A DNA stretch of 35,382 nucleotides from Acidobacteriota bacterium. GTDB lineage: Bacteria; Acidobacteriota; Terriglobia; Terriglobales; Acidobacteriaceae. The translations under genes and the position numbers were made by a program. The notes under the pieces were generated by a model that saw only the letters and a list, made by a program, of their open reading frames with translations, had not been told where the DNA came from and searched no databases. The number at the start of each line of letters is the position of its first letter. Position 1 is the first letter of the stretch. The stretch lies in contig JAKAYS010000014.1 of NCBI GenBank assembly GCA_021826695.1, positions 1 to 35,382 on the forward strand, in the 5' to 3' direction. Shown here piece after piece: positions 1-35,382 of this stretch.

Positions 1-122
1 CGACGGCCACAATCAGAACCCCAAGCCCTTCATCTGGACCGCCAAAGCCACGGACATCCTGGAAAAGGTCACACGCGCTCGGGCGGTCCTGAATAAATGA
101 CCATCTGTGTGGCGGACTACAC
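1..122 (+). mobile_element. IS630-family insertion sequence, right end only
   Basis: The window opens inside an insertion sequence. It contains the last codons of an IS630-type transposase (stop at 98-100) and then the terminal inverted repeat tggcggactacac (110-122), followed by the dinucleotide TA (123-124). IS630 elements (Tc1/mariner superfamily) insert at TA and duplicate it, which fits. The same 13 bases appear inverted at 35291-35303 at the other end of the window, also next to a TA, so both boundaries carry the same kind of element. The insertion lies only about 33 bases beyond the folP stop codon. Confidence 0.8.
2..100 (+). CDS. IS630 family transposase, C-terminal fragment
   Basis: This is an open frame entering from outside the window and stopping at TGA 98-100. 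The 32 visible residues include HNQNPKPFIWTAKATDIL and end in RARAVLNK. The segment (N-x-x-PKPF-x-W-x-A ... ILEKV-x-RAR) is the characteristic C-terminal tail of IS630 DDE transposases, lying after the catalytic Glu. The catalytic domain is off the window, so activity cannot be judged. The stop codon is 22 bases from the end of the element, as usual for this family. Confidence 0.75.
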   Translation, partial: DGHNQNPKPFIWTAKATDILEKVTRARAVLNK

Positions 123-155
123 TAGCTGTGGCCGCAGGCGCGCTCAGCGGTGATC

Positions 156-1049
156 TTACTTCGCGGCGGCGCGAATGGCGTCGGCAATGGCGACGGCTTC
201 GCGCGCGGCCCTTACATCATGGACGCGAATCAGATGCGCGCCTGCCAGCACGGCTGCGGTGACGGAGGCGAGCGTGGCGTTGTTGCGCTGCTCGGGCGGC
301 GTATCCTGGCCGTGGATTTCTGCCAGCGTTCGACCTAGAAAAGATTTACGCGATGTGCCGGATAGGACCGGATAGCCAAGCGTATGCAGCGCGTCGAGGT
401 GCGCAAGCAGAGGATAGTTTTCCTCGAAGGACTTGCCGAAACCGAAGCCGGGATCGAGCACCAGGCTGGCCCGTTGCACTCCTGCCTTGAGTGCTGCTTC
501 CGCGCGTTCGCGCAGTTCGCGCAGCACCAGCGGGACGACTTCTTCTTGAGGAATAGGCGATTGCGTACGCCACTCATTCATGCGGCCACGGCTGTGCATC
601 AGGATGACGCCGCATTGCAGCTCCGCGCAGGTGCGGGCCATCGCTTCGTCCCACTGGAAGCCGCTGACGTCATTGACGATCTCCACGCCTGCGGCGATGG
701 CGGCGCGCGCGGTCGCGGCTTTGTAGGTGTCGATGGAAATCATCGCGCCGGGCCGTTCGCGCAGCACCGCTCCGAGGACAGGCAGCACGCGGTCGAGTTC
801 CTGCTCCACGGAAACGGGCGGTCGCGTGCCGGGGCGCGTGGACTCGCCGCCAAGATCGAGAATGTCCGCGCCTTCGTCGAGCAGGCGCAAGGCGTGTTCG
901 AGGGCCATTTCTGGCGAAAAAAATTGGCCGCCATCAGAAAATGAATCGGGCGTAATGTTTACCACGCCAACCAGCAACGTCCGCGCACCCAGGGCGAGCG
1001 AGCGTGTTCGTAACGACCAGTCGAAGCGGGGACGGGATGCGACAATCAT
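156..1049 (-). CDS. folP: Dihydropteroate synthase
   Basis: This enzyme condenses 7,8-dihydropterin pyrophosphate with p-aminobenzoate to give dihydropteroate, a cytoplasmic step of folate synthesis and the sulfonamide target. The 297-residue protein carries the family signatures: GVVNITPDSFSDGG near residue 28, DLGGESTRPG near 65, SIDTYK near 105, NDVSG near 125, DPGFGFGKSFEEN near 200, GTSRKSFLG near 230 and the C-terminal IRVHDV. The length is normal for DHPS and the start ATG is at 1047-1049. It is divergent from dacB. Its usual Terriglobia partner upstream (ftsH/tilS) is not seen, and an IS630 end lies just beyond its stop. Confidence 0.96.
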   Translation of the reverse strand: MIVASRPRFDWSLRTRSLALGARTLLVGVVNITPDSFSDGGQFFSPEMALEHALRLLDEGADILDLGGESTRPGTRPPVSVEQELDRVLPVLGAVLRERPGAMISIDTYKAATARAAIAAGVEIVNDVSGFQWDEAMARTCAELQCGVILMHSRGRMNEWRTQSPIPQEEVVPLVLRELRERAEAALKAGVQRASLVLDPGFGFGKSFEENYPLLAHLDALHTLGYPVLSGTSRKSFLGRTLAEIHGQDTPPEQRNNATLASVTAAVLAGAHLIRVHDVRAAREAVAIADAIRAAAK

Positions 1050-1069
1050 GACCTGATTCTAAATACCCC

Positions 1070-1109
1070 TCCTACCCTTCGCGGTGGAACTGACGAAGGA
1101 TGGGGCACC
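1070..1109 (+). repeat. Palindromic intergenic repeat, copy A
   Basis: This is one of nine short palindromes in the window with left edge TCC(C/T)AC and right edge GGGGCACC. Here the arms are TACCCTTCG and CGAAGGATGG around a loop of about 14 bases. It lies between the divergent genes folP and dacB. Confidence 0.7.
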
Positions 1110-1160
1110 AGACCGTTTCGTGCAAGTACAGTCTGCGCGAGCATTACCGCTGAAATTTGT

Positions 1161-1166
1161 TACACT
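1161..1166 (+). promoter_or_regulatory. Possible -10 box for dacB
   Basis: TACACT lies 10 bases before the ATG at 1177. If used, transcription would begin about 5 bases before the start codon, giving an almost leaderless mRNA. No convincing -35 box is visible, so this is tentative. Confidence 0.25.
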
Positions 1167-1176
1167 CGCGGCCAGT

Positions 1177-2787
1177 ATGCGACCACGCCTCGGTGTCCTT
1201 TTCTCTCTGCTAATTTTGTTTTTTACTTTGCAAACAGCCTGGGGTGCGCCCAGGCATCGGCACGTGCCTTCCACACATAGCACGGAGAGGTTCACGCGCC
1301 AGATTGATGCCTTGCTGAGTGCGCCGGTGGCGGCGCAGGCCCACTGGGGCATTTCATTCACGACGCTCGACGGCCGCGTTCTTTACGAGAAGAATGATGC
1401 CCAATTGTTCGCTCCGGCTTCCAATACAAAGGTGCTGACGACAAGCACGGCGCTCGCCCTGCTTGGGCCGAACGCGACCATTGAAACACGGGTAATTGCC
1501 ACACGCGCGCCGGATGCGAACGGAGTGGTGCATGGCGATGTGACGCTGGTCGGCGCTGGCGATGCCAGCATGTCCGGGCGGGCCTATCCCTATGCGGGAC
1601 ACACCGACCGGCCCAACCCGCCGCTAGGCGCGCTGATGGCGTTGGCAGATCAACTCCAGCAGCGTGGAGTGCGGCGCGTGGAAGGCAACATCGTCGGCGA
1701 TGACACGGCGTTTCCCTTCGAGCCTTATGGCTCCGGCTGGGCATGGGATGACCTGGAGTGGAGTTGGGGCGCGCCGGTTTCCGCGCTTACGGTGAATGAC
1801 AATGTGGTCTATCTGGCGGTGATGCCCGGCGCGCAACCGGGCGATCCTGTTACGTTTGCATGGAACCCCGAGGAGGCGAGCTCCTACTACGCGGTGGACA
1901 ACTCAGCCCGCACCTCGGCAGGAGGCTCGGAAGCATCGCTCGGGCTGGATCGACGACCTGGCTCGCGCGAAATTCGTATCTTTGGCACGCTGCCTGTGGG
2001 TGGAGACACGAAGCATCTGGCGTTGGCGATTCAGGATCCGGCGGAGTTCGCCGCGATGGCATTTCGGCAGATGCTACAGGCGCGCGGCATCACCGTCACG
2101 GGAAATGCGGTCGCCCACCATCGCCCCTCGCAGGACACTTCCATTTACGAAGAGAGCGTGCTGCGGCCGCTGGCGCTGCCAGTTTCTAACGACGCGCCTG
2201 ACGGGATGAAACTTGCAACACCATTGCCGCCGGGGAGTGTGGTGCTGGCCTCGCGAACTTCCGTTCCATTGCTCGAAGACATCACGGTGACGAACAAGGT
2301 CAGCCAGAATTTACACGCGGAGATTCTGCTGCGTTTATTGGGCCAGCATTACGGCGCGGACGGATCCATCGTGGAAGGCGCGCGCGTAGTGCGGGCGCAA
2401 ATGCTGCGCGCGGGCATCGATCCGCAGGATTTCTTTTTCTATGACGGCTCGGGTCTTTCGCCCGAGGACCGAGTGACGCCGCGAGCCATGACCGCGCTGT
2501 TGCGCTACATTGCGGAGCAGCCCTGGGGGGCGCAGTTTCGCGGGACGCTGCCAATCGGCGGCGTGGATGGAACATTGTCGGACCGCTTTCTGCATGGTCC
2601 TCTACGCGAGCACGTCTTTGCCAAATCCGGCACGCTGGATGAGGTAACTTCGCTGAGTGGATATATGGTGGCGAAGAGCGGACGCACGCTTGTGTTTTCC
2701 ATTTTGTGCAATGGCCACATGCCGGCGGCCAAAGGCATTGCGAAAACCATGGATGGCGTGATCGCCGCCGTGGCAGCGTCGGAATAG
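1177..2787 (+). CDS. dacB: D-alanyl-D-alanine carboxypeptidase/endopeptidase (PBP4 type)
   Basis: This is a periplasmic serine peptidase of family S13 that removes or cleaves D-Ala cross-links in peptidoglycan. I chose ATG 1177 (536 residues) because it is followed at once by a signal peptide (MRPRLGVLFSLLILFFTLQ, cleavage near WGA). The upstream open frame back to 1084 runs through an intergenic palindrome and is not protein-like. The three penicillin-binding motifs are present: SNTK (SxxK, about residue 82), DGSGLSPEDR (SxN-type region, about residue 425) and KSGTL (KTG equivalent, about residue 480). An inserted domain between SxxK and SxN is typical of PBP4. The next gene, DUF6526, begins 71 bases downstream. 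Confidence 0.93.
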   Translation: MRPRLGVLFSLLILFFTLQTAWGAPRHRHVPSTHSTERFTRQIDALLSAPVAAQAHWGISFTTLDGRVLYEKNDAQLFAPASNTKVLTTSTALALLGPNATIETRVIATRAPDANGVVHGDVTLVGAGDASMSGRAYPYAGHTDRPNPPLGALMALADQLQQRGVRRVEGNIVGDDTAFPFEPYGSGWAWDDLEWSWGAPVSALTVNDNVVYLAVMPGAQPGDPVTFAWNPEEASSYYAVDNSARTSAGGSEASLGLDRRPGSREIRIFGTLPVGGDTKHLALAIQDPAEFAAMAFRQMLQARGITVTGNAVAHHRPSQDTSIYEESVLRPLALPVSNDAPDGMKLATPLPPGSVVLASRTSVPLLEDITVTNKVSQNLHAEILLRLLGQHYGADGSIVEGARVVRAQMLRAGIDPQDFFFYDGSGLSPEDRVTPRAMTALLRYIAEQPWGAQFRGTLPIGGVDGTLSDRFLHGPLREHVFAKSGTLDEVTSLSGYMVAKSGRTLVFSILCNGHMPAAKGIAKTMDGVIAAVAASE

Positions 2788-2858
2788 AATGTACGCAATG
2801 AATCCAGGCCGAGAGGCTGAGCATCTTGTACCGCAAACGTAATTTCACGGAGGTCGCC

Positions 2859-3296
2859 ATGTCTGAAAGAAAACCGCAAACTTACGCCAACCACACCCGC
2901 TTCGATCCGGTGTTTCATTACTTCCTTGCCCCAGTCCTGCTGATTACCGTAATTCTGTCCTTCATTCATCTGGTGAAGCATCCTGGGATTGCGAGCTTGT
3001 GGCATGTTCTGCTGGCGGTTGCGTTGCTGCTGATCGCGGGCAAAGCGCGCGCGTACGCGCTCAAGGCGCAGGACCGCGTGATTCGCCTGGAAGAGCGGAT
3101 GCGTTTGGCGACGCTGCTGCCGGAGCCGCTGCGCACTCGCATCGGCGAGCTGACGGAGCGCCAGTTGATCGCCTTGCGCTTCGCCTCCGACGCCGAAATA
3201 CCTGCGCTGGTCGAGCGGACGCTCAAGGAAAATCTGACGCAGAAGCGGATCAAGCAGGCAATCCAAAACTGGCGTCCGGATTATTTCCGGGTCTGA
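2859..3296 (+). CDS. DUF6526 family membrane protein
   Basis: This 145-residue protein has two predicted transmembrane helices (FHYFLAPVLLITVILSFIH, about residues 18-36, and SLWHVLLAVALLLIAG, about 45-62). A charged helical cytoplasmic tail follows (RVIRLEERMRLATLLPE, then ELTERQLIALRFASD). The pattern matches DUF6526, a family of unknown function common in Acidobacteria and Bacteroidetes. ATG 2859 is preferred over an in-frame start at 2826 because GGAGGT sits 5 bases upstream and the family begins with the SERKPQTYANH-like segment. It lies on the same strand as dacB. No function can be assigned. Confidence 0.8.
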   Translation: MSERKPQTYANHTRFDPVFHYFLAPVLLITVILSFIHLVKHPGIASLWHVLLAVALLLIAGKARAYALKAQDRVIRLEERMRLATLLPEPLRTRIGELTERQLIALRFASDAEIPALVERTLKENLTQKRIKQAIQNWRPDYFRV

Positions 3297-3323
3297 CGCG
3301 CACGGCCTGAAGGAATTTCTTTC

Positions 3324-3365
3324 TCCCACCCTTCGATCGCCGCGGCGACCGAAGGATGGAGCACC
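3324..3365 (+). repeat. Palindromic intergenic repeat, copy B
   Basis: This copy has left edge TCCCACCCTTCG and right edge CGAAGGATGGAGCACC, with a GC-rich internal palindrome (gatcgccgcggcgac). It is almost identical to copy C at 7936-7977. It lies between the DUF6526 gene and the cytochrome gene. Confidence 0.75.
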
Positions 3366-3396
3366 GGCACGCGACGACCCATGAAGGAAGAGAAAT

Positions 3397-3753
3397 TTGA
3401 TTCGAGTGAATTCAGTTTTATTGTTTATGGGTGCGGTTGTAATGTTGCTGGTAGGGTGCCATCCTATGCCGCCATCCAAGCCTCTTAGCGAGCTAACGCC
3501 TGCCGAAATGCGGGGGTATGCCGTCTTCCAGTCCCATTGCGCTGCTTGCCACTATGCCAATCGCGAACAGTCGCTGCACGGGCCGGGCTTGCAGGGGATG
3601 TTCAAGAAGCCATATCTACCCAGCGGCGCACCGGCGAACGACGACCGGGTGACGGCCACCATCCTGCACGGCCGCAACATGATGCCAGCCTTTGGCGGCG
3701 ACTTGGACGACCAGCAAATGCAGGACTTGTTAGCCTATCTGCATACCTTATGA
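3397..3753 (+). CDS. Lipoprotein c-type cytochrome
   Basis: This is a small (118-residue) monohaem cytochrome c, probably anchored to a membrane as a lipoprotein and acting as an electron carrier. The N-terminal hydrophobic stretch ends in the lipobox-like LLVGC (Cys about 21). The haem-binding CAACH lies near residue 48 and the distal ligand is likely a Met in RNMMPAFGG (about residue 95). The C-terminal DQQMQDLLAYL helix is typical of class I cytochromes. The start appears to be TTG at 3397, preceded by a purine-rich GAAGGAAGAG ribosome site; an ATG at 3381 is in another frame. Its stop overlaps the next start (ATGA), so the two genes are coupled. Confidence 0.85.
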   Translation: MIRVNSVLLFMGAVVMLLVGCHPMPPSKPLSELTPAEMRGYAVFQSHCAACHYANREQSLHGPGLQGMFKKPYLPSGAPANDDRVTATILHGRNMMPAFGGDLDDQQMQDLLAYLHTL

Positions 3754-4133
3754 ATCAGCCTGTTAAAAACGAAGCAAAAAAATCGCAGCCCGATTCTGCG
3801 GCAAAACTGCCCGGTGTGGCCGCCATCTCACTCTGGCTGTTGCTCGAAGCGCTGATCGGAGTTGCGGGCGTTTTTACCCATCACTTTGCCAGTCACGCAT
3901 CGCGCCTGGCCGTGCTTGCGGTCGCCACGCTGTTGGCAGTGGCCAGTCTCGGCTTGATGCGACTGCAGCGATGGGGATGGGCGCTGGCGCTGGCGGCGGC
4001 GTTCCTTACCAGTAGCTACGGCATCTATATAATTTTGCGCTTCCACCAATCCAACTACTGGGTGATGACGTTGGTGAACTTCGTCTTCTTCTTCTATCTG
4101 GTGCGCCCGGAGATTTTAAGACGGTTGCGGTGA
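3750..4133 (+). CDS. Small four-helix membrane protein
   Basis: This 127-residue hypothetical protein has a hydrophilic, Lys-rich N-terminus and about four transmembrane segments (near residues 24-44, 50-68, 74-95 and 100-118). It ends in the basic PEILRRLR. The start ATG overlaps the cytochrome stop (ATGA), so it is probably made together with that haem protein and may help anchor or reduce it, which is inference. I do not recognise a named family. The last 40 or so codons are repeated in decayed form at 5075-5193, with many third-position differences, so a second functional copy once existed. Confidence 0.8.
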   Translation: MNQPVKNEAKKSQPDSAAKLPGVAAISLWLLLEALIGVAGVFTHHFASHASRLAVLAVATLLAVASLGLMRLQRWGWALALAAAFLTSSYGIYIILRFHQSNYWVMTLVNFVFFFYLVRPEILRRLR

Positions 4134-4145
4134 GAGTGCTGAAGA

Positions 4146-4979
4146 GTGGATATGGATCGCAGACAGGAACAGCGACTGCTCTTCGCCAATCTAATAACCG
4201 CCAACGCCGGCATCCCTGCTGGCAGCGAAATCGCGGCTGCGTTTGCGTCTACTCCTCGAGAAAATTTCTTAGGGCCGCCTCCGTGGAAAATATTTGCCAG
4301 GTCAGGCTATGTCGAGACGAACTCGGACGATCCAGCGGTCCTGTATCAGGATGTCGTGGTTTCTCTCGGCTTCGATCGACATCTCAACAATGGGCAGCCG
4401 ACCTTGCACGCAATTTGTCTCGCTGCGCTAGCTCCAAAAAAAGGCGAACGAGTGGTCCACGTGGGAGCGGGGACCGGCTACTACACAGCTCTGTTGGCAA
4501 AGTTGGTAGGGGACACGGGGACGATCGATGCGTATGAGATCGAACCGGAGCTTGCGCGGCGTGCCCGCAACAACCTTGCGGAGTTTCCCCAGGTCACAGT
4601 GCATGCCTGTTCCGGAGCGGAAGGGCCGCTTCCTATGTGTGATGTGCTTTACGTGAATGCTGGCGCAACTGCGCCGCTCCTGGTTTGGCTTGATGCTCTG
4701 CGCTTGAACGGGCGACTCCTGTTTCCCTTGGAGCCTGCAATGGAGCCTGGAGCGATGCTATTGATTACCCGGCAAGCAGAGGAAGCTTTCTCAGCGCGCT
4801 TTCTGGTGCAAGCACAATTTGTTCCCTGCATCGGCGCACAGGACGAGAAGATGACGCATCGGCTTGCTCAAGCGTTTCGTAACGGCAACTGGAGCAAGGT
4901 CAAGTCGCTGCATCGCAATGATGCGCCGGACGACAGTTGTTGGTGCTCCGGACCGGGCTGGTGGCTTTCAATGAATTGA
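4146..4979 (+). CDS. Protein-L-isoaspartate O-methyltransferase-like protein
   Basis: This is a SAM-dependent methyltransferase of the PCMT family, which repairs isoaspartyl residues in aged proteins. The 277-residue protein has the PCMT order: an N-terminal helical part with TPRENFLGPPPW (about 37-48), LYQDVVVSL and the GQPTLHA segment (family G-Q-x-I-S-x-P; here Thr-Leu-His, a divergent active-site strip), then the SAM-binding VHVGAGTGYYTALLA (about 105-119) and acidic YEIEPELA. The start is GTG 4146, with ATG 4152 as alternative. The C-terminus (about 60 residues) is less conserved. Given the changed active-site strip, its substrate may not be isoaspartate. It is flanked by a direct repeat (see findings). 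Confidence 0.75.
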   Translation: MDMDRRQEQRLLFANLITANAGIPAGSEIAAAFASTPRENFLGPPPWKIFARSGYVETNSDDPAVLYQDVVVSLGFDRHLNNGQPTLHAICLAALAPKKGERVVHVGAGTGYYTALLAKLVGDTGTIDAYEIEPELARRARNNLAEFPQVTVHACSGAEGPLPMCDVLYVNAGATAPLLVWLDALRLNGRLLFPLEPAMEPGAMLLITRQAEEAFSARFLVQAQFVPCIGAQDEKMTHRLAQAFRNGNWSKVKSLHRNDAPDDSCWCSGPGWWLSMN

Positions 4980-5074
4980 ATTGCAAGCCATCGAGCCGTT
5001 AAAGCTGATTTAGGGCAGAAGCACGCTTAAAATCTAGAAATATAGTGTCACCTTTCACTTCATCCATGCCGTTT

Positions 5075-5193
5075 GGCTACGGCTTATCTCTCATCGTGCG
5101 TTTTCACGAACCCACTACTGGGCAATGACACTGGTGAACTTCGTGTTCTTCTTCTACCTGATTCGCCCGGAGATCCTGCGGCGCCTGCGATAG
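5075..5193 (+). pseudogene. Remnant of a second copy of the small membrane-protein gene
   Basis: Bases 5075-5193 translate to a segment ending HYWAMTLVNFVFFFYLIR followed by PEILRRLR and a TAG stop. This closely matches the C-terminus of the gene at 3750-4133. The upstream part (GYGLSLIVRFHEP) matches SYGIYIILRFHQS of that gene but is in another frame because one base is missing near 5110. Most differences are at third codon positions, so the copy was under coding selection before it decayed. No 5' part is visible, so it is a truncated, frameshifted relic. Confidence 0.8.
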
Positions 5194-5242
5194 AAAAAAA
5201 TAGCGTTAAAGCGTCCGTGGCGGGAGGCTCGCGAGATGCTGG

Positions 5243-6079
5243 CTACGCATGCTTCTTCATCTCTGACGCCAATTCTTCTGCGAACGATTCGGCATCGGAT
5301 TCCTTGACGAAATCCTTTTTCACGGGCATCTTGTTCAAAATATTTTCCGCCTTCACGGCTGCGGGCTTTAATCGTTCATCCTTCGGCTCTCCAATCAATA
5401 AATGGATACGAAAAGGCTCAGCACTGTCGTTCAAATTCGAGGCGCGACCAAGCCATTTGTTTGCCTTGTCCAATATGGACGCAGCCTCCACCATGTCAAA
5501 AGACACCGGCTCATAGACATGCCAAATCTCGTTCTTCCATGACCGCTGGAATTCATAGTCGTAATCTGGAGCAACAATTCGCTTGGGCTTCAGATTTGGA
5601 AGTACGTGAACCCGATCCAATGGGCCTCGGAAAACCCGCCAAACTTCATCGTCGGATCGTCTCGATAGTTCGCCAGCGTCCAAATATTTTTCAACATAGC
5701 GTTGGTACAAGTCCTGTAAAGTTTGATCGAGATTTGAGCTCAGTCCAACACCAGCTTTAGAAAATTGGATGGAGCTATCATCTCGCGGCAGGACTTTAGC
5801 GAGAATTTGTTCGATGCTCCGGTTCGGTTCAAAAGGCAATGAGGATGAATACTCTCTGCCTGCCGATCGGATGCTGTCCTGAATGTGCTGAGACAACTGC
5901 CGGAAGCCGACGCCGTCGATTTTGCAGAATGTCTCACTAATACGACCGTATTTGGTCGTGCATATCGCATTGAGATATTCGGCCTCTGCGGAAAATACAG
6001 CTACGCCGATATTGAGAAACTCCTGCGTAACTGCGTCGTGAATATAACGCAAAACGCTGAAACTGTATGGGACGCTCAT
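5243..6079 (-). CDS. DUF3037 family protein, partner of HipA-like kinase
   Basis: This 278-residue protein starts MSVPYSFSVLRYIHD, followed by QEFLNIGVAVFS and YLNAICTTKYGRIS. That is the N-terminal signature of DUF3037 (hydrophobic strand, conserved E-F-x-N-I-G-V-x-x-F). The remainder is mixed alpha/beta with no catalytic motif I can name. No signal peptide or membrane segment is visible, so it is probably cytoplasmic. The start ATG overlaps the stop of the upstream kinase gene by four bases (ATGA), so the two are translated together. DUF3037 proteins are known as neighbours of HipA-like kinases, but their role is not established. Base composition is AT-richer than nearby genes (28 of 60 G/C at 6001-6060, against 40 of 60 at 7081-7140 in lipA). 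Confidence 0.8.
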   Translation of the reverse strand: MSVPYSFSVLRYIHDAVTQEFLNIGVAVFSAEAEYLNAICTTKYGRISETFCKIDGVGFRQLSQHIQDSIRSAGREYSSSLPFEPNRSIEQILAKVLPRDDSSIQFSKAGVGLSSNLDQTLQDLYQRYVEKYLDAGELSRRSDDEVWRVFRGPLDRVHVLPNLKPKRIVAPDYDYEFQRSWKNEIWHVYEPVSFDMVEAASILDKANKWLGRASNLNDSAEPFRIHLLIGEPKDERLKPAAVKAENILNKMPVKKDFVKESDAESFAEELASEMKKHA

Positions 6080-6861
6080 GCTAAGAACCTCCGAATCTCT
6101 TCGTCAAAATCCAAGGCGTGATCCCGAATCGAGCGAATGTGCTGCGAAATCATTGGCACAGTATCATTGTTCCACTCCTGGGGCACGTCCGTCATTATCG
6201 ATTCAAGCAGCGTATCCGACAGGGTACTCAAGTTTTGGATAAAACCATCCAGATCAATGGGTTTCGATTTCAATTTTCGGTAAAAGACGTGCTCTTGCAA
6301 ATACGCCTCCCGTTCGAGCTTCCAAGGCGTGGTGGAAGGAAAAATGGTTCGGAGAAATGAAAATGCCATCTCGTGATCAAAGATCAAGATGCTGTTCCCA
6401 TTGACAAACAAGTTCGGATTATCGAAGCGACGATCTGGATTTTGTACGAGTGCATCAAACGCAAAGATATCGACAGCGGTTTGCCAGATTGCGTCGGGTA
6501 TGTGCTTATCTACCGGCCAAACGCTGTATCCACTCACTAACTTGGTTCCAAAATTCAAGCCGATGCTGCCGAGGATGTAAGTTTTATTGGACGGCTCGAT
6601 TCCAGAAATTAGTTCTGCCAGATTTTTCTCAATGCGGATCAATGCCGGTTGGGGCGATGCGATTCTGAAATGTTCAGCCAATTCTGCTGCCAAGAGTTCA
6701 CGTAACAGTCCTGATTCACGATCCTCAATTCCACCCCGCAGCTTGACAACATATTCCCCTGCATCTGCCCCCGACGAATCTTCGCAAGCAAAAATTGCCG
6801 GTTTCGTTTTGCCGCTGTCCATAAAACGTGCGAACCGTACGGCAGTCAAAATAGCGGCCAT
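6076..6861 (-). CDS. HipA-like Ser/Thr kinase-fold protein
   Basis: This 261-residue protein of the HipA-like kinase group (COG3550/HipA_2 type) lacks the N-terminal subdomain of full HipA. Visible kinase features are the ATP-binding lysine in EYVVKL (about residue 37), a catalytic loop DALVQNPDRRFDNPN (Asp in NPDRR, then Asn for metal binding) and the metal-binding IFDHE. The start is ATG 6861, with GGAG seven bases upstream; a TTG one codon earlier is possible. No HipB-like helix-turn-helix antitoxin gene is adjacent; its only partner is the overlapping DUF3037 gene. By family it should phosphorylate a protein or tRNA-related target; the actual substrate is unknown. Confidence 0.82.
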   Translation of the reverse strand: MAAILTAVRFARFMDSGKTKPAIFACEDSSGADAGEYVVKLRGGIEDRESGLLRELLAAELAEHFRIASPQPALIRIEKNLAELISGIEPSNKTYILGSIGLNFGTKLVSGYSVWPVDKHIPDAIWQTAVDIFAFDALVQNPDRRFDNPNLFVNGNSILIFDHEMAFSFLRTIFPSTTPWKLEREAYLQEHVFYRKLKSKPIDLDGFIQNLSTLSDTLLESIMTDVPQEWNNDTVPMISQHIRSIRDHALDFDEEIRRFLA

Positions 6862-6987
6862 CAATTACTCCGGCAGATGCGGTCGTAACACGGTAAAACT
6901 TTTGGATCGAAGTATATAACGGTTCTTCGCTCATCGGCTTCAGTTTCACCAAATGTAGTGTAAAACTGCTGGCGACCTCGCTCCGGC

Positions 6988-6993
6988 TACAAT
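6988..6993 (+). promoter_or_regulatory. Possible -10 box for lipA
   Basis: TACAAT ends 12 bases before the lipA ATG. Transcription from it would leave only a few untranslated bases. No strong -35 box is seen and no Shine-Dalgarno sequence precedes the ATG, which fits a leaderless or very short-leader mRNA. Confidence 0.3.
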
Positions 6994-7005
6994 AGAAAGT
7001 TCGCC

Positions 7006-7923
7006 ATGGCCACAGATCCTGTACTGATCCAGATCGATGTTGCGCCCAAGCTGCCCCAGCCGAAGCCGGACTGGTTGAAGGCGCGCGCGCCGATGGGCGA
7101 GACGTTCCATGACCTGAAAAAGCTGGCGCGCAGCCTGAATCTGCACACCGTCTGCGAGTCCGCGCATTGCCCCAACATTGGCGAATGCTGGAACCACAAG
7201 ACGGCGACCTTCATGATGCTGGGCAACCTGTGTACGCGGCGCTGCGGCTTCTGCGCGGTGCCCAAGGGTCGTCCGGAGCCGATCGATTTCGACGAGCCTC
7301 GCCGCGTGGCCGAAGCCGTAGCTGCGCTAGGGCTGAAACATGCCGTCATCACCAGCGTGAACCGCGACGACGATATTATCGGAGGCGCGCGCGCCTTCGC
7401 CATGGTGATTGAAGAGATTCGCCAGCAGGCCCCCGGTTGCCGAGTGGAGGTGCTGGTTCCCGACTTTCAGGGCAGGGAAGACGCCATCCGCATCGTCGTG
7501 GATGCTGCGCCGGAAGTGCTGAACCACAATACGGAAAGCGTGCCGCGCCTCTATCGCGTGGTGCGCTCCGGGGCGCGGTATGAGCGCACGCTGCGTCTGC
7601 TGGAATATGCCAAGGAAGTCAATCCGAAGCAGATCACCAAGTCTGGCGTGATGGTGGGGCTGGGCGAGGAGATGGACGAACTGCTCAACGTTTATCGCGA
7701 TCTGGCGAATGTTGGGACGGACATTCTGACCATCGGACAATATCTGCGGCCGTCCAAAGACCATCTGCCTATGGCTCGGCTATACCCGCCGCAGGAGTTT
7801 GTCTGGATGAAAGAAGAGGCGCTGAAGATGGGCTTCCGGCATGTGGAGTCCGGCCCGCTGGTGCGTTCGTCGTATCACGCGCATGAACAGGCAGCGTCGA
7901 CGGGCTTGAAAGTTCTGGCGTAG
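7006..7923 (+). CDS. lipA: Lipoyl synthase
   Basis: This radical-SAM enzyme inserts two sulfurs into octanoyl groups on the E2 and GcvH lipoyl domains. The 305-residue protein has the auxiliary 4Fe-4S cluster cysteines C50, C55 and C61 (CESAHCPNIGEC) and the radical-SAM triad C76, C80 and C83 (CTRRCGFC). It also has the C-terminal RSSYHA motif whose serine ligates the auxiliary cluster. Length and order are normal. ATG 7006 is used; the protein begins MATDPVLIQIDV. The octanoyltransferase gene lipB is not adjacent. Two palindromic repeats follow the stop codon. Confidence 0.97.
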   Translation: MATDPVLIQIDVAPKLPQPKPDWLKARAPMGETFHDLKKLARSLNLHTVCESAHCPNIGECWNHKTATFMMLGNLCTRRCGFCAVPKGRPEPIDFDEPRRVAEAVAALGLKHAVITSVNRDDDIIGGARAFAMVIEEIRQQAPGCRVEVLVPDFQGREDAIRIVVDAAPEVLNHNTESVPRLYRVVRSGARYERTLRLLEYAKEVNPKQITKSGVMVGLGEEMDELLNVYRDLANVGTDILTIGQYLRPSKDHLPMARLYPPQEFVWMKEEALKMGFRHVESGPLVRSSYHAHEQAASTGLKVLA

Positions 7924-7935
7924 GGGATTTTTGTT

Positions 7936-7977
7936 TCCCCACCTTCGATCGCCGCGGCGACCGAAGGATTGAGCACC
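7936..7977 (+). repeat. Palindromic intergenic repeat, copy C
   Basis: This copy begins 13 bases after the lipA stop. Apart from small changes it repeats copy B: edges TCCCCACCTTCG and CGAAGGATTGAGCACC, with the same internal gatcgccgcggcgac palindrome. Confidence 0.75.
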
Positions 7978-7992
7978 CCGCACCTGGCTTAT

Positions 7993-8024
7993 TCCCACCT
8001 TAGCTTCGCGAAGGTGGGGCACCC
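7993..8024 (+). repeat. Palindromic intergenic repeat, copy D
   Basis: This is a short version with arms CCCACCTT and AAGGTGGG and right edge GGGGCACCC. It lies 15 bases after copy C, so the two stand in tandem between the convergent lipA and the zinc-ribbon gene. Confidence 0.7.
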
Positions 8025-8051
8025 AGAGCAAACTCGGAAGCCGACGTCTTT

Positions 8052-8369
8052 TCAGGGGACGAATTTACGCATTGGCTGACGCCGCTCAATGCGCAACAAC
8101 CAACCCAGCATCATAAATAAGACAAACAGCACACTTCCTACTTCAAAAGCATCCCACCACCAGACGGAGGAATTGACATCCAGCAGCCCACTATAGTCGA
8201 GGATGATAAATCCAATCGCACCCAGCAGCGCCGCGACCAAAGGGACCACGCGTCCGTGAATCTGAAGATGCCCTCGACAGGATGGGCAGCGGAAGAACCC
8301 GCGCCATCCGGCGTCGAAGAACGACCGAGAAAGACTGAGCGGAATTGTACAAACTGGACAGGTGTTCAT
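8052..8369 (-). CDS. Small zinc-ribbon membrane protein
   Basis: This 105-residue protein has an N-terminal zinc ribbon formed by two CPxC knuckles (CPVC at residues 4-7 and CPSC at about 28-31). Two transmembrane helices follow (VVPLVAALLGAIGFIILDY, about 41-59, and VGSVLFVLFMMLGWLL, about 77-92), then a basic tail (RIERRQPMRK). Single zinc ribbons fused to membrane helices are common in small bacterial proteins of unknown function. The start is ATG 8367-8369. It is convergent with lipA and divergent from frr. No function is assigned. Confidence 0.72.
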   Translation of the reverse strand: MNTCPVCTIPLSLSRSFFDAGWRGFFRCPSCRGHLQIHGRVVPLVAALLGAIGFIILDYSGLLDVNSSVWWWDAFEVGSVLFVLFMMLGWLLRIERRQPMRKFVP

Positions 8370-8537
8370 AGTGGCCCGATCAGGAGACAGATCAATGTAT
8401 ATATCTTACTTTCATGCTGATACGGATGCTCCCCGCCCGCTTTTAGATGCAACCCGTAAGAAGTTGACGGCCGGAATATAAACAGAGTACCCGCCGGTTG
8501 GTTACAATATCGTTTTGCAAGCGAGGAACACTGAATC

Positions 8538-9125
8538 ATGTCTGGATCGATGATGGCCGGTATTCCGGCCCTGAAAGAAACATACCATCAGCTGAAGACC
8601 CGTATGGATAAAGCTGTTGAAGACTTTCGTACCAACCTTTCTTCCATTCGCACCGGACGGGCCTCCGTACACATGCTGGACCAGGTAAAGGTATTGGCGT
8701 ATGGGACGGAGATGCCCCTGAATCAGGTCGGCCAGGTGAGTGCTCCAGAGCCGCAGTTGTTGCTGGTGCAACCCTATGACCCGACTCTGATTGTCGAGAT
8801 CGAAAAAGCGCTGCGCGCCTCGACGCTGGGGTTCAATCCCCAGAATGACGGCAAAGTGGTACGCATCCCGGTGCCGCCGATGACGGAAGAACGCCGCAAA
8901 GAGGTCGTCAAATACCTCAGCAAAATACTGGAGGAGCATCGCACCGGCATTCGCAACATTCGCCGCGATGGCAACGATCTGGTAAAAAAGGCCACCAAAG
9001 AAAAGAAGATTTCAGAAGACGATGAGAAGCGTTCTCTCGAAGAAATGCAGAAGTTGACCGATGAAGAGATCAAGCGCATGGAAGAGTTGTGCAAGGCGAA
9101 GGAAAAAGAAGTGATGCAGGTTTGA
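8538..9125 (+). CDS. frr: Ribosome recycling factor
   Basis: This factor splits post-termination 70S ribosomes together with EF-G. The protein is 195 residues, about ten longer than usual. The core LKTRMDKAVEDFRTNLSS, RTGRAS and the C-terminal RNIRRDGND and coiled-coil EEIKRMEELCKAKEKE are classical RRF. The extra N-terminal residues (MSGSMMAGIPALKE) come from choosing ATG 8538, which has GCGAGGAA upstream; ATG 8550 or 8553 are alternatives. The frequent neighbours tsf and pyrH are absent. A strong hairpin terminator follows. Confidence 0.95.
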   Translation: MSGSMMAGIPALKETYHQLKTRMDKAVEDFRTNLSSIRTGRASVHMLDQVKVLAYGTEMPLNQVGQVSAPEPQLLLVQPYDPTLIVEIEKALRASTLGFNPQNDGKVVRIPVPPMTEERRKEVVKYLSKILEEHRTGIRNIRRDGNDLVKKATKEKKISEDDEKRSLEEMQKLTDEEIKRMEELCKAKEKEVMQV

Positions 9126-9161
9126 GTGGGTTTTCATCGTGCAGCAAAAATTTACTTCCTG

Positions 9162-9194
9162 CAAAGGCCGCTACCCAGCCGGCCTTTGAATTTT
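9162..9194 (+). terminator. Rho-independent terminator after frr
   Basis: A perfect 9-bp stem CAAAGGCCG / CGGCCTTTG with a 9-base loop is followed by the U-rich tract AATTTTAAG. It lies 37 bases after the frr stop and before the molybdoenzyme gene. Confidence 0.7.
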
Positions 9195-9247
9195 AAGATT
9201 TATCCGGTCCCATTGTTTCCCAGTCGCCGGGAACCTAGAATGCAAGT

Positions 9248-11389
9248 ATGAACTCCTTGAAAGTTGTGCGCGCGACTTGTTCGCTGGATTGTCCGGATAC
9301 GTGCAGCCTGCACATTTCGGTCGACAGCGAAGGCCGCGCCACAAAAATTCAAGGAGATCCCGATCATCCCGTCACGCGCGGTTTTCTTTGTGGCAAGGTG
9401 GCGAAGTATTTGGATGTTGTTTACTCGCCGGACCGGCTGCTTCATCCCATGCGACGCAAAGCTGGCGTACCCAAAGGCCCTATTCCAGCGGGCAAGCACG
9501 AAGATGTCTTTGAGCGCATCTCCTGGGATGAGGCGCTGGACACGATTGCGGCGCGGTTGCAGGCCATTGCGAAACAGTACGGGCCGGAATCGATCCTGCC
9601 TTACTCCTACGCAGGCAACATGGCGGTGCTGGGTTTCGGTTCCATGGACCGGCGCTTCTTTTTCCGCGTGGGCGCTTGTCAACTGGATCGGACGATCTGC
9701 GCCACTGCGGGCGGCGAAGCATTGCTGTCGGTCTATGGCATCAAGCTCGGTACGGACACAGAGCATTTTCGCCATGCCCGCACAATCATTGCCTGGGGAG
9801 CGAACATCCACGGCAACAACATCCATTTGTGGCCATTCGTGGAAGAGGCGCGTCGCAACGGCGCGCGGCTCATCGTGATCGACCCATACAAAACGCGCAC
9901 CGCCAGCGCCGCGGACTGGCACTTGCCGATTTTGCCGGGGACCGACACCGCGCTTGCGCTGGGCATGATGCACGTTCTGATTGCGGAAAATCTTTACGAC
10001 GCCGACTACGTGACGCGATTTACGCATGGCTTTGCGCAGTTGCGCGAGCGCGTCGCCGGGTATCCGCCGCAGCGTGTTGCGGAATGCACCGGCCTGCCCG
10101 TCGAAGACATTTTGCAACTGGCGCGCGAGTATGCAACAGTCACCCCGGCTGTGATTCGCATGAACTATGGCGTACAGCGTTCGCAGAATGGCGGAACGGC
10201 TGCCCGCGCCATCGCCATGCTCCCATGTCTGACCGGCGCGTGGAAACAGCTTGGCGGAGGATTGCAGCTTTCCACCAGCGGAGCGTTTCCGTTCAATCGG
10301 CAGGCGCTGGAGCGGCCCGATCTCGCGGCATCGAGCCCAATAGGCCGACCGGGTCGCGTGGTGAATATGAGCCGCCTGGGCCACGCGCTTACCGAGTTGA
10401 GTGGCCCTCCGGTACAGGCCATGTTCGTCTACAACTCAAACCCGGCGGCGATTGCGCCCAACCAGAACACGGTATTGCGTGGCATGAAGCGCGAGGACCT
10501 TTTTACTGTGGTGCATGAGCAATTTTTTACCGACACCACGGACTATGCGGACATCGTGTTGCCCGCGACAACATTTTTTGAGCACAAGGACTTTCAAGGC
10601 GCATACGGGCATTACTATGTGCAACTGTCGCAGCAGGCGATCACGCCCCAGGGTGAAGCGCGCTCGAACGTATGGCTGTTCCGCCAACTGGCCGCAAGGA
10701 TGGGGTTCACCGAGCCATGTTTCCAGGACACGGAAGATGCCATGATCGAGCAGGCGCTGGCGGTGGATGCAAAAGATTCTCCGTGGCTCGAAGGAGTAAC
10801 ACGCGAGCAACTGGAATTGGACTACTCCATTCGGCTGAAATTTCCGCAGGAGGAAAACGGCGGACACTTCCAACCGTTTACTTCCGAAGCGTGGTTTCGC
10901 ACACCTTCCGGCAAGGCGGAATTTTATTCGGAAACTCTTGCCGCACAGGGACTCGATCCGCTTCCCAGCTACGTGCAGGCCACGGAATCGCGCCATGCGC
11001 CGCTGGCCCGTAGGTTCCCTCTGGAATTGCTGGCGCGCAAGGCCGATAACTATATGAACTCCACATTTGCCAGTCAGCCCGGTCATCGCGCCATGGAAGC
11101 GAAATTTTCCGGCCTGCTGGAAATGCATCCCACGGACGCGCAGGCCCGCGAAATCGTTGACGGAGACCGGGTGGAGGTCTTCAATGAGCGGGGAAAAATC
11201 CTGTTGCAGGCAAAAGTGAATGGCAGTGTCCCTGCCGGAGTTGCCGCTTCCCGTTTAGGATGGAACAAGCTCTCCTGCGATGGACAAGGGGTCAACACTC
11301 TTACGAGTGAAACACTCACGGATATCGGTGGCGGCCCGACGTTTTATTCCACGCTGGTGGATGTGCGCAAGGCCAGCGCGGAAGAATGA
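9248..11389 (+). CDS. Molybdopterin oxidoreductase, single-subunit type
   Basis: This 713-residue bis-MGD molybdoenzyme belongs to the DMSO reductase/formate dehydrogenase superfamily. The N-terminus holds a 4Fe-4S motif (C11-x3-C15-x3-C19-x28-C48). Later landmarks are RISWDEAL (about 90), a Cys at 151 in LDRTICATAGG that lines up with the Mo-ligand position, AWGANIHGNNIH, VYNSNPAA (about 400), DYADIVLPATTFFEH and the C-terminal barrel domain that binds the second pterin. No Tat signal is visible, so it is cytoplasmic. No electron-transfer or membrane subunit is encoded beside it, so the substrate is unknown. It has a terminator upstream and a CPXCG mini-gene 16 bases downstream. Confidence 0.88.
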   Translation: MNSLKVVRATCSLDCPDTCSLHISVDSEGRATKIQGDPDHPVTRGFLCGKVAKYLDVVYSPDRLLHPMRRKAGVPKGPIPAGKHEDVFERISWDEALDTIAARLQAIAKQYGPESILPYSYAGNMAVLGFGSMDRRFFFRVGACQLDRTICATAGGEALLSVYGIKLGTDTEHFRHARTIIAWGANIHGNNIHLWPFVEEARRNGARLIVIDPYKTRTASAADWHLPILPGTDTALALGMMHVLIAENLYDADYVTRFTHGFAQLRERVAGYPPQRVAECTGLPVEDILQLAREYATVTPAVIRMNYGVQRSQNGGTAARAIAMLPCLTGAWKQLGGGLQLSTSGAFPFNRQALERPDLAASSPIGRPGRVVNMSRLGHALTELSGPPVQAMFVYNSNPAAIAPNQNTVLRGMKREDLFTVVHEQFFTDTTDYADIVLPATTFFEHKDFQGAYGHYYVQLSQQAITPQGEARSNVWLFRQLAARMGFTEPCFQDTEDAMIEQALAVDAKDSPWLEGVTREQLELDYSIRLKFPQEENGGHFQPFTSEAWFRTPSGKAEFYSETLAAQGLDPLPSYVQATESRHAPLARRFPLELLARKADNYMNSTFASQPGHRAMEAKFSGLLEMHPTDAQAREIVDGDRVEVFNERGKILLQAKVNGSVPAGVAASRLGWNKLSCDGQGVNTLTSETLTDIGGGPTFYSTLVDVRKASAEE

Positions 11390-11405
11390 AACACGGAGTG
11401 AATGG

Positions 11406-11594
11406 ATGCCGGATGCCGCGGGATTTCAATGTGCAGGTTGCGGAGAGTGGAACGAAACAGTGGTGGATGAGTCCGGTGGAAGCCGCCAGAGCTATGTGGA
11501 AGATTGCCAGGTATGTTGCAAGCCGAATGTGTTGAATATCTGCTGGGACAGCGCAGCAGAAGAATTTGTCATCGAGGCCCAGTTGGAAAGCTAG
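11406..11594 (+). CDS. CPXCG-type cysteine-rich mini-protein
   Basis: This 62-residue protein contains FQCAGCGEWNETVVDESGG followed by QSYVEDCQVCCKP and a Trp-Asp tail. This is the pattern of the 'CPXCG motif-containing cysteine-rich' family, a small probable metal-binding (zinc-ribbon-like) protein of unknown function. The first knuckle here is CAGC rather than CPxC. ATG 11406 gives the family's usual length; ATG 11402 is in another frame. It follows the molybdoenzyme gene by 16 bases and is probably cotranscribed, though the family is not known to be tied to molybdenum. Confidence 0.78.
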   Translation: MPDAAGFQCAGCGEWNETVVDESGGSRQSYVEDCQVCCKPNVLNICWDSAAEEFVIEAQLES

Positions 11595-11702
11595 CTGGCC
11601 AGAAGGCGTTTGGGAGTCCGGGGCGCAGTTGCACAGCGTTCCCACAACAAAAAATGATCCAGGGTGGAAGCGTGGGCGCTAGGACGCAAGGTCTCTGTCC
11701 CG

Positions 11703-11708
11703 TATAAT
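11703..11708 (+). promoter_or_regulatory. Possible -10 box for bamA
   Basis: A perfect TATAAT lies upstream of the bamA reading frame. The -35 region at the expected distance (TAGGAC, 11680-11685) is weak. Transcription would start near 11715, too close to TTG 11720 for a normal leader, which argues for a later bamA start. Confidence 0.4.
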
Positions 11709-11719
11709 CGTGTTTTCCT

Positions 11720-14674
11720 TTGGAATTGATTTTTGGCAGTGAGGGTGTGCATATTTTTCCCGCGATTGTAGGGGACTTCCGTGTCCCAAACCAACCTACC
11801 ACGAGCACGCGTCTATGGACCCGTCGGGCTGCTCAAGTCCTTGCGCTGGCGCTGTTTTTCAGCGTTGCAGGCAGCGTCTGGGCGCAGTCCCTGCAGTCTA
11901 TTGCTCCGGCCAACACCGCCCCGGCGACGCAGTCGAACGTCATCAGTGAAATTCGTGTCATCGGCAATCGGCGGATTCCCAAAGAGACCATCCTGGCCCG
12001 GATGTTCTCGCATATTGGGGACACCTACGATCCGCAGACCGTGGAACGCGACTTTAATTCCTTGTGGAACACTGGATATTTTGAGAACGTCCAGATCGAT
12101 CGCGAGAACACGGCCAAGGGTGTCATTCTGACGGTCATCGTCCGCGAGCGACCGACCATCCGCGAAATCAATTACAAGGGTCTCAATTCGGTCTCGCAGT
12201 CCGATGTGCTGGAGCGCTTCAAAAAAGCCAAGGTGCCCCTGTCGGTTGAGAGCCAGTATGACCCCACCAAGATCAAGCTGGCGGAGACAGTGCTCAAGGA
12301 GCTACTGGCGGAACATGGCCATCAGTTCGCGACCATCCATACCATTGTGAAGACGATTCCACCCGCGTCCGTCTCTGTAAATTTCATGATCAAGGAAGGT
12401 CCGACGGTCAAGGTGGGCCATATCCGCTTTGAGGGGAACAAGCACGTTTCCAGCCGCGCGCTGCGCGCCTCCATGAAGAACTTACGGCCGATTGGGATAC
12501 CCCATTCGTTCCTGTTCGAGAACCTGTTTGCCCGCACGTACGACGAAAGTAAATTGGAAGAAGATTCCGAGCGTGTTCGCCAGGCCTACAGAAATCGCGG
12601 CTATTTCAAGGCCAGCGTAGCAGAGCCGCTGACGCACATCCGCAACCAGGGCGGGATTTCCATCTTTACTCTGCGACCCCGTAAAGGCAAGGTGATCGAC
12701 ATCACCATGCCGGTCGATGAGGGCCAGGAATATCATCTTGGCGCCATCACATTTACCGGAAATAAACGAGTCACCAATGTGAAAGCATTGCGCGCACTGT
12801 TCAAGATCAAAGACGGCCAGATCTTCGACGCCCAGATGATCGCCAAAGGCCTGGAGAACATGCGGAAGGCCTATGGCCAGCTCGGATATATCAACTTCAC
12901 CGCCGTGCCAACGCCTCGCGTCGATGAAGCGAAGAAGCTGGTGTATCTGAATATCGACATCGACGAAGGCAAGCCGTACTACGTCTCAAGGATTGAATTC
13001 CGCGGCAACACCACCACGCGCGATGGCGTCATTCGGCGCGAACTGCTTCTCGAAGAGGGCCAGGTCTACAACAGCCATCTATGGGAACTGAGCCTCCTGC
13101 GTTTGAACCAGTTGAGCTACTTCAATCCGCTGAAAGTCGATCAGGATTCGGAGACGCAGCAGGATGCCGACAACGGCACGGTCAAGCTGCTGTTGAACGT
13201 GAAGGAAAAGGGCAAGAACTCCATCGGACTGAATGGCGGATTCAGCGGTCTGTCCGGCGCCTTTCTCGGCGCGAATTATCAGACCAACAACTTTCTCGGA
13301 TTGGGAGAGACACTGACACTACAGGCCGCATTGGGCGACTTGCAACGCAACCTGACCTTCGGCTTTACGGTCCCGTATGTCAACAATCGGCCGCTGAGCC
13401 TGGGCTTCCAGATCTTCACGCAGAAGTTTATCTACAACGCGTACAAGAATCCTCTGTCGCTGTCCGGACGCAGCCAGAACTTCACCACAGCGCAGCAATC
13501 GTTTGTGCAGGACTTCAATCAGGGCCGCACGGGTCTGAGTGTTTCGGCGAACTACCTGGTTCCGCGCAGCTTCAGGCGTTTTGGCGCCACCTACAGCCTG
13601 AGCAAGTCGAACATTCAGGCATTCAGCGCGGCGACCACCAACCTTTTCCAGTTCCTGAACTTCCGTCATGGAACAACCGGACAGAGCGCGCTGAACGGCA
13701 TCGTTACCAGCCAGCTTTCATTGAGCTACGGGTACAGCACGATTGGGAACCCGTATCGTCCGCGTACTGGTAAGAGCATCAATTTTATTTTGCAGGGCTC
13801 TGGCCTTGGTGGCAATGTGAGCTCGATCAATCCTCTGGTGGAATATAAGTTCTTCAAGCCGATCCGTTGGTTCCGCTTCGATCCGGACGCCCGCAATATC
13901 TTCGGCTATCGTTTGCAGGTCGCCTACATACAAGGCATCGCCGGTCTTGTCGCCTCGCCCTTCGATCGCTTCTACGGCGGCGGCGATGCCGATGTGCGCG
14001 GCTTCGACGTTCGCTCTTCAACTCCCTACTCCTTTATCCCGACGAAGGTCTACTACAACTTGACCAACGCCGATGGATCGCTGGTGCCGAGAGATCCGAC
14101 AAATCCAACGCTTGGCCCAGTTCAAATTCCACTGCCGATTTACTCCATCGCTCCCATCGGTGGCGATACGCAGATCACGAGCACGATGGAGTATCGGATT
14201 CCGATTGCGGGACCGGTCGATTTCTCGCTTTACGACGATTTTGGGCTGGTCATGGCATTGAATCATAACCAGCTAAAACTGAATCCTCAGGCGAACGCGG
14301 ACCTCAATGGCGCGCTCTATGGATGTCCCGAGCTGATCAATGGGACCTGTCAGGGCGGTACACCGTTCCCGGGACCGTTCCCCAGCCGACTGGGCGCCAT
14401 TCCGGGAACCAACATCGTTCCGCGACTTTCCGTCGGACCGCAGATCACGGCGATGATGCCGATCATCAACGCGCCGGTCCGTCTTTACTTTGCATACAAT
14501 CCGGCCCGTCTGCATCAGGACCAGGGCTCTCAAGTCGTGTTTACACGTAGCATGTTCCCCAAGGGTGGTGCCGGAGACTTTACGTACAATCAGGCGCTGG
14601 CAAATTATGGATCGGAATATTTTCTATGGGAGCCGAGAAAGACGCTTCGGGTTTCCGTCAGCACCTCATTCTAG
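11720..14674 (+). CDS. bamA: Outer membrane protein assembly factor BamA
   Basis: This is the central Omp85 protein of the BAM complex, which folds and inserts beta-barrels into the outer membrane. After a signal peptide (RRAAQVLALALFFSVAGSVW) come POTRA repeats: ISEIRVIGNRRIPKETI, TIREINYKGLNSVS, VGHIRFEGNKHVSS, LGAITFTGNKRVTN and VSRIEFRGNTTTRDG. These make five POTRA domains. A C-terminal 16-strand barrel follows, with the loop-6 signature DVRGFD and a terminal aromatic (VSVSTSF). The true start is unclear: only TTG 11720, TTG 11726 or GTG 11747 are in frame and none has a good ribosome site. The best Shine-Dalgarno (AGGGGAC, 11769-11775) precedes GTG 11781 in the wrong frame. skp follows, as is usual. 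Confidence 0.94.
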   Translation: MELIFGSEGVHIFPAIVGDFRVPNQPTTSTRLWTRRAAQVLALALFFSVAGSVWAQSLQSIAPANTAPATQSNVISEIRVIGNRRIPKETILARMFSHIGDTYDPQTVERDFNSLWNTGYFENVQIDRENTAKGVILTVIVRERPTIREINYKGLNSVSQSDVLERFKKAKVPLSVESQYDPTKIKLAETVLKELLAEHGHQFATIHTIVKTIPPASVSVNFMIKEGPTVKVGHIRFEGNKHVSSRALRASMKNLRPIGIPHSFLFENLFARTYDESKLEEDSERVRQAYRNRGYFKASVAEPLTHIRNQGGISIFTLRPRKGKVIDITMPVDEGQEYHLGAITFTGNKRVTNVKALRALFKIKDGQIFDAQMIAKGLENMRKAYGQLGYINFTAVPTPRVDEAKKLVYLNIDIDEGKPYYVSRIEFRGNTTTRDGVIRRELLLEEGQVYNSHLWELSLLRLNQLSYFNPLKVDQDSETQQDADNGTVKLLLNVKEKGKNSIGLNGGFSGLSGAFLGANYQTNNFLGLGETLTLQAALGDLQRNLTFGFTVPYVNNRPLSLGFQIFTQKFIYNAYKNPLSLSGRSQNFTTAQQSFVQDFNQGRTGLSVSANYLVPRSFRRFGATYSLSKSNIQAFSAATTNLFQFLNFRHGTTGQSALNGIVTSQLSLSYGYSTIGNPYRPRTGKSINFILQGSGLGGNVSSINPLVEYKFFKPIRWFRFDPDARNIFGYRLQVAYIQGIAGLVASPFDRFYGGGDADVRGFDVRSSTPYSFIPTKVYYNLTNADGSLVPRDPTNPTLGPVQIPLPIYSIAPIGGDTQITSTMEYRIPIAGPVDFSLYDDFGLVMALNHNQLKLNPQANADLNGALYGCPELINGTCQGGTPFPGPFPSRLGAIPGTNIVPRLSVGPQITAMMPIINAPVRLYFAYNPARLHQDQGSQVVFTRSMFPKGGAGDFTYNQALANYGSEYFLWEPRKTLRVSVSTSF

Positions 14675-14766
14675 GCTTGCCTAAGGTTGGCGACGTCCAA
14701 TCCGCGCAAGCACAAGGAGTAACACGAATAGTAAGGCAGGCAACAGAAGAAATCTTCGAGATCGGT

Positions 14767-14796
14767 TTGACGGAAGATTTTCCCGACTCCTATAAT
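14767..14796 (+). promoter_or_regulatory. Sigma-70-like promoter upstream of skp
   Basis: TTGACG (14767-14772) and a perfect TATAAT (14791-14796) are separated by 18 bases in the 304-base gap between bamA and the Skp gene. Transcription would start about 14803, leaving a leader of roughly 175 bases, long enough for regulation. Nothing else is recognised in this gap. Confidence 0.55.
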
Positions 14797-14978
14797 TCAC
14801 GGAGATTCTTCTATCCTGAGTGTTGTGGCTCGTCTCATAGCTGTCGGCGCTGCAATACGGTGCCGAGCTGTTCCGCTTCGGAGCAGCATGCAGCGTCAAA
14901 GGATTGACAATTTTTTTTAACGATGCTCCGCCTACACAGCGGAAGCCTGAGTGGAAGTAAAAGGAGTTCCGAAACCTT

Positions 14979-15638
14979 ATGAAGCGTTCTTTACTAGCGG
15001 TTGCCGCACTGGCAGCCACGTTCACAGTCAGCGCAATGGCGCAGAGCAGCCAGACCCCGTCCGCTCCGGCCCCAGCCACATCCACCGCACCTCCAACCGG
15101 TGTCTCCAAGATTGCCGTGATTGCATTTCAACCCGCGGTAGCTTCCACCAATGAGGGGCGGCAGGCCTTAGCGCAGGTCCAGCAGAAGTTCGCGCCTAAG
15201 CAGGCCCAACTCAAGGCGGAGAGCGACGAAATTGACAGCCTGAAGAAACAGATGCAGGCTGCCGGCAGCACACTGAGCCCGGACGAACGTGCGACGCGTC
15301 TACGCACCATCGATGACAAAGAAAAGACCCTGCAGCGCCAGGCGCAGGATGCTCAGTCCGACTTCCAGCAGGCCATGGGTGAGGTGTACCAGGGGGTCGC
15401 GCAGAAGTTTTATACCGTGTTGCAGGATTATGCGCAGACCCATGGTTACGGGCTGGTGCTGGACAGCAGTTCCCAGCAGACACCCATCGTCTGGGCCGAT
15501 ACTAAGAAGGCTGACATTACCCAGGCGGTCATCAACGAATACAACATGAAGTCTGGCGTAGCGGCTCCCGCAGCCCTGCCCGCTGCTCCCAAGACTTCGA
15601 CCGGCGCGACGCATCGCCGCACCACAACTCCCCACTAA
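14979..15638 (+). CDS. skp: Periplasmic chaperone, OmpH/Skp family
   Basis: This holdase carries unfolded outer-membrane proteins from the Sec channel to the BAM complex. The 219-residue protein has a signal peptide (MKRSLLAVAALAATFTVSA, cleavage AMAQ) and a Pro/Ala-rich linker. The first strand KIAVIAFQPAVAST is followed by long coiled-coil arms (about residues 65-140: LAQVQQKFAPKQAQLKAESD and onward) and the closing strand GYGLVLDSS. A low-complexity Ala/Thr tail ends the protein. Its position directly after bamA supports the assignment. It has its own probable promoter upstream. Confidence 0.88.
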   Translation: MKRSLLAVAALAATFTVSAMAQSSQTPSAPAPATSTAPPTGVSKIAVIAFQPAVASTNEGRQALAQVQQKFAPKQAQLKAESDEIDSLKKQMQAAGSTLSPDERATRLRTIDDKEKTLQRQAQDAQSDFQQAMGEVYQGVAQKFYTVLQDYAQTHGYGLVLDSSSQQTPIVWADTKKADITQAVINEYNMKSGVAAPAALPAAPKTSTGATHRRTTTPH

Positions 15639-15972
15639 AGTAAAAGAAATATCCGCCGATAAGTACCAGTAGGACGGCAACTAATTTGCAAAAAATTGGG
15701 CGGTCGCGGCAGGGAGCCGAGGATCGCCCGCTTTCCTGTGGAAAAAAATGTGGGAAAGCTGGCCTTTTCCTCCTTGTCACCCCAGAGAATTTGCGTGTTT
15801 TCTCGCTCTGGAAGTCAGAATGTCTTGCAAATCATTGATTCTAATAGACATTCATCGTGGAACAAAAAATGCTTGCTTTTTTTGTTTTCAGGTGATGGGA
15901 GTTTGTAAGCCTAAACTTTCCACAGGCTTGTATGAACCTGAGATGAATCCTGCCGATACATGGCAGACGGTT
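15639..15972. other. Intergenic stretch, nothing recognised
   Basis: This 334-base AT-rich gap lies between the convergent skp and lepA genes. No convincing open frame, palindromic repeat or RNA gene was seen. A weak 5-bp stem (CTGCC/GGCAG, 15949-15965) near the lepA stop lacks a U-tract and is not called as a terminator. Confidence 0.5.
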
Positions 15973-17778
15973 CTAAGAGTCTTCGCCTATACGTAAAACC
16001 GCTAAAAAGGCCTCCTGCGGGATGTCGACTTTGCCGATTCGTTTCATCCGCTTCTTTCCTTCTTTTTGCTTCTCCAGCAGCTTTCTCTTCCGCGAGATGT
16101 CCCCGCCATAGCACTTGGCCAACACATTTTTTCGCAGCGCCGCGACGGTCTCTCGCGCAATCACTTTGGCCCCAATGGCTGCCTGAATGGCGACTTCAAA
16201 CATCTGGCGTGGGATCAGTTCGCGCATTTTGGAAACCAGCGCGCGTCCGCGGTCATAGGCAAATTCGCTATGGACAATGATCGAGAGGGCGTCCACAGGT
16301 TCACCTGAAACCAGAATGTCCAGCTTCACCATCGGCGACTCCCAGGTGTCGGACAGGTGGTAGTCGAGCGATGCGTAGCCGCGCGAAATGGACTTCAGCC
16401 GATCGTAGAAATCCAGCACGATCTCATTCAGTGGCAGCTCATAGGTCAGCATGACGCGGGTGGCGCTCACATACTCGAAATTCTTCTGGCGTCCGCGTTT
16501 GTCTTCGACCAGCTTCAAAATTCCGCCAACATATTCTTCATTGGTCAGGATGGTCGCGGTGATGACCGGCTCCTGAATCTTCTCAATCTCGGTGGGGTTC
16601 GGCCAGTGCGAAGGATTATCGACCTCAATCACACTACCGTCCGTCAACGTGATGCGATAGCGGACGCCGGGCGCGGTCGTGATCAGGTTGAGGTTGAATT
16701 CCCGCTCCAGCCGCTCCTGAATAATTTCCATGTGCAGCAGGCCAAGGAATCCGCAGCGAAAACCGAAGCCCAAGGCGGCAGAACTTTCCGGCTCGAAGAA
16801 AAATGAGGAATCGTTGAGCCGCAATTTCTCCAGCGCGTCGCGCAACAGGGTATGCTCATGCGCATCCACGGTGTAAAGCCCGGCAAAAACCATGGGCTTA
16901 ATGTCTTCAAAACCCGGCAGCGCCTCGGCGCAGGGGTTGGCGTCATGCGTGATTGTGTCGCCAATCTTGGTGTCGGCAACGTTCTTGATGGTGGCAACGA
17001 AAAATCCCACTTCACCCGCAGAGAGTTCCTGCACCTCCACCGGTTTTGGCGTCAGCACACCAAGGGATTCGACATCGAACGACCGTCCATTCGACATCAG
17101 GCGAATTTTTTGTCCGCGCTTGAGCCGTCCGTTGATGACGCGGGTCAACACCACCACGCCACGATAGGAATCGAACCAGGAATCGAAGATCAGCGCCTGA
17201 AGCGGCGCTTCCGCGTCGCCCTTCGGTGGCGGCAGTCGATGCACCACGGCTTCCAGCACGTCCTCGACACCCAGCCCAGTCTTGGCGCTGATGGCGAGCG
17301 CGTGCTCGGTATCCAGCCCCACCGTCTGCTCGATCATTTCTTTGGTACGCGGAATGTCGGCGCTGGGCAGGTCGATCTTGTTGATGATCGGGATGATATC
17401 GAGGCCGTTGTTGATGGCAATGTAGGCATTCGCCAGCGTCTGCGCTTCCACTCCCTGTGTGGCGTCCACGATGAGCAGCGCGCCTTCGCAGGACGCCAGC
17501 GAGCGCGAAACTTCGTAGGAAAAATCCACGTGTCCGGGAGTGTCGATCAAATTGAGTTGATAGGTTTCGCCGTTCCGCGCCCGATACGCCATGCGCACGG
17601 CATGCGCCTTGATGGTGATGCCGCGCTCGCGTTCCAGATCCATTGCATCCAGCACCTGCGCGTGCATCTCGCGCGCCGTCAGCGAGCCGGTCAGTTCCAG
17701 CAGCCGATCGGAGAGCGTGGATTTGCCGTGGTCGATATGGGCAATAATGGCGAAATTTCGGATGTGTTCGCGATCCAT
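15973..17778 (-). CDS. lepA: Elongation factor 4 (translational GTPase LepA)
   Basis: This ribosome-associated GTPase is linked to back-translocation and initiation fidelity under ionic stress. The protein is 601 residues from ATG 17778 ([20 protein letters not shown]). The GTP-binding motifs are AHIDHGKST (G1), DTPGHVDF (G3) and NKIDLPSAD (G4); the C-terminus has the LepA-specific [13 protein letters not shown] and a basic KEGKKRMKR segment. An in-frame TTG at 17832 would add 18 residues ([15 protein letters not shown]). I prefer ATG 17778 because family members begin there, though no good ribosome site precedes it. It is a single gene, convergent with skp. Confidence 0.95.
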
Positions 17779-17993
17779 GAGGGGTTGTCGTAGGCAGAAA
17801 AGATCCAACTCCTTGCGCGGACTTGGATCCAACGGCTGGAGAGTTTCTCTAGCGTGAGTTTACCATCATGCCTATGGGTTCTTCGCGCATGCGGGAATCG
17901 ATGTCTACAATGGCCGCTGGCGATGGGAAGGGATGCAAAGTACGGCTGGCAGAAGTTCTTCGGCGGCCTGGAGCGTGTCATTGGGGGGTTGGA

Positions 17994-18296
17994 ATGACCA
18001 TGAAGGCGAAAAACATTGCTTATTGGACTACGACCATACTCGTAGCGTTTTTTATCGGAAGCGGGGGCGTCGCGCAGATATGGCAATATCACGCGAAGCC
18101 CCATGGCGTCGTGCCCGTGCTTGGCTATCCGCTGTACTTCTTTGCCATCCTGGGGTTTTGGAAGGCGCTTGGAGCTATTGCCATCCTCGTGCCGCGTTTT
18201 CCGCGGCTCAAGGAATGGGCGTATGCCAGCTTCGCTATCACGCTCTTCTCGGCACTGGTCGCCCACCTCGCCGTCGGCGATGGGGTCGAGGCGTAG
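17994..18296 (+). CDS. DoxX-like membrane protein, probably shortened by frameshift
   Basis: This 100-residue protein has three hydrophobic helices (WTTTILVAFFIGSGGVAQIW, PLYFFAILGFWKALGAIAIL, FAITLFSALVAHLAVG). It also has the family motifs LGYP-x-YF and LVPRFPRLKEWAYA of the DoxX_2/DoxX-like family, whose function is unclear. ATG 17994 follows a GGGGGGTTGGA ribosome site. The family normally has a fourth helix and an RPP-x-RR tail. Here a stop comes at GDGVEA*, while WSVGAGVLWGVSYF is read in another frame at about 18306-18350 and PPADRRVRD in a third frame just after, so the 3' end looks frameshifted (two indels). Confidence 0.68.
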   Translation: MTMKAKNIAYWTTTILVAFFIGSGGVAQIWQYHAKPHGVVPVLGYPLYFFAILGFWKALGAIAILVPRFPRLKEWAYASFAITLFSALVAHLAVGDGVEA

Positions 18297-18400
18297 ACCG
18301 ACCTGGTCGGTGGGAGCAGGGGTTCTCTGGGGTGTGTCGTACTTCTTCTGACGCCTCCTGCAGACCGGCGCGTCCGCGATCTAGTCGGTGGCGGCCACCG

Positions 18401-18438
18401 CTCCCACTCAAGCCAACAGAAGCTTGAGTGGGGCACCC
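18401..18438 (+). repeat. Palindromic intergenic repeat, copy E
   Basis: A perfect 11-bp stem CCCACTCAAGC / GCTTGAGTGGG with a short loop has the family's constant edges TCCCAC and GGGGCACCC. The stem sequence differs completely from copies B, C, H and I, so the family conserves edges and pairing, not the stem bases. Confidence 0.75.
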
Positions 18439-18726
18439 GGCAGATATACAGTGTGGTGGTGGGAATGAGGCGCGCCCGTCTGTCCCCGCACAAAAATGGA
18501 GAATCCCGGCTCCCGGTGATCGCATGACGTTCCCGCCAACGAGTCATAGAGGGATCAAGGTAATGAGCAAGAATTCCTCAAATGAAATCACGTTCCCAAC
18601 GATCATGCTGATTCACTCGCCGCCGAGCGCAGTAGTTTGACGCATGGCCCGACTCGCCTTAGTCTCAAGCTAGAAGCTGCGGCCGTGCATTCTTGATCCG
18701 ACCTTTCTTGGGAGTTAACTAATTTC
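18439..18726. other. Intergenic stretch, nothing recognised
   Basis: About 290 bases between repeat copies E and F. A short open frame crosses 18428-18640 but begins inside the repeat and shows no ribosome site or recognisable domain. No promoter or RNA gene is called. Confidence 0.45.
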
Positions 18727-18768
18727 CTCCCACCCTGGCCGCAATCAACGCGGCGAGGATTGGGCACC
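18727..18768 (+). repeat. Palindromic intergenic repeat, copy F
   Basis: Edges TCCCACC and TTGGGCACC enclose a stem near GGCCGC / GCGGCG. It is very similar to copy G at 20772-20814 and lies upstream of the YceD-rpmF cluster. Confidence 0.7.
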
Positions 18769-18841
18769 GGATGCAACGCATAAGGGCCGGATCATCGTCG
18801 AAATGGCCTGCAGCACTCAATCCCCGCCTGGAGGCATCGCC

Positions 18842-19408
18842 ATGCTGTTTACCGTTGCCGAGCTGGAGCAACAGGCTGTCGATTTTGACGAATCGCTGGT
18901 TCCTGGAAGCATTGATTTTGTAGACGACATGCGGCAGGTGGGCGTATTGCACACCGCCGGGCGCGCCGACTTGTTGAAAGAACATCGCGGCCCGAAGGAC
19001 ATTGTCCCGGACATACGCATTCGCGCCGGGTTGCAGACGCGGATGGAAGTTCCCTGCGCGCGCTGTCTGGAGCCGGTGGAAGAGGCGCTGGATACCAGTT
19101 TCGACCTGATTTTTCGGCCCGCAGGCGCGGACGCTGACGCGGCGGACCACGCCATTACGACATCGGAGACCGAAATCGGCTACTATGAAGGAGACGGTTT
19201 ATTGCTTGAAGATGTGCTGCGCGAGCAGGTCCTTCTGGCGCTTCCGGCCAAGGTGCTTTGCAAGGAAGACTGCAAGGGGCTGTGCGCGGAGTGTGGCCGG
19301 AACCGCAATACGGATCCCTGCAATTGCGCGACGACTTCGGCAGACCCGCGCTGGGCTGCGCTGGAAGCAATCAAGCTGGAAACGATTCGCAGCCGAGTAA
19401 AGCCATAA
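18842..19408 (+). CDS. YceD (DUF177) family protein, 23S rRNA accumulation protein type
   Basis: This 188-residue protein belongs to the family encoded just before rpmF in most bacteria and implicated in 23S rRNA accumulation/large-subunit assembly. It has the central CARCLEPVE motif (about residue 75) and a C-terminal cysteine cluster CKEDCKGLCAECG with a final CNC, probably binding zinc. It ends with the DPRWAALEAIKL segment typical of the family. ATG 18842 is chosen because GGAGG lies about 8 bases upstream; an in-frame ATG at 18803 has none. rpmF follows after a 104-base gap. Confidence 0.9.
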   Translation: MLFTVAELEQQAVDFDESLVPGSIDFVDDMRQVGVLHTAGRADLLKEHRGPKDIVPDIRIRAGLQTRMEVPCARCLEPVEEALDTSFDLIFRPAGADADAADHAITTSETEIGYYEGDGLLLEDVLREQVLLALPAKVLCKEDCKGLCAECGRNRNTDPCNCATTSADPRWAALEAIKLETIRSRVKP

Positions 19409-19512
19409 TTTTAAGATTTGTACCCGCAGATGCTTTGTATTTTCTGAATGTTCCGCCATTGCAAGTGGCGTGGATGCGAAAGGCAAAGACTGACGGGGAA
19501 AGGAAAATTTCC

Positions 19513-19698
19513 ATGCCCAATCCGAAGCGCCGCCATTCCAAGCAGCGCACCGCAAAACGCCGTTCCCACGATGGACTCACCAGCCAATCACTCTCCGAGT
19601 GCCCGAGTTGCCATGAGCGCAAACTGCCTCACCATGCCTGCCCCAAGTGCGGCACGTACAAAGGCCGCGAAGTCCTAGCTGTGAAGGAACAGAACTAG
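19513..19698 (+). CDS. rpmF: 50S ribosomal protein L32
   Basis: This 61-residue basic ribosomal protein begins [20 protein letters not shown]. It has a zinc-ribbon pair CPSC (residues 30-33) and CPKC (43-46), so it is the zinc-binding form of L32, and ends [14 protein letters not shown] 19513 follows the purine-rich GGGGAAAGGAAAA. It sits between yceD and plsX, the classic conserved order, with plsX starting 13 bases after its stop. Confidence 0.96.
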
Positions 19699-19711
19699 CC
19701 ACGCCGCGCCC

Positions 19712-20743
19712 ATGCTGATTGACATCGCACTGGACGCCATGGGCTCCGACAAAGCGCCTGAGCCGGAGATTCGTGGCGCGATCCTCGCATGTCGACAATT
19801 GGAAGTACGCGTGCATCTGGTAGGCCCAGAACGCACCCTGCGTCCGCTGCTGGCGAAGCAGATGCATCGCGCGGGTTTGCGCCATCTCCCCATAAAAATC
19901 GTCCAGGCCAGCGAGTGTATCGGCATGGACGAAAAGGCGGTGCAGGCGGTCCGTTCCAAGCGCGACTCGTCCATGCGGGTCGGGCTGAAGATGGTGCGCG
20001 AAGGCGCGGTGGCAGGCTTTATGACTGCGGGAAACACCGGCGCGGCCATGGCGACCGCGAAGATGGTGCTCGGCGCGCTGCCGGGAGTGGACCGTCCGGC
20101 GCTGGTTGCGATTTTGCCCACCAGCACAGGGAAGCCGTGTGTGCTGCTGGATGTCGGCGCCAACGTCGATTGCAAGCCGAAAAATCTGGAGCAATTTGCC
20201 GTGATGGGCGAAATGTATGCGCGCTCGGTGCTGAAAATTGGGCGCCCCCGTGTCGGCCTGCTTTCCATTGGCGAAGAAGAAAGCAAGGGCAACGACCTGA
20301 CCCGCGAGGCCTTCCCCCTGCTCAAGCAGTTGCCTATCAACTTTCTCGGCAATGTGGAAGGCCGCGACATTTATAACGGCAATGCGGACGTCATTGTCTG
20401 CGACGGTTTCATCGGCAACGTGGCGCTGAAGACCTCTGAAGGGCTGGCGCGTCTGGTGCGCGACTCACTCCGGGAATCCCTCACCTCGACGGTGACGGCG
20501 CAGGTAGGCGCGTTGCTCTCGCGCAAGGCGTTCAACGACTTCAAAAAGCGGCTCGACCATTCCGAATACGGCGGCGCACCGCTGCTGGGAGTGCGCGGCG
20601 TCTGCATCGTAGGCCACGGTTCCTCGAACGATGTTGCCATCATGAACGGCATTCGCGTTGCTGCCGAATTTGCCCAGGCCGGCGTGAATGCTCGCATCGA
20701 ACAAAGCATGGTGGTTGCGGACACGCCTGTTTCCAATTATTGA
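19712..20743 (+). CDS. plsX: Phosphate acyltransferase
   Basis: PlsX converts acyl-ACP and phosphate to acyl-phosphate, the acyl donor for PlsY in phosphatidic-acid synthesis; it is a peripheral membrane enzyme. The 343-residue protein starts [19 protein letters not shown] (family D-A-M-G-G-D, here with Ser). It includes [13 protein letters not shown] (about 103-115), [21 protein letters not shown] and [16 protein letters not shown]. It lies directly after rpmF. In many bacteria fabH comes next; here fabD follows after a 129-base gap with a palindromic repeat. Confidence 0.96.
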
Positions 20744-20771
20744 TCCGGCACTCTTGGAATGGACCAATTTT

Positions 20772-20814
20772 CTCCCATCCTGGCCGCAAACAACGCGGCG
20801 ATGATGCGGAACCC
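20772..20814 (+). repeat. Palindromic intergenic repeat, copy G
   Basis: This is a degenerate copy (TCCCATCCTGGCCGC ... GCGGCG ... GGAACCC) closely resembling copy F. It lies in the gap between plsX and fabD. Confidence 0.6.
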
Positions 20815-20872
20815 GCAGAATGTCGATTGCGCTTGCATTCGTCTCTTTTCTTCGCTTGAATAAGTCTTTGCT

Positions 20873-21859
20873 ATGGACACGCCTTCGACAACTTTTCTTT
20901 CAGCGAAAAAAATTGCATTTCTCTTTCCCGGCCAGGGGTCGCAGGCGGTAGGCATGGGCCGCGAACTGCATGATCATTTTCCTGTTGCGCGCGCCGTGTT
21001 TGAAGAAGCCGATGCGGAGCTGGGCTTCTCGATCTCGCGACTTTGTTTTGAAGGCCCGGAAGAACAGTTGAAGCTGACGGAAAATACTCAGCCTGCCATT
21101 CTGACGGTTGCGGTCGCCGCGATGCGTGTGCTGGCAGAGCGCGGCGTCTGCTGCCAGATGGCGGCAGGCCACTCGCTTGGGGAATATGCGGCGCACGTGG
21201 CTGCGGGTACGGTGTCATTTGCGGAAGCGGTGCGCGTGGTGCGGAATCGCGGGCGCTATATGCAGCAGGCTGTACCGGCGGGCGCTGGGGCCATGGCGGC
21301 CATTCTCGGCATGTCGTCGGCTGCGGTCGCCGAAGCCTGTTCCGACGCTGCCCAGCAGTCCGGCGGCGTAGTGGCGGCGGCGAACCTGAACTCCCCGGAG
21401 CAGACGGTAATTTCTGGAGCGGCGGCTGCGGTGGAGTTGGCCGCGGCGTTGTGCAAAGAGCGAGGCGCGAAGCGCGCGGTGATGCTTCCGGTGAGCGCGC
21501 CGTTCCATTGCGCGTTGATGCAGCCGGCACAGGACCGTCTGGCAGAGGACCTGAAGCGATTGGATTTTCATGATCCGAATTTTCCCGTTGTTTCGAACGT
21601 CGATGCCGCATGGGTCGGCGATGGCAAGCGTGGGCACGGCGAGGCCGCGCGCGACGGGCTGGTGCGCCAGGTCACCGGCGCGGTCCGTTGGGTGGAGTGC
21701 GAACAGAAATTGATCGCCCAGGGAGCGACGCATTTTGTCGAAGTTGGCCCGGGCAGGGTGCTCTGCGGGCTGATGCGGCAGCTTGACCGAAGCCAGACCT
21801 GCCTGAACGTGGAAGATATCGCGAGTCTGGACAAAACACTGGCTGCGCTGGGAGTATAA
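20873..21859 (+). CDS. fabD: Malonyl-CoA:ACP transacylase
   Basis: FabD loads malonyl groups onto acyl carrier protein to start fatty-acid elongation. The 328-residue protein has the oxyanion motif FPGQGSQ (about 18-24), the nucleophile Ser101 in GHSLGEYAAH, the catalytic-His region SAPFHCALM (about 208-216) and the C-terminal EVGPGRVLCGL. The N-terminal extension of about ten residues before KIAFLFPGQ comes from the only good ATG at 20873. It belongs with plsX to the lipid cluster. fabH, fabG and acpP, often seen beside fabD, are not next to it. Confidence 0.96.
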   Translation: MDTPSTTFLSAKKIAFLFPGQGSQAVGMGRELHDHFPVARAVFEEADAELGFSISRLCFEGPEEQLKLTENTQPAILTVAVAAMRVLAERGVCCQMAAGHSLGEYAAHVAAGTVSFAEAVRVVRNRGRYMQQAVPAGAGAMAAILGMSSAAVAEACSDAAQQSGGVVAAANLNSPEQTVISGAAAAVELAAALCKERGAKRAVMLPVSAPFHCALMQPAQDRLAEDLKRLDFHDPNFPVVSNVDAAWVGDGKRGHGEAARDGLVRQVTGAVRWVECEQKLIAQGATHFVEVGPGRVLCGLMRQLDRSQTCLNVEDIASLDKTLAALGV

Positions 21860-21906
21860 AGAGCGCTATAGTACCTTTGCTCGTGCTTTACGTTGGGAAT
21901 TGAGGA

Positions 21907-21945
21907 CTCCCATCCTTTGCGATGAAGCTGCAAAGGATGTCACCC
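21907..21945 (+). repeat. Palindromic intergenic repeat, copy H
   Basis: A perfect 10-bp stem CATCCTTTGC / GCAAAGGATG has a 9-base loop (gatgaagct), left edge TCC and right edge TCACCC. It shares stem and loop with copy I (23116-23156). It is found after fabD and has no U-tract, so it is not a standard terminator. Confidence 0.75.
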
Positions 21946-22031
21946 GCTGTATAGCAACTGCGATCGGCGAAAAATGATCGCGGCTTCAAACGCCTCGAAC
22001 ACCAGCTACAACGCCAATGGAGGAGAATGCC

Positions 22032-22757
22032 ATGGTCATAGCGGAAGCGCAAGGAACGCAAAAGAAGCTGACGAGACTTCTGGGAATGCGGGCTGCACTT
22101 ATGTGGATCGCACTTCTGTCACTGGGTACCAGCGTGCCGATGTTTGCCGGTAAGAAGCAGGAGAAGACCGTCACCACGGCGGATGGGCGTCCGATCCGCA
22201 AAGTGTTCATTCGGACCGCTGCTGCCGATACGGCGACAACAGTTGCTGCGGCGCTGACGCAGGATACATGCCTGACCACAGTCAACCGGGAAAATCAGGC
22301 AGACGCCGTGCTTGATGTAGGGATTACGTTGTCGGGAGTCGGTGGCGGAATGCCCATGCCGACCGTGTTTGTCCCGTCTTCCACGGCGCAGACTCTGGGC
22401 AATGGCAAGAGCCAGCCACAACGCAGCGCCAGCGCAAATTGCACCAACGGCAAGGATAGTAGGGGCTGCACTGGTTCCTACGACGCGCAAGGCGGCGATC
22501 TCGGAGCGGAGTTACCTCCGGGATTTGCGAACAGCGGCAGTGGGGGTGTGGATGTCTCCCTGATATCGACGGGAAAAGCGTCGCAAGAACTTTGGCAGCC
22601 GGAGACGCACAAGAAAAGGCCATGGACAGACCAGTTACGCCGCGTCGTAGGTTGCCCGGTCTGCCCAACGGGACATTTCAATCGACGTCGGGACAAGAGC
22701 TATCGCAATTGGATTCAGGACAAATGCCCGGCAGTTCTCACGACGGCAGCGCAGTAG
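22032..22757 (+). CDS. Exported protein of unknown function
   Basis: This 241-residue protein is not assigned to a family. A basic N-terminus (QKKLTRLLGMR) is followed by a hydrophobic stretch (AALMWIALLSLGTSVPMFAG) consistent with a signal peptide. The mature part starts with GKKQEKTVTTADGRPIRKVF and a TCLTT Cys. A Gly/Ser/Asn-rich low-complexity middle follows (about residues 100-175), then a C-terminal module with a CPVC motif and a further Cys (KCPAVL). ATG 22032 is chosen because GGAGGAGA lies just upstream; ATG 22017 has no ribosome site. The stop is 9 bases from the convergent Rieske gene's stop. Expected location is periplasm or outside. Confidence 0.65.
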   Translation: MVIAEAQGTQKKLTRLLGMRAALMWIALLSLGTSVPMFAGKKQEKTVTTADGRPIRKVFIRTAAADTATTVAAALTQDTCLTTVNRENQADAVLDVGITLSGVGGGMPMPTVFVPSSTAQTLGNGKSQPQRSASANCTNGKDSRGCTGSYDAQGGDLGAELPPGFANSGSGGVDVSLISTGKASQELWQPETHKKRPWTDQLRRVVGCPVCPTGHFNRRRDKSYRNWIQDKCPAVLTTAAQ

Positions 22758-22765
22758 TTGTAGCT

Positions 22766-23074
22766 TTAGAGTTCCACCAGCACATCGTCGCCATTTTGCT
22801 GCAAGGCATACGTTGCGGCCTTCGCATCGCGCGAGTGGGTGGAGACGCCAGTGACCAGATCGAACTCCCACTGGTGCCAGGGGCAGACGATTTTTCCATG
22901 TTCCACGGTCCCTTCGGCGAGTGGCCCGCCGCGGTGCGGGCAGACGTTGTCGAGTGCCCGGGGTTTACCGTGGAGGGTCGCCACGCAAAGCGTTTTGCCC
23001 AGAACGCTGAATTCCTTCGCTTGGCCCTCTGAAGGCAACTCGGCGCGACTGCATAACCTGACCCACTTGCTCAT
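22766..23074 (-). CDS. Rieske [2Fe-2S] ferredoxin-like protein
   Basis: This 102-residue soluble Rieske protein has the two cluster-binding loops CPHRGGPL (C45, H47) and CPWHQWEFD (C64, H67) inside a small beta-sandwich. It resembles the ferredoxin or small-subunit components (NirD/BphF type) that pass electrons to oxygenases or other redox enzymes. No oxygenase is encoded nearby, so the partner is unknown. ATG 23074 (MSKWVRLCSRAELPS) is preferred to an in-frame start at 23122 that begins inside a palindromic repeat. It shares direction with the Yip1-family gene upstream. Confidence 0.88.
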   Translation of the reverse strand: MSKWVRLCSRAELPSEGQAKEFSVLGKTLCVATLHGKPRALDNVCPHRGGPLAEGTVEHGKIVCPWHQWEFDLVTGVSTHSRDAKAATYALQQNGDDVLVEL

Positions 23075-23115
23075 CGCTACGTTTTCGACCTTCCTGCTGT
23101 TGTGGAACGCGAAGC

Positions 23116-23156
23116 CTCCCACCCTTTGCGATGAAACTGCAAAGGATGGTGCACCC
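23116..23156 (+). repeat. Palindromic intergenic repeat, copy I
   Basis: TCCCACCCTTTGC and GCAAAGGATGGTGCACCC flank the loop gatgaaact, making a long stem with one mismatch. It lies between two minus-strand genes yet has the same orientation as the other copies. Confidence 0.75.
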
Positions 23157-23174
23157 GTTGCATTGAAAAATGCG

Positions 23175-23924
23175 CTATCCCTGAAATGCCGCCACAGCTG
23201 TCGATCCCAAAATAATCAGTACCCACCATCCTATGACGACGACGGCGGCGCTGCTTCGCTTGACACGGGCCACCGCGGCGCACCCAACGATCAGAAGAAT
23301 CACTGTCCAAATTGTGAATATATCGGCGGAGGTCAGCAGAGTGCGCAGCCACTGGGGAAGATCGGAACTCAGGAACCATGCAATGTTGGTCCCAACGGGA
23401 TTCTGTATGTCGAATTGTTCCGCGCTGACTCCGGCGAAGATGGCGATGGCAGCGAGTAGAAATTTCAAAACCAAAGGAAGCCCCGCATAAAACCACACGG
23501 CAAAATATTCCTTATATTTGACCTTCGCGCCGAGGCCTAAATTAAAGCTCGCCATCAAAATGGCAGCGGCAAGGAGACTGACTAGCAGTGAAACGACCGG
23601 GTATGCATAACTAATGATCCTGGTAGTGGTTGCAATGGTGTGAATGGCTTGTTCTCTTTGTGCTTCGGGGACTCCGCTCAGCCGCTCCTGTGCCTGCGAG
23701 CTGCGGTTGATGCTGGCCTCTGCGACCTTATCGAACCCAATTTGTTTGTCTACCGCAAAGGTGAATGCGAGGCTGATCGCCACCCCAATCAGAAAGGGCA
23801 GCCACCAGCTTGCGTTTCGACGAATGTCGAGGAAGGTTTGTTCTGGCGACACATAGGCATCGACGACGCGCTCGATCTGGCCCAGACCTTTTTGCTGCTC
23901 GGGAAGTTCTACATGACTGCTCAT
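23175..23924 (-). CDS. Yip1-domain integral membrane protein
   Basis: This 249-residue protein has a cytoplasmic N-terminus (SSHVELPEQQKGLGQIERVV) and the segment DAYVSPEQTFLDIRRNASWW that opens many bacterial Yip1-domain proteins. About five transmembrane helices follow (near residues 48-66, 110-135, 145-170, 200-220 and 228-247). The bacterial family has no agreed function. ATG 23924 is used; an in-frame ATG at 23984 would add 20 residues (MFQSPNIYKG...). It is divergent from the molybdenum hydroxylase operon, with a 370-base gap between. Confidence 0.72.
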   Translation of the reverse strand: MSSHVELPEQQKGLGQIERVVDAYVSPEQTFLDIRRNASWWLPFLIGVAISLAFTFAVDKQIGFDKVAEASINRSSQAQERLSGVPEAQREQAIHTIATTTRIISYAYPVVSLLVSLLAAAILMASFNLGLGAKVKYKEYFAVWFYAGLPLVLKFLLAAIAIFAGVSAEQFDIQNPVGTNIAWFLSSDLPQWLRTLLTSADIFTIWTVILLIVGCAAVARVKRSSAAVVVIGWWVLIILGSTAVAAFQG

Positions 23925-24196
23925 GGTGTCTATGCTTTCCGGTATGGGATTTTCGCCTTTATAAATGTTCGGGGACTGAAACATTGTGGAGCTGAACGTT
24001 GGCAACCAGTCTAGCTGGAGCAAGCAAGAAAGAGGAGAAAAATCTGCGAGGATGGCACACTCGTGGCGGCAGGCCCGGTCCGTCGCCAAGCAATTGCGAT
24101 GGGATGAAAATGGTGGAGACGCTGGCGCTTATCGGTGGGGCCTCGCACTCTTGCCGCGCACCCGGTGTTGGTGTAAAAATAAAGTTTCGAGTTGTT

Positions 24197-24220
24197 CGAT
24201 GCGAAGCATCGTTTAATTTT
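24197..24220 (+). terminator. Terminator-like hairpin ahead of the molybdenum hydroxylase operon
   Basis: A 6-bp perfect stem CGATGC / GCATCG with a GAA loop is followed by TTTAATTTT. It lies 75 bases before the first gene of the operon and no plus-strand gene precedes it, so it could be an attenuator in the leader or a terminator of upstream read-through. The rest of the 23925-24294 gap shows nothing I recognise. Confidence 0.4.
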
Positions 24221-24294
24221 ATTCAGCAAAAACTCAAATCCAGCGTTGATACTCCATCAACCACTACCCTCTCCACTCCGTCATGGAGGACGTT

Positions 24295-24981
24295 ATGTCA
24301 GACCGCAAATCACCATCTGAGGATGCCGCCGAGCAGTCCTCGAGTCCGCAGAATTCCAACAATGTCGCCACTGGAATCTCGCGCCGCGGATTTCTGAAGG
24401 GCGCAGGCATTACTGCGGCCGGTACCGCCCTGCTGGAAGGCGTACAGGTTTTCAGCCGCGAGGCAGTTGCGGCCACCCACAGCGATGTGAAGGAACTGGG
24501 GCCTGGCGCGGTGCCAGTTACCTTGCTTGTGAACGGTAAAGAACACACCATCCAGATTGAGCCACGCACGACGCTGGCCGATGCCCTGCGCGTGCATATG
24601 GGGCTGACCGGTACAAAAGTCATCTGTGATCGCGGCTCCTGTTCGGGATGCACGGTGCTGCTGGACAAAACGCCAGTCAATAGCTGCATGACACTGGCAA
24701 TGGACGCCAGGGGACATCATGTGACTACCATTGAAGGTCTGCCCCAGAACGGCGAGATGCATCCGCTCCAGGCAGCATTTGTAAAGCATGACGCCATGCA
24801 GTGCGGTTTCTGCACTCCGGGAATGGTCATGAGCTGTGCCGCACTTCTTGAAAAGAACCCCAAGCCAACCGAAGACGATGTACGGCACGCTACCGCAGGC
24901 AATCTCTGCCGATGCGGCACGTATCCAAGAATCTTTGCAGCCACACTCGAAGCAGCGGGAACTTCCACCCGCAACGCGTAG
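24295..24981 (+). CDS. Molybdenum hydroxylase [2Fe-2S] subunit (PaoA/YagT-like), Tat-exported
   Basis: This is the small iron-sulfur subunit of a xanthine-dehydrogenase-family enzyme. The 228-residue protein carries a twin-arginine signal (SRRGFLKGAGIT, RR about 30-31), so the complex is probably exported folded to the periplasm. The plant-type cluster is CDRGSCSGCTVLL with a later Cys in NSCMT; the second cluster is CGFCTPGM ... NLCRCGTY. ATG 24295 has GGAGG 5 bases upstream; ATG 24283 overlaps that site and is less likely. The large subunit starts 13 bases after the stop with its own GGGAGGAA site. Confidence 0.92.
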   Translation: MSDRKSPSEDAAEQSSSPQNSNNVATGISRRGFLKGAGITAAGTALLEGVQVFSREAVAATHSDVKELGPGAVPVTLLVNGKEHTIQIEPRTTLADALRVHMGLTGTKVICDRGSCSGCTVLLDKTPVNSCMTLAMDARGHHVTTIEGLPQNGEMHPLQAAFVKHDAMQCGFCTPGMVMSCAALLEKNPKPTEDDVRHATAGNLCRCGTYPRIFAATLEAAGTSTRNA

Positions 24982-24994
24982 GGAGGAAATCACA

Positions 24995-27415
24995 ATGGCG
25001 ACGACGAAAATTACTCCTGCGGAAGAAACGATGCTTGACGCAGTGGCCGATGCGGCGACGACGACCCCCCCGGGCACGGAAACTGTGATGATGCCGGTCG
25101 GCATTCCGGGCTACACACTGCATCAGGAAGCGCGTCAGGTCCCAACCACGCAGCCGCCAGTGTTGCCGATCAATAAGGACCTGCAATACATTGGCAAGTC
25201 TGCGAAGCGCTGGGATGCGCACGCCAAGGTAAGCGGATCGGCACGCTACACGTATGATATTCAGCTTCCGGGAATGCTCTATGCCAAGTTCGTAAATGCA
25301 GCCGTCCCGCACGCGCAGATCGTATCGATCGATACCTCCGCGGCGGAGAAGCTGCCTGGTGTCAAGGGTGTGTATGTCATTCAACATCTATTGGGGGGCG
25401 CTGTGCTGCGCGATGCGGCGCTGAAGTCCAAAACATACCCGACGGTCCGCTACGCTGGTCAGCCGATTGCAGCGGTAGCGGCGACGCAGCCGCACATTGC
25501 GGAGGAAGCTGCGAAGCTTGTGAAAGTGCAGTATGCCACCAAACCATTCGTAGTGGATCTGGAGAAGGCCCGTCAACCCAATGCTCCGCAGGTTTTCCCT
25601 GGCCCGGCGGATCAGGCCGGGACGGCGGGTGGCGGCGGGGGCCCGCATGGTGTGCCGCAAACCGGCAATGTCCATGGGCCTGCCATTCATAAGGTTGGCG
25701 ATGCGGAGCAGGGTTTTAAAGACGCTGACGTCATCGTTGAATCGAAGTATTCCACGCAGGTGCAGACCCATTCCGCGCTGGAAACCCATGGCGTAGTCGC
25801 GGACTGGAAGCCCGACCTGCTGACCGTTTGGGCCTCGACGCAGGGTACGGCCAGTGTGCGCGAGGAGCTGGCGGCGTTCTTTCATCTACCGAAATCGCAG
25901 GTGCGCGTGATTACGGAATTCATGGGTGGAGGCTTTGGCGCAAAGTTCGGCGCGGGCAACCACGGCGTGGTGGCCGCGCAGCTTTCCAGGCAGACCGGCA
26001 CGCCTGTCTGGCTGATGCTGGACCGTAAGCAGGAGCATCTTTCGGTGGGCAACCGGCCCAGTTCCGACCAGACGCTGAAAATTGGCGCCAAGAAAGACGG
26101 TACGCTGACGGCCGTTCAGTTGATCAGCTTTGGCTCCGCAGGGTGCGGAACGGGCGCGGGCTGTGCCGGGCCGGCCACTAATCTTTACAAGTGGGCCGCG
26201 CTGCACACGGAAGAGAACGACGTCTTCATCAACGCCGGGCCAGCCGCCGCTTTTCGCGCGCCCGGCCATCCGCAGGGCGCATTCGCCTTAGAGCAGACGA
26301 TCGACGAGCTTGCCACGAAACTCAACATGGATCCGATCGACCTGCGCGACAAGATCGATGAAAACCCCGTGCGTCGCGTCGAGCGGCAAATCATCCGCGA
26401 AAGCGCGCTTTGGAAGTCTCGCAACCCGAAGCCGAATGCCGACCAAGGACACATCAAGCGCGGCGTCGGCCTTTCGCAGTCCGTCTGGTATCGCCACATC
26501 AATATGAACTCCGCTGCGGAAGTCCGCGTCCACCGCGACGGCTCAGTAGAAGTGCTGTCGGCGGTGCAGGACATTGGCACTGGCATCAAGACGGTCCTGG
26601 CGCAAGTGCTGGCTGAGCAGTTCGGCGTGCCGCCGGAAAAGGTCTCGGTCAAAATCGGCGACACCAATTATCCGGTAGGGCCAAACTCCGGTGGCAGCGT
26701 AACGACGGCCTCACTGTCTCCCGCCGTCCGCGATGCGGCCTGGCAGGCATCGCAGAAATTCCTTGCCAGTGTTGCTCCGGGGTTGGGTACAGCGCCAGAC
26801 GATCTGGTCCTGACTGGCGGAGAGGTCCGCAGCAAGAGCAATAAATTTCAGCCCATTGCTTTCCGACGCGCAGCAGCGAAGATGGACACCGATGAGGTTT
26901 CCGCGCAGTCCAAACGCATCCCGGACTACAACAAAGGCCACTACGACACCTATGGCGGTGTGGACGTTGCCGAAGTCGAAGTGGACACGGAGACGGGACG
27001 GATCCACGTCAAACGATTCTTCGCCGTGCATGACTGTGGACGCCCGATGAACCCGTCGCAGGTGATCAACCAGATCAACGGCGGCCTGATTCAAGGCATG
27101 TCCTACGCGCTGTATGAGAACCGGCTGCTCGACCCCAACTTTGGGTACATGGTCAATCCAAATCTGGAGCAATACAAAATCGCTGGCTCGCGCGACATTC
27201 CAGAGTTGCACGTGCAACTGGTCGAGTCCTACATTGGCCAAAGTTCCACCGATGCCTCTGGCATCGGAGAAGCCGCGGGTGTGATGTCGGCGGCGGCGGC
27301 GATCGGCAACGCATTCCACAACGCAACGGGCGTTCGTATCCGCACCACGCCGATGACACCGCCGGTGGTACTGGAAGCCCTGAGTAAGGCTCCACAAAGG
27401 AGTGAGACAGCATGA
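24995..27415 (+). CDS. Molybdenum hydroxylase catalytic subunit (xanthine dehydrogenase/PaoC-like)
   Basis: This 806-residue molybdopterin-cytosine-dinucleotide-binding subunit hydroxylates aldehydes or heterocycles. After about 60 non-conserved residues comes IGKSAKRWDAHAKVSGSARY, the usual opening. Later landmarks are FMGGGFGAKFGAG, AFRAPGHPQG, the IGTGIKTVLAQ and GGSVTTAS pterin-binding segments, and near the end GIGEAAGV holding the expected catalytic Glu. ATG 24995 follows GGGAGGAAATCA. The stop overlaps the next start (ATGA). Gene order Fe-S, Mo, FAD differs from the E. coli paoABC order (Fe-S, FAD, Mo). The substrate cannot be read from sequence. Confidence 0.93.
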   Translation: MATTKITPAEETMLDAVADAATTTPPGTETVMMPVGIPGYTLHQEARQVPTTQPPVLPINKDLQYIGKSAKRWDAHAKVSGSARYTYDIQLPGMLYAKFVNAAVPHAQIVSIDTSAAEKLPGVKGVYVIQHLLGGAVLRDAALKSKTYPTVRYAGQPIAAVAATQPHIAEEAAKLVKVQYATKPFVVDLEKARQPNAPQVFPGPADQAGTAGGGGGPHGVPQTGNVHGPAIHKVGDAEQGFKDADVIVESKYSTQVQTHSALETHGVVADWKPDLLTVWASTQGTASVREELAAFFHLPKSQVRVITEFMGGGFGAKFGAGNHGVVAAQLSRQTGTPVWLMLDRKQEHLSVGNRPSSDQTLKIGAKKDGTLTAVQLISFGSAGCGTGAGCAGPATNLYKWAALHTEENDVFINAGPAAAFRAPGHPQGAFALEQTIDELATKLNMDPIDLRDKIDENPVRRVERQIIRESALWKSRNPKPNADQGHIKRGVGLSQSVWYRHINMNSAAEVRVHRDGSVEVLSAVQDIGTGIKTVLAQVLAEQFGVPPEKVSVKIGDTNYPVGPNSGGSVTTASLSPAVRDAAWQASQKFLASVAPGLGTAPDDLVLTGGEVRSKSNKFQPIAFRRAAAKMDTDEVSAQSKRIPDYNKGHYDTYGGVDVAEVEVDTETGRIHVKRFFAVHDCGRPMNPSQVINQINGGLIQGMSYALYENRLLDPNFGYMVNPNLEQYKIAGSRDIPELHVQLVESYIGQSSTDASGIGEAAGVMSAAAAIGNAFHNATGVRIRTTPMTPPVVLEALSKAPQRSETA

Positions 27416-28410
27416 ATCAGTTCATCCTTGCAGATTGCACAACAGAAAGCGGCGCGCTTTCCCAGTTGCATGACGGCGCCGTCGTCAAAGCGGGCGGCAT
27501 AGATCTTCTGGATCGCATGAAGGAGGGCCTCGAATCGCCGACGAAGCTGGTGAATATTCGCAACATCTCCTCGCTGCGCGGCATCCATGAAACGGCGCAG
27601 GGACTCAATATCGGCGCGCTCACCACGCTGGCGGAAATCGAAGAAGACCCGGCGGTGAAAGCGCATTATGCGATCCTGTCGGATGCCTGCGGTCACGCTG
27701 CGACGCCGCAGATCCGCAACATGGCGACGGTAGGAGGAAACCTGCTCCAGCAAAATCGCTGCTGGTATTTTCGTTCCGATGATTTCGCCTGCCTGAAAAA
27801 AGGCAAGGACATGTGCTTCGCGTTCGACGGCCTGAACCAGTATCACGCCATCTTCGACAACACCACCTGCCCGTCGGTTGCGCCATCCTCGGCTGCGGTG
27901 GCCCTGCTGGGCTTGAACGCGAGCGTGGAATTGGCCTCGGCGAAAGGCAAGCGCACTGTCGCCATTAAGGACTTTTACGTCCATCCCGATGTGAACCCGA
28001 TGACGCGGACTGTCATTGCGCCGGACGAATTGCTGACGTCCGTCATCATTCCGAAGCCTGCCTCCGGTACGCGCTCAGCCTATCAAAAATATGGCGAGAA
28101 GCGCAGCTACGACTGGGCCACGGCGGACGCCGGAGTTGTGCTCGAAATGGACGGCAACATCTGCCGCAAGGCTGCCATTGTGATGGGCGCGGCTTCGCCG
28201 GTGGTAATGCGTTCGCCAAAGGCGGAAGCGATGCTGGCAGGCAAGCCGATCACAGAGGAAACCGCGCGCGCCGCAGGCAAGGCCGCCATGGAAGGCGCGC
28301 AGCCGCTCTCTATGAATGGATATAAAGTGCAACTGTTTCCGGTTGCCATCTACAGGACCATTTTGCTGGCCGCCGGACAAATGGGCCGCGACCCCAGCGC
28401 AGTCGGTTAA
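27412..28410 (+). CDS. Molybdenum hydroxylase FAD subunit with extra Fe-S loop (PaoB/YagS-like)
   Basis: This 332-residue FAD-binding subunit (CO-dehydrogenase medium-subunit type) passes electrons from the Fe-S clusters to the acceptor. It has the FAD motifs ATVGGNLLQQ (about 103-112) and an upstream AGGID-like segment. It also contains a cysteine-bearing insertion, NRCWYFR, FACLKKGKDMC and NTTCPSVAPS, matching the loop that in E. coli PaoB binds an additional [4Fe-4S] cluster. It is translationally coupled to the catalytic subunit by the ATGA overlap. The stop is 15 bases from the start of a small Cys-rich gene. Confidence 0.92.
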   Translation: MNQFILADCTTESGALSQLHDGAVVKAGGIDLLDRMKEGLESPTKLVNIRNISSLRGIHETAQGLNIGALTTLAEIEEDPAVKAHYAILSDACGHAATPQIRNMATVGGNLLQQNRCWYFRSDDFACLKKGKDMCFAFDGLNQYHAIFDNTTCPSVAPSSAAVALLGLNASVELASAKGKRTVAIKDFYVHPDVNPMTRTVIAPDELLTSVIIPKPASGTRSAYQKYGEKRSYDWATADAGVVLEMDGNICRKAAIVMGAASPVVMRSPKAEAMLAGKPITEETARAAGKAAMEGAQPLSMNGYKVQLFPVAIYRTILLAAGQMGRDPSAVG

Positions 28411-28425
28411 CCAAGGAGGACGACC

Positions 28426-28647
28426 ATGAGTGCTACCGAAATTAACGTGCTACCGTGCCAGTGCCTCCGCACCAAGAACGCCTACGGCACAACCCCGCAG
28501 TCCGCCGATACGTGGCTGCCCGGAATGCAGGCCTCGTCCTCGTATTGGTGCCTGCGCACCATGGGCCCAGCCGGTCCCGACGAAAATTATGTGCATCTCG
28601 CTCGCTGCGTTCCGGGCAGGGCGTGCTACGAAACGCCGGAAGAATAG
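28426..28647 (+). CDS. Small cysteine-rich protein, last gene of the molybdenum hydroxylase operon
   Basis: This 73-residue protein is not assigned to a family. It is preceded by a strong CCAAGGAGGACGACC ribosome site and begins 15 bases after the FAD-subunit stop, so it is a real, cotranscribed gene. It has five cysteines: a CQC pair (11 and 13), Cys 42 in SYWCLRTMG, Cys 61 in LARCVPG and Cys 67. Aromatic and Gly/Pro residues are frequent and no signal peptide is seen. It could be a small metal or Fe-S-binding subunit, or an assembly factor for the complex; both are inference. Confidence 0.7.
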   Translation: MSATEINVLPCQCLRTKNAYGTTPQSADTWLPGMQASSSYWCLRTMGPAGPDENYVHLARCVPGRACYETPEE

Positions 28648-28690
28648 AACAACGTTAGAACAAGCTGGCTTGGGATCGTTACAACTTACG

Positions 28691-30079
28691 CTATTTCGTG
28701 ATCGCATAGTACACACATCCGTGCGCGGGAATGGTTACGCTTAACTTCTTTTTCCCTCCCAGCGATTTCCGCTGCCACAGGTCGCGGACTTGCACCTCTT
28801 TACCGCTTAGGCCGAAGACGGACCAGTCCAGATTCACATCAGTAGCTTTGTCTCCCAGATTAAAGACCGCGAGATATTTTTGCTTTGCAGGCGTCTCTGT
28901 GTCCGCGACCCAGGCGCGAATCTGCCCCTGCGCATAGGCTGGATGATTGTTGCTGGAATGCTGGTCCACCTTGAGTACTTCGGGATTCGTCAGCAGAGAT
29001 TTCGTCCATGGGTCGCTGTCCAGAGATGTCCCGGCCAGGTCGCCGCCGAACATCAGCGGGGAGCGCGCAATGGTCCACAACGTCATCACGCTGCGCTGTT
29101 CATCATGCGTGAAGCGAGAATTTCTTCTGCCATTGCTGCTTTCGCCAGGCGCTCCAATGCGCCCTAGTGGAAGCATGTCGGCGTCGGGCCAGGTGTGGTC
29201 TCGGCCAATGTAGGGCGCCCAGTTCTGCTCATAGTCGAATTGCTGCCGCAGCAATTTCCACTGGTCCCAAAAATCGTCGGAGATGCGCCACATCTGCGCA
29301 TTCTGCCGCAGGCTGCGCGCCATGACCAGCGGTGCAGGCCCGGGCGAGAGGCTCAACACCATGGGACGGCCAGTTTTCAGGATCGCTTTGTGCAGCGCTT
29401 CCACTTCCGGTCGCCGCTGCTCGTAGGGGCGGCCCATGTCGTCGGCCTTGATGAAATCCACGCCCCACGAAGCGTACAGGGTCGCGATCGAATCGTAGTA
29501 TTGCTGCGCGCCGGGCTTCGACATATCGACGCCGTACATGTCGGGGTTCCATGCACAGAGATGCTGCTTGTCCGCGATATCCGCGGCGCGCGCAGTTGAA
29601 CCAAGAACAGGAGTATTTTCTTCCACGGCCTGACGGGGAATGCCGCGCAGAATGTGAATGCCAAACTTCAGTCCGCGCGCGTGGACATAGTCCGCGAGCG
29701 CGCGAAAGCCCGCGCCATTGGCCGCGGAAGGAAAGCGATTCGTCGCGGGCAGCAGGCGACCATAGGCATCCATGGTCAACTTCGCGCCAGTCTTGTAGTC
29801 GTGGCCTTGCGAGTGCGGCTCATACCATTCGATATCGACGACGACATATTGCCAGCCATACTGCTTCAGTTCTTTGGACATCACGTCCGCTACAGACTTG
29901 ACCTGACCCTCTCGCACGGCGGTCCCGTAGGCGTCCCAACTGTTCCAGCCCATCGGCGGTGTCGGCGCGAATGGTGCTGCAGATGCCCACAGAGAAACAT
30001 GAAGCGCAGTCAGCAGGAAGATGCAGCCGGACTTTCGAAGAGCGGAAATTACATAACGAGACGAAGAAAAAGTTTTCAT
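28691..30079 (-). CDS. GH27 alpha-galactosidase, secreted
   Basis: This 462-residue exo-acting glycosidase removes terminal alpha-galactose from oligo- and polysaccharides. A signal peptide (SGCIFLLTALHVSLWASA) is followed by the GH27 opening APTPPMGWNSWDAYG. The (beta/alpha)8 barrel includes YVVVDIEWYEP, the nucleophile Asp in DFIKADDMG and the acid/base Asp in WRISDDFWDQW. A C-terminal beta-sandwich ends the protein (LAVFNLGDKATDVNLDWS). ATG 30079 is used, with GAGGGG just upstream; earlier in-frame starts extend into the promoter. It is divergent from the GH79-like gene. Confidence 0.9.
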   Translation of the reverse strand: MKTFSSSRYVISALRKSGCIFLLTALHVSLWASAAPFAPTPPMGWNSWDAYGTAVREGQVKSVADVMSKELKQYGWQYVVVDIEWYEPHSQGHDYKTGAKLTMDAYGRLLPATNRFPSAANGAGFRALADYVHARGLKFGIHILRGIPRQAVEENTPVLGSTARAADIADKQHLCAWNPDMYGVDMSKPGAQQYYDSIATLYASWGVDFIKADDMGRPYEQRRPEVEALHKAILKTGRPMVLSLSPGPAPLVMARSLRQNAQMWRISDDFWDQWKLLRQQFDYEQNWAPYIGRDHTWPDADMLPLGRIGAPGESSNGRRNSRFTHDEQRSVMTLWTIARSPLMFGGDLAGTSLDSDPWTKSLLTNPEVLKVDQHSSNNHPAYAQGQIRAWVADTETPAKQKYLAVFNLGDKATDVNLDWSVFGLSGKEVQVRDLWQRKSLGGKKKLSVTIPAHGCVYYAITK

Positions 30080-30187
30080 CCCCTCTAACGTAGCAGCACT
30101 GTTCCACCTGTAGAAAGCCATGCCAGAGAGAAATTTCAGCCCCGCCTCTTGCATTGCGGCGTGTCGAATGCTTCACTGATAGACGCT
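30080..30187. promoter_or_regulatory. Shared divergent promoter region of two glycosidase genes
   Basis: This 108-base gap lies between the start codons of the GH27 gene (minus) and the GH79-like gene (plus). Both promoters must lie here or inside the flanking coding ends, so co-regulation is likely. I see no clear -10/-35 pair or operator palindrome. Confidence 0.4.
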
Positions 30188-31648
30188 ATGAATCGTCGAG
30201 ATTTTTTGCGCACTACTGCCGCCTCCGCCGCCATCGCGGCCATGCCCAGGGCGTTACGGGCCAACGATATTGCCACCGTTTCGGCGCAACTGACCATTCA
30301 TCCCAGCCAGCTTGGCACTCCCATCTCGAAGGACTTTCTTGGCTTGAGTTATGAGGCGGCGCAACTCGCGCATCCGGAATATTTCTCCGCGCAAAACACC
30401 GGCCTCGCGGGATTTCTTCGCGTGCTCGGCCCCGGCGTGCTGCGCATCGGCGGCAATACCAGCGAGTATGCTTTCTGGACGCCAAAGCCGACTTCGCAGG
30501 CGCCGCAAGGCTCGGACGTGGTAGGTCCGGACAAAGGACATCATCCGGCCACTCCGACGCAGACGACTCCGCAGGCCATCCGCAATCTGAAAGAATTTCT
30601 GGACCTGATCGACTGGCGCTGCATGTATGGGCTGAACCTTGGCAAAAGCACGCCCCAGCAGGCCGCCGACGAAGCCGCTTACGTCTCGCAAACGCTGGGC
30701 GACAGGCTCATCAGCTTTCAGTTTGGCAACGAGTCGGACCTGTTCCGCAACAACGGACTTCGCCCCGCCAGCTATGACTACGCGGACTTTGCCAAAGATT
30801 GGCAGGGCTTCTACAATGCCGTCCATGCGCGGCTGCCCAACGCGAAGTTCGCCGGACCCGATACCGCGGGCACTGGCGTCTGGGTGGAGGAATTCGCGCA
30901 GCAGTTCAAGGATAAAGTCGATCTGCTGAGTTCGCACTACTACGCCGAAGGGCCGCCGACCGATCCATCCATGACCATCGAGCGGCTGCTCAGTCCGACG
31001 AATTCCCGTTGGGACAAGGGCCAGCCGATGATCCAGCAGGCCATGGCGGAGTCGCGCCTGCCGTTTCGCCTGACGGAGACCAACTCCTGCTATCAGGGCG
31101 GCAAGCCTGGGGTGAGCAATACGTTTGCATCTTCACTGTGGGCGCTGGATTTGATGTCGAAACTGCTCAACATTGGGGCCAGCGGCATTAATTTCCATAC
31201 CGGTGGTTATGGCTGGTATGCGCCGGTGGTCGGCAGCATGGAAAACGGGTTCGTCGCGCGCCCGGAATACTACGCGCTGCTGTTTTTTTCGCAACTGCTG
31301 GGCGGTCGCGTCGTGGCCAGCCAGTTGGAGGCATCGAGCGTCGGCCCGCTGCTGGTTTGCTTCGCCGCTCGCGATGCAAAAGACAGGTTACAGGCCGTGG
31401 TCATCAATAAAGACCCGGCGAAGAATGTGCGCTTAGCGATTGACGCTGGAACATCTGGCGAGCGCGTTGCCGTGCGGCGCCTGATTGCGCCGACGCTGGA
31501 AGACGAGCAGGATGTGACCTTCGCAGGCGCTCCCGTGGGAGCTGAAGGCGCATGGCAAGCCGCGCGCATCGAGCATGTTCACGCCAGCAACGGCACGACG
31601 GAATGCTTTGTCCCTGCGGCAAGCGCCGCGCTGCTGAGGTGGGAGTAG
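30188..31648 (+). CDS. GH79-like glycoside hydrolase, Tat-exported
   Basis: This 486-residue enzyme resembles family GH79 (beta-glucuronidase/heparanase type). The N-terminus is a twin-arginine signal (MNRRDFLRTTAASAAIAAMP). Features of the clan-A barrel are FLGLSYE, LRIGGNTSEY, the acid/base Glu in FQFGNESDLF (about residue 183) and the nucleophile Glu in RLTETNSCYQGG (about 300). A C-terminal beta domain (LQAVVINKDPAKNVRLAID) follows the barrel. ATG 30188 is used. The last 22 codons are repeated in degenerate form at 33008-33073. The substrate is likely a uronate or related beta-linked sugar, but that is inference. Confidence 0.82.
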   Translation: MNRRDFLRTTAASAAIAAMPRALRANDIATVSAQLTIHPSQLGTPISKDFLGLSYEAAQLAHPEYFSAQNTGLAGFLRVLGPGVLRIGGNTSEYAFWTPKPTSQAPQGSDVVGPDKGHHPATPTQTTPQAIRNLKEFLDLIDWRCMYGLNLGKSTPQQAADEAAYVSQTLGDRLISFQFGNESDLFRNNGLRPASYDYADFAKDWQGFYNAVHARLPNAKFAGPDTAGTGVWVEEFAQQFKDKVDLLSSHYYAEGPPTDPSMTIERLLSPTNSRWDKGQPMIQQAMAESRLPFRLTETNSCYQGGKPGVSNTFASSLWALDLMSKLLNIGASGINFHTGGYGWYAPVVGSMENGFVARPEYYALLFFSQLLGGRVVASQLEASSVGPLLVCFAARDAKDRLQAVVINKDPAKNVRLAIDAGTSGERVAVRRLIAPTLEDEQDVTFAGAPVGAEGAWQAARIEHVHASNGTTECFVPAASAALLRWE

Positions 31649-31650
31649 GG
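31583..31650 (+). repeat. Direct repeat, left copy (3' end of GH79-like gene)
   Basis: This segment of about 66 bases starts acgccagcaacggcac and ends gtgggagtagg. It reappears at 33008-33073 with roughly four bases in five unchanged and a 3-base gap. The two copies flank the diguanylate cyclase gene. Confidence 0.75.
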
Positions 31651-31811
31651 AGCGTTTGTTTCAGTCGAGATCGGTATGTTGTCGAGACCGACCTTCCGTC
31701 TCACGCCGCCATACATGCGGCAAGATAGAATACGGATGTTGGCCAGTGTTTGTTGCAAAAGAAAAAACTCGTCCGTATGTGAATTGCTACTGGTTGCTCT
31801 TGTGGACATAA

Positions 31812-33005
31812 ATGGAAACTCGCATCATTCTGGTCGTTGGGTCGATCCTCCTTTGCTGCGGATGCTTGGGGCTTCTGACAGTCCGCCTCAGCAATCCTTT
31901 TCTTAAGGGACTTGGCTGGCTGGGCGGCACTTTCGCTGCCGGTGCGATTGGGGCAACCATATTCGCGGCGCGTGCCAACGTTTCCGCTGACGCTTTTGTG
32001 CTGCTGGCCGACACATTGATATTGCTGGCGTACGTCCTGCTGCACGTCTCCTTCCTGGAACTGACAGAGAGCGCGTCTCTGCTGCCCCGGCTTGGACTCT
32101 CCTTGCTTGCCGCCCAGGCAGCCGCCTATCCGGTCTTTCGATATCTTCACGATATCAGGCAGATGAGTGTGGTGACTCTCGGCGTCCTGGTGGCCATACA
32201 GGCTTTTCAGAGCGCATTGTTCCTGAAGAAGACCGTAAAAGATGGAATGGAGGCGCCGATATGGTTCAGCGTCATTCTTCTTGCAGGCTTCGCCGCATTC
32301 AATCTTTTTCGAAGCGTGGTCGTCCTTGTTCTCGGGACGCCGAGTGACCCGCATCTACCGAATCCGCTTGAAGCCATAAGTGCCGTTGTATTTCTTGGGG
32401 TCGGACTGGGCCTCGGCTTCGGCGTGTTCTGGATGACCAGCGCCCAAATCCGCATTGCGCTGGAGGGGCTGGCCAACACCGATCCGTTGACCGGCATCTA
32501 CAACCGCCGGATTTTTACATCCCTGTGCGAGAAGGAGTTGTCGAGGAGTTCGCGGACCGGAGAACCGTTCTCTCTGATCGTGTTCGACCTCGACCACTTC
32601 AAAAAGATCAACGATCGTTATGGGCACGCTACCGGGGATGCCGTGCTCTGTGCCGTCGTTGAAAAGCTGCGAAATTCTGTCCGGAACATCGATACCGTCG
32701 GCAGGTGGGGCGGAGAAGAATTTGTCGGCCTGTTACCTGGCGCGGACTCCCACGTAGCACTGCTCGTCGCTCAAAGACTGCGGCACAATGTCGAGGCCCT
32801 GACGATAGCGAATTTACAGGCGAAACATATTCTTGTCGGAGATGAAATCGGCATAACGATCAGCATTGGAGTGGCGACCTACCGAGGGCCGGGAGACAGC
32901 ATCGACGATTTAATTCATCGATGCGATACCGCCATGTACCAAGCCAAGGCCGAAGGGCGCAATCGGATTGTGGCAACCGACCGAGCGCATGTAATTGGCC
33001 GATAA
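31812..33005 (+). CDS. Membrane-bound diguanylate cyclase (GGDEF)
   Basis: This 397-residue protein makes cyclic di-GMP from GTP. The N-terminal half is a six-to-eight-helix membrane domain (about residues 5-215) without a recognised sensor family. The GGDEF domain begins at LANTDPLTGIYNRRIF (about 222), has FDLDHFKKINDRYGH and the active-site GGEEF (about 305), and ends with DTAMYQAKAEGRN. An inhibitory I-site RNID lies exactly five residues before GGEEF, so product feedback is expected. ATG 31812 is used. It is flanked on both sides by the 66-base direct repeat described separately. Confidence 0.93.
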   Translation: METRIILVVGSILLCCGCLGLLTVRLSNPFLKGLGWLGGTFAAGAIGATIFAARANVSADAFVLLADTLILLAYVLLHVSFLELTESASLLPRLGLSLLAAQAAAYPVFRYLHDIRQMSVVTLGVLVAIQAFQSALFLKKTVKDGMEAPIWFSVILLAGFAAFNLFRSVVVLVLGTPSDPHLPNPLEAISAVVFLGVGLGLGFGVFWMTSAQIRIALEGLANTDPLTGIYNRRIFTSLCEKELSRSSRTGEPFSLIVFDLDHFKKINDRYGHATGDAVLCAVVEKLRNSVRNIDTVGRWGGEEFVGLLPGADSHVALLVAQRLRHNVEALTIANLQAKHILVGDEIGITISIGVATYRGPGDSIDDLIHRCDTAMYQAKAEGRNRIVATDRAHVIGR

Positions 33006-33007
33006 GA

Positions 33008-33073
33008 ACGCCAACAACGGCACAGCGGAATGCTTTATGCCTGCGGCCAGCGTTGCTGAAATGGGAGTAGAGA
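33008..33073 (+). repeat. Direct repeat, right copy (after the diguanylate cyclase)
   Basis: This is a degenerate copy of the GH79-like gene's final 66 bases, readable as NNGTAECFMPAAS in one frame. It begins 3 bases after the cyclase stop. The rest of the 33006-33292 gap shows no gene. Confidence 0.72.
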
Positions 33074-33292
33074 AAATGGCATCTAACAAGGTAGGAGAAC
33101 ACCACGCCACAAAGCACGCACGACCGAGTCGCAGAACTCACAACCTGGCCACCCACTCCCACTCCGCCGCCGCCGCCTTCAATCTAAAATGTGCTTCCGT
33201 TGGGATCCCCTTGGGACCTGAGAACCGTTTCATCCGTCGGGGCAGCCTTTGCTGCGGGTTGCTCGCATGTTCTCGCTCGGATTTATACATCG

Positions 33293-33862
33293 TCAAACTT
33301 TGAATTTCTCGCGGAGCCATTTTAAGACGGCGAGTTGCTCGTCTTGACCTGCTCGTCGAACCTGAGACAGAAGCCAAAGAGCAGTAGGTTTCTCAGTTGT
33401 GATGTTCTTCGCACCCTGGTTGCAGGTCGAACATAGCGTCCGCAGGTTGGAAAGCTCGTCTTTGCCGCCGAGGCTCTTGTCTACTATGTGTCCGATGTGA
33501 AGGCGGGCCTTGCGTCCGGTTTCCGGATCAGTTTCGCTGGGCGTCAAGCCGCACATCTGGCAGGTAAAGCCGTTGCGATCCAGAACTACTGCGCGGAGTT
33601 TCGCAGACATGTTCCTTGAGAAACGAATATTGGAAATCTTCGGTGGCAGTTCTTTCAGTAAATATTGGCCCGGTTTCAATCCTGCGTTGTCGTTGTGGGT
33701 GAGAATCGGCCAGCCTTCATCCTCTCGCAGTTCTCGCACGCGACGCGCCCATTCGCTGACGTTGACACCTGCTGCATCATGTATTTCGTTTGATGTGACC
33801 ACCCGTCCGACGTTGGCAAGGAGGAACTGCCGGATACGCTCTTTCGATCCCGGCTTACGCAT
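33293..33862 (-). CDS. HNH endonuclease, probable type II restriction enzyme
   Basis: The N-terminal half of this 189-residue protein looks like a winged-helix DNA-binding region (SKERIRQFLLANVG, NEIHDAAGVNVSEWARRV). The C-terminal half is an HNH nuclease: zinc knuckles CQMC (about residue 101) and CSTC (about 144), catalytic HIGHIVDKSLGG and NLRTLCSTCN. It overlaps the upstream C5-methyltransferase gene by eight bases (33855-33862), so the pair is coupled as expected for a restriction-modification operon. Recognition sequence is unknown. A role as a stand-alone homing-type HNH is possible but less likely given the overlap. Confidence 0.8.
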   Translation of the reverse strand: MRKPGSKERIRQFLLANVGRVVTSNEIHDAAGVNVSEWARRVRELREDEGWPILTHNDNAGLKPGQYLLKELPPKISNIRFSRNMSAKLRAVVLDRNGFTCQMCGLTPSETDPETGRKARLHIGHIVDKSLGGKDELSNLRTLCSTCNQGAKNITTEKPTALWLLSQVRRAGQDEQLAVLKWLREKFKV

Positions 33863-34646
33863 TGCGCTTCAACTCGGATTCTCCTAGTTTGGTTGCAAGT
33901 AAATACGTCAGCAGTTGCTTGCCGATGAATCGTGTGTAGGCAGGTGGAATTGCCTCGTTCAGTTCATTCTTAGTCATCCAGTTGATGCCCATGGCATCAC
34001 GGGCCGCTGCTATGGTGCAGTTGCCTCCACCCGTTACCTGAACGAAATCTCGCATATCGTCGGTCTTACCATAATGCGACTTTCTTTTGTCGAACGTGTG
34101 AACTTTTGGATGAACTCCATGCTTCGGGGTCAGAATCGCGAAATTCGCTTCGAACAGACGATGACGAAGTACCCTAAGACCCCTAAACATCGTGCCGCAA
34201 AGTACTATAGGATTTCGTAATGGTGCACCATCGACATTCTCGATGATGTAAGGAAGCCCCGAACGCACCAGCATGTCTCTGACCGGTTCTATGAGACGCG
34301 GCCATGCGTCAGCGTTGCCGTTCCGTTTAGCGAGATCGGAATATGACTGGCATGGTGGCGATGCGTGAATTGCATCAAATGTCGAGATAAATTTAGCGTC
34401 AAGCTTTAAAGCATCCGTCCGAATGAAAGGAAATGGGTAATTGGGCTGCGGTTCGATGTCCACTCCAACAACGTCAAATCCTGCCGTACTGTATCCTTTG
34501 GCTGCACCACCAGCGCAGCAGAACAAATCGAGCAGCCTCGGTCTCTGCCCAAGAATAGCAACTGCATTAGTCTCAATGTTCCTTTTGGAAGCGAATCGAC
34601 CCCCATTGTCGGAGATCAGGCTTAAAGTGGCAGGATCAGCGTTCAC
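33855..34646 (-). CDS. DNA cytosine-5 methyltransferase, compact phage-like type
   Basis: This 263-residue SAM-dependent enzyme is predicted to form 5-methylcytosine and protect DNA from the adjacent HNH nuclease. Motif I is LLDLFCCAGGAAKGY (about 38-52), followed by VVGVDIEPQPNYPF. Motif IV ASPPCQSYS holds the catalytic Cys, motif VI is IIENVDGAP, motif VIII RHRLFE and motif X IPPAYTRFIGKQLL. The space for a target-recognition domain between VIII and X is only about 60 residues, far shorter than in Dcm or HhaI, as in phage-borne relatives. The start is GTG 34646, with GAGAGGA eight bases upstream. The gene is AT-rich (25 of 60 G/C at 34381-34440). Confidence 0.85.
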   Translation of the reverse strand: MNADPATLSLISDNGGRFASKRNIETNAVAILGQRPRLLDLFCCAGGAAKGYSTAGFDVVGVDIEPQPNYPFPFIRTDALKLDAKFISTFDAIHASPPCQSYSDLAKRNGNADAWPRLIEPVRDMLVRSGLPYIIENVDGAPLRNPIVLCGTMFRGLRVLRHRLFEANFAILTPKHGVHPKVHTFDKRKSHYGKTDDMRDFVQVTGGGNCTIAAARDAMGINWMTKNELNEAIPPAYTRFIGKQLLTYLLATKLGESELKRNA

Positions 34647-34865
34647 GTATTAATTCCTCTCGTATTCACTTTATATTCGCTACGGAGCTTCGGAAAACAT
34701 TTTTATTTGCTCCAGACACAGAACCGGTTTCGAAAAGGAAGATTCGCATCTACCCAGCATCCTCATATGGGATGCGCGAGCGGATTCAGCGTACAATATA
34801 TCCAGTTCTTGAATGCCACGAGCATTCCGGTCTGGGCTGGATGATATGGGCCTGGGCTACCCGAT

Positions 34866-35216
34866 GGGGGCGTCACGGTTTCGACGGGATCGTTTGCGGC
34901 AGAGAGGCATGCCGGGGGGTGGGCACCCGTAATCGCTTACAAAAACACAATTGCTAACACTCAATTTGCACTTGCCGCTTAATTAAATAAGTGGCCGTTC
35001 TCTTCGGCTTTACCTGTGGGCTGGGGAAGGACGTCATACAGCAGGCTGGTTGTACGGGCTACGTCTGGGCTGGTACGGCGAGATTCTCAGGCTGGCGGAG
35101 TGCGCATCTTGTCGCTTCTAAGCGCGCAACGCGAGATCAAACGAACGCGACTACGCATGGAGACTCTTTGTTGACTAAGATTTCGGACGCGGGTTCGACT
35201 CCCGCCGCCTCCACCA
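34866..35216 (+). ncRNA. ssrA: Transfer-messenger RNA (tmRNA)
   Basis: This 351-base RNA rescues stalled ribosomes by trans-translation with SmpB. The 5' end GGGGGCG (34866-34872), followed by the conserved TCACGGTTTCGACGGG, pairs with CGCCTCC (35206-35212), which is followed by A and an encoded CCA (35214-35216). The T-arm is GCGGG-TTCGACT-CCCGC. The tag reading frame most likely resumes at GCT 34935, after the TAATC element, giving AYKNTIANTQFALAA and a TAA stop at 34980-34982. A shorter reading from GCT 34953 would give ANTQFALAA. The one-piece form is complete. Confidence 0.93.
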
Positions 35217-35290
35217 ATCTAACTATATGATTCTATTGGTCTTAGTGTCTATTTGAAATATTGGCATATGTGTTACGTGTGTCCGATCTA

Positions 35291-35382
35291 GTGTAGTCCG
35301 CCATAAATAGAATCATTTATATATCGAAGGTCATCTCATAAGATGAGGGGACCTCGATATGCGTGTGGCGACTACGATTGCA
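35291..35382 (+). mobile_element. IS630-family insertion sequence, left end only
   Basis: After a TA at 35289-35290 comes gtgtagtccgcca (35291-35303), the exact inverted complement of 110-122 at the other end of the window. It is followed by a leader of about 55 bases with a small hairpin (ctcat/atgag) and the start of an open frame. The element enters 74 bases beyond the tmRNA 3' end and continues past the window. Confidence 0.75.
35359..35382 (+). CDS. Transposase N-terminal fragment (IS630 type)
   Basis: Only eight codons are visible, MRVATTIA, running off the window. IS630 transposases often open with MR-(V/I)-A-x-x-I followed by a helix-turn-helix, so the fit is good but rests mainly on the terminal inverted repeat beside it. 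Confidence 0.5.

Follow-up and report, generated by a model that had tools for sequence, protein, structure and literature searches.

A HipAD-type pair of a HipA-like kinase and a DUF3037 protein in an acidobacterium, with features of an anti-phage toxin-antitoxin module

Two overlapping genes on the minus strand of an acidobacterial contig, encoding a minimal HipA-like kinase and a DUF3037 protein, were assigned by profile matches to the two-gene HipAD / PDC-M66 family, known since 2025-2026. We consider it likely, with a probability of about 0.83, that this copy functions as a defence module of the HipAD type. The features of the pair within the window, that is, the whole 35,382-nucleotide stretch of DNA analysed here, are listed in Table 1. 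According to the ORF listing, the kinase gene is transcribed first and the DUF3037 gene, here called hipD, second.

Table 1. Features of the kinase-DUF3037 pair and its flank, in window coordinates.
Feature	Position	Strand	Details
hipA-like kinase gene (PDC-M66A, Pfam HipA_2)	6076..6861	-	261 aa; ATG at 6861 preferred
hipD-like gene (PDC-M66B), putative antitoxin/regulator	5243..6079	-	278 aa; AF2 model, pLDDT 86.0, pTM 0.52
4-nt overlap ATGA, kinase stop / hipD start	6076..6079	-	ORF coordinates
K40 codon, ATP-binding lysine of kinase (VVK)	6742..6744	-	invariant in 40 aligned kinases
NPDRR catalytic loop (N141-R145; catalytic D143)	6427..6441	-	N141, D143 and R144 invariant in 40 kinases
DHE metal-binding motif (D162-E164)	6370..6378	-	D162 and H163 invariant; E164 in at least 90% of 40 kinases
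DUF3037 domain, HipD residues 7-129	5693..6061	-	Pfam PF11236, E 3e-17
HipD C-terminal domain, residues 139-278	5246..5665	-	VIA matches, all Z <8; tentatively a dead PD-(D/E)XK-like fold
Scar: stray 3' end of a membrane-protein gene, beside hipD	5111..5195	+	native copy at 4051-4133

The kinase matched the Pfam family HipA_2 (PF20613) with an E value of 3.1e-20, while about 140 residues of HipD beyond the DUF3037 domain carry no Pfam name. The kinase ORF has an alternative TTG start, giving 6076-6864, with the ATG as the codon directly after it; residue numbers count from this ATG. In an alignment of the kinases from 39 related loci plus the window, 40 sequences in all, the invariant residues included K40, E55, D136, N141, D143, R144, N150, D162, H163 and H191, and the active site, as judged from its residues, is intact. 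A sequence-only reading of this DNA had given the same coordinates, overlap of four bases and Lys / NPDRR / DHE motif, and these are borne out by the ORFs and the invariant residues.

Among the PADLOC profiles, the kinase matched PDC-M66A with an E value of 1.3e-68 (profile positions 12-269 of 270) and HipD matched PDC-M66B with 3.4e-79 (4-278 of 281). No NCBIfam model was found for either protein, and in PHROGs the two fall in two phage-carried families of unknown function. Published excerpts on homologues describe what such pairs do. A HipA-DUF3037 pair that adjoins Retron-Sda1, assigned by the authors to PDC-M66, is reported to defend against phage Bas51 without need for the retron reverse transcriptase and ncRNA; deletion of the kinase abolished all defence, and deletion of DUF3037 was toxic (PMC12548924, PLoS Biol 2025). 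A second study renames the E. coli system DS-6, validated for defence, as HipAD, crediting HipAD to Brenes and Laub 2025; there, mutation of a catalytic residue of the kinase led to loss of defence, and AlphaFold3 predicted binding of the two proteins (PMC13092281, Science 2026). These homologue tests support the view that HipD would silence the kinase and that defence would need the kinase.

The sequence-only reading had proposed an undescribed toxin-antitoxin or defence-like pair whose role was not established. The first half of this proposal stands, since PDC-M66 is a phage defence candidate in PADLOC and homologues have been tested genetically, but the family is published and hence not undescribed, and the reported homologue tests, in which defence needs the kinase (PMC12548924, PMC13092281), contradict the statement about its role. 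The placing of DUF3037 where an antitoxin would be expected agrees with the toxicity reported on deletion of a homologous DUF3037 gene (PMC12548924).

The phage record PhiR5_1 contains genes annotated as HipA toxin and HipD antitoxin, located between cI and Kil; from these names, we infer that the record stems from the HipAD study. The gene order and the 4-nt overlap are identical to those of the window pair. In pairwise BLASTP, the window kinase and the PhiR5_1 kinase shared 21% identity (E 1e-7), and the two HipD proteins shared 23% (E 8e-13). PDC-M66B spans the PhiR5_1 HipD at positions 7-271 of 281, and both halves of HipD would therefore be common to the window and the phage. The BLASTP and PADLOC matches are independent of our HMM building, the rounds of which could include the same loci, and the HMM bit scores of PhiR5_1 (135.6 and 206.5) were set aside. 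In a tree of 53 kinases, the window sequence fell in an acidobacterial group of nine (98/95) within the 40-row long-partner set, and the phage HipAD fell in another major branch, with long branches. The low identity of 21-23% to the phage HipAD, the separate tree branch and the housekeeping setting of the window pair count against the HipAD reading.

Related pairs are widespread. A scan of genome contigs, from a collection that by its own description holds 84,980 species genomes, yielded 45 loci in Acidobacteriota, Nitrospirota, Bacteroidota, Verrucomicrobiota, Pseudomonadota and other groups, as would be expected from the earlier suggestion that the pair recurs across bacteria. Other scans gave one locus in viral contigs, six plasmid records and two phages. 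A DUF3037 gene lies directly downstream of the kinase in 43 of the 45 loci; the other two are L063, at a contig edge, and L078, which has none. By the script's coordinates, the four-base overlap is present in 33 of the 43 relatives with both genes, and ATGA is also visible at the kinase stop in L038, L056, L061 and L065, for which the script took an earlier start. The correlation between kinase and HipD distances was 0.92 (34 pairs; highest value in permutations, 0.31), which fits the inheritance of the two genes as a unit, although shared ancestry also raises the value. The HipD alignment included 37 of the 45 loci, without five truncated or over-extended ORFs (L038, L061, L062, L065, L076), the duplicate L048, and L063 and L078, which lack DUF3037; the kinase alignment included 39, without L041, L045, L048, L055, L063 and L067.

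Some copies depart from this pattern. At L041 (10001-10785), the kinase match does not lie in a single open frame, the longest ORF being 209 aa, and HipD is intact, suggesting either a toxin-inactivated cassette or an assembly error. On a plasmid of Hymenobacter sp. NBH84 (L084, 5992-6840), HipD consists of two same-strand ORFs split near the domain boundary, and may either be broken or be split by nature. Such broken-looking relatives are what would lead one to suspect that the window copy, too, has decayed and is inactive. We give this next to no weight: both window genes are complete, the catalytic residues are intact, and dN/dS was 0.075-0.17 for both genes in the comparisons of the window with two relatives, close to the value of 0.079 for lipA. 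These ratios suggest that purifying selection acts on both genes.

The window's own genome (G000, C211) holds a second pair of a HipA_2 kinase (289 aa) and a DUF3037 partner (299 aa), at L142 (2278-4059), between genes for a terminase large subunit (4184-5923) and a portal protein (695-2050), i.e., in a phage packaging module. The catalytic loop of this kinase reads VDKWTCNSNGR, with D-x4-N kept. The idea that it is a pseudokinase, with NSNGRQ in L002 taken as loss of the catalytic Asp, was rejected when the alignment showed D-x4-N to be retained.

In the window, the pair is flanked by a gene for a PCMT-type methyltransferase (by Pfam) and by lipA (named from its translation), and stands by itself, surrounded by what look like housekeeping genes; the window does not constitute a defence island. 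The pair has a GC content of 47.7%, compared to 56.0% and 57.5% in the equal-length flanks and 57.0% in the window, so that it is AT-richer than both flanks, as previously stated; only 4 of 676 sliding windows of equal length had a GC content as low. The GC3 of the two genes is 0.52-0.53, while 23 of the 24 other tabulated genes fall between 0.58 and 0.76; the exception is the gene at 33855-34646, with 0.49. This exception belongs to a region (33293-34646) near the window edge in which a DNA methyltransferase-like gene (PHROG DNA methyltransferase, E 6e-43), with the lowest tabulated GC3, overlaps a partner gene, and which may be a second mobile or restriction-modification island. A search by ORF length for a HipB-like gene in the gaps on both sides of the pair found at most 62 aa (5073-5260) and 34 aa (6851-6952). 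Because the gaps hold no ORF longer than 62 aa, no HipB-like gene is hidden beside the pair, and DUF3037 is the only partner, in agreement with the reported lack of a helix-turn-helix antitoxin. The region upstream of hipA was aligned for the three close copies, and we claim no conserved operator; a promoter scan gave 3 matches, compared to a shuffle mean of 2.4, i.e., no excess over shuffles.

Within the genus, the pair is present in three of ten genomes (the window, G253, at the window's site, and G257) and at two sites in total. In G257, the pair has a membrane-protein gene on one side and a dienelactone-hydrolase-like gene (assigned by inspection) on the other, and these two genes are adjacent, with no pair between them, in G252 and G254. 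At the window's site, G252, G254, G256, G257 and G258 have a different large ORF, and no HipAD, ahead of lipA. The scar beside hipD is a stray 3' end of the same membrane-protein gene that flanks the pair in G257; its identity is 80% with the native copy, and 88.6%, 84.6% and 85% with the genes in G258, G252 and G257, respectively. On the simplest reading, the cassette came from a relative with the pair at the G257 site and carried a piece of the flank along. Recent tandem duplication was rejected as the source of the scar, since the repeat resembles the genes of the congeners more closely than it does the native copy.

Signs that the pair has moved between sites, patchy presence and toxin-antitoxin-like anatomy, together with relatives carried on prophages and plasmids, would also be expected if a true toxin-antitoxin pair merely maintained itself, as a selfish addiction module with no real benefit against phage. 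We find this improbable, in view of the protection against phage reported for homologues (PMC12548924, PMC13092281) and the clustering of relatives with defence genes beyond the control set. Of 322 neighbouring ORFs selected, by mechanical choice, 211 were scanned, with L048 left out as a duplicate and matches counted per model. Among 105 upstream ORFs from 39 loci, taken up to three places from the pair, a single type I methyltransferase model accounted for 11 matches and a single specificity-subunit model for 8; among 106 downstream ORFs, REase_I matched 2, BrxC 2, SspB/C/D 2 and mad8 3. In 103 control ORFs, comprising 28 from the window (excluding the pair) and 75 from congeners, and thus drawn from one genus plus the window rather than matched by phylum, matches were confined to nine models, with at most three each. 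The proposed survey of neighbourhoods for defence genes has thus found type I restriction-modification, BREX and Ssp genes to be frequent near relatives, beyond the control set. A methyltransferase-like cluster adjoins 9 of 44 loci. The window copy itself has no type I restriction-modification, BREX or Ssp neighbours. At L037 (7151-14702), the order is hsdM - hsdS - hipA - hipD - hsdR, with gene names assigned by inspection, and the pair appears to be embedded in a type I restriction-modification operon.

A sister lineage of the kinase has a different partner. In a sample of the class, a kinase match was present in 49 of 250 genomes, and 29 of the 48 besides the window belong to the window's own family; the long-partner type is represented by the window and three others (L006-L008). 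At 19 of 19 loci of the same class examined with wider flanks (L123-L141), a HipA_2 kinase is followed by a short gene with DUF3037 only, of 127-145 aa where the ORF start is unambiguous. In the two cases tested, the short partner covers the PDC-M66B profile only up to position 128. Housekeeping genes, for example glycogen synthase or secD-like genes (named from translations), lie on either side of several of these loci. PDC-M66A matched kinases of this lineage with E values of 1e-25 and 2e-21, and the phage HipA with 6e-15. Since the profile fits these non-defence-looking kinases better than the phage HipA, a PDC-M66A match alone is no proof of defence. The window pair might, by extension, be a chromosomal regulatory or housekeeping pair in which HipA_2 phosphorylates a host protein under regulation by DUF3037, with phage defence incidental. 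The frequency of the kinase in the class and in the window's family, the 19 sister loci and the housekeeping surroundings that the window shares with several of them point in this direction. But the window lies outside the sister lineage, its partner is about 280 aa long, the pair is patchy (3/10), AT-rich and accompanied by a recombination scar, and its relatives adjoin restriction-modification genes; we thus regard a regulatory pair as unlikely. As the short partner consists of DUF3037 only, this domain is presumably the part that holds the kinase, and the C-terminal half of HipD would be an addition that senses or regulates.

AlphaFold2 models of both proteins were compared with solved structures. 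The kinase model (pLDDT 95.8) aligned over its whole length with CtkA, HipT and HipA in VIA: with CtkA at Z 16.3 (rmsd 3.3, 213 residues), with Legionella HipT at Z 13.5 (rmsd 3.6, 198 residues) and with HipA 3dnv at Z 12.5 (rmsd 3.4, 204 residues). The HipD model reads as two parts. Residues 139-278 matched BstEII best (Z 7.7, rmsd 4.1, 131 residues), followed by Cdn1 (Z 7.3), BsoBI (7.2) and PspGI (7.0). The VIA rows for HipD ranged from Z 5.2 to 7.7, and 17 of 50, including the top five, were nucleases or of nuclease fold when sorted by title; many of the rest were GTPases, and very few concerned the N-terminal domain. Foldseek found no match to HipD in the PDB at E up to 0.001, and no credible sequence relatives of HipD were found among solved structures. 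We tentatively consider the predicted C-terminal domain to have a restriction-endonuclease-like (PD-(D/E)XK-like) fold. The triad of such nucleases is usually D...(D/E)xK. The conserved positions of the domain (F177, W181, N183, K205, W209 and G211) include no such triad, and if the domain is nuclease-like, it is therefore probably catalytically dead. DUF1829, reported in DS-6B (PMC13092281), was looked for with Pfam and not found: with E values of up to 1, no family matched the C-terminal half of the window protein, and DUF1829 did not match the PhiR5_1 HipD. A viral DUF1828 protein was a weak structural match to HipD (rank 5, E 5e-4, TM 0.29-0.31).

The window pair can be compared with four described systems. 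Like HipAD / DS-6, it consists of two genes, a HipA-like kinase followed by a DUF3037 protein, without HipB; the PhiR5_1 HipAD is phage-borne, whereas the window copy is chromosomal. With the Retron-Sda1 pair, it shares the PDC-M66 assignment, a likeness established through the profiles and not through the Sda1 sequence. No retron was seen beside the window pair, and the sole reverse-transcriptase-type match among the 103 control ORFs was one DRT. With E. coli HipBA, it shares the kinase fold and active-site plan, but HipA is ≈440 aa long (436-448 aa in solved chains), compared to 261 aa here. HipA 3dnv aligned with the window kinase only from HipA residue 147 on, and the N-terminal subdomain of HipA is absent. 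The partner in HipBA is the helix-turn-helix protein HipB, whereas here it is DUF3037, encoded downstream of the toxin gene. The compact kinase resembles that of HipBST (E. coli, Legionella). That system, described as “tripartite”, has three genes (eLife 2023), with separate HipS and HipB; in the two-gene window cassette, DUF3037 stands in place of both.

If the window pair is indeed a working HipAD-type module, the minimal HipA-like kinase would be the toxin, and HipD, translationally coupled through the ATGA overlap, would restrain it through the DUF3037 domain. Phage infection would disturb HipD or its level and relieve the inhibition, and the freed kinase would phosphorylate a host or phage protein, so that growth stops and the infection aborts; for kinases of the HipA type, an aminoacyl-tRNA synthetase would be the first target to consider. 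The C-terminal domain of HipD would probably bind DNA, either for self-repression of the operon or for phage sensing. That the window copy acts in the same way is inferred, as are what triggers it, what the kinase modifies and what the C-terminal domain does. A more specific version, which we regard as possible though doubtful, is that HipD is a two-part gate, in which DUF3037 holds the kinase and the dead restriction-endonuclease-like C-terminal half senses phage DNA and frees it. If true, this would explain why relatives occur beside, and once apparently inside, type I restriction-modification operons.

The kinase family occurs with DUF3037 partners of two kinds, one carrying the C-terminal domain and one lacking it, and this contrast hints at how the two halves of HipD may divide the tasks of neutralising the kinase and of sensing or regulation. 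With the pair, the range of an anti-phage toxin-antitoxin family that was validated only recently would come to include Acidobacteriota and many other phyla.
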